Origin: Methanoculleus formosensis
GTDB taxonomy: Archaea; Halobacteriota; Methanomicrobia; Methanomicrobiales; Methanoculleaceae
NCBI RefSeq assembly: GCF_025384765.1
Contig: NZ_VHLL01000010.1
Span: forward strand, 1 to 56,839
DNA: 56,839 nucleotides
Direction: 5' to 3'
Shown: positions 1-56,839 of the stretch, piece after piece
Layout: the number at the start of each line of letters is the position of its first letter
Position numbering within the stretch: the first letter of the stretch is position 1
Made by a program: the position numbers and the translations under genes
The notes under the pieces: generated by a model
Told to the model about the DNA's origin: nothing
Seen by the model: the letters and a program-made list of their open reading frames with translations, nothing else
Databases searched by the model: none

Positions 1-655
1 GTCGGATCTATCCTGATGGACATCAACGAGGAGTGGGTCACCGGCAGAAGGTATTTGACCATGGAGAAGGAATGATCAGGCAAGGAGACGGGGCTCAGGC
101 AAATTACAGAAGATCTGAGACGTTACCCGTTGAGATCGAGGTGATCGCCGGGTTGCCGAGCGATCCTCTCCCGGATCACGGCAACCAGCTGGTTCCCCTT
201 CCGGTGTTTGACCACCCGACCGTAGTCGATGTAGGATTCTCAGCATCGTTTCGCGAGTGCAATGAGATATTGGGGGTTTCCATCAGTTGTGATGCTGATC
301 CGGGCCATCAAGTAGGATACCCAGAGGCGCCCAAAAATCTGGAAGAGAAACCGGGTACAGGCTACATCAGTCCGTTTCCCGGCGTAATGCGCGACCGTCA
401 GTCCATACCGCTCCGGATAACTATGTAGGTCCACCAATCCCCACAGTTCCAGTCGTTGGATTCCCCGCACCGTTTGTTTTTTACGAACGCCCAGAACTCA
501 TCCAGCTCGATCCGGCCGGGGTCGAGGTCCTAGAGGGAGACGGATGTCAGGAGATTCCCCTGCTCACCGGCCAGCCGGTAGTACCGGGCGATCGTGGTCT
601 GATACTGGCCGGTCACTCAGTTAACGCCGCGCATCGAGATCTTCTCTAGAGATTA
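1..655 (-). pseudogene. Decayed IS1-like DDE transposase
   Basis: The reverse strand reads in pieces as an IS1-type transposase. An N-terminal segment contains TIARYYRLAGEQG, followed by GRIELDEFWAFVKNKR (first catalytic Asp) and GDWWTYIVIRSG. After a frameshift near 420 come HYAGKRTDVAC and ISITTDGNPQYLIALAK (second Asp). After another shift near 240 comes YGRVVKHRKGNQLV. Two in-frame stops interrupt the N-terminal part: TGA after MRGVN, and TAG after SVSL. Both are one C-to-T change from the CGA and CAG expected at those places. The gene runs off the left edge, so the C-terminal catalytic Glu is not visible. It is surely inactive. The family call is from motif reading; the exact IS name is unknown. 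Confidence 0.75.
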
Positions 656-671
656 TGTGCAACACAGCGCG

Positions 672-692
672 TTATGAGCCAGCGGCTCATAA
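672..692. repeat. Perfect 9-bp palindrome beside the dead transposase
   Basis: TTATGAGCC, a 3-nt loop AGC, then GGCTCATAA. It lies about 20 nt outside the N-terminal end of the transposase remnant, where a terminal inverted repeat or a transcription-stop hairpin would be expected. No partner repeat is visible because the other end of the element is outside the window. The rest of 656-910 shows no gene I recognise. Confidence 0.5.
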
Positions 693-910
693 ATGAGCAT
701 GAAAACCGGCGATAGCAGGTCTGTATTGGTAATAGCGGTTTACTTTAGCGGATGCTTTGCATACTCCGAGGGTGGTTTCATACTTGTTTTCATATCAGCA
801 TAATAAAAGGGAACCCTATATACACCGCGCCAATGCGGCGACTTGATGCCCCGATCCGGAAGCTGAAAATTAAGTTCGAGTTCCCGGAGGGCCTCAGAAC
901 CTGCGACAAA

Positions 911-920
911 GTTATTTTAA
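911..920 (+). promoter_or_regulatory. Probable TATA box for the methyltransferase
   Basis: GTTATTTTAA, an AT-rich box in GC-richer surroundings, ends 21 nt before the ATG at 942. This is the spacing expected for a leaderless or nearly leaderless archaeal transcript. No Shine-Dalgarno site precedes that ATG, which fits. Confidence 0.4.
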
Positions 921-941
921 TGCTCTTGGTCGATAACGTTT

Positions 942-1622
942 ATGGAATTTTCTTGGGAATCACATTACAAGGGAGGTGGCTCCAGTACGGGCACCCTCAT
1001 CCCGATCGACCTCACCTCTGATTATGCATGGAGGTACAGCATCATGCAGAAGTACGCAGGCGTCATCAATCATGTTGTGGACGTCGGTTGCGGAGACCTG
1101 CTCTTCTGGGTCGGGAGAGATTGCTGCACGTACACAGGCATCGACATTTCCCAGAGCATCATCGAGAAGAATCGATCTACCCACCCTTCGTGGACGTTCC
1201 ATGCGGCATCCGCCGATATGCGCCTACCTGTTTCAGACAATATTGTGCTCTGTTTTGACATGCTGTTCCACATTCTTTCGGATGCTGTCTACGAGAAGAT
1301 CTTGGAGAATCTAGCGCATTACTCGAACCAATGGATTTTTATCTATACATGGTCTGAAAATCCCTGGAATTCATGGCGATCCAGACTCCTAGGTGCTGCA
1401 GTCCGGCTAAAGAAAGGGAGAATCCAGGATGCATGGACCATGCTCGTACAGGGGATGGAGACCGACGGTACGTACCAGAAGTATCGGGACTTCCAAAAAT
1501 ACGTGCCCATACTTGAAACGGCAGGATTCGATCTTATAGCCGTCGAACGTCCTCCAAACAACTCCACCGGAATGTATGTTTTTAAGAAAAGGGTAGTGTC
1601 CCAAGATACAATTGATCATTGA
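942..1622 (+). CDS. Class I SAM-dependent methyltransferase
   Basis: A 226-residue protein. Motif I VVDVGCGDLLFW (about residues 46-57) and the following acidic loop YTGIDIS mark a Rossmann-fold S-adenosylmethionine binder. The later segment DNIVLCFDMLFHIL resembles motif IV/post-motif IV. It has no signal peptide or membrane segment, so it is cytoplasmic. The substrate cannot be read from sequence. As the first gene of a glycan cluster it probably methylates a sugar or lipid-linked saccharide, which is inference from context. Base composition is AT-richer than the core genes further right, as for the next two genes, suggesting acquisition by transfer. The ATG at 942 is favoured because a TATA-like box sits at the right distance and the first conserved motif follows by about 45 residues. 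Confidence 0.75.
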   Translation: MEFSWESHYKGGGSSTGTLIPIDLTSDYAWRYSIMQKYAGVINHVVDVGCGDLLFWVGRDCCTYTGIDISQSIIEKNRSTHPSWTFHAASADMRLPVSDNIVLCFDMLFHILSDAVYEKILENLAHYSNQWIFIYTWSENPWNSWRSRLLGAAVRLKKGRIQDAWTMLVQGMETDGTYQKYRDFQKYVPILETAGFDLIAVERPPNNSTGMYVFKKRVVSQDTIDH

Positions 1623-1722
1623 TTTCAGAGGATCCAACTGGATAACGTTAAGCAACAATTCGCGTTCATGACAATATAGCAATTAAATGGCCAAAAAGAA
1701 AAATTGCACGGGAAGAGGATTA

Positions 1723-2952
1723 ATGAAAATACTCACAATAACTACGTGGGATTCGGCTGGGGAGCAATTTAACGGCTACCAAATCCACAAAGTACTGAAC
1801 CAGATTGGACATAAATCTGACATGTCAGTAATGATAAAACAATCCCACAATGAAGGCATTCACACATTAGGAAACGTGTTAACAAGGCTTTACGATAAAA
1901 CATTTGCAGCACTTCTTGAATCCCTATTAGGACTGCGCTCTATCCTTCCAATATCTGGATCGACCGTATTCCTTAAGAAATACTACCATGATGCAGACCT
2001 GATTCACTTACAAATTATACATGGGAATTCATTCTTTAGTATTTTAAACATTCCCTTGATGAGCAGAAGACATAAGGTGGTTTGGACAATCCACGACCCA
2101 TGGATGATGACAGGGCACTGCATATATCCACTTGGTTGTGAACGATGGAAATATGGATGTGGGGACTGTCAAAAGTTTGAAATCCCTTTTCGAGTTCGAC
2201 ATGACAGTACTGCCCTGATGTGGAGAATAAAATGTTGGATAATGCATCGTTCAGATGTCACATTAATTGTCGCCTCAAAATGGATGTATGATAATATACG
2301 CGCGAGCCCGATACTCTCGCATTTGCCATGCCATATAATCCCCTTAGGGATCGACTTAGATAAATTTAGACAGATAGATCGTAAAAAATGTCGAGAAGAA
2401 TTCGGTATACCTGATGATGCTGATGTTCTGGCATTCCGATTCAAAGGTACTGATGATCATATTAAAGGGTGGAATTTCATAAAAGAAGCGTTAATATCTA
2501 TAAATCCTGAAAAACCAACATACCTTTTGATTTTTGACGGAAAAGGAGCTTTAGATATTCTAAAAGAGAAATACAACGTTATCGAGTTAGGATGGTCTAA
2601 AGATCTTGCGACAGTCATTCATGCACTCAACGCTGCCGATATCTTTCTGATGCCATCTACTGCCGAGGCATTTGGAATGATGGCAGTTGAATCGATGGCT
2701 TGTGGAACTCCTGTCATCGTTTTCGATGGGACCGCCCTACCCGACGTTATCCATGCACCAGAAGGAGGGATTTCAGTCCCGGCCAGGGACTCCAAAGCTT
2801 TGGCGGATGCGATTACTGGGTTGTTAAAGGATGAGCAAAGATACGCCCAATTGGTCGAAAATGGATTACGTATTGTTCGGGAAGAATACAGTCTTGAAAA
2901 ATACATCCAAAGACATATAGAATTGTACAAATCAATTTTATGCGAGGAATAA
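1723..2952 (+). CDS. GT4-family glycosyltransferase
   Basis: A 409-residue retaining glycosyltransferase of GT-B fold. The N-terminal domain opens with MKILTITTWDSAGEQFNGY. The C-terminal nucleotide-sugar domain has the family signature PSTAEAFGMMAVESMACG, with the E-x7-E pair, followed by TPVIVFDGTALPDVI. The start at 1723 is chosen over an in-frame ATG at 1687 because GGAAGAGGA lies 5 nt upstream and the Rossmann strand begins immediately. The gene is strikingly AT-rich compared with the rest of the window. It ends 6 nt before the reductase gene, so they are probably co-transcribed. Donor and acceptor sugars are unknown. Confidence 0.85.
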   Translation: MKILTITTWDSAGEQFNGYQIHKVLNQIGHKSDMSVMIKQSHNEGIHTLGNVLTRLYDKTFAALLESLLGLRSILPISGSTVFLKKYYHDADLIHLQIIHGNSFFSILNIPLMSRRHKVVWTIHDPWMMTGHCIYPLGCERWKYGCGDCQKFEIPFRVRHDSTALMWRIKCWIMHRSDVTLIVASKWMYDNIRASPILSHLPCHIIPLGIDLDKFRQIDRKKCREEFGIPDDADVLAFRFKGTDDHIKGWNFIKEALISINPEKPTYLLIFDGKGALDILKEKYNVIELGWSKDLATVIHALNAADIFLMPSTAEAFGMMAVESMACGTPVIVFDGTALPDVIHAPEGGISVPARDSKALADAITGLLKDEQRYAQLVENGLRIVREEYSLEKYIQRHIELYKSILCEE

Positions 2953-2958
2953 AGCATT

Positions 2959-3849
2959 ATGGAATTACTGCTTTTAGGTGCCACAGGCATGTTAGGCCAT
3001 AAGTTGCTACAGATACTATCAGGACAGTTCTCTGTAGTAGGGACCATCCGGGGGGATGTAGCAAAACATTTGAATCACCCTATATTGAAGCCCGATCTCC
3101 TGAAAGGACATGTCAATGCAGACAACATCTCCACTGTTGAAAAAACGATTATAGAGTGTAAACCCGATGTCGTCATCAACTGCATCGGCATCGTCAAACA
3201 ATTGCCGGCCGCCCACGATCCCCTCTCAAGCATTGCCATCAATGCGCTCTTCCCGCATCAACTTGCTCAGATCTGCCGCAAAAGAGGTGCCCGGCTGATC
3301 CATATCAGCACGGACTGCGTCTTTTCCGGCAAGAAGGGGAACTACAAAGAGAACGATTTTGCCGACGCCGACGACCTGTATGGTCGAACCAAGTACCTTG
3401 GTGAGGTCGACTACGAAAATGCCCTCACTCTTCGAACATCCATCATTGGCCGCGAACTTAGTACCAATCACGGTCTGATTGAGTGGTTCCTGCGTCAGGA
3501 AGGAAGAACGGTCAGCGGCTATACAAATGCTATCTTCAGCGGCTTAACGACGAACGCTCTTTCGGATGTCATTGCCACTGTCATTACGGATTATCCAGGG
3601 ATGCGCGGAGTCTGGCATATCGCATCCGAACCAATCAGCAAATACGAGTTGCTCAAACTGGTCAAAATGATCTATAATCTCGATATTGAGATTCAACCGG
3701 AGAATTCAGTTGTGATCGATCGCAGTCTGAATGGAAGCAAGTTACGAGAGAATACGAGTATTATAATCCCCTCCTGGCAAACAATGATCGAGCAGATGCA
3801 CCGGGATCCGACACCATATGGAGCTACGAGGTCAAAGAATGCTAACTGA
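2959..3849 (+). CDS. RmlD-family nucleotide-sugar reductase (SDR)
   Basis: A 296-residue short-chain dehydrogenase of the dTDP-4-dehydrorhamnose reductase type. The NAD(P)-binding loop is GATGMLGHKLLQ at the N-terminus. The strand-4 region reads VVINCIGIVKQLPAA, the catalytic Ser/Thr region HISTDCVFSGKKG, and YGRTKYLGE supplies the YxxxK pair. It overlaps the next gene by 11 nt. The two genes that follow are an inverting UDP-GlcNAc 4,6-dehydratase and an FnlC-type 2-epimerase. That makes this the likely C4 reductase in a route to UDP-L-FucNAc, UDP-L-RhaNAc or UDP-L-QuiNAc. It lacks the C-terminal cupin domain of CapF/WbjC, so it looks more like the stand-alone reductase WbvR. The exact product is inference. 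Confidence 0.8.
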   Translation: MELLLLGATGMLGHKLLQILSGQFSVVGTIRGDVAKHLNHPILKPDLLKGHVNADNISTVEKTIIECKPDVVINCIGIVKQLPAAHDPLSSIAINALFPHQLAQICRKRGARLIHISTDCVFSGKKGNYKENDFADADDLYGRTKYLGEVDYENALTLRTSIIGRELSTNHGLIEWFLRQEGRTVSGYTNAIFSGLTTNALSDVIATVITDYPGMRGVWHIASEPISKYELLKLVKMIYNLDIEIQPENSVVIDRSLNGSKLRENTSIIIPSWQTMIEQMHRDPTPYGATRSKNAN

Positions 3850-4897
3850 TAAGACGATACTGGTTACCGGAGGTACGGGGTCGCTTGGTAAGGTTCTGAT
3901 AAAGCGATTACTCTCCGGAGAGATGGGCTGCCCAAAAAAAATCATCGTATTCTCGCGCGATGAGGCAAAGCAGCATTTCATGCGGATGGATTACCTCAAT
4001 CGCACGACGGCTACCGACGAGGTCATCTACAACAACTTCAAACGCATGCTCGAGTTCCGCATCGGGGATGTCAGGGACTTCCACAGCATAAGCAGGGCTC
4101 TGCGGGGGGTGGATTTCGTCTTTAATACCGCTGCATTAAAGCAGGTTCCTTCCTGTGAATACTTCCCCTTTGAAGCTGTATTGACAAATATCACCGGGCC
4201 GGAAAATATCGTCAGGGCAATACGGGAGCAGAACCTTCCCATCGACACCGTCGTTGGCATCTCCACGGACAAAGCCTGTAAACCCGTCAACGTCATGGGC
4301 ATGACAAAGGCGATCCAGGAGCGCATATTCATTCAGGCGAACCTTGATTGTCAGAACACACGCTTCATCTGTGTCCGATACGGCAATGTGCTCGCATCTC
4401 GCGGCTCGGTGATCCCGCTCTTCCACGACCAGATCCTCAACGGCGGCCCAGTTACCATTACTACAACAGACATGACGCGTTTCCTACTCAGTCTGGATCA
4501 GGCAGTCGACACGATCTTCGAGGCGGTAAAGTATGCACATCGCGGTGAAACCTACATCCCCCGCGTTCCCTCGGCAAAGGTGACCGATATTGCTGCCTCT
4601 CTTATTGGAGACCGTCCCATCGGGATGGTCACCACAGGCATCAGGCCTGGAGAAAAAATCCATGAAATTCTCGTCTCTGAAGAAGAGGCGCATCGTACCA
4701 TACCTCGTGGCGACTACTACGCCATTCAGCCGATTTTACCTGAAATCCGTAGAGAGGCCGACTCCGGGCCGACTATCGGTAAAGAATACAGTTCGGCCGA
4801 CAATCTGATGACACCGGAAGAACTGCACGGTGAACTGCACCGTCACGGGCTTCTCCTTGAGGATCTGGAATCGAATCAGGGTGAGTTGCTCAGATGA
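3839..4897 (+). CDS. UDP-GlcNAc 4,6-dehydratase/5-epimerase (FnlA/WbjB/CapE type)
   Basis: A 352-residue extended SDR of the polysaccharide-biosynthesis (CapD/FlaA1-like) family. The glycine-rich loop is VTGGTGSLGKVLIKRLL, followed by FSRDEAKQHFMRMDY and FRIGDVRD. The segment VFNTAALKQVPSCE and the catalytic stretch GISTDKACKPVNVMGMTK follow. The usual YxxxK is replaced by MxxxK (M-G-M-T-K), the known signature of inverting dehydratase-epimerases such as WbjB and CapE. The start at 3839 is preferred to an in-frame ATG at 3818 because the protein family begins right before DKTILVTGG. It overlaps both neighbours (11 nt upstream, ATGA downstream), so the three genes are translated together. Predicted reaction: UDP-GlcNAc to a 4-keto-6-deoxy L-sugar nucleotide. 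Confidence 0.85.
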   Translation: MLTDKTILVTGGTGSLGKVLIKRLLSGEMGCPKKIIVFSRDEAKQHFMRMDYLNRTTATDEVIYNNFKRMLEFRIGDVRDFHSISRALRGVDFVFNTAALKQVPSCEYFPFEAVLTNITGPENIVRAIREQNLPIDTVVGISTDKACKPVNVMGMTKAIQERIFIQANLDCQNTRFICVRYGNVLASRGSVIPLFHDQILNGGPVTITTTDMTRFLLSLDQAVDTIFEAVKYAHRGETYIPRVPSAKVTDIAASLIGDRPIGMVTTGIRPGEKIHEILVSEEEAHRTIPRGDYYAIQPILPEIRREADSGPTIGKEYSSADNLMTPEELHGELHRHGLLLEDLESNQGELLR

Positions 4898-5991
4898 AAG
4901 TAATGACTGTTCTGGGCACCCGGCCCGAGATCATCCGCCTGAGCCGGATTATCCCGAAGCTGGACCAACTCTGTGAGCATATCCTGGTTCACACCGGGCA
5001 GAATTTCGATCCGAATTTGAGCGAGATCTTCTTTGAAGAACTCGGAATTCGATCTCCAGATTATTTCCTGGGCATCCAGGGGAGATCGTTCGGCGACCAG
5101 ATCGGCCAGATAATCCGCACTTCCGAAGAGATCATGCGGTCTGAGCAACCAGACCGACTGCTCATCCTCGGTGATACAAACAGCAGTCTCTCAGCAATCG
5201 TAGCAAAGCGAATGGGGATCCCGGTTTACCACATGGAGGCAGGGAACCGATGCTATGATGATCGGGTTCCTGAAGAGGTCAATCGGCGGATCATCGACCA
5301 CTCCAGCGACGTTCTACTCCCATACACCGAACGAAGCCGGGCAAACCTCGTGCGTGAAGGCATTGCGGGCGAACGAATTTATGTGACGGGAAACCCGATC
5401 AATGAAGTACTACAATACTATCAACCTTCTATCGATGCATCTGATGCCCTCGAACGACTGCACCTGAAACCCAGCGAATATTTTCTGGTTACCATGCACC
5501 GGGCCGAGAACGTCGACACAGAGTCACGCCTCTCTGCGTTGATAGCAGCGCTGGAAAGGCTCCACCAGATTTATGAAATACCCCTCATCTGCAGCCTCCA
5601 CCCCCGTACGCGGGACACAATGAAGCGGTTCGGATTACAAGAGCATATCTCTCCAGGCATACAGTTCCACGATCCTTTCGGCCTCTTCGATTTCATCAGG
5701 CTCGAGCAGAACGCCCGTTGCGTACTGAGTGACAGCGGCACTGTTCAGGAGGAGTGTTGCATCTTCCACGTCCCCAATGTAACCATCCGTGACGTGACCG
5801 AACGGCCCGAAACAATCGAATGCGGCAGTAATATTCTGAGCGGAGCGGAGTGCGAAACGATTGTGCGCGCAGTCGAATGTGTGCTGTCGCAGGATCCCGA
5901 CTGGGAAGTGCCGGGGGAATATATGGCGCGAGGAGTCAGCGATAAAATTGCAAAGATCATTTTGGGTTATGGCCCGGAAAGAAGGAGATGA
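4894..5991 (+). CDS. UDP-sugar 2-epimerase, FnlC/WbjD/CapG type
   Basis: A 365-residue member of the non-hydrolysing UDP-GlcNAc 2-epimerase family. It begins MKVMTVLGTRPEIIRLSRI and carries HTGQNFDPNLSEIFFEELG. The segment YHMEAGNRCYDDRVPEE, with N-R-C-Y after the Gly, is characteristic of the FnlC/WbjD branch; WecB has G-L-R-S there (see 14944-16035). Further family motifs are TMHRAENVD, SLHPRTR and SDSGTVQEECC. The start overlaps the dehydratase stop as ATGA. Its predicted job is the last step, C2 epimerisation of the 6-deoxy L-sugar nucleotide made by the two genes before it. The family is certain; the exact substrate is inference. Confidence 0.85.
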   Translation: MKVMTVLGTRPEIIRLSRIIPKLDQLCEHILVHTGQNFDPNLSEIFFEELGIRSPDYFLGIQGRSFGDQIGQIIRTSEEIMRSEQPDRLLILGDTNSSLSAIVAKRMGIPVYHMEAGNRCYDDRVPEEVNRRIIDHSSDVLLPYTERSRANLVREGIAGERIYVTGNPINEVLQYYQPSIDASDALERLHLKPSEYFLVTMHRAENVDTESRLSALIAALERLHQIYEIPLICSLHPRTRDTMKRFGLQEHISPGIQFHDPFGLFDFIRLEQNARCVLSDSGTVQEECCIFHVPNVTIRDVTERPETIECGSNILSGAECETIVRAVECVLSQDPDWEVPGEYMARGVSDKIAKIILGYGPERRR

Positions 5992-6022
5992 CTCACACAT
6001 CAGTAAGGGACGTGCGAATCTT

Positions 6023-7219
6023 ATGAAATTTGCCCTTGTTTCCCTTGGTTTACCTCCGTCCCAGTCCGGACAGTCGCTGGTGCTGTACCACCTGCTCAAG
6101 GACTTCAAGCCAGATCAATATTGCCTGATCACGCAAAAGAACTTCCACCTCTACGGCAGTCAGGGAAACGGTTCATCCCGCCTGCCCGGCAGGTACCACT
6201 ACATCAATCCCGACTACCAGATAATCCGCGGGATGCTCAGCTTTGCATCAGCCGCACATAGTAAGGGTATCCTCAATATACTCCTGAAGATGCGGATCCA
6301 CCAGTTGAGAACGATAATCCGTCAGGAAAAGTGTGAGGCCGTAGTCGCATGCACTGGGGACCTTTTCGACCCCCCCGCGGCATATCAGGTGAGCAAGTCT
6401 CTTGGAATCCCATACATCCTCTACGCGTTCGACCACTACTCCCATCAGTGGATGTCTCCTCTCCTGCATGATTTTGCTCTAAAACATGAACGGCAACTCA
6501 TTCCTGGCGCAGCAGAAGTCATCGTGCCTAACGAGTTCCTCCATCAGGAGTACCGCCGGGCATATGGGGTTGAGGCGACGGTGCTGCACAATCCCTGTGA
6601 TCTCTCCCAGTACAGGGCAGATCAGGGCTTTGATGGAACCGAGAGGAAAAGAGAGACAACGATACTCTACACAGGGGCAATCTATGAAGCACACTACGAC
6701 GCCTTCCAAAATCTAGTCCGGGCCCTCCGCTCCCTCGACAGGCCGGAGGTCCGCCTCCATATCTACACACCGCAATCGGAATCTAAGTTGAGAGTGAATG
6801 GCATATCTGGAGGTTTCATCACATACCATAAGAACCAGCCGATATTCACGATGCCCGAGATTCAACAGAAGGCTGATATGTTATTCCTCCCACTCGCGTT
6901 CAACTCACCCTATCCGGAGATCGTGAAGACGGCATCGCCGGGAAAGATGGGCGAGCTTCTGGCTGCAAGACGTCCCGTGCTGGTGCATGCACCTGCTGAC
7001 TCCTTCGTCTCGTGGTATTTTAAACAGCACTCATGCGGTCTGGTGGTCGCTGAGAACGATCCTGCCGAACTTGCAAAAGGGATCGAGGCGCTTATTGAGG
7101 ATGGGGATCTCCGGCGAAATTTAAGCAAGGCCGCATATGCCCGCGCAAAAGAGGATTTTGATGATATAACCATCAAGAGAAAATTTACCAACCTACTAGC
7201 AGCTCAGTGTACCGGGTGA
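6023..7219 (+). CDS. GT4-like glycosyltransferase
   Basis: A 398-residue GT-B glycosyltransferase. The N-terminus, MKFALVSLGLPPSQSGQS, is the glycine/serine-rich acceptor-domain loop. The middle has VIVPNEFLHQEYRRAYG and TTILYTGAIYEAHYD, the linker to the C-terminal domain. The C-terminal domain has KTASPGKMGELLAARRPVLV rather than the classic E-x7-E, so it is a divergent GT4 member. The start at 6023 is chosen because AAGGGA lies about 10 nt upstream and the core fold begins there; in-frame upstream codons would overlap the epimerase gene. It forms part of the same plus-strand run as the deoxysugar genes. Its sugar specificity is unknown. Confidence 0.75.
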   Translation: MKFALVSLGLPPSQSGQSLVLYHLLKDFKPDQYCLITQKNFHLYGSQGNGSSRLPGRYHYINPDYQIIRGMLSFASAAHSKGILNILLKMRIHQLRTIIRQEKCEAVVACTGDLFDPPAAYQVSKSLGIPYILYAFDHYSHQWMSPLLHDFALKHERQLIPGAAEVIVPNEFLHQEYRRAYGVEATVLHNPCDLSQYRADQGFDGTERKRETTILYTGAIYEAHYDAFQNLVRALRSLDRPEVRLHIYTPQSESKLRVNGISGGFITYHKNQPIFTMPEIQQKADMLFLPLAFNSPYPEIVKTASPGKMGELLAARRPVLVHAPADSFVSWYFKQHSCGLVVAENDPAELAKGIEALIEDGDLRRNLSKAAYARAKEDFDDITIKRKFTNLLAAQCTG

Positions 7220-7223
7220 TAGA

Positions 7224-7925
7224 GTGGATTACAGCGACATATACCAAAACGGCGAATACCTCCGGAGGAACCCCACATGGGACGTAGAGGATTCTCCCTG
7301 GAAGGCCAAGCAGATCCTGCGAATTCTCCAAGAACTCGACGTCCATGCACATACTATCGGCGAAGTCGGTTGTGGAGCGGGCGAGATACTGGTCAATCTG
7401 CAGAGAGCAATGAGCGAGGACTGTGTTTTCCAGGGCTACGACATCTCGCCTCAAGCGATCGAACTATGCAGGCAAAAATCAAATGAAAGGTTACATTTCA
7501 TCCAGGGCGACCTACTCAAGGAGGCGGATATTCATTGGGATCTCCTCCTTGCCATTGACGTGGTCGAGCATGTCGAGGACTATCTTGGATTCATGCGAGC
7601 AGTTAAGGACAAGGCAACATACAAGGTATTTCACATCCCGCTGGAACTTTTCGTCCTTTCGGCACTTCATTCAGGGTTTTTACGGAAACAACGGCAGAAC
7701 AGTGGCCACCTGCATTACTTTACGAAAGACATACTCTTGCAGGTCTTCGATGATCTTGACTATGATGTTCTCGATGCTCGCTACACGCCGGGCTTTCTGG
7801 TTTCACGCGGACATGGGTGGAAAGACGATCTTCTCCACATACCGAGGCGGATTTGTTTCCCTCTCCACAAAGACCTGACTGTGAGGATATTCGGCGGATA
7901 CTCCCTGCTGGTGCTGGCACGGTAG
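7224..7925 (+). CDS. Class I SAM-dependent methyltransferase
   Basis: A 233-residue protein starting with GTG 4 nt after the previous stop, so it is in the same transcript. Motif I is IGEVGCGAGEILVNLQ and the ribose-binding acidic region FQGYDISPQAIELC. Motif IV is LLLAIDVVEHVEDYLGF, the D-V-x-E-H signature of UbiE/Methyltransf_11/23-type enzymes. No membrane segment is visible. The probable substrate is a sugar or lipid-linked glycan, given that glycosyltransferases lie on both sides. This is context-based. It is unrelated in sequence detail to the methyltransferase at 942. Confidence 0.75.
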   Translation: MDYSDIYQNGEYLRRNPTWDVEDSPWKAKQILRILQELDVHAHTIGEVGCGAGEILVNLQRAMSEDCVFQGYDISPQAIELCRQKSNERLHFIQGDLLKEADIHWDLLLAIDVVEHVEDYLGFMRAVKDKATYKVFHIPLELFVLSALHSGFLRKQRQNSGHLHYFTKDILLQVFDDLDYDVLDARYTPGFLVSRGHGWKDDLLHIPRRICFPLHKDLTVRIFGGYSLLVLAR

Positions 7926-8058
7926 GGACAGCCGGGCCTCCGAACGGCAGCATCTGCACAAGACCAGGTGCGACAGATATTCCGCTGAACGCCGGTCGGA
8001 TCCTGGCATCCGGCATCAGCCGACGGATCAAACAGATATTATTATGCCTCAATCAATC

Positions 8059-8069
8059 CTATAAATACC
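8059..8069 (+). promoter_or_regulatory. TATA box in the gap before the next glycosyltransferase
   Basis: CTATAAATACC is a near-consensus archaeal TATA box in the 255-nt gap after the methyltransferase gene. It implies a new transcription unit for the glycosyltransferase that follows, with a leader of roughly 90 nt if the ATG at 8181 is the start. Confidence 0.55.
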
Positions 8070-8180
8070 CAGTCAAGAGCATATTTTACAACAAAATAAA
8101 GAGTCAACTTGATAAAGATCGGTAATCCGGCATTTGTATCCGATGAACTCGATGAAGCCCAGCACTTGCGGATAGATAGC

Positions 8181-9425
8181 ATGAAGCGCAATCTCTTGAT
8201 AATCACCCCCGACTACCCCGATTCGACAGACACGTATGTCGGCGGCATATTCATAAAGGACTATGTCGATGCGGTAAAGCCATTTTTTCAAGAGATCGTC
8301 GTGGTGGCGCCCGTTCTCTTCTCCGGAAGACTCATGCCGAACGACCGGCTCTGCAGGGACTACCAATATGATAACGTCTCGGTGTTCTACCCGCGCTGCC
8401 TCTTCCTCCCAAGGTGCCTCTCTCTCCCGGGCATCACGAACCGATCGAAACTGTCCTTTGACACCCGCCCCTATGTCGTGGAGCGACTGCTTGGGAAACT
8501 CGGAAAGAAGTTCGACCTTATCCACGCCCATTTTACGTGGCCGTCGGCCTACATTGGCGTGATGCTGAAGGAGAAACTGAAGATCCCGGTCATCACGACG
8601 ATCCACGAGGACCCGGCATGGCTGTCCGAAGAGAACAATATGGATCACCCCCTGATCCAGAAAGCCTGGCTCAACGCGGACGCGGTGCTGAGAGCAAACA
8701 CCTACGACATATCCACGCTGCAGAACTACAACGCGAACGTGTTCCGGGTCCCGAACGGGTTCTCCACCATCTTCCGCCCAATGGACCAGACGACCTGCCG
8801 AAGAACGCTCGAACTGCCGGAGGACCGACGCATCGTTCTCTCCGTCGGGAACCTAGAGACTATCAAAGGCCACCGCTACCTTCTCTCGGCGACAAAAAGC
8901 ATCATTTCAGTGTATCCTGACCTGCTCTGTGTCATCGTCGGCAACGGGCCGCAGAGAGCGGCGCTGGAACAGCAGATCGCCGATGAAGGCCTGTCAGATC
9001 ATGTGATGCTGGCAGGTAACAGGCCCCACACCGAGATCCCGCTCTGGATGAACGCATGCGACCTGTTTGTTCTCCCGAGTCTGAATGAGAGCTTTGGGAT
9101 TGTCCAAATTGAAGCCATGGCCTGTGGAAAGCCCGTCATTGCAACGAATACCCCCGGGAGCAGGGAAATCATCGCCTCCGATAAACACGGGCTCTTCTGC
9201 CGGCCGGCAGATGAAGAGGATCTTGCAGAAAAGATCCAGATCGGGCTGCAGAAGGACTGGAACCAGAAGGAGATCCTCCAGTTCGCAAAGAAGTTTTCGT
9301 GGGAGAGAGTGGTCGGAGAGATCCTCCAGATCTACGATACCGCAATCCACGAATATTACGGATTGGGCAGAGCAACAGAAGAGATTGTTACGTCAATTCC
9401 CACCGGATCTTCAAGCCATCCCTGA
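8181..9425 (+). CDS. GT4-family glycosyltransferase
   Basis: A 414-residue retaining glycosyltransferase. The N-terminus is MKRNLLIITPDYPDSTDTYV and the acceptor loop YVGGIFIKDYVDA. The domain linker RIVLSVGNLETIKGHRYLL and the classic C-terminal motif PSLNESFGIVQIEAMACGK, with both Glu of E-x7-E, make the family assignment firm. The start at 8181 (ATG) is favoured over an in-frame TTG at 8109 because the extra 24 residues do not look like the family. Promoter: see 8059. The stop at 9425 runs straight into the rotted glycosyltransferase fragment on the other strand. Confidence 0.85.
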   Translation: MKRNLLIITPDYPDSTDTYVGGIFIKDYVDAVKPFFQEIVVVAPVLFSGRLMPNDRLCRDYQYDNVSVFYPRCLFLPRCLSLPGITNRSKLSFDTRPYVVERLLGKLGKKFDLIHAHFTWPSAYIGVMLKEKLKIPVITTIHEDPAWLSEENNMDHPLIQKAWLNADAVLRANTYDISTLQNYNANVFRVPNGFSTIFRPMDQTTCRRTLELPEDRRIVLSVGNLETIKGHRYLLSATKSIISVYPDLLCVIVGNGPQRAALEQQIADEGLSDHVMLAGNRPHTEIPLWMNACDLFVLPSLNESFGIVQIEAMACGKPVIATNTPGSREIIASDKHGLFCRPADEEDLAEKIQIGLQKDWNQKEILQFAKKFSWERVVGEILQIYDTAIHEYYGLGRATEEIVTSIPTGSSSHP

Positions 9426-9748
9426 ACCGTTCAGGGACAGGTACGTCCTCAGCAATCTCCCTTCTATCTCCCCCAGTTGTACCGCCCAAGAACCGCTCGC
9501 CGCCCATTCTCCGCGCCGCGTCCGGGTGCTCCAGCAGGTAGATGATCGCCTCCGCGATCGCATTAGGGTCGGTCGAGTCGACCAGCACCCGGACTCTGTC
9601 TCCGCCACCACCTTCCGGATCTCTGGGAAGTCGCTTGCAACGACAGGAGACTGCAGATCATGTAGTCGAAGAGTTTGTTCGGAGGCCGATGTAGGCGTTG
9701 CAGTCTGTTTATTGTCACGAGACTCAGCCCACATCCCAACCCTAGCAA
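9426..9748 (-). pseudogene. Glycosyltransferase C-terminal fragment, frameshifted
   Basis: The reverse strand carries pieces of a GT4 C-terminal domain: RPPNKLFDYMICSL, then in another frame ASDFPEIRKVVAETESG, then in a third VDSTDPNAIAEAIIYLLEHP. These match, in order, FIGLPNKLFDYMLCGL, ASDFPEIRKVVGDAGCG and VDPTDPNAIAEAIVYLFEHP of the intact gene at 13519-14646. The plus-strand DNA of the two loci is visibly homologous over about 250 nt. There is no N-terminal half. This is a decayed partial duplicate, probably left by recombination in the glycan locus. The rest of the gap (9749-9876) shows no gene. Confidence 0.8.
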
Positions 9749-9876
9749 CCTGGCACTTTCACATAGATACCTTTAACATTTCTTCGAAACATGCCTGCGC
9801 TTACAGGGCTACCACCACACCGGGTTGGAGTTAACCTTCCGCTCAGCCACACACAAAACATCCTTCGGGGGAGAGG

Positions 9877-11043
9877 ATGGGCAGAAAAACGATATGCATG
9901 GTTACGACGTTTCACCGTCCGAACGACTCGCGGATATATCACAAAGAGGCCAGATCTCTCCAGGCCCGTTACGATGTAGTCATCATCGCTCCTGATGAGA
10001 CGAAGCCGCGTAGCAAAGATATCACAACGGATTACGACGATGCAGGCATAAAGGTCGTCAAAATACCTAAGCCAAAGGGACTCTTGAGATCACTGACAGT
10101 CTTTCGCCGGCAGGTCCTGAGGGCGGCCGCCAAAGAGAACTGCGACGTATACCACTGCCACGAGCTCGACTCTCTGCTGATCTCGGTGATGATCAAAACG
10201 GTCCGCAAAAAGAAAGTGATCTACGACGTTCACGAGCACTGGCCGAGCGCCCTGGCGCACATGGCAGGCAGCCTGAAGCACCTCTCCTTCCTGCAGAGGA
10301 AAAGCGCATCCCGTATCATCCAGACTCTCGTCGCGCGCATCGAACGGACGCTTGCAAAGCGGACGGACGGCATCATCGTGGTCAGCGAGAGCGTGGGCGA
10401 GCGGTTCCGCGATATCGACGTCGCTACAACCGTCATCCCGAACGTCCCCCTCCGGAAGTTCAATCACAAACCCGGACTAGAGAGACTGCCGCACAACCTG
10501 GTGTACATGGGCGGCAACCTCGGCTATGTGCATGGGATCGACCTCTGCGGCGACCTTCTTTCAGCGCTGCGCGCCCGATACCCCGATGTTTCCCTGACGC
10601 TCGTCGGGAGACTCGACGACCGGGCGTCGGAACTGCCGTTCTTAAAGGATCAGGCCGAGAAGGTCGCCGTGACGGGGATGCTCCCGCTCGATCGGATGTA
10701 CCAGACGATCGCTCAGGGCCAGGTGGGTCTCCTCCTCTTCCGGAACACGCACCACAACATGTACATCGGGCTTCCGAGCAAGTTGTTCGATTATATGGGG
10801 TGCGGCATCCCGGTCGTCGCAAGCGCGTTCCCCGAGATCCAGAGGGTCATCAAGGCCGCCGGGTGCGGGATCTGTGTCGATCCCGACGATAGCGATGCCA
10901 TAACATCGGCGGTGCGGTATCTCCTCGACAATCCTGTCGAGGCGGAGAAGATGGGACAGAACGGGAGAGAATTCATCGATAAACGGTATAACTGGGACGC
11001 GGTCGGGCGCGATCTAAAAGATCTCTACAATCAGGTGGCGTAA
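9877..11043 (+). CDS. GT4-family glycosyltransferase
   Basis: A 388-residue enzyme beginning MGRKTICMVTTFHRPNDSRI, with GGGGAGAGG as ribosome binding site a few nt upstream. It has YHCHELDSLLISVMIK, VIYDVHEHWPSA and VVSESVGERFRD in the acceptor domain. The donor domain has NLVYMGGNLGYVHGIDLC and IGLPSKLFDYMGCGIPVVAS, followed by DPDDSDAITSAVRYLL. It is the same subfamily as the minus-strand gene at 13519-14646 (FDYM-CG-PVVAS, EHWPS); the two are probably paralogues. The sugar donor is unknown. The downstream methyltransferase starts about 20 nt after its stop. Confidence 0.85.
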   Translation: MGRKTICMVTTFHRPNDSRIYHKEARSLQARYDVVIIAPDETKPRSKDITTDYDDAGIKVVKIPKPKGLLRSLTVFRRQVLRAAAKENCDVYHCHELDSLLISVMIKTVRKKKVIYDVHEHWPSALAHMAGSLKHLSFLQRKSASRIIQTLVARIERTLAKRTDGIIVVSESVGERFRDIDVATTVIPNVPLRKFNHKPGLERLPHNLVYMGGNLGYVHGIDLCGDLLSALRARYPDVSLTLVGRLDDRASELPFLKDQAEKVAVTGMLPLDRMYQTIAQGQVGLLLFRNTHHNMYIGLPSKLFDYMGCGIPVVASAFPEIQRVIKAAGCGICVDPDDSDAITSAVRYLLDNPVEAEKMGQNGREFIDKRYNWDAVGRDLKDLYNQVA

Positions 11044-11062
11044 GTGAGGAGATGGTCAGAGT

Positions 11063-11866
11063 ATGAGCCTGCCGTATCCGCATGGGAGAGAAGGAGAATG
11101 CAGCGCTATGGATCTTGAGTTGAAACACTACAACCAGAAGGAGGTCTGGGAGATCTACGCGGAGAATACAACCGAGATCGCACGCGCGAAAGAGACGGTG
11201 ACCTACATCCCCGACGAGGTGGCATCCGTATTGGACATCGGCTGCGGCAACGGGATCATCACCAATCTGATCGACAGAGAAGTTGTAATCGGTATGGACT
11301 TCGCCGATCTCCCCCTGAGAAACGTGAAGAAAGACGCAATCCGTGCAAGTATCGACTCGTTACCATTTAAGGAAGGTACATTCGATCTGGTGCTGATGAC
11401 GGAGGTCCTGGAGCACCTCCCCAATAGGGTCTACAGGAAAGCGCTCCGGGAGATCGGCAGGCTCCAGGCAAAATACCTCCTGATATCGATCCCGTTCGAA
11501 GAGAACCTGGAAGCAAACCAGTGTAAGTGCGGCTCGTGCGGGTCGATATTCCATCCCGCCCACCATTACCGAACGTTCAACGAAGATTGGTTCGTTGAGG
11601 AGTTCCCGGACTACGATGCGATGCTCGTCAGGTACACAACGTACAAGACCGCTCCGAACCCTCACCTTGTCCAGTTGAGGCACCGTTGCAGAACGTACTC
11701 CGGATACCGGAACGCAAGTTGCCCGGAGTGCGGGGGGAGGGCAGCCCAACCGCGAATTATCCTTCGATACGCGTTCGGGGCCCTGGATCTGCTGGATAAG
11801 AAGGTGAAAGAGTCGTTCCGGATCACCAGACCGTGCCACCAGGTGGTACTGCTGATGCGGAGGTGA
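11063..11866 (+). CDS. SAM-dependent methyltransferase with cysteine-rich tail
   Basis: A 267-residue protein from ATG 11063. ATG 11108 (252 residues, MDLELKHYNQKEVWEIYAE) is an equally good start with AAGGAGA upstream. The methyltransferase core has SVLDIGCGNGIITNLI (motif I), VVIGMDFADLP, and LVLMTEVLEHLPN (motif IV). Unusually, the second half carries CKCGSC followed by HPAHH, then CPECGG. These Cys/His groups look like a zinc ribbon split around a helical insert. That arrangement resembles C-methyltransferases that bind zinc, but I cannot name the family. It is the last gene of the plus-strand run. Confidence 0.75.
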   Translation: MSLPYPHGREGECSAMDLELKHYNQKEVWEIYAENTTEIARAKETVTYIPDEVASVLDIGCGNGIITNLIDREVVIGMDFADLPLRNVKKDAIRASIDSLPFKEGTFDLVLMTEVLEHLPNRVYRKALREIGRLQAKYLLISIPFEENLEANQCKCGSCGSIFHPAHHYRTFNEDWFVEEFPDYDAMLVRYTTYKTAPNPHLVQLRHRCRTYSGYRNASCPECGGRAAQPRIILRYAFGALDLLDKKVKESFRITRPCHQVVLLMRR

Positions 11867-11881
11867 CGGATGCCCCGAAAG

Positions 11882-13354
11882 TCACGTTCGGGAACCCAGA
11901 CTTGAGACTAACGATCTGACGGTACGGTCGGTCCGGGCGATGTAGAGGTAGTAGATGAGCCCGAGTACGCATGCCGCGACCACGAGAATCGTGGGTCCGG
12001 CACCTGCCGCTTTGAGTCCGACAAGGAGAACTCCGAACAGAGAGAACAGCCTGAGGCTCGATAGAACATGTTTTCTGACGTCTAGCAACCGCACGCCCGA
12101 AAAGAGCATCATCTTCACGTTGAGATACCCGTACACAAGAATACCCGAACCTGCGAAGAGGGAAAGGGCGACAACCGGGCTTCCGCTCATTCCGCCGAGG
12201 ATGAGCGAGCCGACGCGCGTCACGAAGTTCAGTGTCGTCACCCGCATGCCGAACGTCTGTTTTTCGAGGACAGCCCAGATCGTGCTGAGAGGCGAGGAGA
12301 TGAACCACACAAACGCCCATACACTCAGTATTTGAGCGTAAACTCCGGCTTCGGTCCAGTTCTCCCCGAAGACGACGGCAAAAAGATCCGGCCCGATGAT
12401 CGTCACGGTGAGAATGGGGAAGATCCCGATCATGATCAGCAGGCGAAAGACATTCTCCACAAGGTGGGAGAACGTACCGTCGGAACGAGCCTCGGCGGCC
12501 CGCTGGAAGAAGACCTGCGCTATCGAACTGCCTATCAGGCTCATCGGGAGCTGGAGCACCATGAAGCCGAGGGAGTAGAAACCCACCACCACGGGGGAGA
12601 AGAAGGCGGCAAGGAGGAACGCCGGCAACTGCCACGAAGCCGTGTTCAGCAGGGCCGAGCCGCTATCGATGAGGGGGAATTTCTTGTACCGCCTCAACCC
12701 CTCGAGCATCCCCCTCCATGAGATGCTCCCGCGCAGGAGCGCACGATCGTCCCGCCAGATCTGGCCGCCGAGGACTCCGGTGGAGACGGATACCCCCACC
12801 AGGCTCGCGCCGATGAGGCTCCCTCCCGTTGCGTATCCGCCAAACCCCGCTCCAAGCTGCGTGCCTACCGTAGCGAGCGAACTGGTGACCCGGGCAACCG
12901 AGAGCCGCCCGAAATGTTTGGTGCGCGAGTTCCAGTAGTTCAGCGCGAGGAAGACTCCGCTGACGAAGATATACGGCGGAACCAGGACGAGGTAGGGCGC
13001 GAGGCCCGGCGCCCTGATGAGGGAGAGGAGGGGATCCCCCCCGAAGTACAGGGCCGGTATGGTCAGGCCGCTGACGACCGCCACCGAGAGGAGGGAGAGG
13101 GCCAGCAGGTTCGCGGCCTCCCGGTCTTCCTGCGGGAGCATGATGGCGAATTCGTAGCGCATGCAGGCGACGACCCCGAGGATGCTGGTGATCGAGATGA
13201 AGAGCGCAAGGAATCCAAAGGCTTCCGGGCCGTAGAGGCGGGTGAGAAGGGGGGATGCCAGCACCGCGACGGCCTGGGCGAGGGTGGTGCCGGTGACGAG
13301 TTTGAAGACGTCTGCGGCGAAAGCAGACGCCCGGGAGGGCTCTGAGCGCGGCAT
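11882..13354 (-). CDS. Oligosaccharide flippase (Wzx/PST family)
   Basis: A 490-residue integral membrane protein with about 12-14 hydrophobic segments. The first lies around residues 18-33, next to the family-typical TRLYGPEAFGFLALFIS. It continues through VACMRYEFAIMLPQED and ends with a segment near ILVVAACVLGLIYYLYI. It belongs to the MOP/PST superfamily, which moves lipid-linked oligosaccharides across the membrane so that glycans reach S-layer or archaellin acceptors. It lies between glycosyltransferase genes. No cleavable signal is seen. The ribosome binding site is a weak GGTGGGA. The substrate glycan is unknown. It is the first of two flippases in this window. Confidence 0.85.
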   Translation of the reverse strand: MPRSEPSRASAFAADVFKLVTGTTLAQAVAVLASPLLTRLYGPEAFGFLALFISITSILGVVACMRYEFAIMLPQEDREAANLLALSLLSVAVVSGLTIPALYFGGDPLLSLIRAPGLAPYLVLVPPYIFVSGVFLALNYWNSRTKHFGRLSVARVTSSLATVGTQLGAGFGGYATGGSLIGASLVGVSVSTGVLGGQIWRDDRALLRGSISWRGMLEGLRRYKKFPLIDSGSALLNTASWQLPAFLLAAFFSPVVVGFYSLGFMVLQLPMSLIGSSIAQVFFQRAAEARSDGTFSHLVENVFRLLIMIGIFPILTVTIIGPDLFAVVFGENWTEAGVYAQILSVWAFVWFISSPLSTIWAVLEKQTFGMRVTTLNFVTRVGSLILGGMSGSPVVALSLFAGSGILVYGYLNVKMMLFSGVRLLDVRKHVLSSLRLFSLFGVLLVGLKAAGAGPTILVVAACVLGLIYYLYIARTDRTVRSLVSSLGSRT

Positions 13355-13518
13355 CAGAAGATCCCACCCCCCGGGCGATAGAGGGTAAACGGATATCTGC
13401 TCCGGATGGGGCCGACAGGATGCGATGGTTGCGTTGCGGGAACGCTGTGATGAGCGATGAAGACACTCTCTCCGCGAGGGGCGCGGGGGCTCTTCTTACG
13501 GTTCGCGTTCAGATTCAA

Positions 13519-14646
13519 TCACTTCGCCTGCCCCTCAATCGCCCGGTACGTCTGGAGCAGCCTCTTCTCCATCTCCTCCCAGTTATACCGATCAAGAACC
13601 GCCTTCCGCCCGTTCTCTCCCATCCTCCGCGCCTCGTCCGGGTGTTCGAAGAGGTAGACGATCGCCTCTGCGATCGCATTCGGGTCGGTCGGGTCGACCA
13701 GCACCCCGCATCCGGCATCGCCGACTACCTTCCGGATCTCCGGGAAGTCGCTCGCAACGACAGGGAGGCCGCAGAGCATGTAGTCGAAGAGCTTGTTCGG
13801 GAGGCCGATAAAAGCGTTGTAGTAATCGGGCTGGAAGACCAGGAGCCCGATGCTCCCCTCGCACAGGGTTTCGTACATCTCACGGTAGGGAAGGTAGCCC
13901 GGCATCGTGATCTCCGGCCGGGGTTCCGTCCTCGCTGCTATCGCGCCGATATCCTCGCGAACGTTCCCGACAAGCGTCAGAGAGACGTCGGGGAACGTTG
14001 CCGCCACCTGCGACATTGCCTGGATGCATTCACGAATGCCGTGAAACATCTGCATATTCCCGGCCATATAGACCACGTTGCAGTTGCTCTTCGTCCGCGG
14101 CGTCGGCGGCACCCGATCGGCGATCGAGTAATTGGATACGATCACAGGCTTCGTCCCGTTTCGACCGAACCGATCCGCGACGCTCTCGCTGACGGCAATC
14201 CTCGCATCGGCGAATCGTGCAAGAAGGACTTCTCCCCGGGAAAGCAGGGGCTCAAGGACCCTCGCGAGGACTGTCGCGTTCGGGATACCGAGATCGAACG
14301 GGATCTCGCTCGGCCAGTGCTCGTGGATGTCGTAGACGACCTTTCGACCTTTCACCGCCTTCAGCAGGAGCGCCACGAGGAGGGCGTCCGGTTCGTGGCA
14401 GTGAATAACGTCGCACTCCTCTCCCAGACCGGCCCGAAGCACTCTCAAGAGCGTCAGAGGGTGAAGGAGGTTCGATGCGGGTTTTCGGACTGTGAAAAAC
14501 CGCACATCTCCGTCCTCCCCGACGCATCCGGCGTCGAATGGGGCGAGAATCGTGACGCCATGCTCCTTTGCAAGGCTCTTCGCTTCTTTCTCGAATATCC
14601 GCCCGTCGCGGGGCGGGTGGGTCGTGGTGAGCATGCAGATACGCAT
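13519..14646 (-). CDS. GT4-family glycosyltransferase
   Basis: A 375-residue enzyme if started at MRICMLTTTHPPRDGRIFEK, which aligns with the start of its paralogue at 9877. A further in-frame ATG at 14703 would add 19 low-complexity residues. Features: VIHCHEPDALLVALLLK, VVYDIHEHWPSEI and IAVSESVADRFGRNG. The donor domain has YMAGNMQMFHGIREC and IGLPNKLFDYMLCGLPVVAS, then PTDPNAIAEAIVYLFEHP. Its C-terminal third is the parent, or a sibling, of the decayed fragment at 9426-9748. It is on the minus strand like the flippase just downstream, and could be co-transcribed with it (165 nt gap). Donor and acceptor are not known. Confidence 0.85.
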   Translation of the reverse strand: MRICMLTTTHPPRDGRIFEKEAKSLAKEHGVTILAPFDAGCVGEDGDVRFFTVRKPASNLLHPLTLLRVLRAGLGEECDVIHCHEPDALLVALLLKAVKGRKVVYDIHEHWPSEIPFDLGIPNATVLARVLEPLLSRGEVLLARFADARIAVSESVADRFGRNGTKPVIVSNYSIADRVPPTPRTKSNCNVVYMAGNMQMFHGIRECIQAMSQVAATFPDVSLTLVGNVREDIGAIAARTEPRPEITMPGYLPYREMYETLCEGSIGLLVFQPDYYNAFIGLPNKLFDYMLCGLPVVASDFPEIRKVVGDAGCGVLVDPTDPNAIAEAIVYLFEHPDEARRMGENGRKAVLDRYNWEEMEKRLLQTYRAIEGQAK

Positions 14647-14943
14647 AATCCGGAGTTCGTCTGCTCCTCCCCGCCCGGAACCTTCCCCGGCATTACCAGA
14701 CATAAATGAGAGGGCTGAACGGCCCCAACTGTCTCCCCGGGGTACTTATACTTTATCGTGGATGCTCAGGTGCGGATTGATATGGAGCATACGGGATCGC
14801 AGGAGAACTCCCGGACCGCTGCAAAAGGGTGAATGGACAGGATGCAGGTCAGGTACTACGCAATGGTCGGAACCCCGGATGCTGGTGTGCCGGTATCCCC
14901 CACTGTCACGCATGTGATTGGCTGTATTCTCGACACGAAGGTT

Positions 14944-16035
14944 TCAGGAGAGATTCGGTGTCTCTCCAGCGTCCTGGCGCCGGGTGAGGATCTCCCCGAT
15001 CAAAGCACTGGCGTTTCCGCTCCCGAATATCTCTTTCTGCTGCGACTCGGGAGAAAAATGCCGAATAGCATCAATGATGCTCTCCCTCTCCGCCCCCACG
15101 AGCACGTTCCACCCGGCCTCGACCGTCTCGACCCACTCGGTGTTCTCCCGGAGGGTGATGCAGGGGACGCCAAGCATGTAGGCCTCCTTCTGGACGCCAC
15201 CGGAGTCGGTGAGGATCTTTTCTGCGTGCGCCATCAGGCGGAGCATATCGAGGTAGCCAAGCGGTTCGACGACCTGGACGTTCTCCGGCATCCTCTCAAG
15301 GAGGCCGTATTCACCGAGATACTTCCGCGTCCGGGGGTGGACCGGGAAGACAACCGGCATCCCGGCCTCGCCGAGGGCGCCGATGATGGCGGCCATATTG
15401 TCACGATCATCGGTGTTCGAGGGCCGGTGGACGGTGACGACGAGGTAGCCTCCCGATTCGACCCCGACGTCCTCAAGGATCCGGGAGCGCTCTTCAGCAA
15501 TCACGCAGTTGTACTCCATCGCATCACACATCACATCCCCGACGAGGAAGACGCCCTCCGTGACCCCCTCGGCCGCGAGGTTTCTCACCGCCGTCTCCGT
15601 CGGGCAGAAGAGGAGGTCCGATGCATGATCCGTAAGCACCCGGTTCACCTCCTCGGGCATCCGGCGATCGAAACTCCGGAGCCCCGCCTCGACGTGCGCC
15701 ACCGGGATGTGGAGTTTTGCCGCCGCGAGCGCGCCAGCAAGGGTCGAGTTCGTGTCGCCGTAGACGAGCACGAAGTCCGGCTCCTCCTTCTGGAGGACGT
15801 CCTCGATCGCACCGAGCATCGCCCCGGTCTGGCGGCCGTGGGTTCCGGAGCCTATGCCGAGGTTGTAGTCGGGTTTTGGGATACCGAGCTCCTCAAAAAA
15901 GACCTCCGACATGCCGTGGTCGTAGTGCTGGCCGGTGTGGATGAGGATCTCCTCGTGCACCCTGCGGAGTTCCCGGGAGACCGGAGCGCACTTGATGAAT
16001 TGGGGACGCGCGCCGACGATCGATACGATCTTCAT
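14944..16035 (-). CDS. wecB: UDP-GlcNAc 2-epimerase, non-hydrolysing
   Basis: A 363-residue protein with the WecB motifs in order: MKIVSIVGARPQFIKCAPV, HTGQHYDHGMSEVFFEELG, VYGDTNSTLAGALAA, HVEAGLRSFDRRMPEE, TVHRPSNTDDRDNM, FPVHPRTRKYL and LTDSGGVQKEA. It interconverts UDP-GlcNAc and UDP-ManNAc. It is the third gene of a minus-strand operon, starting 2 nt after the dehydrogenase stop. The pairing with a UDP-ManNAc dehydrogenase makes the substrate assignment firm. It differs from the FnlC-type enzyme at 4894, so the window has two 2-epimerases for two different sugar routes. Confidence 0.92.
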   Translation of the reverse strand: MKIVSIVGARPQFIKCAPVSRELRRVHEEILIHTGQHYDHGMSEVFFEELGIPKPDYNLGIGSGTHGRQTGAMLGAIEDVLQKEEPDFVLVYGDTNSTLAGALAAAKLHIPVAHVEAGLRSFDRRMPEEVNRVLTDHASDLLFCPTETAVRNLAAEGVTEGVFLVGDVMCDAMEYNCVIAEERSRILEDVGVESGGYLVVTVHRPSNTDDRDNMAAIIGALGEAGMPVVFPVHPRTRKYLGEYGLLERMPENVQVVEPLGYLDMLRLMAHAEKILTDSGGVQKEAYMLGVPCITLRENTEWVETVEAGWNVLVGAERESIIDAIRHFSPESQQKEIFGSGNASALIGEILTRRQDAGETPNLS

Positions 16036-16037
16036 GG

Positions 16038-17471
16038 TTACTGCCGGATCGGATGATTGTTCTTATCGCCGCGGCCGATACCCTTGTAGACGAACCCCGC
16101 CTGGATGAACGCGTCCGGGTCGACGACGTTCCTGCCGTCGACGATGACCGGGTGCTCCTCTCCGGATAACTCCTTCACCCGCACCGGATCGAGAGAGGCA
16201 TAATGGTGGTGCCCGGTGAAGACGATGACGGCGTCGGCTCCCGCAAGGGTCCCATCGAGGTCGTGCGAGACCTCTATCCCCGGATACGCATCAACGTAAG
16301 GGTCGTGAACCCGGACCTCAGCGCCGGCCTCCCTCAGCGCCGCGAAGTAGGGCTCCGCCGGCGTGTTCCGGGTGTCGTCGGAGTTCTGGATGAACGCCCA
16401 CCCAAGGAGCACGACCGTCGCGCCCTTCGGGGACTTCCCGGCCCGCTTGAGCCCCTCAAGAGTCAGGTGAACCATGTGTTCGGGCATGAACTCGTTGATC
16501 TTCCGGGCGACCCCGAAGATCGACTCGCCCCCGTGCGGGTACCAGAGGTCACCACCGAGGACCTGCGCGCCCCGCTCGAGGTGCCAGGAGTCCTTCGTGA
16601 GGCAGTGGCCCCCGACCCCGGCGCCGGGCCAGAGGATCGCCCGGGTGATCCCCTCGCCCTTGAGGGAGTCGATCCCGGCGCGGACGTCGTAGACGTTGAC
16701 GCCCATCGCCTCGCAGTGCAGCGCCAGCTGGTTCGCGGCCGCGATCTGGAGGTCGCGGAAGGCGTTCTCGGCGGTCTTTGTCACCTCGGCCGCGGTCGCG
16801 GTCATCGGGATGATCTTCCCCGTCGTGAGAACCGGCCGGTAGAGTTCGACCGCCCGTGCCGTCGAGACCTCGTCGATCCCGCCGACGATCCGGTCGTGTT
16901 CGCGGATATTGCGGAGCAGCCGCCCGACCATCACCCGTTCGGGGGCGTGGGCGAGGGCGAACTCCTCACCGGCGACGAGCCCCGACTCTTCTTCGAGGAT
17001 CTCGCGAGCCATCCCGGCAGTCGTCCCGGGGGTGACCGTCGACTCGAGCACCACGAGCGTGCCTTCCGTTAGGTGCTTCCCAACGTTCCGGAGCCCCTCG
17101 ATCAGCGCCGAGAAGTCGGGGATGAGGTCTTTTGGGTCCGCAAAAGGCGTCTGGATGGCAAGGGTCACCGCGTCGCACCCGGCAATCTCCGAGAAATCCG
17201 AGGTGCACCGGAACTTTCCGGCGGCGACGACCTTCGCCAGCAGTTCTTCGAGCCCGGGCTCCTCGCCCTTCAACGGCGACTCGCCGCGGTTCAGCATATC
17301 GACCTTGTAGCCAGATGACGGAGAACCCCGCTGGAACCCGAGAACGGATTTGAACTCCGGTGCGTCCGCAAAGAGCACCGCGGCGGGGATGCCGACGTAT
17401 CCCATCCCGACGACGCCGATCTTCCTGATTGGACCTCTGGCGTTGATGATCGATTGTAACCTGTCACTCAT
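16038..17471 (-). CDS. wecC: UDP-N-acetyl-D-mannosamine dehydrogenase (WecC-like)
   Basis: A 477-residue nucleotide-sugar 6-dehydrogenase. The NAD site is IGVVGMGYVGIPAAVLFAD, followed by the long WecC-type insert beginning FQRGSPSSGYKVDML. Then come TLAIQTPFADPKD, STVTPGTTAGMA and AHAPERVMVG. The catalytic Cys is in GAGVGGHCLTKDSWHL and the C-terminal domain has LGWAFIQNSDDTRNTPAEP. It performs two successive NAD-dependent oxidations of the C6 alcohol to the acid, here UDP-ManNAc to UDP-ManNAcA given the adjacent wecB. The start is 12 nt after the Gfo/Idh gene. A UDP-GlcNAc specificity (WbpA-like) cannot be fully excluded because a WbpB-like oxidoreductase is upstream. Confidence 0.88.
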   Translation of the reverse strand: MSDRLQSIINARGPIRKIGVVGMGYVGIPAAVLFADAPEFKSVLGFQRGSPSSGYKVDMLNRGESPLKGEEPGLEELLAKVVAAGKFRCTSDFSEIAGCDAVTLAIQTPFADPKDLIPDFSALIEGLRNVGKHLTEGTLVVLESTVTPGTTAGMAREILEEESGLVAGEEFALAHAPERVMVGRLLRNIREHDRIVGGIDEVSTARAVELYRPVLTTGKIIPMTATAAEVTKTAENAFRDLQIAAANQLALHCEAMGVNVYDVRAGIDSLKGEGITRAILWPGAGVGGHCLTKDSWHLERGAQVLGGDLWYPHGGESIFGVARKINEFMPEHMVHLTLEGLKRAGKSPKGATVVLLGWAFIQNSDDTRNTPAEPYFAALREAGAEVRVHDPYVDAYPGIEVSHDLDGTLAGADAVIVFTGHHHYASLDPVRVKELSGEEHPVIVDGRNVVDPDAFIQAGFVYKGIGRGDKNNHPIRQ

Positions 17472-17483
17472 GTAGAAACCATC

Positions 17484-18410
17484 CTACACTGTAAAACACC
17501 GCGCGACGTCCTCACAGATCTCCATATTCAGCAGCGCCTGCGCGGGGCTGACCGGGAACTCCCGGCCGCGTGCCGCGCAGCCGAGGAACGTCGAGAGTTC
17601 GAGTTTCAGCGGCTCCTGCTTGTTGACGAGCACCTTTTCGATGATGTTCTCCTGGACGTAGCGCTCGTTCTCGACCGCGTACTGCCCGGGTTTTCTGTGG
17701 ATGTAGATCTCCTGGGCCATGAAGTCTCCCTCGACGGTGAACTCTTCCTCCTCGATGTAGATCATCCGGATCTTCTTTGACGACTTCCTGCTTGCCGAGA
17801 GGTAGACCGAGGTTTCCCCGAAAGAGAAGAGTGCGCTGCAGAGATCCTCGTTCCCGCTGCCGGCGAGGCGATAAGCCCCGTCGGGGAGGAGGACGTTACG
17901 CATGATGTCCACGTCGTGGATCATCAGGTCCTCGACGACCGAGGAGCCGCTCACCCGCGACGACGCCGGGTTGTGCCGCTTCATCTCGATATAGAGGGGA
18001 CTCTTGACGATCTTCTTGATCTCAGGAACGATCGGGTTGAACCGCTCGATGTGCCCGACCCCGGCGACGAAGCCGTCGGGGATCTTCCCGATGAGCCGCC
18101 GGCTCTCCTCTGCCGTTGCGCATATGGGCTTTTCGATGAGGAGCGGCACCCCGGCGTCGAGGACCTGCTCCGCAACCCCAAAATGGTAGGGCGTCGGGAC
18201 GCAGACACTCACCGCGTCGACGTCTCCGAGCAGGCTCTCAACAGTCGGGGAGGCCGTTGCCCCTAAGGCTCCGGCAAGGTCGCCGGCCGCCTTCCCGTTG
18301 AGGTCGTACAGATAGAGCGAGTCCACCGCTTTCAATTCCGAATACACGCGGGCATGGTTCCTGCCCATCACTCCGACACCGATTACCCCTACGTCCAAAT
18401 TATCACCCAC
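17484..18410 (-). CDS. Gfo/Idh/MocA oxidoreductase (WbpB/WlbA-like)
   Basis: A 308-residue NAD(P)-dependent sugar oxidoreductase. The Rossmann loop is VGVIGVGVMGRNHARVY and the signature EKP lies in PLLIEKPICATAEE. The catalytic region is DLMIHDVDIMRNVL, with the H-D pair. It leads an operon with UDP-ManNAc dehydrogenase and UDP-GlcNAc 2-epimerase. By analogy with WbpB/WlbA it may oxidise C3 of a UDP-hexosaminuronic acid, ahead of transamination to a 3-amino sugar. No aminotransferase is present in the window, so this is inference. The start is GTG at 18410; an internal TTG at 18398 after GGTGAT is an alternative. It diverges from the flippase gene at 18610. Confidence 0.8.
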   Translation of the reverse strand: MGDNLDVGVIGVGVMGRNHARVYSELKAVDSLYLYDLNGKAAGDLAGALGATASPTVESLLGDVDAVSVCVPTPYHFGVAEQVLDAGVPLLIEKPICATAEESRRLIGKIPDGFVAGVGHIERFNPIVPEIKKIVKSPLYIEMKRHNPASSRVSGSSVVEDLMIHDVDIMRNVLLPDGAYRLAGSGNEDLCSALFSFGETSVYLSASRKSSKKIRMIYIEEEEFTVEGDFMAQEIYIHRKPGQYAVENERYVQENIIEKVLVNKQEPLKLELSTFLGCAARGREFPVSPAQALLNMEICEDVARCFTV

Positions 18411-18609
18411 CGATATCCCATGTGCTCAGTCCTGTGAGAGTGCTGATATACGTTGGTATCACTCCGCTATGACGTTATCGTGTCCCTCTTCCCGGGGTGC
18501 CCGGTGATCGCGGCCGCTCTTCCTGCTCCATTTGAACCGACCCCGGAAAGAGCCTCCCCCCGAAAGCCCGGATGGTTGACAACCAATAAGGCCTTTCACG
18601 GCAAAACCA

Positions 18610-20094
18610 ATGCTCGTGTTCCGCCCCTCCGGGTATCTCGCCCGTGTCATGCGCATCGATCCCGTCCAGCGCCAGAGCGCTATCAGCCTCGCCTCGACGC
18701 TGGTCCTCACCGCGATCGGGTTCCTCTCCACGATGTTCTTCGCCCATACCGTCGGTCCCGCGATACTGGGCGCATACTTCATCTTCGTCGCTTACTACAG
18801 TGTATTCAACCTGTTCGGGGACGGCGGGTTCGGGGGCGCCGCAGTAAAGCGGATCAGCGAGGGTGAAGACCAAGACGCATATTTCACAGCGTTTATCGTC
18901 CTCAGGGTCGTGCTGGTGGCTGTCTCGATCGGCTTCCTCCTCATCATACGGCCGTATATCCCCGACCTTGCTTCGCCGGAAGTCTTCCTCTGGCTGATCG
19001 TCGCGCTTATCGCCGGTGCCTTAACGAGCGTCGCCTCAAACGGCGTCTATGGCAGAGGGAAGGTCGGTATCAACCAGATCAGTGGTTTGCTCGACACCTT
19101 GATCCGGATCATCGTCCAGGTCGTCGCGATCGTCCTCGGCTACGGAGTTGCGGGCCTTGCCGGGGGGTTCGTCGCCGGGCTCCTTGCGGCAGGGCTCGTC
19201 AATTACCGGTTCCTCGACCTTGCTCTCGCGTCGTTTCGCCGTTCACACATCCAGAGCCTCTTTGCCTTCTCGTTCTGGACCTTCCTCAGCGCAAGCGGTT
19301 ACCTCGTCTTCTCCTACGCCGACACCATCATGATCGGCTACTTCATGACCGAGGCCGACGTCGGCGTATACCGCGTCGCACTCCAACTAACCTCAATCGC
19401 GACGTTCATCACCGTAGCACTCCATACTACCCTCTACCCGAAAGTCAGTTATTGGGGAAAACAGAACGACCTCTCCTCGGTGGAGAACGCGCTCGCCCGC
19501 GCCTTCACTTACTCGCTTCTGCTCGCGGTCCCGGTCGTTCTCGGTGGCTGGCTCCTCGGCGAACGCCTCCTCTATTTCTTCTACGGGGCTGCGTTCTCCG
19601 CCGGGGCATCGGCTCTCGCGCTGCTCCTGCTCGTCCAGGTGGCCCACGTCTTCATGTTCCTCCAGACGATGTGCTTGAATGCCCTCGACCGGCCGCGCGA
19701 CTCGTTCCGGGTCACGGCAATCGCGGTCGCTGCAAACGTCGGGCTAAACCTCTACCTCATCCCCACATACGGCATCACCGGAGCGGCGGCGGCCACGCTC
19801 GCCACCATGGTGCTGAACGCGGCGCTCGCCAACCGCGCCCTCTCCCGGACCATCCGCGTGCGGATGGAGCTCCGGGCCGTAGGCCACATCGTCCTTGCCG
19901 CGCTCGTCATGGCGGCGGTCGTCGCAGCCTACTCGTTCGTCATCCCGCTCACGAACGTCTTCGTCGTCCTCGGGGCGGTCGCGCTCGGGGGGGTTGTCTA
20001 TCTCCTGGTTCTCCTCAAGATCGACCGGGGCATCCGCGATGAACTGAAGGAGTTGACCATGGGCCTCGGCGTCCCCTGGCCGGGTCTGCTCTGA
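18610..20094 (+). CDS. Oligosaccharide flippase (Wzx/PST family)
   Basis: A 494-residue polytopic membrane protein with about 14 hydrophobic segments. Landmarks are ISLASTLVLTAIGFLSTMFF, TVGPAILGAYFIFVAYYS, FGDGGFGGAAVKRISEG and FSYADTIMIGYFMTEADVG. The last is typical of the family's middle, where Asp/Gly-rich loops face the central cavity. Its predicted role is translocation of a lipid-linked glycan to the outer face. A second in-frame ATG at 18649 (MRIDPVQRQSAIS) would remove a short N-terminal extension and may be the true start; no clear Shine-Dalgarno site marks either. It diverges from the UDP-ManNAcA operon and may export the glycan built with that sugar (inference). Confidence 0.85.
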   Translation: MLVFRPSGYLARVMRIDPVQRQSAISLASTLVLTAIGFLSTMFFAHTVGPAILGAYFIFVAYYSVFNLFGDGGFGGAAVKRISEGEDQDAYFTAFIVLRVVLVAVSIGFLLIIRPYIPDLASPEVFLWLIVALIAGALTSVASNGVYGRGKVGINQISGLLDTLIRIIVQVVAIVLGYGVAGLAGGFVAGLLAAGLVNYRFLDLALASFRRSHIQSLFAFSFWTFLSASGYLVFSYADTIMIGYFMTEADVGVYRVALQLTSIATFITVALHTTLYPKVSYWGKQNDLSSVENALARAFTYSLLLAVPVVLGGWLLGERLLYFFYGAAFSAGASALALLLLVQVAHVFMFLQTMCLNALDRPRDSFRVTAIAVAANVGLNLYLIPTYGITGAAAATLATMVLNAALANRALSRTIRVRMELRAVGHIVLAALVMAAVVAAYSFVIPLTNVFVVLGAVALGGVVYLLVLLKIDRGIRDELKELTMGLGVPWPGLL

Positions 20095-20104
20095 GGGGCC
20101 GTTC

Positions 20105-20115
20105 ACTTAAATACC
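20105..20115 (+). promoter_or_regulatory. TATA box for the GNAT gene
   Basis: ACTTAAATACC lies about 40 nt before the ATG at 20153. GAGGGAGA, the ribosome binding site, sits a few nt before that ATG. Spacing fits a transcript with a leader of about 20 nt. Confidence 0.55.
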
Positions 20116-20152
20116 CGGGTGCGGCAACCTGTAGTTATACGCGAGGGAGACG

Positions 20153-20587
20153 ATGGCAAAAGAGGTCCGTGAACTGAACCAGGAAGAGTTCCCGCTTGCA
20201 GAGAAGGTCTGGACACACTACCGCGGCCAGAAGGCCGACCCGGCGCGGGAGAGGATATTCGGCGTCTTTGTCGACGGCGCCCTTGCAGCGACGGCGCGCT
20301 GCACACGCCATGCGGGCGGCCTCGAGATGGACTGCGTCTTCACGCTCGACGAGCACCGCGGACACGGATACGCCCGGGAAGTCGTGCAGATGCTCCTCGA
20401 CGAATGCGGCTCCGAAACGATCTATATCCACTCGACCCTCCCCCTGGTCATCTTCTACGGGAGCCTCGGGTTCGAGCCCATCCCGGAGGGAAGACTCCCG
20501 GAGAGTATCAAAGAACGGTTTAACTTCTGCTTCGGGGAGATGGAGGGGTGCAATGTCGCCCCCATGATGAGAAAATCCGGGAACTGA
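20153..20587 (+). CDS. GNAT-family N-acetyltransferase
   Basis: A 144-residue single-domain GNAT. It has the beta4 segment GLEMDCVFTLDEHRGHGYAR, containing the acetyl-CoA pyrophosphate loop R-G-H-G-Y. The beta5 segment is ETIYIHSTLPLVIFYGSLGF, with the typical F-Y-x-x-L-G-F motif near the C-terminus. Acceptor unknown. Its own TATA box and ribosome binding site show it is a separate transcription unit rather than the end of the flippase operon. A role in N-acetylating an amino sugar for the glycan next door is possible, but nothing in the sequence shows it. A cysteine-containing tail (NFCFGEMEGCNVAPMM) is not a family hallmark. Confidence 0.8.
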   Translation: MAKEVRELNQEEFPLAEKVWTHYRGQKADPARERIFGVFVDGALAATARCTRHAGGLEMDCVFTLDEHRGHGYAREVVQMLLDECGSETIYIHSTLPLVIFYGSLGFEPIPEGRLPESIKERFNFCFGEMEGCNVAPMMRKSGN

Positions 20588-20725
20588 ACACCGGGCCCTG
20601 GTATTACAAAAACAGGGCCTACTGCATTGTGTCATCTTATTTTAGAAACTTTTGTCGCATGTTGGGACGGGCCTCCGGTCTCGCGCGGGAGTGCGCGAAG
20701 GTCGATATAATTCCCTGAAACGTCC

Positions 20726-20803
20726 CTTCGCGCTCTTCGCGGCTTCGCGTGAGGGGTAATAGAGAGTAGCGAAGTCTCACGCGAAGCCGCGAAGGTCGCG
20801 AAG
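20726..20803. repeat. GC-rich palindromic dispersed repeat, copy 1
   Basis: Two 28-nt arms, 20726-20753 and 20776-20803, are imperfect inverted copies built from the unit CGCGAAG; they could fold into a long hairpin. A related fragment precedes them (20683-20700). Copy 2, at 40885-40972, shares GAAGTCTCACGCGAAG in the opposite orientation. The element lies in an intergenic region between the GNAT and the DUF5814-like gene, so it may also stop transcription. Confidence 0.7.
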
Positions 20804-20842
20804 AGGGATGGGAGATCTCTAAATTTAAGATGACAACAAGCA

Positions 20843-21295
20843 CTAGTGCTCGATCTTCTTGATGTGCTCTATAGCGTTCTCCGCGAGTTTCTCCCTTCCC
20901 TGCAGTTCGGCGACGTCCCGGATAGCCTCGAGCATGTGGACGGAGTCTTCGAGGAAACTGAGGATGTCGGCAGGGTAGAGGTCGATCCCGTACTCGTCGA
21001 GGAGGTGGGCGCTGATCTGGCGGTGATCAAGCCCCAACTCCCGGAACTCGATGATGGTGAGGGTGAACTTCCTCTCCGGGCACCCGCAGAAGGGTGCGTT
21101 CTTGCACTTGCAGTCCATGAAGTCGCGGAAAAAGGCCTGGAGTTGCTCATGCATCCGCCGGTCGAGGTTCTCGAAGTTGATCGCCTTCCCGAGCGACTCA
21201 AGAAACGCGCCCGAGAAGACATGGTCCGGGAGCCGGAACCCTGCTGCCCGCTCGAGTTTCCGTGCCGCCCGGAACCGGGCCTTCTTCGCAATCAC
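20843..21295 (-). CDS. Cysteine-rich helical protein, DUF5814-like
   Basis: A 150-residue protein starting at GTG 21295, overlapping the upstream stop as GTGA. It contains DCKCKNAPFCGCPERKF, a dense cluster of four cysteines. This is followed by a helical region, LGLDHRQISAHLLDEYGID, then YPADILSFLEDSVHMLEAI. The same Cys cluster plus helical tail is, as I recall, found at the C-terminus of some haloarchaeal superfamily II helicases (DUF5814). Here it stands alone and is translationally coupled to a DUF2150 gene. It may bind metal and nucleic acid, but the function is unknown. Start choice rests on the 4-nt overlap. Confidence 0.65.
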   Translation of the reverse strand: MIAKKARFRAARKLERAAGFRLPDHVFSGAFLESLGKAINFENLDRRMHEQLQAFFRDFMDCKCKNAPFCGCPERKFTLTIIEFRELGLDHRQISAHLLDEYGIDLYPADILSFLEDSVHMLEAIRDVAELQGREKLAENAIEHIKKIEH

Positions 21296-21918
21296 GACGA
21301 CTCGCCGGGCTCCTCGTCGAACTTCGCAAGCGACTTCATGGCGTTGCTCATCGTCTCGATCTCGATGAGCCACTCATCGAAGAGGCCGGGGTCCTCTATG
21401 TTGTCCTTGATGTACTTCGCGCAGCAGGTAGCCCCGTCGACCACGGCGGCCCCGATGTTCGCCGCAACCTCGAGCGCTTCCTCGAGGTTCTCCTCGTCGA
21501 TACCCTTGCCCTTCTTCACGAGCGCCTTGATGTCCTTATCGAACTCGCCCTCGATGTACTTCCGGCAGGCGGTGAAGAGCACCAGCAGGGAGAGCTGGAG
21601 TGACCCGATGATATCCTCGAGGTCTCCCTCGGGAAGCCCGGTCATGACGATGAGCTCCACATCATCGAGTTTCGCGATGGTCTCCTCCTTCGTGAACCGG
21701 CCGTTCTGGTAGAGACGGACGATCTTCAGGACCGAGAGGGTGACGTCCTCGGTGAAACTGAAGAGCATCTGCTCGCCTTCCGAGACCTCTTCGCCCTCGG
21801 CGGGCTCGAAGTTTGCTTCCTCCAGCGTCTTGATCCAGTTGTCCCAGCGCTCCTGATTGTAAAAAATATAGAAGAGTTTCATGGGTTCTGCCTGTTTGGC
21901 ACTCGCTTTCTTCGCCAT
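21292..21918 (-). CDS. DUF2150 family protein
   Basis: A 208-residue acidic, mostly helical, soluble protein. The segments FYIFYNQERWDNWIKTLEE, FTEDVTLSVLKIVRLYQ and AKLDDVELIVMTGLPEGD, and the long tail around DGATCCAKYIKDNIEDP, match what I recall of DUF2150, a family essentially confined to methanogens and relatives. Its function is unknown. The ATG at 21918 (MAKKASAKQ) is preferred to 21930 because a TATA box is centred about 28 nt upstream, suggesting a leaderless message. It is coupled to the cysteine-rich gene downstream by a 4-nt overlap, so the two products probably work together. Confidence 0.75.
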   Translation of the reverse strand: MAKKASAKQAEPMKLFYIFYNQERWDNWIKTLEEANFEPAEGEEVSEGEQMLFSFTEDVTLSVLKIVRLYQNGRFTKEETIAKLDDVELIVMTGLPEGDLEDIIGSLQLSLLVLFTACRKYIEGEFDKDIKALVKKGKGIDEENLEEALEVAANIGAAVVDGATCCAKYIKDNIEDPGLFDEWLIEIETMSNAMKSLAKFDEEPGESS

Positions 21919-21941
21919 ATCAGTACACATTCGGAGTGCCT

Positions 21942-21952
21942 CTTTTAAAAAC
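21942..21952 (-). promoter_or_regulatory. TATA box for the DUF2150 gene
   Basis: On the minus strand this reads as an A/T run, GTTTTTAAAAG, about 24-34 nt upstream of the chosen start. There is no Shine-Dalgarno site, so the transcript is probably leaderless. Confidence 0.5.
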
Positions 21953-22032
21953 CATTTGCTCTTCGTCTAGATACCGGGAATTGGCGCGATTCGCGAACAT
22001 TCATCTAGAACGAGCGAGCATATGAAGAGCAG

Positions 22033-22806
22033 ATGACGCGAGTTCGCGGGCTTGATGCTCTCCTGAGATCCTACGAACCTGTTGCGATTGCGCTCTCCGG
22101 GGGAACGGACAGTTCGGTTCTGCTGGCCCTCGCCCGGCATCACGGGATCCAGGCGATCGCCATCAGCGTCGATACCGGCCTCACCCCGCCCGGGGAACTC
22201 GCGGCGGCGCGCAGACTCTCGGAGCGCCTGGGGATCGCGCACGTCGTGGTTCCGCTCGATATGTTCGAGATCCCCGCTGTCCGGGAGAACCGGCCGGAAC
22301 GGTGCTACGTCTGCAAGCGGGCGATGATGGAGGCGGTCGTGACGGAGGCACGGCGGCAGGGGTGCCGGACGGTGGTCGACGGGACGCATGCCGATGACCG
22401 GGCGGATACCCGGCCCGGGATGCAGGCGCTCTCCGAACTCGGGATCAGGAGCCCGTTTGCCGAGCGCGGTATGGGGAAGGCGGAGATCGAGGCCATTGCA
22501 GAAGAACTCGGGGTGCCCATCCGCCCGCCGTCCGCGTGCCTCGCAACCCGCATCCCCACCGGTGAGCCGGTCACCCGGGAGTGCCTCGCCCTCGTCGCGG
22601 CGGCGGAGTCCCTCCTCGCGCGGGAGATCCCGGGGACGATCCGGGTCCGGTGCACCGGCGGCGCCCGGGCCCTGGTCGAGGCCGACCCGGCGCACCGCCG
22701 GAGGCTTGAGGAACTGCTCGGTGCGGTGAAGGAACTCGGATTTATAGACGTGGCGATAGCCTCCGGAGGCTATCGTGAGGGAGGTGCGGATTCGTGGAAG
22801 CGGTGA
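22033..22806 (+). CDS. larE: LarE-family PP-loop sulfur transferase
   Basis: A 257-residue PP-loop ATPase. SGGTDSSVL (residues 22-30) is the PP-loop. NRPERCYVCK gives Cys91 and Cys94, and RPPSACLATRIPTG gives Cys169, the position of the sacrificial cysteine in the classic LarE. Having three such cysteines suggests the type that holds a [4Fe-4S] cluster rather than sacrificing a side chain (inference from known variants). LarE puts sulfur on a nicotinate-derived pincer cofactor. No larA, larB or larC is visible here, so the methanogen role may differ. It overlaps thiI by 13 nt, pairing two sulfur-transfer enzymes. Confidence 0.82.
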   Translation: MTRVRGLDALLRSYEPVAIALSGGTDSSVLLALARHHGIQAIAISVDTGLTPPGELAAARRLSERLGIAHVVVPLDMFEIPAVRENRPERCYVCKRAMMEAVVTEARRQGCRTVVDGTHADDRADTRPGMQALSELGIRSPFAERGMGKAEIEAIAEELGVPIRPPSACLATRIPTGEPVTRECLALVAAAESLLAREIPGTIRVRCTGGARALVEADPAHRRRLEELLGAVKELGFIDVAIASGGYREGGADSWKR

Positions 22807-23978
22807 TGGTCAGGTACGGGGAGATCTTCCTCAAGAGCGAGACGGTGAAACGGCGGTACATATCGATAATGACGGGGAATATCGGCCTTGCGCTGGAGGC
22901 TGAGGGGCTCACCCACCGCATCGAGACTTACCGGGGGCGGATCATGATCTACGGCGACGAGCCCCGGCGGATCGCCGTGGTGGCCGCAAAGACCTTCGGG
23001 GTGGTGAGCGCGAGCGTCTGCACGGTGAGCGCAGCGGATATCGAGGGGCTCGCCGCCACGGCGGTCGCGCACGCGGAGAGGAATCTCCGACCCGGGATGT
23101 CGTTTGCGGTCAGAGCGCGCCGGTCGGGTGTCGAGGGGTTCAGCAGCCAGGAACTCGCGGCGGCGGTCGGTTCGGCCGTCCTCGACCGGATACCGGAGGC
23201 GCGGGTCGACCTCTCGGCGCCCGACTACGAGATCTTCGTGGAAGCCCGGGAGTACGGCGGCCTCGTCTACGACGAGTTGATTGCAGGGCCGGGCGGGCTC
23301 CCCTACGGGACGCAGGGCGAGGTGATGGCCCTGATATCGGAGGGGATCGATTCGCCCGTCGCGTCGTGGCTGATGATGCGCCGGGGATGCCTGATGGTGC
23401 ACGTCAACATGCACGGCGGGCGGTTCGGGGGTAAGGATGCGAGAAAGAGAGTTCTCGAAAATCACGCCCGGCTCTCTCTCTGGGTTCCGGGACACCCCCT
23501 CGATCTCCTGGTCGTGGAGATGGAGCCGTTCTTTGAGGCGATCACCGCGCTGAAGGAGCCGCGCTACCGGTGCGTCCTCTGCAAGCGGTTCATGCTCCGG
23601 GTGGCGAGCATCCTTGCAGAAGAGCGCCGAGACGCCGCCCTGGTCAGCGGCGACAACCTGGGGCAGGTGGCGTCCCAGACGCTCGCGAACATGGCGGTGA
23701 TTGCTCCTGCGGCGACCGTTCCGATGCTCCGGCCGCTGATCGGGTTCGACAAGGAAGAGGTCGTCGACCGCGCACGCGCCATCGGGACGTTCGAGGAGCG
23801 GCCGGGAGATGTCGGGTGCACGGTCGCCCCCCGCTACCCCTCGACGGCGGCGCCTGCGGAGACGATCGCGAAGATCGAAGAGGCGATTGGCGCGGAGGAA
23901 CTCGCAGAACGGGCGGCGGGGACGATTCGGCGGTTCCGGGCGAAGAACGGGGAGGTTGAGGAGATTCTCAGCCATTGA
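22794..23978 (+). CDS. thiI: tRNA 4-thiouridine synthase ThiI
   Basis: A 394-residue protein (GTG 22794; an ATG at 22806 would give 390). The N-terminal ferredoxin-like/THUMP part (to about residue 165) begins MVRYGEIFLKSETVKRRY. The PP-loop motif is SEGIDSPVASWLMMRRG. ALKEPRYRCVLCKRFMLR carries a CxxC pair known to matter in methanogen ThiI, and GDNLGQVASQTLANM is the tRNA/adenylate signature. There is no C-terminal rhodanese domain, as usual in archaea. It adenylates U8 of tRNA and replaces the oxygen with sulfur. It overlaps larE upstream and is convergent with the SepCysS gene. Confidence 0.92.
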   Translation: MEAVMVRYGEIFLKSETVKRRYISIMTGNIGLALEAEGLTHRIETYRGRIMIYGDEPRRIAVVAAKTFGVVSASVCTVSAADIEGLAATAVAHAERNLRPGMSFAVRARRSGVEGFSSQELAAAVGSAVLDRIPEARVDLSAPDYEIFVEAREYGGLVYDELIAGPGGLPYGTQGEVMALISEGIDSPVASWLMMRRGCLMVHVNMHGGRFGGKDARKRVLENHARLSLWVPGHPLDLLVVEMEPFFEAITALKEPRYRCVLCKRFMLRVASILAEERRDAALVSGDNLGQVASQTLANMAVIAPAATVPMLRPLIGFDKEEVVDRARAIGTFEERPGDVGCTVAPRYPSTAAPAETIAKIEEAIGAEELAERAAGTIRRFRAKNGEVEEILSH

Positions 23979-24075
23979 ATGCGTGTTAATCCATGATTGT
24001 TCCTGGAAAACCTTCACTCTCTCTTAATCTGCATAATCCCATGCACGGATTTCCATCGGCTATCGCCACGCACTG

Positions 24076-24097
24076 CCCCCGCCCCAAGGGGCGGGGG
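24076..24097. terminator. Perfect G/C hairpin between convergent genes
   Basis: Arms CCCCCGCCCC and GGGGCGGGGG are separated by AA. Ten perfect G-C pairs lie in the 356-nt gap between convergent thiI and the SepCysS gene, so it probably helps stop transcription from both sides. No U-tract follows. Confidence 0.45.
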
Positions 24098-24157
24098 AGG
24101 AGGCCGAAGGCCGGGTGGGGTGGGGGTTATAGGTATCTCCTTTGCGTAGTAGAGACA

Positions 24158-24180
24158 GGGGAGGGGGAGACCCCCTCCCC
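24158..24180. terminator. Second perfect G/C hairpin in the same gap
   Basis: Arms GGGGAGGGGG and CCCCCTCCCC flank a 3-nt loop AGA. With the hairpin at 24076 it makes a pair of very stable stems, and between them lies a G-rich tract (24088-24126). The rest of the gap (23979-24334) shows no gene. Confidence 0.45.
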
Positions 24181-24334
24181 GTCAGCCTCTCCCCCGTGGC
24201 GATACTCCCACGGTCCACTGCCCTGGGCTTCTGATCGATTACCGTAGTTCTCACTGGTTCGCTCAAGATCTTTACGACAATAGCACCCCGGCCTGCCCAA
24301 ACCCACTCAAAAATTGAACTCCGGGGGATATCCC

Positions 24335-25513
24335 TCAGATGATATTCAGCCCGTTCTCCCGCGCAACCTCGACAAAAGCCTCCCCCACATGCCGGATCTG
24401 CTTCTCCGTCAGCCCGAAGGTGTTGAACTTCCAGACCCTGGTCGAGCCGGGGATGACGCCGGTGATGCCCCGCTTCTTCATGTCGCTTGCGAGGAAGAAG
24501 CCGCGCTTCTTGTGCTGCTGCGCCACGGTATCGAAGGATTCCCGGGTATCGATCCGGGTCAGGGTGTGCTGGCGCGGGTAGTCGGAGAGAACCTTCGTCC
24601 CCTCGATGGAGAGGAGGGCGTCCACGACCGCCTGCGAATGCGCCACCTCGGTATCCCAGTGCTGCACCCGCTCTCTGACGCGCGGGAACGAGGCCATCAT
24701 CCCGACAACGGTGACCCCCATCAGGGTGCAGCCCATCATCTCGATCTCTTTCATACCGAACGTCCGGCCGGTCACGTCTCCCTTCGCCTGCGTCGTCCGG
24801 AACACCCGCTCTGCGTGCTCGTTCGTCGTCGCGAGGACGCCGGAGGGCGCCGGTGCCGCCATGCTCTTGTGCCCCGACCCGACCACGAAGTCGGCGCCGA
24901 GCGCTTTCCCGTCGACCGGCATGATCCCGACGGTGTAGGCCCCGTTGACGAGGACGGGGATGTCGTACTGGTGGGCGACCTTCGCGATGCCCGCGACGTC
25001 GTGGACGTTCCCGAACTGGTAGTCGACGTGGTCGACGAAGAGCAGGGGCGGCGTCTTCGAGAACTCCCGGATCACCGCCTCGATCTTCTCTGCCGCGGCA
25101 TCGGGGGTGATGTGGTTCTTCGCGTCCTTCGGGATCTCCCGGGGGATCCCGCCGGCCGCCTCGACCGCCATGAACTCAGTGTAATGGGCAAGCGACGTGA
25201 GGATGACCGGGTCGCCCTTCTCGACGAGCGTGGAGGCGACCGCCTGGAACCCCCGCCGGGCGCCGGGGACGACCCGCGCGGTGTCCATATTCAGCCACGC
25301 AGCGAGGTCCGCGTGGTACTGCGCAATGGGTGGGTTCTTGATATAGTCGAGCCGGGGAGGGTTCCGGCAGTTGTCGCAGACCGAGTAGCCGTCCCCGTAG
25401 GCTATCGCCGCCCTCATGGCTTCTGCGGTGAGCCGCCCGCCCGCCTGGATGGGGTCGATGTTGATGTACATCTCCTCGACGTCGCGGGACTCGATATCGA
25501 CAGCGCACTTCAC
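24335..25513 (-). CDS. pscS: O-phospho-L-seryl-tRNA:Cys-tRNA synthase (SepCysS)
   Basis: A 392-residue PLP enzyme that turns phosphoseryl-tRNA(Cys) into Cys-tRNA(Cys), the main cysteine route in methanogens. Visible motifs are NIDPIQAGGRLTAEAMRA, the conserved cysteine pair in VCDNCRNPPRLDY, VVPGARRGFQAVA, FVDHVDYQFGNVHD, VNGAYTVGIMPVDG, and the PLP-lysine segment VVGSGHKSMAAPAPSG. Length is normal for the family. It starts with GTG at 25513, overlapping the preceding 60-residue gene as GTGA, so the two are translated together. Confidence 0.93.
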   Translation of the reverse strand: MKCAVDIESRDVEEMYINIDPIQAGGRLTAEAMRAAIAYGDGYSVCDNCRNPPRLDYIKNPPIAQYHADLAAWLNMDTARVVPGARRGFQAVASTLVEKGDPVILTSLAHYTEFMAVEAAGGIPREIPKDAKNHITPDAAAEKIEAVIREFSKTPPLLFVDHVDYQFGNVHDVAGIAKVAHQYDIPVLVNGAYTVGIMPVDGKALGADFVVGSGHKSMAAPAPSGVLATTNEHAERVFRTTQAKGDVTGRTFGMKEIEMMGCTLMGVTVVGMMASFPRVRERVQHWDTEVAHSQAVVDALLSIEGTKVLSDYPRQHTLTRIDTRESFDTVAQQHKKRGFFLASDMKKRGITGVIPGSTRVWKFNTFGLTEKQIRHVGEAFVEVARENGLNII

Positions 25514-25692
25514 CGGATCAACTCCTCTTCGAGGATTGCGACCTGCCGTTTCACCTTATCGAGGGTTGTTGCGGCGCGCGCTTTCTGCGCCTCATTGAGG
25601 TCATGCCCGGGAGCAGTCTCCCGGAGCAGGAACCGGACGTCGGAAAGGAGGAAGAGCGCCTGAAAAACTGCATCTACGGCTCTTTTTGACAC
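25510..25692 (-). CDS. Small helical protein coupled to SepCysS
   Basis: A 60-residue protein starting at GTG 25692 after GGTGAT and ending inside the GTGA that starts SepCysS. The sequence (SKRAVDAVFQALFLLSDVRF ... EAQKARAATTLDKVKRQVAI) is almost wholly amphipathic helix with a charged C-terminal half, as in a docking or coiled-coil module. No known domain is recognised. In Methanocaldococcus the scaffold SepCysE links SepRS and SepCysS; this could be a reduced counterpart. That is inference from position and helical character only. Confidence 0.6.
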   Translation of the reverse strand: MSKRAVDAVFQALFLLSDVRFLLRETAPGHDLNEAQKARAATTLDKVKRQVAILEEELIR

Positions 25693-25787
25693 GAGATCAC
25701 CATACAAATATTGGTGAGGGTATATTAGATTACGCGTGTTCCGGCCACCGACCCGGTGCCGAATACATTCACGCCGCACGGATCAGA

Positions 25788-25798
25788 CATTAATACCC
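25788..25798 (+). promoter_or_regulatory. TATA box for the mre11 operon
   Basis: CATTAATACCC, 25-35 nt upstream of the mre11 ATG at 25823, matches the archaeal TATA pattern and spacing for a near-leaderless message. Confidence 0.5.
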
Positions 25799-25822
25799 AG
25801 GGAACACGGAGATTAATTGGGC

Positions 25823-26983
25823 ATGAAGATCGTTCATCTAGCAGACACGCATCTCGGATTGGCGGCTTTTAACCGGGTCGATCCGGAGACCGGGATGAAC
25901 CTGCGCGAACAACTCATCTACGACAACTTCCTTGCTGCCATCGACCGGATCATCGCCATGCGCCCTGACGTGTTCGTCCACGCGGGCGACCTCTTTCACC
26001 AGGTCAAGCCGAAGACCCGCGCCTACACGACGGCGCTCGACGCTCTCTCCCGTCTGCACGATGCGGGGATCCCGATGCTCGTGGTCGCGGGCAACCACAG
26101 CATGGCGAAGACCCGGTATACGGCGTCGCCGTTCGAGGTGCTTGAGCGGGGCGGCTACGCTGCAACCGACCTCTACGTCGCCCACCACAACCGCTACCGG
26201 CGAGTGGAACTCGGGGATACGGTCTTTCACCTGATACCGAATATGCTCGAGGTGGAAGGTTACCGGAGGGCGTTCGAGGGGATAGAGTTCGCCGGTGGCA
26301 CGAACGTGCTCGTCACCCACGGCCTTGCGAGCATCCTGAAGGATAGGAGGCTGCACACCGTCGCCGAGCACGAGCTGGACGCGACGATCCTCTCCGACCG
26401 GTTCGACTACATCGCGCTCGGCCACTTTCACGGCCAGGTGCAGGTCGCCGACAACGCCTGGTACAGCGGGTCGCTCGAACACTGCAACTACGGCGAGATC
26501 GCGGAGGAGAAGGGCGGCCTCGCCGTCGATCTCGCGTCGGGCGAGGTCGAGCATATCGACCTCCCGCGCACACCGATGTTCAGCCTCGGGAGGATCAACT
26601 GCGACGGGCTCTCGGCGAGAGAGGTCGTGGACGGCATCATCGACGCTGCCGAGAACCACGGGAAGGATATCTCTCACGCGATCTGCCAGATAACGCTCGA
26701 CGGGATACGCCGCGATACGCTTCGCGCGCTCGACCAGAAGGCGCTCCAGGAAATACGGAACCGTGCGCTGGACCTCAAACTGCAGGTGCTGGCCGTCGAC
26801 GATCCGTCCCGGATACTCCACGAGGACTCGCTCGTCGGCATCGACTACGTCGCTGAGTTCGAGCGGTTCGTGGAGAAGGAGCACCTCGCTCCCGGTGATG
26901 CGGAGTTCGTGAAGAAGACCGGGACGGATGTCCTCCGGACGGTCATCGCGCGCCATAAAGAGGGAGAGCGTGCTGCTGAATAA
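25823..26983 (+). CDS. mre11: DNA double-strand break repair nuclease Mre11
   Basis: A 386-residue metallophosphoesterase. The phosphodiesterase motifs appear in order: HLADTHLGLAAFN (D, H), VFVHAGDLFHQVKP (GD), VVAGNHSMAK (GNH), VLVTHGLASI and IALGHFHGQVQV (GHxH). The C-terminal part (about 280-386) carries the Rad50-binding region. It acts as 3'-5' exo- and endonuclease with Rad50 at DNA ends. The ATG at 25823 is used; a TTG 6 nt earlier is possible. The 3' end overlaps rad50 by 14 nt, and mre11-rad50-nurA-herA form a single operon. Confidence 0.94.
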   Translation: MKIVHLADTHLGLAAFNRVDPETGMNLREQLIYDNFLAAIDRIIAMRPDVFVHAGDLFHQVKPKTRAYTTALDALSRLHDAGIPMLVVAGNHSMAKTRYTASPFEVLERGGYAATDLYVAHHNRYRRVELGDTVFHLIPNMLEVEGYRRAFEGIEFAGGTNVLVTHGLASILKDRRLHTVAEHELDATILSDRFDYIALGHFHGQVQVADNAWYSGSLEHCNYGEIAEEKGGLAVDLASGEVEHIDLPRTPMFSLGRINCDGLSAREVVDGIIDAAENHGKDISHAICQITLDGIRRDTLRALDQKALQEIRNRALDLKLQVLAVDDPSRILHEDSLVGIDYVAEFERFVEKEHLAPGDAEFVKKTGTDVLRTVIARHKEGERAAE

Positions 26984-29900
26984 ACTCCGGATGCGCAACT
27001 TCAAGCGCTTCCGCGACCAGGAGATCGTCTTCCAGGACGGCATCACGGGGATCGTCGGGAACAACGGGACGGGAAAGAGCAGCATCGTCTCCGCCGTCCT
27101 CTTCGCCCTCTACGGCCTGCAGGGCACGGGGCTCGACGGGAACTACATCGTCAGCTCCTTTGCGGGGCCACAGGACGTCTGCGAGGTTCGCCTGGACTTC
27201 TCGGTCGGCGGCAACGAGTATGCCGTCGTCCGCAGGTTCAAACGCCGCGCCTCGTCAAACCTCCACGAGGCAAACCTCTACCTGAACCAGAAACTCCTCG
27301 CAAACAGCGTCCTGAACGTCGGATTGGAGGTGCAGCGGGTTGTCGGCATGGGGCCGGGAGATTTCCGCAACACCATCTACGCCGGGCAGAAGGACCTCCT
27401 TGCCCTGCTCGAGAGCAGGGCCGGTTCCCGGAAGGACTGGTTCATGCAGGTGCTGGGCATCGATTACCTCAAGAAGGACAGCATGGAGCACCTCAAATCG
27501 ATCGTCGATGCCCGGGAAGGCGTCTTCCGGGAACTCTCCGGCCGGCTCCAGGAACTGGATGCCGAAGGGGTCCGCGACCGCCTTGCGGTGCTCCGCACGG
27601 AACTCGCCGGAGCACAGGAAGAGGCAAAACAAGCCCTGGAGAGAGAGACAGCGGCCGTGGAAGAGTTCGACGGTGCGCGCACGGCGCGCGACCGGCTGCT
27701 CTCGGTGCGCGAGCGTTACCTGCACCTTGCGCGGGAAGGGGAGATGCACGCGGCCGAGATCGAGCGGCTCCGGGCCGAGTGCCGGACAGCGGAGGGGGAG
27801 ATCGCCGAACGGCAGCGGCTGCAGGCCGACCTCGAAGGACTTGCCCCCCTCGCCGGCCGCTACGAGGCCCTGAAGGCCGGGACGGCCGCGATGGCCGAGG
27901 AGAAGGCGCTCGCCGACCGCCTGACCGTCGAGGCGAAGACCGCAGAGGGGCAGGTTAAGGAGTACGGCGAGCGCCGGACGAGGGTCGAGAGAGAACTCGC
28001 CGCGCTTACGACAGATGCGGAATCGCTCGCCGGCCTCGAACGGGACGTCGGGGAGTGGCAGAGCCTCCGCGACCGGATCTCTGCGATGAAAGCGCTCCAG
28101 TCGGAGTACGACGCCCTCCGCGAGGAAGCCACGCGCATGGACGAGCGGTTCGCCCAGATCGAGCAGCGTGTCGGGGAGAACCGGACGGAGATCGAAGGGA
28201 TCGAGGAGAAGGTCGAACGTCTCCGCACGCTCGAAGTGGAGATCGGGGAGTACGACGCTCTCCTGGCCCGCGAGGAGGTGTTCCTCCGGGCCCAGGAACT
28301 CGCCCGCGAGGAAGAGCGGTGCCTGCGGGAGGTCGCCACGGCCTCCGAAGAGATGGGCCTCCTCGAGAGCGAGATTGCCGGGCTTGCCCGGCAACTTGCC
28401 GGGATGGGCTCGATCGAGGATGAGATAGAGTCCGCGGAGAGCCGGAAAGAGTACCTGACATCGCGGATCAGCGCCTGCGCCGAGCGGCAGGAGGCGCTCC
28501 GCGAGGAGATCAAGAAACTTGCCGAGCACCGGGCGGAGATCCTCGCCGCCGGCCCGGAGGGGTCGTGCCCGACATGCCACCAGGGCCTCGGCGACCACTA
28601 CGAGCAACTGCTCGGCGATCTTGCGGATGCCGGCGCGGCGATGCAGAAGACGCTCGCCGGCCTTGAGGGTGAGCATGCGAGGGCGACCGCCGACCGCGAG
28701 GCCCTCGTCGCCGCGCTGGCGGACCTCTCCGGACGGCGCACTGTCTCCCAGCGCTTAAAAGAGCAGCACGCGCTCTACTCGTCCCGGTATGAGCAGAGCG
28801 CGAGCGTCGCAGAGCGGTGGCGGGCCGAGGCGGAGCGTCACCGTGCGGCGGTTCGGGCGCTCGGCATGGAGGGGTACGACCCGGCGGCGCACGCCGCTCT
28901 CAAGGAGCGGATCCGCGTTCTTTTGGAGATGCGGACGTCGGCCGATACCCTCCGGGGCGAGTGCAGCCGCCTCCCCGCCCTCCAGAAGGAGCGGCAACGG
29001 CTCATCACCGACGTCGAGAGGTATCTCGCTCGAAAAGAGGAGGTCGAGACGAAACTCTCCCTGCTCGGGTTCGATCCGGCGGTCCGGCAGCACCTGGAGG
29101 CCGAGGCGCAGGCACTCGAACCGTCCTGGCGGGCATACACGGAGGCGCAGGCCCGGCTCACGCGGCGGCCGGCGCTGGAAGAGGAACGGGAGGACGTCTC
29201 CGCACGGATCACCGCACTCGAAGGGAGGCTGCAGGCTATCCGGGACGAACTCACCCGCCTCTCGTTCGACCCCGACCGGTTCGCACGCCAGAGCGAGGAG
29301 TTCAGTCGCGCTGAGGCGGCGCATCATCGGGCGCTCGAACTCCGCGTCCGCCTTGAAGAAGTCCCGAGGCTGGTCGAGGCGCTGGAGGCGAAGCAGGCCC
29401 TCCTCGCGAAGAGGGAGGCCGAACGGTTCCGGGTCGTGGAGGCCGCCGAAGGGCTCGGGTTCAGCGAAGAGGCGGTCACGGCAGCAGAGGAGCGAGCCTT
29501 GAAGTGCGAGCGAGACCTCCTCGCGGCGCGGGAGCAGCGATCCGCCGTTGCTTTCAAGATAAACGGCCTCAAGATGGATATCGAGAAAGAGACCGGGAGA
29601 CTCTCGCGCGCGGACGACCTCCTCCGGCAGCAGGAAGCGCTCACCGAGGAGATCGCCCGCCTGAAACTGACCCGGTCGATGATCAAGGAGTATACCGATC
29701 ACCTCCTCCAGGTGGTCAGGGACCGGATCGAGGAGGAGGCGGGGAGGGTGCTTTCGGAGATCACCGACGGGCGCTACAGCACCGTGATGCTCGACGACGA
29801 CTTCACCGTCCTTGTCCACGACATGGGAGACGACTACCCGGCCGAGCGGTTCAGCGGCGGAGAACAGGACGACATCGCCATCGCCCTCCGGGTGGCGCTC

Positions 29901-30143
29901 TCCCGGTTCCTCGCCGAGGTGAACGAGATGCACGACTCAACGTTCCTGATCTTTGACGAGATCTTCGGGAGCCAGGACGAGGGACGGCGGGGCAACCTTC
30001 TCCGGGCGCTCCGGACTCAGGAGGCCCACTTCCCCCAGATCCTCCTGATATCTCACATCACCGAGGTCCAGGACGAGTTCTCGACGACGCTCATGGTCGA
30101 GATGGGCAGAGACCAGGCGAGCCAGGTCAGGGAGTTCGAATGA
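26970..30143 (+). CDS. rad50: DNA double-strand break repair ATPase Rad50
   Basis: A 1057-residue SMC-like ATPase starting at GTG 26970 behind AGAGGGAGAG. Walker A is GIVGNNGTGKSSIVSAVLF near the N-terminus. Long antiparallel coiled coils, rich in Glu/Arg/Leu, flank the zinc hook CPTCHQGLGDHYE at about residue 532, whose two cysteines join two Rad50 molecules. The C-terminal lobe has the signature ERFSGGEQDDIAIALRVALS and Walker B STFLIFDEIFGSQDEG. It works with Mre11 to hold and process DNA ends. The length is somewhat larger than many archaeal Rad50 proteins, through the coiled coils. It overlaps nurA by 4 nt (ATGA). Confidence 0.94.
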   Translation: MLLNKLRMRNFKRFRDQEIVFQDGITGIVGNNGTGKSSIVSAVLFALYGLQGTGLDGNYIVSSFAGPQDVCEVRLDFSVGGNEYAVVRRFKRRASSNLHEANLYLNQKLLANSVLNVGLEVQRVVGMGPGDFRNTIYAGQKDLLALLESRAGSRKDWFMQVLGIDYLKKDSMEHLKSIVDAREGVFRELSGRLQELDAEGVRDRLAVLRTELAGAQEEAKQALERETAAVEEFDGARTARDRLLSVRERYLHLAREGEMHAAEIERLRAECRTAEGEIAERQRLQADLEGLAPLAGRYEALKAGTAAMAEEKALADRLTVEAKTAEGQVKEYGERRTRVERELAALTTDAESLAGLERDVGEWQSLRDRISAMKALQSEYDALREEATRMDERFAQIEQRVGENRTEIEGIEEKVERLRTLEVEIGEYDALLAREEVFLRAQELAREEERCLREVATASEEMGLLESEIAGLARQLAGMGSIEDEIESAESRKEYLTSRISACAERQEALREEIKKLAEHRAEILAAGPEGSCPTCHQGLGDHYEQLLGDLADAGAAMQKTLAGLEGEHARATADREALVAALADLSGRRTVSQRLKEQHALYSSRYEQSASVAERWRAEAERHRAAVRALGMEGYDPAAHAALKERIRVLLEMRTSADTLRGECSRLPALQKERQRLITDVERYLARKEEVETKLSLLGFDPAVRQHLEAEAQALEPSWRAYTEAQARLTRRPALEEEREDVSARITALEGRLQAIRDELTRLSFDPDRFARQSEEFSRAEAAHHRALELRVRLEEVPRLVEALEAKQALLAKREAERFRVVEAAEGLGFSEEAVTAAEERALKCERDLLAAREQRSAVAFKINGLKMDIEKETGRLSRADDLLRQQEALTEEIARLKLTRSMIKEYTDHLLQVVRDRIEEEAGRVLSEITDGRYSTVMLDDDFTVLVHDMGDDYPAERFSGGEQDDIAIALRVALSRFLAEVNEMHDSTFLIFDEIFGSQDEGRRGNLLRALRTQEAHFPQILLISHITEVQDEFSTTLMVEMGRDQASQVREFE

Positions 30144-31180
30144 CCGATCCGCATGCCGCCTACCGGGACGCGATCCGCCGGATCGCAGGGAAGATCCGCG
30201 ATTACACCCCGCCCGATCTTGCCGGACGGTTCGCGGCCGCGAGCGGGTATGATGCATCGTCCTACCGCCGCTGCTCGTCCCGGTTCGACGGGGCGGTCTC
30301 TGCGGTGGACGGGAGCAACACCGTCATCCTCGATGCGGGCAGTTTTGCCGTTGCCGCCGTCCGGGCATCGGTCAGTTCGTACTCGGGCGGTTCGCGCCTC
30401 CACCACCGGACGACGCCCCTCCAGGTCGTCACGGTCAACCCGGGGAGGGGGAACGAGGACTTCGACGAGATCTATCACGACTGCTTCAACTGCCCGCCGA
30501 AGGTGCACCTCGACCACGAAGACCCGGTCCAGAACACCGCCGTCATACGGGACACCCTCGAGTTCTGGGCCGCGATGGAGATGGCCGCGGAGGTTGACGC
30601 CGGCGACCTCATCGTCCTCGACGGCACGCTCCAGGTTCGCCACGCGAGCCACGACGAGGTCGTCGAGAGACTCCTGAACCTCTGCAACCTCCGGGGGGTG
30701 CTCATCGCCGCGGTGACGAAACGGACGTCGCTCACCTGGGGCGGGGGACACCCGATCGTCCCGGCGGCGGAGGGGCTTGCGCGCGACCTCGGCGTCCCCG
30801 GACCCTGGTACCTCTGCGTCTCCACCCCCGAAGGCCTGATCGACCGCCGGGAGACGGACTCCTGGAAGCAGCGGGGCGAGCAGTACGTCGCGCGGCTGCA
30901 CCCGCGGGCCGAGCGGGCGTTCAAGGTCGAGATCCCCGCGTTCTACAGCCCGGAGATGGTCGAACGGGTCTTCTCGGGGCTCGCGGCCTACGCCGACGAC
31001 GGGCGCGTCACGGGCTACCCCTACCCGCTCCTCGACGCCCACCTCACGACGAAGATCGGGAGGGATGCGGTCGAGCAGGTCCGCCAGGATATCATCCGGG
31101 ACATGGACCGGCTCGGCATGACCCGTACCGACTATACCGGCATCTTTGGTGACTATCATGATGAACTTGACCGATATTAG
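30140..31180 (+). CDS. nurA: NurA 5'-3' nuclease
   Basis: A 346-residue NurA-domain protein. The acidic metal-binding residue lies in FDGAVSAVDGSNTVILDAGS (AVDGSN), and a second in DLIVLDGTLQVRH. The C-terminal part contains EIPAFYSPEMVERV and a final DAHLTTKIGRDAVEQVRQDI helix. With HerA it resects the 5' strand at double-strand breaks prepared by Mre11-Rad50. It starts in the ATGA that ends rad50 and overlaps herA by about 23 nt. Family identity is strengthened by this invariant gene order in thermophilic and methanogenic archaea. Confidence 0.88.
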   Translation: MTDPHAAYRDAIRRIAGKIRDYTPPDLAGRFAAASGYDASSYRRCSSRFDGAVSAVDGSNTVILDAGSFAVAAVRASVSSYSGGSRLHHRTTPLQVVTVNPGRGNEDFDEIYHDCFNCPPKVHLDHEDPVQNTAVIRDTLEFWAAMEMAAEVDAGDLIVLDGTLQVRHASHDEVVERLLNLCNLRGVLIAAVTKRTSLTWGGGHPIVPAAEGLARDLGVPGPWYLCVSTPEGLIDRRETDSWKQRGEQYVARLHPRAERAFKVEIPAFYSPEMVERVFSGLAAYADDGRVTGYPYPLLDAHLTTKIGRDAVEQVRQDIIRDMDRLGMTRTDYTGIFGDYHDELDRY

Positions 31181-32756
31181 CGGCGGCGACGCCTCGAAGT
31201 ACCGCCTGATCGGTGACCGGGTGCTCGCTTACCGGTTTGCCGTCCCCCATGACGCGGAACTCTATCTCGGCGACGTGTTGAAGATCACCGACAGTGTCAA
31301 AGGGCTGACGTTCTTTGCCAAGGTGAACGACCTCCTCCACGACTGCAACTTCGCCGACCCGAAGTGGGATACCCGTCCCCATACCGAGCACTTCTACGGG
31401 ATAGGGGAGGACGTCTTCATCCTCGTCGAGGCGATGCCGCTCGGATACGTCGGCGGCGACGGCGCCTTCCGAAAACCCCGGACACTTCCTGCGAAGTTCT
31501 CCCGCGTGGAGCGCCCGGAGGCCCGCGACTTCGCGTTCCTCTCGCAGGTGATGGGCGAGATCGAGGTCGGCGTGATGAAGACCGGCCAGGGCGTCTTAAA
31601 AGACGTCAGGGTGGCGCTCCACGCACAGGTGATGCGCCAGCACATGGGCGTCTTTGCGACGACCGGCATGGGAAAGAGCAACTTCATGAAGGTCTTCTGC
31701 GCCTCCTGCATGCAGGCGCGGGAGTTCGGGCTCCTCATCGTCGACCCGCACGGCGAGTACGTGGCGGGAGGGCGGTCTTCGAGCGGGGAGGCGACGATGG
31801 GGCTCCTGCACTACCAGGCCGGCCGTGACGGGCTCGCGGTCTTCTCCACCCGGTCTGAGGATTACCGGAGGAGGTATCACCTGGACCAGCTCTACCTGGA
31901 CTACGACGACTTCAGGGCGCCCGATCTCCTCCTCCTCTATGAGCACTCCCCGCCCCAGCGCGAGGTCGTGGAGATGCTCGAGAGCACGCCGGGCTCCGAC
32001 GTGATCGACTTCTTCCAGAGCACCGATTTCGCGACCTTCGACGCCGGGACTTACACCGGCCGGCACCCCCGGATTGCAAACGACCTGAAGAACTTCTCGC
32101 CGAGCACCCTCTCGGTGATGCAGCGGCGGATCGCCGGCATGATGAACAGGAACCGGGGTTTCTTCCGGAGGCAGGGTTCATCGATCCCGGATATCTTAAA
32201 GGCGCTCCACGAGAACAAGGTCGTCCTGATCGACATCCCGGGGATGAGCGAGCAGAGCGAACTCTTCGTCCTCTCGATCATCACGCGTAAGATCATGCGC
32301 AGCCACCAGGGTGAGGAAGCCGGGGGCGAGGGAGAGCCCAGACAGGTCCTGATCACCATCGAGGAGGCCCAGCGGGTGCTGGGTTCAGGGTCCGGGAGCA
32401 CCCGGACGTTCCGGGAAGCCGCGATGGAGGGCCGGAAGTTCGGCGTGGGGCTCTGTGTGGTTACCCAGCAGCCGAAGAACATCGACGCCCGGGTTCTCGC
32501 CCAGTTGAACACCTTCGTGGTGATGGGGCTCTCCGACCGGGGCGACCGCGACACCATCGCGAGCAGCGCAAAACAGGATCTCTCGCGCCTTGACACCGAG
32601 ATTCAGACGCTTGAAGCGGGAGAAGCAGTCATCAGCACCATCGGGATACCCTTCCCGGTGAGCACCCGGATCCATCTCTTCGAGGAGTACATCGCAGACC
32701 TCAACAGAAGGCCGGCGGCAACGCCGATAGACGACGGGCTTGAAAAGGGATTCTAA
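31158..32756 (+). CDS. herA: HerA hexameric DNA translocase
   Basis: A 532-residue HerA/FtsK-type ATPase. A HAS-barrel N-terminal domain is followed by Walker A GVFATTGMGKSNFMKVF (about residues 165-181). Then come LIVDPHGEYVAGG, IDIPGMSEQSELFVLSIITR and the Walker B region LITIEEAQRVLGSG. The arginine-finger/sensor region is FVVMGLSDRGDRDTIASS. It drives DNA through a ring and stimulates NurA in end resection. The start at 31158 is chosen for GGTGAC 5 nt before ATGATG; a second ATG follows at 31161. Last gene of the repair operon. A short gap separates it from a convergent membrane protein gene. Confidence 0.93.
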   Translation: MMNLTDISGGDASKYRLIGDRVLAYRFAVPHDAELYLGDVLKITDSVKGLTFFAKVNDLLHDCNFADPKWDTRPHTEHFYGIGEDVFILVEAMPLGYVGGDGAFRKPRTLPAKFSRVERPEARDFAFLSQVMGEIEVGVMKTGQGVLKDVRVALHAQVMRQHMGVFATTGMGKSNFMKVFCASCMQAREFGLLIVDPHGEYVAGGRSSSGEATMGLLHYQAGRDGLAVFSTRSEDYRRRYHLDQLYLDYDDFRAPDLLLLYEHSPPQREVVEMLESTPGSDVIDFFQSTDFATFDAGTYTGRHPRIANDLKNFSPSTLSVMQRRIAGMMNRNRGFFRRQGSSIPDILKALHENKVVLIDIPGMSEQSELFVLSIITRKIMRSHQGEEAGGEGEPRQVLITIEEAQRVLGSGSGSTRTFREAAMEGRKFGVGLCVVTQQPKNIDARVLAQLNTFVVMGLSDRGDRDTIASSAKQDLSRLDTEIQTLEAGEAVISTIGIPFPVSTRIHLFEEYIADLNRRPAATPIDDGLEKGF

Positions 32757-32840
32757 CAAGAATGCGAAGGTAATCTGGGCAGGAAACACTCGTTTCCGCC
32801 GGTCCCTTCACTGAATTGCTTGGCGCTCCCCGTGGGGGCG

Positions 32841-33350
32841 TCAGGATTGCTGTTTTTTCTCGACTTTTCGTATGGAGACACAGTTGACGACCGCATCCCC
32901 GGTCATGATGTAGCGTTTGACGATGACGCCGAGCACCTCGACCACGTCGCCCTTCTGCACGTTTTCTGCCGGCGAGGTGAACATCTTGACCGATATCTCA
33001 CCTGTCCGGTCGGCGACGAGATACTGCGGCCGGTTGAGGAACTGGAAATAGACCCGCTCGACGACGCCCGTTATGCGCACCGGCTCGCCGAGTTTGTTCA
33101 GGTTGATCTCCCGTATCCGGGTGTTCTTTGCTTCCGCTTCATACATCGGCACCAGCGACGCATACTGACTCTGACTCATGTAGTTGAGTGCCATGGGTAT
33201 GAGAAGCAGCATGATTACCGCGGGAACCGCCCAATACAGCGCGTATACATCCCCGACCGTGAGGACGTAGACGGCGATCAGGACAATAAAAAAGAGGAAG
33301 ACGGCCACGGTAACGGCCGTCACCCTCACTTTGATATCTCCGATTTGCAT
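32841..33350 (-). CDS. Membrane-anchored OB-fold protein
   Basis: A 169-residue protein. Two adjacent transmembrane helices lie near the N-terminus (around residues 13-32 and 39-57: VAVFLFFIVLIAVYVLTVG and WAVPAVIMLLLIPMAL). They are followed by a soluble domain with KLGEPVRITGVVERVYFQF, YLVADRTGEISVKMFTS and VQKGDVVEVLGVIVKRYI. This beta-barrel pattern matches the OB-fold (tRNA_anti-like) class. The OB domain could bind nucleic acid or sugar at the inner face of the membrane; the ligand is unknown. ATG 33350 is preferred over a TTG three codons earlier. It lies downstream of fdhC on the same strand (14 nt gap after the fdhC stop), so it may be read from the fdhC promoter. Confidence 0.7.
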   Translation of the reverse strand: MQIGDIKVRVTAVTVAVFLFFIVLIAVYVLTVGDVYALYWAVPAVIMLLLIPMALNYMSQSQYASLVPMYEAEAKNTRIREINLNKLGEPVRITGVVERVYFQFLNRPQYLVADRTGEISVKMFTSPAENVQKGDVVEVLGVIVKRYIMTGDAVVNCVSIRKVEKKQQS

Positions 33351-33372
33351 CGTGATCAAGGTCTACTTAGGT

Positions 33373-34245
33373 CTACTTAAGGGCTGCAATTTCCTTTCTG
33401 AACGCGACCCAGTAGAGGACACCGACGAAGAAGAGACCTCCGACGATGTTACCGAGCGTGACCGGGATGACGTTGTTGGTCCACATGGCAACCCAGTTGA
33501 CCGTGTCGACCGCCTTCGTGGGGTCGATGCCCGTGCAGAAGATACCTGCCGGGATGAAGTACATGTTCGCTACGCTGTGCTCGAACCCGCTGGCAACGAA
33601 GGCAAAGATCGGGAACCAGATACCGGCGATCTTACCGATCGCATCGTCCGCGCATATACCAAGCAGGACAGCGAGGTTGACGAGCCAGTTACAGGCGATC
33701 CCCTTGAGGAAGACCGACCACATTCCCATGACACCGAAGTAACTCGTCTTTGCGGTTGCTATGGCGATTGCTCTTGTACCAAACGCGGTGAGTGTTGCGG
33801 TTCCGGCGGCATCGAAGCTGACAAACGGGCCGTATGCCATGATGTACGCGAAGACCACCGACCCGATGAGGTTACCGATGTACACCCAGAGCCAGAGGTT
33901 GAGCACGCTTGCCCAGCTGACCTTGTGGATGAACGCTGCCATGGGGGCGAGCATCGCGTCGCCGGTGAAGAGTTCGGCACCGGTCATGATTGTGATGATA
34001 AGCCCCACAGGGAAGACAGCACCCAGAACGAGCTGGGCGATACCGGGACTCGCGAAGCCGAACCGCATCGCGACATCGGATGCCATGATACCGGTCGAAC
34101 AGACCGTCGCCAGGGCAGCACCCATCGCGATGAACGCTCCGGACAGGAATCCACGAAGAACCATGTTCCAGGCAGGGAGTCCGACCTTGTACTTTCCGGA
34201 GTCTCCTGCTTTTGCTACGATAGCAACTGGAGGATGGAATACCAT
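33373..34245 (-). CDS. fdhC: Formate transporter FdhC
   Basis: A 290-residue formate/nitrite transporter (FNT) with six predicted membrane helices. Family landmarks are GFLSGAFIAMGAALATVCST, FPVGLIITIMTGAELFTGD, KGIACNWLVNLAVLLGICA and ASGFEHSVANMYFIPAG, which carry the FNT half-helix motifs and the central histidine. It forms a pentameric channel that brings in formate. AGAGGTG precedes the ATG by 10 nt, and a TATA-like box lies at 34330. The formate dehydrogenase genes are 3 kb away on the same strand, separated by an unrelated chloride channel, so uptake and oxidation are encoded in separate units. Confidence 0.93.
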   Translation of the reverse strand: MVFHPPVAIVAKAGDSGKYKVGLPAWNMVLRGFLSGAFIAMGAALATVCSTGIMASDVAMRFGFASPGIAQLVLGAVFPVGLIITIMTGAELFTGDAMLAPMAAFIHKVSWASVLNLWLWVYIGNLIGSVVFAYIMAYGPFVSFDAAGTATLTAFGTRAIAIATAKTSYFGVMGMWSVFLKGIACNWLVNLAVLLGICADDAIGKIAGIWFPIFAFVASGFEHSVANMYFIPAGIFCTGIDPTKAVDTVNWVAMWTNNVIPVTLGNIVGGLFFVGVLYWVAFRKEIAALK

Positions 34246-34329
34246 TTTTCATACACCTCTCTAAACGTCCTACCTACACCATCAGGTAATTCAGATGGAT
34301 AGGTCTGATTAATCTGTAATCTGAGAGTG

Positions 34330-34339
34330 CTATTAATAG
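34330..34339 (-). promoter_or_regulatory. TATA-like box upstream of fdhC
   Basis: CTATTAATAG, 85-94 nt before the fdhC start, would give a leader of about 60 nt. GATTAAT at about 34304-34312 is a second AT-rich candidate. Assignment is by position only. Confidence 0.35.
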
Positions 34340-34345
34340 GTTTCG

Positions 34346-35375
34346 AAATGATCGTTATGGGTGGGGAATATATCCGGGATTGAGGCGTTTATCGACGCTG
34401 TAAGTTCATTCCTGCAATTAAACTTCATAAATAGGTAAATGATGCTATTAAAAATGCTTTTGGGGCCACGCGGATTATGGGTGGTTTTGGAAAGATATTT
34501 CTTCAGGTCTATGGAAGCTGCCGCGCCGATCATCCGATCTCCGACGACATCTGTGTCGGGACGGCAAATAGTTGGTAATATCACCGTAGAGGTCTGCGCG
34601 TCGGGATGTGTTCCAAAAACAGGATTTCCTACGGGAAGGCGGGTGATTTTAGGGAGGCGTTACGCACTTGTTTCCGTTTTTGATAGCCATCTCGGGTTCC
34701 GGGTCAGATTCCCCACCCGAACGGTCTATGGATGCCTGAGGTATCCCCTCTGCGGCCCCTCCCAGTCTCTCCAGGGATCGGCCGCACCCGGAACCCCGGC
34801 GCGGCAGGCGGCGCTGCCGGTAAAGGAGCCCGACTGCAGTTCGGCCACGATCACCGGGGTCTGTCACGGTGCCGCGGCAAGCGGCGACCGGCCGCACATT
34901 TTATCTTGAAGGACGGTCTTCGGTACAGCCCCGTCACGAACCCCCACTGGTGCTGCAACCTTGATGAGACGCATATGCTCAACCTCTGACGGCTGCGATC
35001 CCGCTCCAGCAGGGAAACCCGATCCCGGGACACCGGGGGTTACATGGACGTTGTCAGGCATCTCCGGGGAGCCATGCGGCAGGCTCCGGGAACGGGCACG
35101 CAGGGAAGTGGGGAAAGCACCCCGACCGGATGGACATATCTGGTGCTCAAGCTCCGGACGTCCCATCCGTCGCACTGCGGAGCGTCACCACAACACATCG
35201 AAGATCCGATGGCGATGATCTGGTGACCTTCAGTGCCCCCTTTGAAGAAAATCGCCCCCTACGCAGTTATCGCCCGGTTCTCACGATATCGGAGGGGCGA
35301 TAAAAGAAGAGGGCGCCCCGGGTCGTCCGGCGGCGATGCGCAACCATTTATCATATACCGCTGCAAGAAGTTAAC
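34346..35375. other. Long gene-poor region between fdhC and CLC genes
   Basis: About 1 kb with no open frame that looks like a protein: the longest are Arg/Pro/Ser-rich, lack motifs and have no ribosome binding site. No tRNA or rRNA is evident. There is one stem, TATCGCCC with GGGCGATA, at about 35267-35302, and an AT-rich segment at 34420-34460. It could hold a non-coding RNA, a rotted gene or regulatory DNA for the divergent fdhC and CLC genes. Confidence 0.5.
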
Positions 35376-35378
35376 CAA

Positions 35379-35388
35379 ATTAAATATG
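35379..35388 (+). promoter_or_regulatory. TATA box for the CLC channel gene
   Basis: ATTAAATATG, 29-38 nt before the ATG at 35417, in an AT-rich 40-nt stretch; spacing suits a short-leader transcript. Confidence 0.5.
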
Positions 35389-35416
35389 TGTTAAGCAACC
35401 ACACCCCATATATCCC

Positions 35417-37297
35417 ATGCAGATCGAGGAAACCGTCACACCTTACAGGAGGATCATACTTATCGCCGTCATTGTCGGGCTCATCTCCGGCATTGGCGCA
35501 CTGTTCTTTTTTGAAGGGCTGAAATTAGGGACTGCATTTTTCATGGAAGGTATCGTCGGGTTCCACCTCCCAAAGGAAGGGCAGACACTCCAGGATATCG
35601 GCCAGTGGGCTCCTCCCGAGCACCTCTGGATGATCCTCCCCGTCATCTGCTTCGGAGGACTCCTCTCCGGCCTCCTGGTCTACACCCTTGCCCCGGAGGC
35701 GGAAGGCCACGGGACCGACGCGGCGATAAAGGCGTTTCATGGAGGGGGACGGGTTCGCTGGCGCGTCCCCCTCGTCAAAGCGGTCACTGCCGTCCTAACC
35801 ATCTCGACGGGGGGGAGCGCCGGGCGTGAAGGGCCGACTGCACAGATGTCGGCCGGTTTCGGCTCGATCGCCGCCGATCTGTTAGGCCTCTCCGCCCGTG
35901 AGCGGAGGCTTGCCATCGCCACCGGTGTCGGCGCCGGAATCGGCACGATCTTCATGGCGCCTCTCGGCGGGGCAATTCTCGCTGCGGAGATCCTCTACAA
36001 ACAGGACTTCGAAGCCGAAGCAATCGTTCCTGCGTTCCTTGCCTCTGTTATCGGATACGCTATCTTCGGTCTGGTTGAGGGGTTCGAACCGGTCTTCGGC
36101 CCCGCGGCAACCTCCTGGAATGTCTTCCAGATCCCTCTCTTCATTCTCCTCGGCGTGGTCGCGACGGCAGTCGGCCTGCTGTACATCAACACCTTCTACG
36201 GGGCAAACAAGGTTTTCAAAGGAATATTCAGCCGTTTCAATCTTCCAAATCACTTCAGACCCCTTGCCGGGGCATTCCTCACCGGCACGTTCGTTCTCGC
36301 TCTTGCGGCTCTCTCTCCCGAAGCGGCAATCGTCGGCCTCGGCAGCCTCGGAACCGGATACGGCTTTGCACAACTCGCGCTTTATAACATGCTCCCGATC
36401 GGAGTGCTACTCTTCCTCCCGTTTGCAAAGATCCTGACAACATCGCTCACCATCGGCTCCGGAGGGAGCGGCGGCGTCTTCGCGCCGGGACTGGTGATCG
36501 GGGGGGCGACGGGAGGCGCCTTTGGGTCCCTGCTGCACCTCGCGCTCCCCGGGATCGTGCCCGTCGAGTCCGTGCCGGTCTTCTTCATCGTCGGGATGAT
36601 CGCTCTCTTCGGTGCGATCTCCCACGCACCGATCGCGGTCATGATCATGGTCGTGGAGATGACCGGCGATTTCTCCCTGCTCGTCCCGGCAATGGGTGCC
36701 GTCTCCGTGGCGGTCCTTCTCATCGGTCAGTCTACCATCTTCCGCGAGCAGGTGCTGAACCGGTCACAGTCAGCTGCTCACCGGGACGAGTATATGGTCG
36801 AAATTCTCCAGGATATTCACGTGGGCGACATTATGGTGCCCCGTGACCGGATCGTCGCCGTATCACCCGATGACACCACCGGGCGGGTGCTCCACCTGAT
36901 CGACGAGACACTGCATACCGGATTTCCGGTGCTCGATGGAGAAGGGAAGCTCGTCGGCATTATCGCTCTTGATGATGTCAGAGATCACCGGATGAATGGC
37001 GAACACGACGTACCGGTGGAGAAGGTCATGAATTCACGGGTGTTTACCGTGCATCCTGCCTGTACGTTACGCGAGGCTCTGGATCTGATGACCGAACACG
37101 ATATCCATCACCTGCCCGTTGTCCCGGCGGAGGACCCGAGGGCGCTCTCGGGATTTGTCGCACGAACGGACGTCATGAAGGCCTATGTCAGGAGAGCGTC
37201 GCAGTTAGGGGGAAAACGCCGCCTTACCGGGAACAGCACCCTGATTGAACCGGAAAACAGCCCTGACGGAAAAAAGGGATCGATGGTTGACGGTTGA
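35417..37297 (+). CDS. CLC-family chloride channel/transporter with CBS pair
   Basis: A 626-residue protein. The membrane domain (about 1-440) has the CLC anion-path motifs. GGSAGREGPTAQMSAGFGS contains the gating glutamate at about residue 138. GSGGSGGVFAPGLVIGGATG is the GxFxP site. The first selectivity loop (GSGIP in well-studied CLCs) is not recognisable; AEGHGTDAAIKAF stands there. Two CBS domains follow: VGDIMVPRDRIVAVSPDDTT and VEKVMNSRVFTVHPACTLRE. CBS pairs bind adenine nucleotides and tune activity. The gating Glu suggests it may exchange Cl- for H+, but that cannot be decided here. It is a lone gene with its own TATA box, between fdhC and fdhAB on the opposite strand. Confidence 0.88.
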   Translation: MQIEETVTPYRRIILIAVIVGLISGIGALFFFEGLKLGTAFFMEGIVGFHLPKEGQTLQDIGQWAPPEHLWMILPVICFGGLLSGLLVYTLAPEAEGHGTDAAIKAFHGGGRVRWRVPLVKAVTAVLTISTGGSAGREGPTAQMSAGFGSIAADLLGLSARERRLAIATGVGAGIGTIFMAPLGGAILAAEILYKQDFEAEAIVPAFLASVIGYAIFGLVEGFEPVFGPAATSWNVFQIPLFILLGVVATAVGLLYINTFYGANKVFKGIFSRFNLPNHFRPLAGAFLTGTFVLALAALSPEAAIVGLGSLGTGYGFAQLALYNMLPIGVLLFLPFAKILTTSLTIGSGGSGGVFAPGLVIGGATGGAFGSLLHLALPGIVPVESVPVFFIVGMIALFGAISHAPIAVMIMVVEMTGDFSLLVPAMGAVSVAVLLIGQSTIFREQVLNRSQSAAHRDEYMVEILQDIHVGDIMVPRDRIVAVSPDDTTGRVLHLIDETLHTGFPVLDGEGKLVGIIALDDVRDHRMNGEHDVPVEKVMNSRVFTVHPACTLREALDLMTEHDIHHLPVVPAEDPRALSGFVARTDVMKAYVRRASQLGGKRRLTGNSTLIEPENSPDGKKGSMVDG

Positions 37298-37304
37298 TCT
37301 CCGG

Positions 37305-38570
37305 TTATCTGAAGATATCGAAGATCTGGTCGCTCCCGGTGGCGATGAGCCGGTCGCGTTCCGCGCTCTCCTCGACGAGCGCGAGCACCGGCGGGGTCAT
37401 GTCCTCACCGGGATGGAACCCAAACAGCCTCTCGAGATCGGTCTGGATGGCGTGGAGGAAGACCGAGTTCGAGATCTCCACCGGGCAGAGCTCCTCGCAC
37501 TGGCCGCAGTTGACGCAGGAGTCGGAGATGTGCGCGAACCGGATCAGGTGGAACATGAACGGCGGCGGGATGACGCCGGGTTCGACCAGGTAGTCTTTCT
37601 TCGCGCTGCACTCGATGCAGTAGCAGATCGGGCAGTTCTCGATGCAGGAGTAGCACTTGATGCACCGGCTCGTCTGCTCCCGGATCTTGTTCAGGCGCTC
37701 CTTGCCCTCGCCGAGCGCACCGAAGTAGCGTTCTCGCCACCTGTCGCCGAGTTTCAGCATGGCGTTCTCGACCTTGCCGCGGATCTCGACCCCTTTGGGG
37801 TTCGCGGGTTCCGTCGCCACGGCATCTGCCGCAACAGCACTGTTGAGGAGGTTCGCGCCCTTCTCGGAGCAGACCTCGACGAACGTGGCGTTCCCGGCTT
37901 TATCGCCGATCACGCCCCAGTTCCCGCAGGCAAGGTCCGCCTGGCGCGGGATCTTTATCTTGCAGCGGCGGCAGTTCGAGCGGCGGCCGAGCCCTTCGTT
38001 CCCGAGGAGGTCCTCCGCCCCCTCCTCGAGCTCGTCGATCGATATGGAGGCATGTTCGCCGTCCTTTGTGACGACGATGAACTTCCCCTTGTCGATCTCT
38101 TCCTTGACGACATCATCGGGGTCCAGACCGAGTTTCTCCCGGACGACCGTCCGCGCCACCTCCGGCCGGATGGTGCCGCCGCAGTTGAGACCGATCACGA
38201 TGATGTTGTCCAGGTTGACCTGCCCGCGCTTCGCCATCTCATACATCGCCTTGACGTCGCAGCCTTTGAGGACGGTTGCGATCCGCATATTCGGGTCGGC
38301 CGCGAGGAGGCACCGCCGCATCTGTTTGGGGAGGAGCAGGGTGCCGCAGTGGAGCGAGCCGGCAACCCCTCCGATCTCAGCGGGATCGGTGATCAGCGCC
38401 GGAACCGCGTCATAGACGTCCGCACCCTTCCTGACCGCAAAGACCCCGTCGACCATACCGCTCTTGAGAGCGTGGCGCAGCAGCGCGGTCACCGCCCCGC
38501 CGGTCTCCGCCTTCTCGCGGAGGTTTTCGTCCGTCGTCCATGCATAGAGCAGATCGCCGTTAACTGCCAT
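37305..38570 (-). CDS. fdhB: F420-dependent formate dehydrogenase beta subunit
   Basis: A 421-residue FrhB/FdhB-family protein. The F420/FAD-binding N-terminal part begins around AETGGAVTALLRHALKSG and includes RIATVLKGCDVKAMYEM and IIVIGLNCGGTIRPEVAR. The iron-sulfur region has RRSNCRRCKIKIPRQADL. Two ferredoxin-type clusters follow: SRCIKCYSCIENCPICYC and SCVNCGQCEELCP. It passes electrons from the catalytic FdhA to coenzyme F420. Its start lies 3 nt after the fdhA stop, so it is the second gene of the fdhAB operon. Length and cysteine pattern are complete. Confidence 0.94.
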   Translation of the reverse strand: MAVNGDLLYAWTTDENLREKAETGGAVTALLRHALKSGMVDGVFAVRKGADVYDAVPALITDPAEIGGVAGSLHCGTLLLPKQMRRCLLAADPNMRIATVLKGCDVKAMYEMAKRGQVNLDNIIVIGLNCGGTIRPEVARTVVREKLGLDPDDVVKEEIDKGKFIVVTKDGEHASISIDELEEGAEDLLGNEGLGRRSNCRRCKIKIPRQADLACGNWGVIGDKAGNATFVEVCSEKGANLLNSAVAADAVATEPANPKGVEIRGKVENAMLKLGDRWRERYFGALGEGKERLNKIREQTSRCIKCYSCIENCPICYCIECSAKKDYLVEPGVIPPPFMFHLIRFAHISDSCVNCGQCEELCPVEISNSVFLHAIQTDLERLFGFHPGEDMTPPVLALVEESAERDRLIATGSDQIFDIFR

Positions 38571-38573
38571 CTC

Positions 38574-40634
38574 TCACACCTCCTCGATCTTCTCGACTTT
38601 CACGGCGCAGGCCTTGAACTCGGGGATCTTTGCGATCGGGTCAAGCGCGTTGTGAGTCAGTTTGTTCGCCGGATGCTCCTTGTAGTGGAACGGTATGAAC
38701 ATCACACCTTTGATGATCTCGTCCGTCACCTTCGCGGGGATGTCGACCGAGCCCCGCCGGGTGCTCGCCCGGACGACCTCGTCGTCCGTGATCCCGAGCG
38801 CTTCTGCGTCCTCGGTGTTGATCTCGATCCAGCCGATCGGCGCCTCCTTCTCCAGGCTCCACGACCGGCGGGTCATGGTGCCGGTGTGCCACTGCCAGAT
38901 CGTGCGGCCGGTCGTGAGGACGAACGGGTACTCGGCGTCCGGCACCTCGGCGGCCGGTTTCCACTCGATGGGCGAGAAGACTCCGAGCCCGTCGGGCATG
39001 GCGAACGTCTCCCGATGAAGGATCGCCGTTCCCGGGTGCTCCTCGGTCGGGCAGGGCCAGTGCAGGCCGTCCGGGTCGAGGCGGGGGTAGGACATCCCGT
39101 GGTAGGAGGGCGTGACGGCGGCGATCTCATTGAAGACTGCCTCAGGGCTCTCGAACGCGAACTGCTCCGGATAACCCATCTTGCTCCCGAGTTCGCAGAG
39201 GATCTGCCAGTCGGGCTTCGCCTCGCCGGGGGGATCCTGCGCCTTCCTCCAGCGCTGGACGCGCCGCTCGGTGTTGGTCTGGGTGCCGTCTTTCTCCGCG
39301 TAGCAGGCGGCGGGCAGGACGACGTCGGCGAGTTCGGCGGTCTCGGTCATGAAGATGTCCTGCACGACCAGGAACTCGAGGTTTCGGAGTCCCTCCTCGG
39401 CATGCTGGATGTCCGGGTCGGAGAGCATCGGGTTCTCGCCCATGATGTACATCGCTTTGAGTTCGCCGGGCCTGTCGGCGAGGATGTTGATCATCTCCGT
39501 GACGGTGTAGCCGACCCTGCCCTCGGCAAGCTCGTCGACGCCCCACATCTCCTTCATCTTCTTCTGCGCCGGCTCGTCGGTGACCTTCTGGTAGCCGGAG
39601 TAGACGTTCGGGAGCGCCCCCATGTCGCAGGCGCCCTGGACGTTGTTCTGGCCGCGGAGCGGGTTGACGCCGGCCCCGGGCTTGCCCAGGTTGCCGGTCA
39701 GCATCATCAGGTTCGCCGTCGATTTGACGTTGTCGACGCCGGTGGTGTGCTGGGTGATCCCCATCGAGTAGATGAGCGCGGCGACGTCTGCGGTTGCGAT
39801 CCACTCGGCGGCCTGCTTGAGGCTCTCGGCCGGGATCCCGGAGGTCTTCGAGACGTTCTCAAGGCTGTAGTCCTCCTTCATGACGACCTCCTTGAGGTTC
39901 TCGAAGTCCTTCGTCCGCTTCTGGATGAACTCCTTATCCTCCCGGCCGCTCTTGATGATCTCCTGCATCAGGCCGTTCAGGATCGCGACGTCGGTGCCTG
40001 ATACGAACGGCATGTAGAGATCGGCCTGCCGGGCGGTCGGGGTGTAGCGCGGGTCGGCCACGATCACCTTTCCGCCGTTCTGCTTCGCCCGGACGATGCT
40101 CCGCGCGATCAGCGGGTGCTGTTCGAAGGTGTTACTCCCGAGGACGAAGATGCACTTCGACTCCCCGATATCCTTGATCGAGTTGGTCATCGCCCCGGAC
40201 CCGAAGACCGCCGCAAGGCCCGCGACGGTGGACGAGTGGCAGAGCCGGGCGCAGTGGTCGATGTTCGGCGTCTTGAGCGCCACCCGGGCGAACTTCTGCA
40301 TCAGGTAGTTCTCCTCGTTCGATGTCCGGGCGGAGGAGAGGCAGGCCATCTCCGCGGGCTTGTAGGACCTGAACTTCTCCGCGATCAGGTCGTAGGCTTC
40401 GTCCCAGGTCGCCTCGACGAACTTACCGTCCTTCTTGATGAGCGGTTTTGTGAGGCGATCGGAGCTGTTGATGAATTCATGGGCATAGCGTCCTTTGGGG
40501 CAGAGTTTGCCACCGTTGACGGGGGCGCGCTGCCAGTGCCCCACATCAAAGACCCTGCCGTCCCGGACGACAAGGTTGAACCCGCATCCGGTGCCGCAGT
40601 ACGGGCATGTCGTCGATACATACTTGATCTCCAT
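38574..40634 (-). CDS. fdhA: Formate dehydrogenase alpha subunit (molybdopterin)
   Basis: A 686-residue member of the DMSO-reductase family. Cys10, Cys13, Cys17 (TTCPYCGTGCGF) and Cys45 (KLCPKGRYAHEF) hold a [4Fe-4S] cluster. DHCARLCHSSTVAGL puts Cys132 where some formate dehydrogenases have selenocysteine. So this is the cysteine form, followed by the catalytic His. Later motifs include LGSNTFEQHPLIARSI, NPLRGQNNVQGACDMG and the C-terminal MGD-binding domain from about residue 560 (YPFVLTTGRTIWQWHTG). It oxidises formate to CO2. The ribosome binding site GAGGGAGA and a TATA box (40671) precede it. Confidence 0.95.
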   Translation of the reverse strand: MEIKYVSTTCPYCGTGCGFNLVVRDGRVFDVGHWQRAPVNGGKLCPKGRYAHEFINSSDRLTKPLIKKDGKFVEATWDEAYDLIAEKFRSYKPAEMACLSSARTSNEENYLMQKFARVALKTPNIDHCARLCHSSTVAGLAAVFGSGAMTNSIKDIGESKCIFVLGSNTFEQHPLIARSIVRAKQNGGKVIVADPRYTPTARQADLYMPFVSGTDVAILNGLMQEIIKSGREDKEFIQKRTKDFENLKEVVMKEDYSLENVSKTSGIPAESLKQAAEWIATADVAALIYSMGITQHTTGVDNVKSTANLMMLTGNLGKPGAGVNPLRGQNNVQGACDMGALPNVYSGYQKVTDEPAQKKMKEMWGVDELAEGRVGYTVTEMINILADRPGELKAMYIMGENPMLSDPDIQHAEEGLRNLEFLVVQDIFMTETAELADVVLPAACYAEKDGTQTNTERRVQRWRKAQDPPGEAKPDWQILCELGSKMGYPEQFAFESPEAVFNEIAAVTPSYHGMSYPRLDPDGLHWPCPTEEHPGTAILHRETFAMPDGLGVFSPIEWKPAAEVPDAEYPFVLTTGRTIWQWHTGTMTRRSWSLEKEAPIGWIEINTEDAEALGITDDEVVRASTRRGSVDIPAKVTDEIIKGVMFIPFHYKEHPANKLTHNALDPIAKIPEFKACAVKVEKIEEV

Positions 40635-40670
40635 CTTTCTCCCTCTGGCAGGGACTACATACCGCCCGGG

Positions 40671-40680
40671 TTATATAATA
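40671..40680 (-). promoter_or_regulatory. TATA box of the fdhAB operon
   Basis: Minus strand TATTATATAA, 37-46 nt before the fdhA ATG. Transcription would start about 13 nt before the ATG, just including the GAGGGAGA ribosome binding site. Confidence 0.6.
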
Positions 40681-40884
40681 AGAATGGTCACGGGCGATTT
40701 TCTGATGAATAATAGTGGGCTCCATCACGGCCCGGGTGAGCGGCAGGCGTGGTTCCGCGCAGGAGAAGGTGATGGTTTCGGGAATACAAGATCTGTCAGT
40801 CCCAGTACTTCGTTAATTTCAACGTCTGCAATCGACCCATGCAACCTCGCATAGCGACCTACAACGGGATCGGCAGACCCGGAC

Positions 40885-40972
40885 TTCGCGGCTTCGCGCT
40901 CTTCGCGTGAGACTTCAGTATTTTCCCTACGACAACCTCACGCGGAAGCACGCGGGAGAACGCGAAGAGAGG
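40885..40972. repeat. GC-rich palindromic dispersed repeat, copy 2
   Basis: Arms at 40885-40913 (CTTCGCGGCTTCGCGCTCTT and on) and 40936-40972 are imperfect inverted copies around CGCGAAG units. It shares GAAGTCTCACGCGAAG, reverse-complemented, with copy 1 at 20726-20803. It fills the gap between fdhA and the DNA methyltransferase; the rest of 40681-41009 shows no gene. Confidence 0.7.
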
Positions 40973-41009
40973 TCGATGGGTTGACCGCTTGAAGATTACC
41001 TCAACCGTT

Positions 41010-41891
41010 TTAGCGAAGTACCGAGTCTTCACCCGCCTCTCTCCCGGGCCGGGCGCCGGCGATCCGGCTCTCCGCGATCTCCCGGTAATCGGGGTCGATC
41101 TCAAAACCGATATAGTCCGCGCCAAGGGCAAGCGCCGCAAGAGCCGTGCTCCCGATGCCCATGAACGGGTCCAGAACGAGCGTCCCCGGCCGGCAGCCGT
41201 GGAGCCGGATGCACATCTCCGGGAGTTTCTCCGGGAAACTGGTCGGGTGCGGCCGGGAGGAGCGGATCGTCCGGTAGGGGATGAACCAGGTGTTCCCCCG
41301 ATCGCGGAGGTCGCGCTCCGCCGCTTTCCAGCGGCCGATGTTGCTCTTGTCCTGGTAGGGCACCCCGACGCCGAGTTTGTCGAGCGCCACGTCGCCCCTC
41401 TTCGTGAAGTGGAAGATGTGCTCGTGGCACTGGCTCAGGTAGCGGACGCTGTTCACCGGCTGGTAGTGGCCGACGGCGATATCGCCGGCGATCGTCTCGT
41501 AGTCACCGACGTCCTCCTTCTCGATCGCGATCGACTTGACCCAGTGGATGACGTTCTGCAGTTCGAAGTGAGGGCGGAACCGCTGGACGACGTCGAACGG
41601 GATCCAGGGGTCCCGGGGTTTTCCGCCGATGTTGAGGAAGAACGAACCGTCGTCGGCGAGAACCCGCGCCGCTCCGGCAGCGACCCGCCCCATCCAGTCG
41701 AGGTAGTCCTCGCGGGGCTGCTGGTCGTTGTAGGAGTTGTAGTTCTTCCCGATGTTGTAGGGCGGCGACGTGACGATGACGTCGATGATGCCCTCCGGGA
41801 GGCGCTGCATGCCCTCGATGCAGTCGATGGTATGGATGGTGTTGACGGCAAGCCCACCGGGTCCGGGCGCCGCTCTTGTTTCTTCTGCCAC
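41010..41891 (-). CDS. DNA (N4-cytosine/N6-adenine) methyltransferase, orphan
   Basis: About 293 residues from GTG 41891; an ATG at 41963 would add 24 atypical residues. The catalytic motif [18 protein letters not shown], comes near the N-terminus. The SAM-binding motif [20 protein letters not shown] with [15 protein letters not shown] comes at the C-terminus. This order and the S-P-P-Y-N form are those of beta-class amino-methyltransferases that act on cytosine N4 or adenine N6. The middle contains [19 protein letters not shown], a conserved target-domain region in the family. No restriction enzyme gene lies beside it, so it is probably a solitary, regulatory or protective methylase. The recognition sequence cannot be read from sequence. 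Confidence 0.83.
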
Positions 41892-42024
41892 TCGATCTAC
41901 AGGTTCGCGGTCCCGGGCAAAAAGGTGAACGAACGGTGAGAGTGGACGACACCGGTGCTGCACGGCATGCCCGGGGTGCCGGCGACGACCCTCCGGTCAG
42001 GCCGCGCCCTGCCGGAGCGGGGTA

Positions 42025-42396
42025 TCAGGGGGCGTCGCCCAGTACCTTCTGCCGCGTCCGCTCGAGCGCATCGATGAAGTCCTCGACCTCGTAGGGATGG
42101 GGGCCTTCACCCCCGGAGCCTTCACGCTCGAGGTGCACGATCTGGAGGAGCGCGTCTTTGAGGACCTCGAGGCGGCTCTCGGGAGGGAGGATGACCTCGA
42201 ACCGGCGGAAGATGCGGTCGGATATGCAGACGAAGTTCCCGTGCAGGGAGGCGAACGTCAGGATCTCGTCCGCGGAGGGGACGCCCGCCTGCTCGACCTC
42301 GACCTCGATCACCGCAGGCGTATCGGCGCTCTCCTCTCCAAAACAGCGGACGACCCTGATCTTCGTGGCGACTCCTCCCCCGGTTTGGGCCGACAT
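42025..42396 (-). CDS. Conserved hypothetical protein
   Basis: A 123-residue soluble protein from ATG 42396, directly behind GGGAGA and an AT-rich box (ATAAAACTATAT, minus strand). It contains KIRVVRCFGEESADTPAVI, EILTFASLHGNFVCISDRIF and a charged helical tail, EVEDFIDALERTRQKV. No known domain is recognised. It lies just upstream of the DNA methyltransferase on the same strand, so they may share a transcript. A link in function is only a guess. Confidence 0.6.
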   Translation of the reverse strand: MSAQTGGGVATKIRVVRCFGEESADTPAVIEVEVEQAGVPSADEILTFASLHGNFVCISDRIFRRFEVILPPESRLEVLKDALLQIVHLEREGSGGEGPHPYEVEDFIDALERTRQKVLGDAP

Positions 42397-42500
42397 TCTC
42401 CCGAAACGATATAGTTTTATGCCGGGCGCGGGAGGTCTTCTTCGCACGGCAGGAGTCCCGCTCTCTCTTCGCGGTCGCGGGAAAAATGTCGGGGGAGTCC

Positions 42501-43307
42501 CTACTCCCTGAAGTACGCGACGATGTTACGGAAGAACTGCATGTTCATCGACTCGCTCGGCAGCGGTTTACCCTCGCGTTTCAGCCGCTCTTTTCTGGTC
42601 GGCCAGTCGTAGAGGTTCACGAACTCCATCGCCCGCTCGGGGTGCGGCATCAGCCCGAGGACCTTCCCGTCCGCCGAGGTTATCCCGGCGATGTCCGCGA
42701 GCGCCCCGTTCGGGTTGTAGGGGTACTCCCCTCCCGCGGGGGAGAGGTCGTCGCGCACGTAGCGGAACGCGACCATCCCCTCCCGCTCGATCCGCGCGAG
42801 GGTCTCCTCCGAACAGGTGAAGTTCCCCTCGCCGTGGGATACCGGGCAGTAGAGGTGCGTGATGCCCCGCGTCCAGAGGTTCTCCGCCGCGGGTTTCAGG
42901 GTGACGAACCGGCACTCGAGCACGCCCTTCCGGTTCGGCATCAGGGCGATCTCGCGGGGACGGTCCTCGTCGAACGCGGGGACGAGGCCGAGGTTCGCGA
43001 GGATCTGAAAGCCGTTGCAGATCCCGAGGACGAGGTTGTCTCCCGCGAGGAACTCCTCGACATCGCTCCAGAGGTTGTTTCTCACGCGGTTTGCGCAGGC
43101 GTTGCCGGCGCCCATGTCGTCGCCGTAGGAGAACCCGCCGGGGAAGACCAGCAACCGGTAGTCGGAGAGGGTCTTTTCGCCGGCGATGAGGTCGTTGATG
43201 TGGACGATGTCGGACGCCATGCCCGCACGCATCAGGGCGACCGCCGTCTCCATCTCGGAGTTTATCCCGTAGCCGCTCATGACGAGGGCTTTTGCCGTGG
43301 TAGTCAT
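42501..43307 (-). CDS. purQ: FGAM synthase glutaminase subunit PurQ
   Basis: A 268-residue class I glutamine amidotransferase. Motifs: LLVFPGGFSYGDDMGAG, nucleophile Cys in LVLGICNGFQILANLG, HLYCPVSHGEGNF, and the His-x-Glu pair in LGLMPHPERAMEF. It supplies ammonia to PurL for the fourth step of purine synthesis. ATG 43307 follows the purL stop after a single base, with GGGGGA just upstream, so it is translationally coupled. Confidence 0.93.
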   Translation of the reverse strand: MTTTAKALVMSGYGINSEMETAVALMRAGMASDIVHINDLIAGEKTLSDYRLLVFPGGFSYGDDMGAGNACANRVRNNLWSDVEEFLAGDNLVLGICNGFQILANLGLVPAFDEDRPREIALMPNRKGVLECRFVTLKPAAENLWTRGITHLYCPVSHGEGNFTCSEETLARIEREGMVAFRYVRDDLSPAGGEYPYNPNGALADIAGITSADGKVLGLMPHPERAMEFVNLYDWPTRKERLKREGKPLPSESMNMQFFRNIVAYFRE

Positions 43308-43308
43308 C

Positions 43309-46251
43309 TCAGTATCCCCCAAATGGCGCTCTGTATGCTGCTTCCATCGCCGCTAGCGGCTGCTCGACGAGGACTTCTCCTGCCGATACCCGCAACGTCG
43401 TGCCGCCGACATGGCCGAGGAGGTGCGCGTCGCCGCCGAAGACCTCCTCGAACGCTTCGCGGTCGCCGGGGGCGACCGTGACAATGAGCCGCCCGGGCGA
43501 CTCGGAGAAGAGGTAGCGGTCCGACCGCATCCCGCCGGGTATGGCGAGGTCCATGCCGATCTCTCCTGCGAGCGCGACCTTTGCAAGGGCGACGAGCAGC
43601 CCACCGTGGGTGACCGGGAAGGCGGACGCGACGAGCCCTCGCTCGATCGCACCGGTCATCCTCCCGTAGCGCACCTTCGCCGCCTCGATATCGAGGAGCG
43701 GAACCGTGCCGCCCTCGACGCCGAGGTGCGCGAGGTACTCCGACCCGCCGAGTTCTTCCCCGGTCTCCCCCACGACGTAGACGAGGTCGCCCTCGAACTT
43801 CGCGTCCATCGATACCGCGGCGGTGACGTCGGGGTGGACGCCTATCGAGGTGATGAGGAGGGTCGGGGGCACGGAGACCTTCACGGGGTTCGAGTCCGCG
43901 TCGAACCCGGAGAAGTCGTTGAACATGCTGTCTTTCCCGGAGATGTAGGGCGTCCCGAACCCGACGGCACCGTCATAGCACCCGAACGCGGCGTGCTTGA
44001 GCTGCCAGAGCCGCCCGGGTTCGTCGGAGGAGCACCAGCAGAAGTTGTCGAGGAGCGCGATTGCGTCCAGCGGGATGCCGAGCGCGATCAGGCCCCGGAC
44101 CGCGGCATCGATCGCGGCGAGCGCCATGCGGTAGGGGTCGAGTTCCGAGTAGGTCGGGAAGAGGCCCTGCGAGAGTCCCACGCCCTTCGTCGAGTCGGGG
44201 ACGACCTTCGTCAGCGTGGCCGCGGCCTGGACCCGCCCGCTCCCCTGCACGGGGCCGAGGACGTGCCCTCCCTGGACGGTGTGGTCGTACCGGGTCGATA
44301 TGAACTCCTTCGAGCAGATGTTCTTTCGCGCGAGCATGGCGAGGAGGAGGTCGTCGAGCCGGTCGGGGCACCCGAACTCGGGTTCGGGGTAGGCCGTCGT
44401 CACGGGCTCTGTCACGAGGTGCTTCTCCGGCAGACCGTCGTGGAGGAAGTCGAGGTCGATATCCATGACAGTCTCGCCGTTGTACTTCACGACGCACCTC
44501 CCGGTATCGGTGAACGTCCCGATGGCGGTCGCCTCGACGTCCCTCTTCCTCATCAGGACCATGAACGCCCCGATCTTCTCCTCCGGGACGGCGAGCGTCA
44601 TCCGCTCCTGGGACTCGGAGATCCAGATCTCCCACGGCGCCATGCCGGGATACTTCAGCGGCACGCGGTCGAGGAGGACGTGGCACCCGCCGGACTCTCT
44701 CGCCATCTCCGCAACAGAGCAGGAGAGTCCTCCCGCCCCGTTGTCGGTGATGCTCCGGTAGAGGTCGAGGTCGCGGGCCTCCTTGACGATGACGTCGGAG
44801 AACTTCTTCTGGGTGATCGGGTCGCCGATCTGGACGGCGGTGACGGGGCTCTCCGGGTCGAGCGCCTCTGAGGAGAAGGTGGCGCCGTGGATGCCGTCTT
44901 TTCCGACACGCCCGCCGACCATGACGATGAGGTCGCCGGGGAGGGCCTGCTTCTCGTGGAGTAACTTCCCGTCATGAGCGCGCGGCATCACGCCGACCGT
45001 GCCCGCGAAGACGAGGGGTTTACCGACGTAGCGGTCGTGGAAGTAGCACCACCCCTGCGGTGTCGGGATGCCCGAGCAGTTGCCGCCGACGCCGACGCCG
45101 CTGACGGCTCCCTCGAAGATCCGCCGGGGAGGGAGGATGGGGTTTTCCCGGTTCCTGGCGCGGAAGAGGGGCGGTTCGGTATCGGGGTCGCCGGTGCAGA
45201 AGCCGTAGATGTTGATGCAGGGTTTGGCCCCGAGGCCGAACCCGATGGTGTCGCGGTTCACTCCGACGATCCCGGTGAGGGCGCCGCCGAAGGGGTCGAG
45301 GGCCGAGGGGGAGTTGTGCGTCTCGACCTTGCAGGTCACGAGGTGTTCGTCGTCGAAGATGATGGCGCCGGAGTTGTCGGTGAAGACCGAGACGCAGATG
45401 TCGTTCTCGCCGCGATCTTTCCTGATGGTGTTGGTGGCGGCCTGGATGCAGGTCTTGTAGAGCCCCCTCGGGACGTCGTCGTCCATGGGCGAGGCGAAGA
45501 TGGTGTGCTTGCAGTGCTCGCTCCAGGTCTGGGCGAGCGATTCGAGTTCGACGTCCATCGGCTTCCGGCCGAGTCTTCGGAAGTAGTCCTGTATCGCGTG
45601 GAGCTGGGCGAGGTCGAGGGCGAGCGGCCCCCGCCGCTCCCCGGTCACGGGGTCGAGGATACCCTCTTTTCCGATACGTGCGAGTTCCGCGTCGAAAAGG
45701 TCGAGGTCGACGGCTCCCGCCGCCTGCAGGTCGCCGAGGTGGACGAAGGGGGTGACCGGCTCCATTCCTTTCTCGCCGTATTCCTCCCGGCTTTTTTCGT
45801 GGACGCGGTTGATGAGCGGATTTCCGAGGGCGGCGACGAGCCGCTCCCGGGACCCGGGGGTGAGGTCGCCGACGACGAGGTAGAGCTGCGACGAGAAGAC
45901 CGCCTCCCCCTCGCCGAACCGGAACCCGAAGGAGTCCTCGATGGTCTGCCTTGCCGTCGTCCCGACGTTGTCGGTGACCCCGGGCAGGAAGCCGACCTCG
46001 ATCGCGTAATCAAAGTCGGCCTCGGTCGGCCGGTCCACGGAGTACCGCTGGACGATGGGGTTGCTGAGTTGCGCGCCGATCCGCGAGAGCTCCTCGGGGG
46101 AGAAGTCCCGCCCGGAGGTCGCTATGGTGTAGACATCGACGAGGTGCAGTTCACGGAGCGGGATGCCGAGCGAGCGGTACCTCCCGGTACGCGTCTGCAG
46201 CCGTGGATCGTGGGTATAGTGTACCTCTATCCGGTGGACGTACGAGGCCAT
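43309..46251 (-). CDS. purL: FGAM synthase PurL with N-terminal PurS-like domain
   Basis: A 980-residue protein converting FGAR, ATP and ammonia to FGAM. The first 80 or so residues (RIEVHYTHDPRLQTRTGRYR, LVDVYTIATSGRDFSPEEL) look like PurS, normally a separate subunit. The PurL part has TWSEHCKHTIFASPMDDD, VTCKVETHNSPSALDPFGGA, PRRIFEGAVSGVGVGGNCSG and DNGAGGLSCSVAEMARESG, then a second AIR-synthase-like half including GKDSMFNDFSG. The fused layout makes purS unnecessary. purQ follows at once. The start ATG sits 1 nt after a TATATATA tract, odd for a promoter. Confidence 0.92.
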   Translation of the reverse strand: MASYVHRIEVHYTHDPRLQTRTGRYRSLGIPLRELHLVDVYTIATSGRDFSPEELSRIGAQLSNPIVQRYSVDRPTEADFDYAIEVGFLPGVTDNVGTTARQTIEDSFGFRFGEGEAVFSSQLYLVVGDLTPGSRERLVAALGNPLINRVHEKSREEYGEKGMEPVTPFVHLGDLQAAGAVDLDLFDAELARIGKEGILDPVTGERRGPLALDLAQLHAIQDYFRRLGRKPMDVELESLAQTWSEHCKHTIFASPMDDDVPRGLYKTCIQAATNTIRKDRGENDICVSVFTDNSGAIIFDDEHLVTCKVETHNSPSALDPFGGALTGIVGVNRDTIGFGLGAKPCINIYGFCTGDPDTEPPLFRARNRENPILPPRRIFEGAVSGVGVGGNCSGIPTPQGWCYFHDRYVGKPLVFAGTVGVMPRAHDGKLLHEKQALPGDLIVMVGGRVGKDGIHGATFSSEALDPESPVTAVQIGDPITQKKFSDVIVKEARDLDLYRSITDNGAGGLSCSVAEMARESGGCHVLLDRVPLKYPGMAPWEIWISESQERMTLAVPEEKIGAFMVLMRKRDVEATAIGTFTDTGRCVVKYNGETVMDIDLDFLHDGLPEKHLVTEPVTTAYPEPEFGCPDRLDDLLLAMLARKNICSKEFISTRYDHTVQGGHVLGPVQGSGRVQAAATLTKVVPDSTKGVGLSQGLFPTYSELDPYRMALAAIDAAVRGLIALGIPLDAIALLDNFCWCSSDEPGRLWQLKHAAFGCYDGAVGFGTPYISGKDSMFNDFSGFDADSNPVKVSVPPTLLITSIGVHPDVTAAVSMDAKFEGDLVYVVGETGEELGGSEYLAHLGVEGGTVPLLDIEAAKVRYGRMTGAIERGLVASAFPVTHGGLLVALAKVALAGEIGMDLAIPGGMRSDRYLFSESPGRLIVTVAPGDREAFEEVFGGDAHLLGHVGGTTLRVSAGEVLVEQPLAAMEAAYRAPFGGY

Positions 46252-46507
46252 GTATATATATGGGTGCGGTCGGGAGAAAAGAGCTGCGATGGGGTTGGGA
46301 TCTGAGTGGGAGAGGTCATCCCGATATTCTCGCGATCATGACCGGATGGCGCAGTCTGGCTGCAGTGGTCGGGAAACGGTATCAGGATAATCTTCCCTTT
46401 CACCGGTACACAACTCCGGCCTCCCTGATGGTATAGAGGCCGGGCTCCTCGGCGAGGAAGGCAGAGAGCGACTGCTTGGAGAGTTTCGTCCTGGTTAAGC
46501 CAGACAG

Positions 46508-46640
46508 ATGATGGCGGCGCTCTTCGATGTGACGGTTCCGACAATAAACGTACACCTGAAAAACATCTACGAAAGCGGCGAGTTGACCCGTGATGCAACT
46601 GTTAGAAAATATCTAACAGTTCAAATCGAGGGTGACCGTG
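46508..46640 (+). pseudogene. RhuM-family fragment
   Basis: MMAALFDVTVPTINVHLKNI, then YESGELTRDATVRKYLTVQ and IEGDREV, is the N-terminal DNA-binding part of RhuM/Bro-like proteins, which normally continue for over 200 residues. Just upstream WLSQT, in another frame, completes the expected W-L-T-Q motif, showing a frameshift. After EGDREV the reading abruptly changes to HicB sequence in a different frame. It is a dead remnant. Confidence 0.65.
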
Positions 46641-46802
46641 AAGTGCCCGGAGGTCGGCACCGTCAGCCAGGGTCGAGCGGTGGAGGAGGCGGTAGCCAAC
46701 CTCAAGGAGGCTACGGAGCTGTACTTAGAAGAATTCCCGCTGGAAGACGGAAGAAGGCCGATCATCACGACGTTTGAGGTGACCGGGGGTGCCCAGGCTT
46801 AA
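46632..46802 (+). pseudogene. hicB: HicB antitoxin, N-terminally truncated
   Basis: 56 residues from GTG 46632: VKCPEVGTVSQGRAVEEAVA, LKEATELYLEEFPLEDG, then RRPIITTFEVTGGAQA. This is the HicB partial RNase H-like fold minus its first strand; full proteins start about 10-15 residues earlier. The lost part is replaced by the RhuM fragment. It overlaps the start of the HicA remnant, as in a normal hicBA pair. Confidence 0.72.
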
Positions 46803-46908
46803 GCTGGTATCGGGCGAAACCGTGGTAAAGATACTCTCAAAACAGTATGGATTTGTCGTCAGCGGGCAGACCGGGAGCCATGTGCGCCTGTCCACGGCAG
46901 AGGGGTGA
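46789..46908 (+). pseudogene. hicA: HicA toxin, C-terminally truncated
   Basis: 39 residues from GTG 46789: PRLKLVSGETVVKILSKQYG, then FVVSGQTGSHVRLSTAEG and stop. HicA RNases are usually about 75 residues and keep a catalytic His in G-S-H; here GSH is present, but the second half, including the C-terminal strand and helix, is gone. The stop (46906-46908) touches the stop of the HepT remnant on the other strand (46909), so this is the join between two pieces of DNA. Confidence 0.72.
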
Positions 46909-47254
46909 TCAGGCATCCTCGTCATCGAGCATCTGCCGGACCACAACCTGTAGTTCAGGGATCTTGTTCCGGATAACGTCCCACACGATCTCGTTATGGA
47001 TCCCGAAGTATGCGTGAATGAGGATATCCCGCATCCCTGCAATTTTCTCCAGGTAATATCGGCATGTTCGCATTTCAGCGGTTCGGGGATGAGTTTGACG
47101 GCCTCACCAATGACCATTAGGTTCCGGATTACTCCGTCCTGCACCAGGTCGTTTGCCAGGAACTCTTCGTAGTCCATTCCCCGGGTGTATCGGTTAATTC
47201 TCCCGATAGCCTCGAAGGTTGGTCGCGGAGATAGAGGTTATACTCCCGGGACAT
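46909..47254 (-). pseudogene. hepT: HepT-like HEPN toxin with two frameshifts
   Basis: Three frames are needed to read the protein. MSREYNLYLRD starts at 47254 inside the end of mntA. EAIGRINRYTRGMDYEEFLA and VIRNLMVIGEAVKLIPEPL follow after a shift near 47215. IAGMRDILIHAYFGIHNEIV to the end MLDDEDA follows after a second shift at an A4 run near 47047, consistent with one missing A. The catalytic R-x4-H-x-Y (RDILIHAY) is intact but out of frame. HepT is an RNase toxin neutralised by AMP-adding MntA. Two shifts make programmed recoding unlikely. Confidence 0.8.
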
Positions 47255-47540
47255 ACCGAACGCTCCGGAGGATATGCGGTGCGAGAGCCGGTTTTATGGC
47301 ATCGCGGTCGACCAGATCGACTCTTCTCCCGAAGAGGTCTTCGAGGAAGAACTTGAGGTCCATGTACGTGTCAAAGGAGCGCCCTCCCTCCGTGAACTCG
47401 ATGAGGATATCGATATCGCTCTCTTCGCGCTCTTCGCCCCGGGCAAACGATCCGAAGACCCCGATCCGCCGAACGCCCATGCTCCTGATCCGTTCGCGGT
47501 GTTCCGCCAGCGCACCGAGGATGCCGTCAACCGTAAGCAT
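47238..47540 (-). CDS. mntA: MntA minimal nucleotidyltransferase (antitoxin)
   Basis: A 100-residue protein with the minimal nucleotidyltransferase signature GSFARGEEREESDIDILIEF, that is G-S-x10-D-x-D. This is followed by DLKFFLEDLFGRRVDLVDRD, holding the third acidic residue. MntA antitoxins silence HepT by adding AMP to a tyrosine next to its active site. The downstream hepT starts within its last codons (17 nt overlap), the usual layout, but hepT is broken. So this antitoxin survives without a working local target. Confidence 0.85.
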   Translation of the reverse strand: MLTVDGILGALAEHRERIRSMGVRRIGVFGSFARGEEREESDIDILIEFTEGGRSFDTYMDLKFFLEDLFGRRVDLVDRDAIKPALAPHILRSVRYVPGV

Positions 47541-47665
47541 ATCATGCTCCTGTTACCCGCCCGTCAGGATAACGCTTTTCCCCCGGGTTGCCGGCCACAG
47601 GGTGATGGCGGCGAGCATCTGTCGTCCCGACAACGCTGTTTCTTCCGGCAGGCTCCTCCCATCGT

Positions 47666-50572
47666 TCACCTCACCCCCTCCCGGCCGTTCCACTCCCGCA
47701 CCAGCCTCGCATAGCACCCCTCGCAGATATTCGCCTCCCGCGAGCGGTAGACCGCCTTCCCCGTCCTGCAGACGTCGCACCGGCCGAGTTCGACCTTCAC
47801 CCGCGCAAACGCCTGGTGGTCGAGGACCCCCGGGAGCGGCTGCACCTTTGCCGGCCGTTTCGCTCTCTTGAGGCAGTCGTAGCAGAGATATGCTCCCCCG
47901 CCGCGTTTGACCGATGACGTCGGCCGCCGGCCGCAGACGTGACAGGGCTCGTCTTTTGCGACCGGGAGGGGGATGTAATTCGCGGGGTTGACCGGAGGCG
48001 AAGAGTGACAGCGGATTTCAGCACGTTGACAGCAGGTGCTGTCATCGAGCGGTGCGATAATTGAGGCATGTTCCTCCTTTGAGCCGCAATACGTGAAGTT
48101 CTCGTTTTGAATGACAGCAATGCGGGAAACAGAGGCACCCCCACCATCACCGCGAGTCTTCTCACCTGCGCTCTCCGTTTTCTCATTCTGTTGTACATGT
48201 ACGTACATAGATCGATCTCTATCAGGATCCTGAACGTCTTTCACTGAACCCTCCTCATTCTGACCCTCGTCTCGATGACAGCAGTTGCTGTCATTCTGCT
48301 GAAACCTGCTGTCATTGCTGTCATCGTCCGGGCCGTCGTCCAGCCAGACCGTGGCACCGCTGCTCCAGGCCCGGTAGACCTCGATATCGAACGTGAAATA
48401 CTGCTCCCGGCGGCGGACCGTGACCCCGCACCCGCCATCCTCCGTCACGGTGGCGTCGTAGAGGCTGATCGCCGGGCACTTCTCCAGGAGGCCGGAGTAT
48501 GGTGTTCCCCGGCTGACGTAGCCGTTGAGGAGCCGCCGGGTCTTCTGGTACGAAAGTCCCATCGCCGCCTGGAGCTGCCGGACGGTGAAGACCTCGACCC
48601 CCATCCGTGCGACGGTCTCAAGCGCCGCCGCCTCGTTCTTCGTCAGTTTGGTCTCCTGGCCCCCGGCCGTCCCGGAGAGAGCACCGTAGAGTCTTGCCGC
48701 CGCCGCGAAGTCCTCCTCCCGGGCGATCACCGCCCCGTCCGCCCCCCGGTCGCGCTGGAGGTAGAAGAGCCGGGCATGGCACTTGATCAGGTCAAAGAGC
48801 ATGCCCGGGTTCCGGCGGTTCTGGGTCGTCGAGAACTGGACCCGCCGGGCGAACGGGATCCGGACGGGGAGGATCTCCGCTTTGACGGCCTCCCAGATCG
48901 CCCGGCAGACGAGAACGTCATCCTCCTCTGTGGGGAGCGATCCGGTCGCCTCGACCTCTTTCATATGTTCGAGCACTCGTTTGTCCTGGTCGACGGAGTC
49001 ATCGATCCAGGCCGTCAGCATCCGGTTCATTACCTGGTCGTCGCCCATATCCTCAACCTTCGCGAGCCACCAGACGCACCGCTCCGGGATGGTGCAGACC
49101 CGGAGTTTCCGCTCGGTCGTGAGGGTCCGGTGCTCGATCGGCTCCCGGAAGTTTGCGGTCGCGGATTTGAGGACTTCCTGGAGGTCGTCGGAGAGCGAGA
49201 CGTCGTCGAAGAGGAGGACGGTGCCCGGCCGGAGGTCGTCGTCGTAGTAGAGCGCCTTATTGGAGACCGTGCCCTTGAGTTTGTAGGCGTCAGGGATGAG
49301 GTTCTGCATCGTCGTGCAGGCGTGGGTCTTGCCCTTCCCGGAGTTCCCGGAGACGGCGACGTGCAGCCCGTTCGTGTTCTCGACGGATTGTGACGCAAGC
49401 GACATCGCGAGACACTCCGCGACCGTCCGATCGCCGACGTGGGCTTTGTTGAAGGTCCCGAGGAGGAAGGCGAGCGGGTCGCCGTGCCGGAGGATCTCCA
49501 TCGCCCGATGACGGTGCTCGTCAACGGGAGGAGGGGAGGGGGGCTGCTCCTCCTGCTCCTTCTTCCCCGTCGCCTTCTCCTCTGGCTTGCGCCCCTTCTT
49601 CTCATACATCTCCCGGAGTTCCGGCCACCGCTGGGCGCCCCCGCCGCAACTCGCGTGGTGGCAGCCGGCGAAGATCGCGCCGTTCGCAAACTGGATCGCG
49701 AAGGCGCCATCCTTGTGCGCCGACGAGAACGGGCACTCGGCGAGGACGTAGAGGGTGCCGCCCTGCCAGGGCCGTGTCGACCGGACGGCGATGCCGTGGC
49801 CCGCGAGCCAGGCGGCGAGGTCGATGCTGGCTTTCGGCCGCGACGGCTCTTCCCGGGGGAGGAGCCCGGCGAGGTGCTCCAGGCGCTCCACTGGAACGAC
49901 CCCGATATCCGCAGGAACCGCGAGGATCCTCGCCCGCCGGTGCGGTCGCTCCACCGTGCTGTCGCCCTTCCGGGAGAGCGTGCCGTAGAGTTTCCAGATC
50001 CGGGCGGCGTTGTGGTTCGCGGTATCGACGGTGACGGCCTCGTTCGAGAAGAGGGCGTCGAGGGTGGCAAGCGCACCCTTCACGACCTCCGTTGCCGTCT
50101 CGTCGTTTGGAAGGTCGATCCTGTACAACAGGTGCGCCCCGTTCCCGGAGTCCGCCCGGATGGGCGCCGGGAACCCCTGCTCCTTGAGGTATGCCGCGAT
50201 CCGCTCCGCTGCATTGAGCGCCGCGGTATGCTCCGCATCGGTCGAGGAGACCCCGCTCGGCCGGACGGGGTCGATGTCGACCGGAAGCCAGCGCCGGCGG
50301 AGGATGTCGGCGTCGGCGGTGGTGGCGTCTTTCCGGGAGAGCCGCATCTTGATCCGGTTCGCCCGCCGGGCGAGGAGGGCGGGGTTCACGGCATTCAAGG
50401 TGACATAGACCCCGGCGACCGCCGGATCGGCGTCAAGGGCCTCGACCTGCTCCGCGAGCAGAGTATAGTCGTCGAAGTAGCCCGAATGTGTCGCGCCGTC
50501 GGCGAGCGCCCGGACCTCGACCACCCCGCCGGGGGCGAGGGTGCTAACCGCACTCAGGATCTCGCTGCTCAC
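47666..50572 (-). CDS. Plasmid/virus-type primase-helicase
   Basis: 968 residues in several modules. An AEP-like primase part has WLPVDIDPVRPSGV (D-x-D, about residue 97), RADSGNGAHLLYRIDL (about 144) and NHNAARIWKLYGTLSRKG (about 190). A Cys/His group, CHHASCGGG, follows. A helicase-type ATPase has Walker A AVSGNSGKGKTHAC (about 410) and TVLLFDDVSLSDDL. A winged-helix region has VRQLQAAMGLSYQKTRRLL. Next comes a long Asp/Asn/Ser/Gln-rich linker. Two zinc ribbons, CHVCGRR...CYDC and CDVCRTGK...CEGC, close it. It starts at GTG overlapping the upstream stop (GTGA). Its likely role is priming and unwinding during replication of the integrated element. Confidence 0.75.
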   Translation of the reverse strand: MSSEILSAVSTLAPGGVVEVRALADGATHSGYFDDYTLLAEQVEALDADPAVAGVYVTLNAVNPALLARRANRIKMRLSRKDATTADADILRRRWLPVDIDPVRPSGVSSTDAEHTAALNAAERIAAYLKEQGFPAPIRADSGNGAHLLYRIDLPNDETATEVVKGALATLDALFSNEAVTVDTANHNAARIWKLYGTLSRKGDSTVERPHRRARILAVPADIGVVPVERLEHLAGLLPREEPSRPKASIDLAAWLAGHGIAVRSTRPWQGGTLYVLAECPFSSAHKDGAFAIQFANGAIFAGCHHASCGGGAQRWPELREMYEKKGRKPEEKATGKKEQEEQPPSPPPVDEHRHRAMEILRHGDPLAFLLGTFNKAHVGDRTVAECLAMSLASQSVENTNGLHVAVSGNSGKGKTHACTTMQNLIPDAYKLKGTVSNKALYYDDDLRPGTVLLFDDVSLSDDLQEVLKSATANFREPIEHRTLTTERKLRVCTIPERCVWWLAKVEDMGDDQVMNRMLTAWIDDSVDQDKRVLEHMKEVEATGSLPTEEDDVLVCRAIWEAVKAEILPVRIPFARRVQFSTTQNRRNPGMLFDLIKCHARLFYLQRDRGADGAVIAREEDFAAAARLYGALSGTAGGQETKLTKNEAAALETVARMGVEVFTVRQLQAAMGLSYQKTRRLLNGYVSRGTPYSGLLEKCPAISLYDATVTEDGGCGVTVRRREQYFTFDIEVYRAWSSGATVWLDDGPDDDSNDSRFQQNDSNCCHRDEGQNEEGSVKDVQDPDRDRSMYVHVQQNEKTESAGEKTRGDGGGASVSRIAVIQNENFTYCGSKEEHASIIAPLDDSTCCQRAEIRCHSSPPVNPANYIPLPVAKDEPCHVCGRRPTSSVKRGGGAYLCYDCLKRAKRPAKVQPLPGVLDHQAFARVKVELGRCDVCRTGKAVYRSREANICEGCYARLVREWNGREGVR
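48027..48324. repeat. Cluster of seven TGACAGCA half-sites (iteron-like)
   Basis: Exact TGACAGCA or its complement occurs at 48027-48034, 48037-48044, 48112-48119, 48276-48283, 48286-48293, 48307-48314 and 48316-48323. Two pairs form palindromes with a 2-nt centre (48027-48044 and 48275-48294, the latter with 9-bp arms). The last two are direct tandem copies. All lie in the linker of the primase gene. Because one copy (48111) is in a different codon frame from the others, protein repetition does not explain them. Confidence 0.75.
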
Positions 50573-50883
50573 CCCGTCACCCCCGGCACCAGCGGGAAGA
50601 GAGGAGCACTCACCGCCTCCCCGCGGGCGACCCGCTGGAAACTGATGAGCGGGATGATGAAGGAGCCGGCGCGGGTATGGAGCATCACCGCTTTGCCGGA
50701 AGCGTTCATCGCCGCATGCCCCTCGATGACGAGCCCGTCCGCGGCCGCCTGCGTGATCGGGACGACACGGCCGTAGAAGAGGAGGTTCCTGATATCCCCG
50801 GCATCGATCCGGTAGCGCTCGGCCTCGACGGAGATCCGGAGCACCCCGTCGGGGCCGGGGCTGAGGGTTCCCGGCTCCATCAT
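50569..50883 (-). CDS. Small unknown protein of the replicon operon
   Basis: 104 residues from the ATG ATG at 50883, overlapping the upstream stop (ATGA), and ending in the GTGA that starts the primase. GVLRISVEAERYRIDAGDIR, GRVVPITQAAADGLVIEG and AVMLHTRAGSFIIPLISFQR suggest an all-beta fold. No known domain is recognised. Coupling to the primase implies a role in replication or its control. Confidence 0.65.
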   Translation of the reverse strand: MMEPGTLSPGPDGVLRISVEAERYRIDAGDIRNLLFYGRVVPITQAAADGLVIEGHAAMNASGKAVMLHTRAGSFIIPLISFQRVARGEAVSAPLFPLVPGVTG

Positions 50884-51197
50884 GGCCGCCCCCGCTCGAC
50901 GCTGATCGTATACTGGTGGTTCCGGGTTCTTCTGACGTTGATCTGGCGGACGGCTCTCCCGTGCCGCCGGATCTCGTCGGCGACCGCTCGCGGGACGAGG
51001 AAGAGCGGGACCGGGGAGACGTTTATCTCTTCCGGTGAAGATGTACCAGTGGCGGCCTGGCGGAGCGCGTGGTGGCACTTTGTATCCGGGCTGCCGCCCC
51101 TGGTTCTCGGTTCGGTTCCTCCCGGACTCCGTTTGTCCGGGGTTGCTTCTGGTTGCATTTCTTGTAACTCCCTGCACCGGCGTTCTCTCCGGCGCAT
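50880..51197 (-). CDS. Small basic unknown protein of the replicon operon
   Basis: Up to 105 residues from ATG 51197; ATG 51158 (92 residues) is an alternative start. The N-terminal half is low-complexity and basic. The C-terminal half is folded-looking: INVSPVPLFLVPRAVADEIR and RHGRAVRQINVRRTRNHQYT. The high Arg/His content suggests nucleic-acid binding, which is inference. It overlaps the next gene by 4 nt. A possible TATA element (CTTTTAACC, minus strand, about 51222) lies about 25 nt upstream of 51197, so the operon may start here rather than at orc1. Confidence 0.55.
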   Translation of the reverse strand: MRRRERRCRELQEMQPEATPDKRSPGGTEPRTRGGSPDTKCHHALRQAATGTSSPEEINVSPVPLFLVPRAVADEIRRHGRAVRQINVRRTRNHQYTISVERGRP

Positions 51198-51341
51198 ACA
51201 CCATCATCGGGAACTGCCGGTTAAAAGGGTGAGCCAACCATCCCGGAAAAAGAGACGGACTCTGGATAAATCTTACTGTAGTGAATAATTTCAAAAACGA
51301 AGAATCAGGGCAGGATCTCCGATCCGGCAGGAAACCGCGGG

Positions 51342-52508
51342 TTACGAAACCTCGTGCTCAGTCCGGGTTTTTGCGGGTTTCGTCCGGACACCGCAGGCAG
51401 CGGCCACGTCCCCGGCGTCATACCGGAGCCGGACTTCCCGCCCCTTACCCACCCGGGGCACGAGATCGACGATCCCGATCTCTGCGAGGTGGTTCAGGTG
51501 CTCGTGGTAGGACGTCTTTCCGACCGGGAGGTACTCCCGGGCCGCCTCGAAGACCGCCCCCGAGGTCATCTCTCTCCCTTCCCGCGACCGCTCCGCGATC
51601 CGGGAGAGGAGCGCCCGCTCGCCCGCCGAGAGTTCCACGGCCCGGCTCCGGAGCGACGGCGCGGTGATCACCCGGGCTGCGGCTGTCACGTCGTCGGGGC
51701 CGACCCGGCGGCGCCCGTCCCTCTCCGCCCGCTGGACCGCTCCCCGGAGTAGGTCGATCCCGATCCGGACGTCCTGCTCGTCGGCGGCGATCTGCGCGAT
51801 GCGGTCGAGGAGGACCTTCGAGATCACCCCCGGGTAGAGCCCCTGCCGGGCGCGGTCGGTGAGGATCTCCCGGACCTCGGTCTTCGTGTAGGGCCAGAAG
51901 GTGACCTCGGTCGGGTGGAAGACCGACCGGACGCTCGGGTCGGCCTCCGCGTAGAGGTTCAGGGCAAGATCGCTCGTGATCGCGAAGACTCCGGCTTTCC
52001 GGACGTCCCACTTCTCGTAGAGCCGGAGGAGCTGGTAGAGGAGGAGGTTGTAGGTCCCGGCCGCGATGAGGTAGTTTGCATCGTCGAGGCAGACGACGAG
52101 TGCAGCGTTCTCGTCATGGAGCCGGGCGGCGATCCCCTGCTTGATCTCGTCGAGGTACCGGCCGGCCGACGGCGCCGGGCAGCCGCAGACCTGCGCGAAG
52201 ATGCTCCGGTAGACCGCGAGCGCCGTGCGATCGTGCCGGCAGTTGACGTAGACCGGGACGATCTTCCGGGTCTCCTCCCTGACCTCACGAAAGACCCGGC
52301 GGACGGTGGTGGTCTTTCCCGTCCCCGGCGGGCCGCGGAGGACGGCGCTCCCCGTGCTCGCGCCCCGGAGGGCCGGCCGGAGGAGGAAGGCGAGTTCCCG
52401 GACCTGGGCGTCGCGGTGGTGGAGGTGGTCGGGGAGATACGTGAACTCGAAGACGTCCGGGTCGCGAAAGAGGGTCTGGTCGCTACGGAGAAGAGAGGAA
52501 TGCGTCAT
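51342..52508 (-). CDS. Orc1/Cdc6-type replication initiator
   Basis: A 388-residue AAA+ protein. MTHSSLLRSDQTLFRDPDVF opens it. Walker A is VLRGPPGTGKTTTVRRVF. The Walker B region is ALVVCLDDANYLIAAG, where the usual D-E reads D-D. Sensor region GVFAITSDLALNLYAEADPS follows, then the lid, and a C-terminal winged helix (YLPVGKTSYHEHLNHLAEIG). It would bind an origin and load a helicase, here probably of the integrated element whose primase lies downstream. Its 5' end and upstream 70 nt exist again, truncated, at 53676-53843. The stretch 51198-51341 downstream of it shows no gene. Confidence 0.87.
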   Translation of the reverse strand: MTHSSLLRSDQTLFRDPDVFEFTYLPDHLHHRDAQVRELAFLLRPALRGASTGSAVLRGPPGTGKTTTVRRVFREVREETRKIVPVYVNCRHDRTALAVYRSIFAQVCGCPAPSAGRYLDEIKQGIAARLHDENAALVVCLDDANYLIAAGTYNLLLYQLLRLYEKWDVRKAGVFAITSDLALNLYAEADPSVRSVFHPTEVTFWPYTKTEVREILTDRARQGLYPGVISKVLLDRIAQIAADEQDVRIGIDLLRGAVQRAERDGRRRVGPDDVTAAARVITAPSLRSRAVELSAGERALLSRIAERSREGREMTSGAVFEAAREYLPVGKTSYHEHLNHLAEIGIVDLVPRVGKGREVRLRYDAGDVAAACGVRTKPAKTRTEHEVS

Positions 52509-52576
52509 AGGAGAGAGTGGAGAAGAGTCAGTTGATAACAGGGAGCCGTGCGCGGAGTGAAAGTGAAAGGGGGAAG
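52409..52576. repeat. Direct repeat, left copy (orc1 5' end plus upstream)
   Basis: About 168 nt covering the first 33 codons of orc1 and about 68 nt upstream. It matches 53676-53843 in the same orientation. Shared blocks include GACGTCCGGGTCGCGAAAGA, GTCTGGTCGCTACGGAGAAG and GCCGTGCGCGG followed by TTGAAAGTGAA or a close variant. The repeats flank the HEPN/nucleotidyltransferase pair. Confidence 0.8.
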
Positions 52577-52631
52577 AATGAGGGCCGCTGGTTCAGGGCG
52601 ATGACGGCGTCGGGATGGAGAAGACCGGCAT

Positions 52632-53051
52632 TTACCCAAACCGCTGTCGGGCCAGAACGAGGGTTCGATGAGCCAGCCGGATGCAGAACGCTGCTTCTTC
52701 TTCGCATACAAGCGATCCGCTGTACTGAACATTGTGCCTGGCAACCCGCAGTTTATCAAAGGCGTTCAGGAGACCGGCGATCTCAGGGTCGTCACCGGAG
52801 GCATGCCGTACTGCGGTAACGAGACAGGCGTGGCTCCGCTCGACGTAACCTGCAGCGTAGAGAAATGTCCGGACACTATGAAACGCACTGTTGTAGGCGG
52901 CGAGATGAGCCATCTCGTACTCTTCGATCGCCACGTTCTTCTCTGCGGCGCGAAGGAACCTCGCCGCAGATGCGATCGAACCGGGAATGCGCTCCACCGC
53001 TCCGGGATAAGGGCGGATAAGGCCGCGGTCGACGCACTCCTGCCACCTCAT
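52632..53051 (-). CDS. HEPN-domain protein (probable toxin)
   Basis: 139 residues from ATG 53051, overlapping the upstream stop as ATGA. It is all-helical. VAIEEYEMAHLAAYNSAFHS and VRTFLYAAGYVERSHACLV form the core helices. FDKLRVARHNVQYSG is the HEPN motif region, with R-x3-H-N rather than the usual R-x4-6-H. HEPN proteins encoded with a nucleotidyltransferase are typically RNase toxins modified by their partner. Both genes are intact, unlike the MntA/HepT pair 5 kb away. Confidence 0.78.
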   Translation of the reverse strand: MRWQECVDRGLIRPYPGAVERIPGSIASAARFLRAAEKNVAIEEYEMAHLAAYNSAFHSVRTFLYAAGYVERSHACLVTAVRHASGDDPEIAGLLNAFDKLRVARHNVQYSGSLVCEEEAAFCIRLAHRTLVLARQRFG

Positions 53052-53593
53052 AGGCGAGCCCCTCCGACAAGCATGTGGTTTTGCAGGACACTCGCGACAA
53101 ACGGGTCTTTGTCCTCTTTCATCCGCTCCCACCGGTAGTAGGGGACGACCGTCAACTGCACCTCTCGATCGGTCTCCGCCTCCAGTGCCGGTAACCGGCC
53201 GTGGTCGACCTGAATCTCGTCACCGATGATCAGGATGTCGATGTCGCTCTGCTCATCGAAGGTCCCTGCCGCAGTGCTCCCATAGACCGCGACCGCGATG
53301 CTTTCGGGCGCAAGGTCCTCGATGCCGGCCCGGGCGAGGAGGAGGGCCATGCAGGCCCGCTTCAACTCCCGGACGGCAAAGGAGTCGTTGTCGAGGGAGA
53401 GGAGCCGTGCGGTGCCGAGGCGCGTGACGGTGATCAACCCGTCGCGCTCGAAGGCATCGGCATACGCTTTGACGCTTCCCGGGCTGACCCCAAGCTCCCG
53501 GGCGAGTTTATTGATGTGGATCTCGCCCGTGGGGTGGGTGAGGAACCAGGCAAGGACCCGGAACCCGACAAACCTCTCGAACTCCTGAAACAT
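53048..53593 (-). CDS. HTH-nucleotidyltransferase (probable antitoxin and repressor)
   Basis: 181 residues from ATG 53593. The N-terminal third is a winged helix-turn-helix (FVGFRVLAWFLTHPTGEIHI, then KLARELGVSPGSVKAYADAF). The C-terminal part is a minimal nucleotidyltransferase: AVAVYGSTAAGTFDEQSDID, G-S-x10-D-x-D, followed by REVQLTVVPYYRWERM. So one protein can both bind DNA and modify the HEPN partner. A near-perfect 18-bp palindrome sits over its promoter (53601-53618), a probable self-repression site. The frame stays open upstream through the orc1 duplicate, but conserved sequence begins at 53593. Confidence 0.82.
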   Translation of the reverse strand: MFQEFERFVGFRVLAWFLTHPTGEIHINKLARELGVSPGSVKAYADAFERDGLITVTRLGTARLLSLDNDSFAVRELKRACMALLLARAGIEDLAPESIAVAVYGSTAAGTFDEQSDIDILIIGDEIQVDHGRLPALEAETDREVQLTVVPYYRWERMKEDKDPFVASVLQNHMLVGGARL

Positions 53594-53600
53594 ACAATGT

Positions 53601-53625
53601 ATTGAATGATCGTTCAATATATTAA
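53601..53625 (-). promoter_or_regulatory. TATA box and palindromic operator of the HTH-NTase/HEPN pair
   Basis: ATTGAATGATCGTTCAAT (53601-53618) is an 18-bp palindrome with one mismatched pair. It overlaps an AT-rich promoter box (TTTAATATATTG on the minus strand, 53614-53625) and ends 8 nt before the ATG at 53593. A dimeric HTH protein bound here would block the promoter; the HTH domain of the first gene is the obvious candidate. Confidence 0.6.
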
Positions 53626-53654
53626 ACGGATTTGGAGCAGAAGATCCGGCACTG

Positions 53655-53776
53655 GAGGAGTCAGACAGGTTCCGGGCGTCGTGGTGGAGGTGGTCGGAGA
53701 GACGATCCGCGAACTTAAAGACGTCCGGGTCGCGAAAGAGGGTCTGGTCGCTACGGAGAAGAGAGGGATACGCCAT
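53655..53776 (-). pseudogene. Truncated second orc1/cdc6 (5' end only)
   Basis: MAYPSLLRSDQTLFRDPDVF from 53776, then a short stretch DHLHHDAR, closely copy the first 33 or so residues of the intact initiator at 51342-52508 (17 of the first 20 residues identical). Homology then stops before Walker A. It is the coding part of the right-hand direct repeat. Confidence 0.8.
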
Positions 53777-53843
53777 AAGAGAGACTGGAGAAGAGGTAAT
53801 AGATAACGAGGGGCCGTGCGCGGGTTGAAAGTGAAGAAGGGCG
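53676..53843. repeat. Direct repeat, right copy
   Basis: Second copy of the orc1 5' region, same orientation as 52409-52576 and about 1.27 kb away. It carries its own differences, including small insertions and substitutions, so the duplication is not recent. Confidence 0.8.
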
Positions 53844-53876
53844 AGCAGCCGCAACTGCGGGTTCCCGGTAAGGAAG

Positions 53877-54037
53877 TTACTCCGCCTGCAGGGTCCCGCT
53901 GATCCGATCGATGACCAATGTGACGGCCCGGTCGTTGGGGTGGCCCCAGCGACAAGAACCGGTCGCCGTTTCACCGTTGAGAGGCCCGAGAAAGGAAACG
54001 GTACAACGACAACAGCGCCCCTCACAAATTGCTCCAC
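53877..54037 (-). pseudogene. MazF/PemK-like toxin, internally deleted
   Basis: From GTG 54037, behind GAGGAGGAAGAGG: VEQFVRGAVVVVPFPFSGLS, TVKRRPVLVAGATP. This is the standard MazF N-terminus, with R-G-x-V and K-R-R-P. Then, in another frame, NDRAVTLVIDRISGTLQAE and stop looks like the last helix of the family. About 60 middle residues are missing. Its former antitoxin would be upstream (54038-54290), where only unrecognisable sequence remains. Confidence 0.68.
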
Positions 54038-54297
54038 GCCTCTTCCTCCTCGGGTCGGAGCCAATCTTTCCGGAGCGCGGGCTCGCTCGCCTCGCCGCCA
54101 CGTTTATCGGTTCTCCTCTCGCTCTCCTGGTTATCGGGCGAGACTGGCGATGCCGATAGGTGTGAGAGGAGCTGCTCGGGGCACGATCCCCCGGCATTAC
54201 GCCGACGAGGACACCGATCGAGACAATCCCGGGGCCTGGCCCCGATGGGGTCTCAACCGTCTCGCCGTGAACGGGAACGGATAGAGGAGGCGATACA

Positions 54298-54663
54298 TTG
54301 GAAAAACCAGCAGGGAGAACGGCCGGGAGAGAACTGGAAGTGACCATCTCCCCTCTCATCAGGCCGAACCGGGATATCGTCCAGAAAGCCCGCCTGGCCG
54401 TAGTACAGAACGTCAACTCGATACAGGTCGTCACCGACTTCGAGATCGGCAGGCGGATCGTCGAACATGAGCAGCAGGGGGAGCCAAAGGCAGGGGCCGG
54501 GTAACCGTCTGCGCAGTTCACCCCCCGGTTGCTACTGGTAGAACTCACCCTCCCGAAAGACGCCAATGTCTACGCTTCCCGGTATCAGGTCTATCTTCCT
54601 TCAAAAGAGGAGCTCAAGAAACGACTGATCGAATGGTCGGAAGAGACGCCGGAGGCAGAGTGA
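54298..54663 (+). pseudogene. YhcG/DUF1016 nuclease-family remnant
   Basis: The N-terminal helix pair is readable (IVQKARLAVVQNVNSIQVV, TDFEIGRRIVEHEQQGE; stop at 54504). The C-terminal end is in another frame at 54524-54663 (LLLVELTLPKDANVYASRY, QVYLPSKEELKKRLIEW). Everything between, including the PDDEXK nuclease core, is deleted; full proteins are about 350 residues. It is a dead copy of a family often found in defence and mobile regions. Confidence 0.7.
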
Positions 54664-54736
54664 TCGCATGACGATGCTGACCCGGTTCGCTAAGGTCGCA
54701 CGGGGCTGAACGTGAAAGAGGGAAGGCTCCCCCTCT

Positions 54737-55243
54737 TCACTCCAGCGAACCGACGGTGTCGGCCCAGGTCTCGACCTTGCCCCGGATGGCTTCGTCCTGG
54801 TAGGACGAGAGCCGGACGGTCTTCCGGGTGAAGGTGACGTAGTAGTCGTCACCGGACGGGTCGTGGCACTTGAGCTGCGCGTAGTAGGTCTCGCCGGGGG
54901 CGTTCCGGACGGCCTCGCCGCCCATCGCGGCCTCGAGGGCCGCGTTGTCCATGACCTCGGCGGCGTTCGCGTTGAACGCGGCGATCGTCGGCGACTGGAT
55001 CGAGACGGTCCCGACGCGCTTGCCCTCACCGTCGAGGAAGTTCACCTTCGCGGTGTAGTGCTCGCGGTTGCGGACGACCGCGGCCACCGGCTGCCCGTCG
55101 GCGCCCGTATACCCGACGCACCCGAAGGGGTTGTCGTCGATGACGCTCTCGACGAGGGTGTTAAACATCGTTACGTTGGCGATCGGGACGGCGAGGTCCC
55201 GGACCGCCGTTCTGTTCACGGTAGTCTGCACGAAGTCTGCCAT
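54737..55243 (-). CDS. Unknown 168-residue protein, strongly translated
   Basis: ATG 55243 follows AAGGAGA at ideal distance, the best ribosome binding site in this part of the window. The soluble, acidic protein begins MADFVQTTVNRTAVRDLAVP. It contains VIDDNPFGCVGYTGADGQPV, KVNFLDGEGKRVGTVSIQSP and CHDPSGDDYYVTFTRKTVRL, alternating short beta strands with turns. It has no signal peptide, membrane segment or known catalytic motif. A structural (particle or tail) protein of a provirus is possible given the XhlA-like gene nearby, but no family is recognised. Confidence 0.65.
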   Translation of the reverse strand: MADFVQTTVNRTAVRDLAVPIANVTMFNTLVESVIDDNPFGCVGYTGADGQPVAAVVRNREHYTAKVNFLDGEGKRVGTVSIQSPTIAAFNANAAEVMDNAALEAAMGGEAVRNAPGETYYAQLKCHDPSGDDYYVTFTRKTVRLSSYQDEAIRGKVETWADTVGSLE

Positions 55244-55469
55244 GGTTGGCTCTCCTTGCCTGCCAGGCTTCCCGGGAATGTGACAGACAACTATAGGGTC
55301 GACCCGTAAGGGTATCAGTCTGACTTTATCGGGGAGGGCGGATTGGGGATAGGACGGAAAAAGGCCACAACAAAGGTGTAAGCCATGGAAGCGGTTCTCA
55401 TAACAGACTACCAGTTGGGAATGTTTTTGTTTTCGGAAGAGAGAAGTGATTCACAAGGGAAGAAGAGAC

Positions 55470-55784
55470 GTGAATCGCAGCAGAGATAGGATCATCAGGT
55501 TGGTAGATCAGGATTCGGTCATCATCTCCTACCATGCCCGGGTCAGGATGTTTGAGCGTAACATCTCCACCGATGACCTCTTTTTAGCGATCAGGGTCGG
55601 TGAAATTATCGAATCATATCGTGATGACGAGCCCTGTCCCTCCGCACTCATGCTCGGCTTTATACGCGACCACGCATATCATGTAGTACTTGGTATCTGC
55701 GACGATCATCTCCGGGTCATCACCGCCTACATGCCGGATGACGAACATTGGATCGATGCGCGAACGAGGAGAGAGAAAGAATGA
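55470..55784 (+). CDS. DUF4258 protein (probable toxin)
   Basis: 104 residues from GTG 55470, behind GGAAGAAGAGAC. SVIISYHARVRMFERNISTD, DLFLAIRVGEIIESYRDDEP and HLRVITAYMPDDEHWIDART fit DUF4258, a RelE/MqsR-like small fold. Its stop overlaps the next start (ATGA). That next gene is a YgiT-type zinc-finger protein, the usual partner in toxin-antitoxin pairs. The conserved H-A-R and final W/Y region are present, so it may be active. Confidence 0.8.
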   Translation: MNRSRDRIIRLVDQDSVIISYHARVRMFERNISTDDLFLAIRVGEIIESYRDDEPCPSALMLGFIRDHAYHVVLGICDDHLRVITAYMPDDEHWIDARTRREKE

Positions 55785-56026
55785 TTCCAGAGAGATGCAC
55801 CCTCTGTAAAGGGACCCTGCAGGATGGAAAGACCGAGTTCATTGCACGGGTTGGGGATGAGATCATCGTCATCAGGGACGTCCCGGCATACGTCTGCGAC
55901 CGGTGCGGCGAGGCATACTACAGCGCGGAGGTCTCCCGGAAGATCGATGCCGTGATGAAAGATTTCCATAGCGGCAGGCTTTGCTGCCGGCCTCTCGCGG
56001 CAGGCGAGGTTGAACTCACCGGGTGA
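55781..56026 (+). CDS. YgiT-type zinc-finger protein (probable antitoxin)
   Basis: 81 residues. RCTLCKGTLQDGKTEFI and VPAYVCDRCGEAYYSAEVS supply the paired C-x2-C groups of the MqsA/YgiT N-terminal zinc domain. The short C-terminal helix, SRKIDAVMKDFHSG, ends in an unusual CCRPLAAGEVELTG. There is no HTH domain, so it is the short form that pairs with DUF4258. It overlaps the toxin gene by 4 nt. Confidence 0.83.
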   Translation: MIPERCTLCKGTLQDGKTEFIARVGDEIIVIRDVPAYVCDRCGEAYYSAEVSRKIDAVMKDFHSGRLCCRPLAAGEVELTG

Positions 56027-56179
56027 AGCCGGAAGGCGCGGTGGCTTTCGGACCTGACACACCATCCTCCAGCCGGTCACGGCCGGACACGCAACGCTCC
56101 GCCTTTTTTTCTGCACATAACCGTTACGGTCAGGCTTTTTCTCTTCCCCGTCCTACTGTTCTCCGGGAGGGTTACCAGG

Positions 56180-56425
56180 ATGACCGAGGAGAAGACCACC
56201 CGGGAGCTCGTTTACGAGACGAACCGGGACGTGAAGTGGATTTGCCGGGCGCTCGCGCGGATGGAGGCGCAGGACGAGGAGTTTGAGAGCCGGCTCCGGG
56301 CGCTGGAGGGCTGGCGGGCGGAGAAGGCCGGGGAGGAACGAAGAGTTTCGACGATCGGCGCCGGGGCGGGCGGGGTCGTGGGCGGGGTGGTGGCGGTGAT
56401 TGTGCGGGTGCTCGGCGGCGGGTAG
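56180..56425 (+). CDS. Small coiled-coil membrane protein, XhlA/holin-like
   Basis: 81 residues from ATG 56180, behind GGGAGGG. An N-terminal coiled coil (VYETNRDVKWICRALARMEA, FESRLRALEGWRAEKAGEE) is followed by a C-terminal glycine/valine-rich membrane helix (IGAGAGGVVGGVVAVIVRVL) and a GGG end. The layout is that of XhlA-like proteins of phages and archaeal proviruses, often next to holins. Function here is unproven. Confidence 0.6.
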   Translation: MTEEKTTRELVYETNRDVKWICRALARMEAQDEEFESRLRALEGWRAEKAGEERRVSTIGAGAGGVVGGVVAVIVRVLGGG

Positions 56426-56493
56426 GAGGGCAGGGAACCGCCGGGTGCTGGACATGGTATCGGTGGGCACCGTCACCACTCCCATCCGGGGTA

Positions 56494-56839
56494 TCACTCC
56501 ACTCTTTCCAGACGCCTCTTTCCCATTTCAGTCAGCCGGTATTTCTGTGTCGGGCTTTTGGGTGAATCGGGCTGTGTCATTTGAACAAAGCCCGCCTGAA
56601 TCGCCGGCTTCAGATAATCGTACAGGAATGTGGGCCGGTGACTGAGTCCCAGGCATTGCATTGCGTCTCTCGCTCCCGATGGCTTCTCCTTCAAGCAGAT
56701 CAGGAGGCGCCGTACTTGTTCGGTTACTTGTTCGGTTACTTGTTCGGTTACTTGTTCGGTTACTTGTTCGGTTACTTGTTCGGTTACTTGTTCGGTTACT
56801 TGTTCGGTTACTTGTTCGGTTACTTGTTCGGTTACTTGT
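56494..56839 (-). CDS. C-terminal part of an AlbA_2-type ATP-binding regulator
   Basis: Incomplete: the gene enters from the right edge. It begins with at least ten V-T-E-Q repeats, then EQVRRLLICLKEKPSGARDA, MQCLGLSHRPTFLYDYLKPA and TQKYRLTEMGKRRLERVE. The last part is the winged-helix tail seen on RecG-like/AlbA_2 (Schlafen-type) putative transcriptional regulators, which often carry (V-T-x-Q)n linkers. The N-terminal ATP-binding domain is outside the window. Confidence 0.7.
   Translation of the reverse strand, partial: QVTEQVTEQVTEQVTEQVTEQVTEQVTEQVTEQVTEQVTEQVRRLLICLKEKPSGARDAMQCLGLSHRPTFLYDYLKPAIQAGFVQMTQPDSPKSPTQKYRLTEMGKRRLERVE
56714..56839. repeat. Perfect 12-bp tandem repeat, 10.5 copies
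   Basis: Unit ACTTGTTCGGTT repeated without error to the last base. On the minus strand it encodes V-T-E-Q repeats of the partial gene. Reaching the window end inside such a repeat suggests the assembly stopped there, so the true copy number may be larger. Confidence 0.9.

Follow-up and report, generated by a model that had tools for sequence, protein, structure and literature searches.

One origin that lies inside a gene is that of phage lambda (and also of Stx phages), whose iterons and A+T-rich region are in the middle of the gene for the initiator O, which binds them (PMC7466680). The initiator helicases Rep from SaPI and Cch2 from SCCmec, which act in the replication of mobile genetic elements, are AAA+ proteins whose C-terminal domain recognizes short repeats (PMC7581432). 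For the PrimPol-PV1 primases (PolpTN2, and PrimQH with MCM-type helicases), a winged helix has been suggested to recognize the origin, and no site was given (Kazlauskas 2018, PMC5862659). Finally, pME2001/pMTBMA4 from Methanothermobacter is a free plasmid whose replicon has been used in a shuttle vector (PMC8609365).

We propose that an integrated archaeal element in Methanoculleus formosensis has its replication origin, an array of initiator-binding iterons, within the gene that encodes its own initiator. We put the probability of this reading at roughly 0.8; the binding and the origin activity are inferred from sequence comparisons. To our knowledge, hardly anything is known about the replication origins of mobile elements from methanogens. 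The gene is in a 56,839-nt stretch of DNA (contig NZ_VHLL01000010.1, positions 1 to 56,839), which we analysed as a whole and refer to as the window.

As in lambda, the repeated sites lie within the coding sequence of an initiator and an A+T-richer region lies beside them. But O is neither a helicase nor a primase, whereas the protein from M. formosensis seems to combine an AEP-type primase, an MCM-fold helicase, and a winged helix in one chain; also, this system is archaeal, and its sites vary by lineage along with their putative reader. What it would share with SaPI Rep and SCCmec Cch2 is an AAA+ helicase with a C-terminal part that recognizes repeats (predicted, in our case) in the replication of a mobile element. 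In those systems, however, the repeats are reported to be downstream of the gene or intergenic, and the primase is a separate protein. By domain make-up (primase domain, helicase, and winged helix), our protein resembles the PrimPol-PV1 primases, and the difference is that we propose a site, its location, and candidate specificity residues. The Rep protein of pME2001/pMTBMA4 (NC_014409) is 22% identical to our protein across amino acids 365-698 (the helicase and the winged helix), but the alignment begins at the helicase, without a match to the primase domain. The pME2001 rep gene contains three copies of a 10-mer, GTGTTTCCCA, after the winged helix, which is the same place as the array; with a tolerance of 2 mismatches, this repeat is no more frequent than by chance, and we treat the cluster as a lead only.

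The primase-helicase and the half-sites in its gene

The gene and the relevant parts of its product are:

47666-50572, minus strand: gene for an AEP-type primase / MCM-fold AAA+ helicase / winged-helix initiator of 968 amino acids (the GTG start is the mechanical start of the open reading frame)
48473-48640, minus strand: winged-helix domain, about amino acids 645-700, the proposed reader of the half-sites (from predicted secondary structure and covariation)
48524-48553, minus strand: recognition helix SYQKTRRLLN, amino acids 674-683, in which residues 676 and 677 track base 3 of the half-site
48512-48514, minus strand: wing residue S687, which tracks base 6 of the half-site
47999-48334, minus strand: linker, amino acids 747-858, which carries the array and is predicted to be disordered (pLDDT 22-36)

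The apparent domain order is an N-terminal AEP-type primase, the MCM-fold AAA+ helicase, the winged helix, the disordered linker, and C-terminal zinc-finger-like modules. The AlphaFold model has a mean pLDDT of 72 and a pTM of 0.40, so the placement of the domains is uncertain. In the model, the winged helix has helices at 645-657, 664-671, and 675-683 and strands at 684-687 and 690-693. The list of fold matches contains MCM entries exclusively and covers mainly amino acids 294-731 (for example, Z of 21.8 and rmsd of 3.8 over 280 residues, at 14% identity, to 7pfo_4, a human MCM4 chain). MCM was absent from the Pfam matches of 25 members of the family. For the primase, sequence searches against Pfam, PHROGs, and PDB gave no informative family match, and none of the Pfam profiles matched it. 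Residues D99, D101, H147, and D183 are invariant across 25 relatives, and we take them to fit the AEP motifs as generally described (DxD, GxH, and a third acidic residue).

The 8-mer TGACAGCA occurs seven times in the window, always within 48027-48323, while 0.95 occurrences are expected and the maximum from 100 shuffles was 5. The 2.65-Mb genome as a whole has 36 matches, including these seven. Because the 8-mer read backward gives 27 matches, the 29 matches outside the array are at chance level, and the array is confined to one spot. Four of the seven sites form two copies of an 18-bp palindrome, TGACAGCANNTGCTGTCA, in which two TGACAGCA arms are separated by a 2-nt spacer; these copies (48027-48044 and 48276-48293) are the only ones in the 2.6-Mb genome. 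The sites at 48307 and 48316 are a direct tandem. Since the gene reads the same 8-mer in different ways (as DS in frame 2, as CCH or CCQ in frame 0, and as AV in frame 2, or three readings), we conclude that it is conserved at the level of DNA.

A sequence-only reading of this locus had already described the seven exact half-sites in about 300 bp, the two palindromes, and the tandem, and had held that the conservation was not an artefact of coding; our coordinates, counts, and translations bear this out. It had also viewed the linker as tolerant of such sites, which our analysis supports. It overlooked two TTTCAGCA variants, one TGACAGCG, and a weak GTACAACA. With the variants, the array extends to 48006-48323 and has about ten sites (offsets are on the gene strand):

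48316-48323, minus strand: half-site 1, TGACAGCA, exact, offset 0
48307-48314, minus strand: half-site 2, TGACAGCA, exact, offset 9
48297-48304, minus strand: half-site 3, variant TTTCAGCA, conserved offset 19
48286-48293, minus strand: half-site 4, TGACAGCA, exact, offset 30; left palindrome arm on the gene strand
48276-48283, plus strand: half-site 5, TGACAGCA, exact, offset 40; second arm of the palindrome at 48276-48293
48190-48223, no strand assigned: middle element, A+T-richer and self-complementary, GATAGAGATCGATCTATGTACGTACATGTACAAC on the gene strand
48189-48196, minus strand: weak site GTACAACA, near the conserved offset 128
48112-48119, plus strand: half-site TGACAGCA, exact, offset 204
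48037-48044, minus strand: half-site TGACAGCA, exact, offset 279; arm of the palindrome at 48027-48044
48027-48034, plus strand: half-site TGACAGCA, exact, offset 289; arm of the same palindrome
48016-48023, plus strand: variant half-site TTTCAGCA, conserved offset 300
48006-48013, plus strand: variant half-site TGACAGCG, conserved offset 310

The sites are thus laid out as five close together (0, 9, 19, 30, and 40, with steps of 9-11 bp), the weak one near 128, one on its own at 204, and four more in a second cluster (279, 289, 300, and 310). The GC content is 47-52% across the array (48000-48300) and about 66% in the surroundings, so the array is moderately, and not strongly, A+T-rich. The middle element, which is common to several close relatives, could be an unwinding element or a second binding site. 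Relatives of the Methanofollis type also have a self-complementary middle element, in a different sequence.

Recoded arrays and covariation across relatives

We found matches to the gene in 46 of the 61 genomes from the window's genus, family, and order, and the species genome collection contains 296 stretches that code for a relative. Among 80 of these 296 relatives, the named records are from Methanomicrobiales (Methanoculleus, Methanofollis, Methanogenium, Methanolinea, and Methanoregula), and a few are labelled only as Euryarchaeota. By a fixed test (at least 4 TKNCANC sites and at least 2.5 times expectation, with the TKNCANC frame defined after inspecting the data), 62 of 112 distinct relatives have a scorable array in the same linker. 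The 50 that failed this test include some whose motif is outside TKNCANC and some that are truncated; others perhaps have no array. In 45 of the 62 relatives with arrays, the density of each locus's own repeated 8-mer was computed: it is 12.1 per kb in the linker, versus 0.03 per kb (chance level) in the flanking loci.

The spacing is largely kept as well. In 46 of the 62, at least 4 of the window's 11 offsets are matched (with a tolerance of 2 nt); with random placement, this was so for 4.5 on average and for 12 at most. This holds even for the more distant relatives that we checked, whose linkers are 6-27% identical in protein sequence (60-73% in the core). The half-site itself varies by lineage (TGACAGCA, TGGCAGCA, TTACAGCA, TTTCAGCA, TTGCAACA, TTGCACC, and others), and it is replaced in concert across copies that are in different reading frames. 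This is the opposite of a motif that is lost while the linker is conserved: the array persists in recoded form as the linker protein diverges. In the linkers of two relatives (L012 and L013), part of the array is repeated in tandem and in frame, with a step of 153 nt, so that these have 14 and 17 exact sites.

The half-sites can be summarized as T[T/G]N3CAN6C, and the two variable bases are associated with different parts of the winged helix. N6 varies with wing residue 687: serine goes with G (39/39), alanine with A (9/9), and asparagine with C (6/7), while threonine and cysteine mostly go with G. N3 varies with residues 676/677: QK and MG go with A; QQ with T; SS and SG with G; and HQ and YQ mostly with G. 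In an identity-matched contrast, column 687 ranks first of about 695 for N6, and columns 677 and 676 are the top columns outside the linker for N3. (Linker columns score as well because the linker encodes the sites.) On a tree of amino acids 14-640, 687 changes along with N6 in 8 of 11 changes, which gives it rank 1 of 860 columns; the nominal p of 8e-8 treats all branches as equal and ignores branch lengths, so the rank is the safer figure. For N3, rank 1 on the tree is column 727, which is not a predicted contact, followed by 677 (rank 2) and 676 (rank 5).

Close comparisons agree with this pattern. With near-identical cores, relatives with threonine at 687 (L015 and L035) have TTGCAGCA, and those with alanine (L033, L034, and L047) have TTGCAACA. 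Wherever a cluster with at least 85% core identity contains several N6 bases, 687 differs too. When we derived the rule for N6 from L003-L052 and applied it to later, held-out relatives, 20 predictions were right, 2 were wrong, and 3 relatives had residues outside the rule; a constant prediction of G would have been correct in 16 of the 25. Across relatives, then, the sites and the putative DNA-reading residues change together, like a lock and key in one gene. From these sequence associations, the most likely binder of the array is the primase-helicase itself, via its winged-helix domain.

The window's own genome encodes a second relative (L038, at G000:C12:11586-14378), with a winged helix of type HQ..Y, SRG and with TTGCAGCA/TTCCAGCA as its sites. 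Because both the winged-helix type and the sites differ, we predict two specificities in one genome.

Other possible roles and readers for the array

The primase-helicase might bind the array as a copy-control, incompatibility, or operator site, with the origin elsewhere, but we consider this unlikely. The evidence about the binder is identical for this explanation, and iterons often act as both origin and control sites. On the other hand, the array, located about 2.2 kb inside the gene, is a long way from the gene's promoter; in the flanking loci, each locus's own 8-mer shows no enrichment, whether near promoters or elsewhere; and having a helicase and a primase in a single protein points to initiation. 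The sequence-only reading had offered an origin or a copy-control/operator array as its two options. Of these, an origin-type array fits best, given the nature of the protein, the motif cluster being the only one in the flanking loci, and the analogy with lambda O, SaPI Rep, and SCCmec Cch2.

The reader might instead be the product of a neighboring gene, as the sequence-only reading suggested. There are two candidates upstream:

51342-52508, minus strand: Orc1/Cdc6-like AAA+ protein, an optional neighbor
50569-50883, minus strand: small beta-rich protein of 104 amino acids, which overlaps the start of the primase and is the usual upstream neighbor

After comparing columns at the same loci, we judged both of these to be less likely binders. 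That Orc1 binds the array is quite improbable: although its gene is upstream in the window, it was found at just 21 of the 62 array loci, and many of the other loci had 4-10 kb of upstream sequence. At the 19-21 usable loci, the best column of Orc1 scored 0.24 for base 3 and 0.52 for base 6, versus 0.59/0.64 for primase residues 676/677 and 1.00 for 687. Conceivably, an Orc1 from the host acts at the array.

We would be still more surprised if the association were due to hitchhiking, with the winged helix and the linker recombining as one module and with another factor as the reader. These regions are next to each other in the DNA, and exchange of the whole module could therefore contribute to the association; base 6 also shows a correlation with columns 710, 739, and 745. 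But positions of the contact type rank above their neighbors, and identical pairings of residue and base recur in separate lineages (asparagine at 687 with C at base 6 is found in L011, in L046/L048, and in L123).

The small protein is a very poor candidate for the reader. It is present at 51 of the 62 array loci and overlaps the primase start, yet none of its columns tracks the half-site as well: the best scored 0.30 for base 3 and 0.19 for base 6, versus 0.38/0.45 for 676/677 and 0.81 for 687 at the same loci. We view it as a conserved partner. Its predicted structure (pLDDT 93.6) had no match in PDB at E of 0.001 or better. Lastly, although the linker is low in complexity, the shuffle controls, the three readings of the 8-mer, the concerted replacement, and the kept spacing make it scarcely credible that the array arose by chance or as a by-product of the protein sequence.

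Proposed mechanism and genomic surroundings

If the array is an origin that is read by the primase-helicase, then the winged-helix domains of several subunits would bind the helically phased half-sites, at the five-site cluster, the single site, and the four-site cluster. The A+T-richer middle would open, the attached MCM-fold ring would load there and unwind the DNA, and the attached primase domain would start synthesis. Because the sites are within DNA that codes for a freely varying linker, the reader and its sites would stay linked and change together, which may have given each lineage a private origin. We lean somewhat towards a broader interpretation, in which these archaeal initiators form a family whose winged helix follows a simple specificity code (S/T/C at 687 with G, A/G with A, and N/R with C, along with 676/677 and base 3); the origin and its reader would diversify together within one gene, and related elements in a shared cell, like the two copies in this genome, would have separate origins.

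This would provide a precise candidate origin, and its reader, for a family that has spread through Methanomicrobiales, along with a natural set of variants in origin specificity. The published guess that the winged helix of such primases recognizes the origin can now be tested with named residues and bases. These elements could also provide replicons for genetic tools in Methanomicrobiales methanogens.

We did not find a close relative in plasmid or phage records, nor did we see a free circular form of the element. A search of viral contigs with the single primase sequence had no matches. An alignment-based search identified 74 IMG/VR contigs (L182-L255), mostly with the primase part but not the rest of the protein, so that part is shared with viruses.

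In the window, the replication module is flanked by HepT/HEPN and nucleotidyltransferase (MNT-like) genes, at 46725-47540 and 52632-54064, which we presume to be of the kind that form toxin-antitoxin pairs. The end of the contig (56720-56839) consists of ten head-to-tail copies of TCGGTTACTTGT; this array may continue past the contig, or it may have ended the assembly. The open reading frame at 53048-54064 contains a repeat of an Orc1 start (75% identity across Orc1 amino acids 1-31) and is possibly a duplicated or broken copy of that gene.
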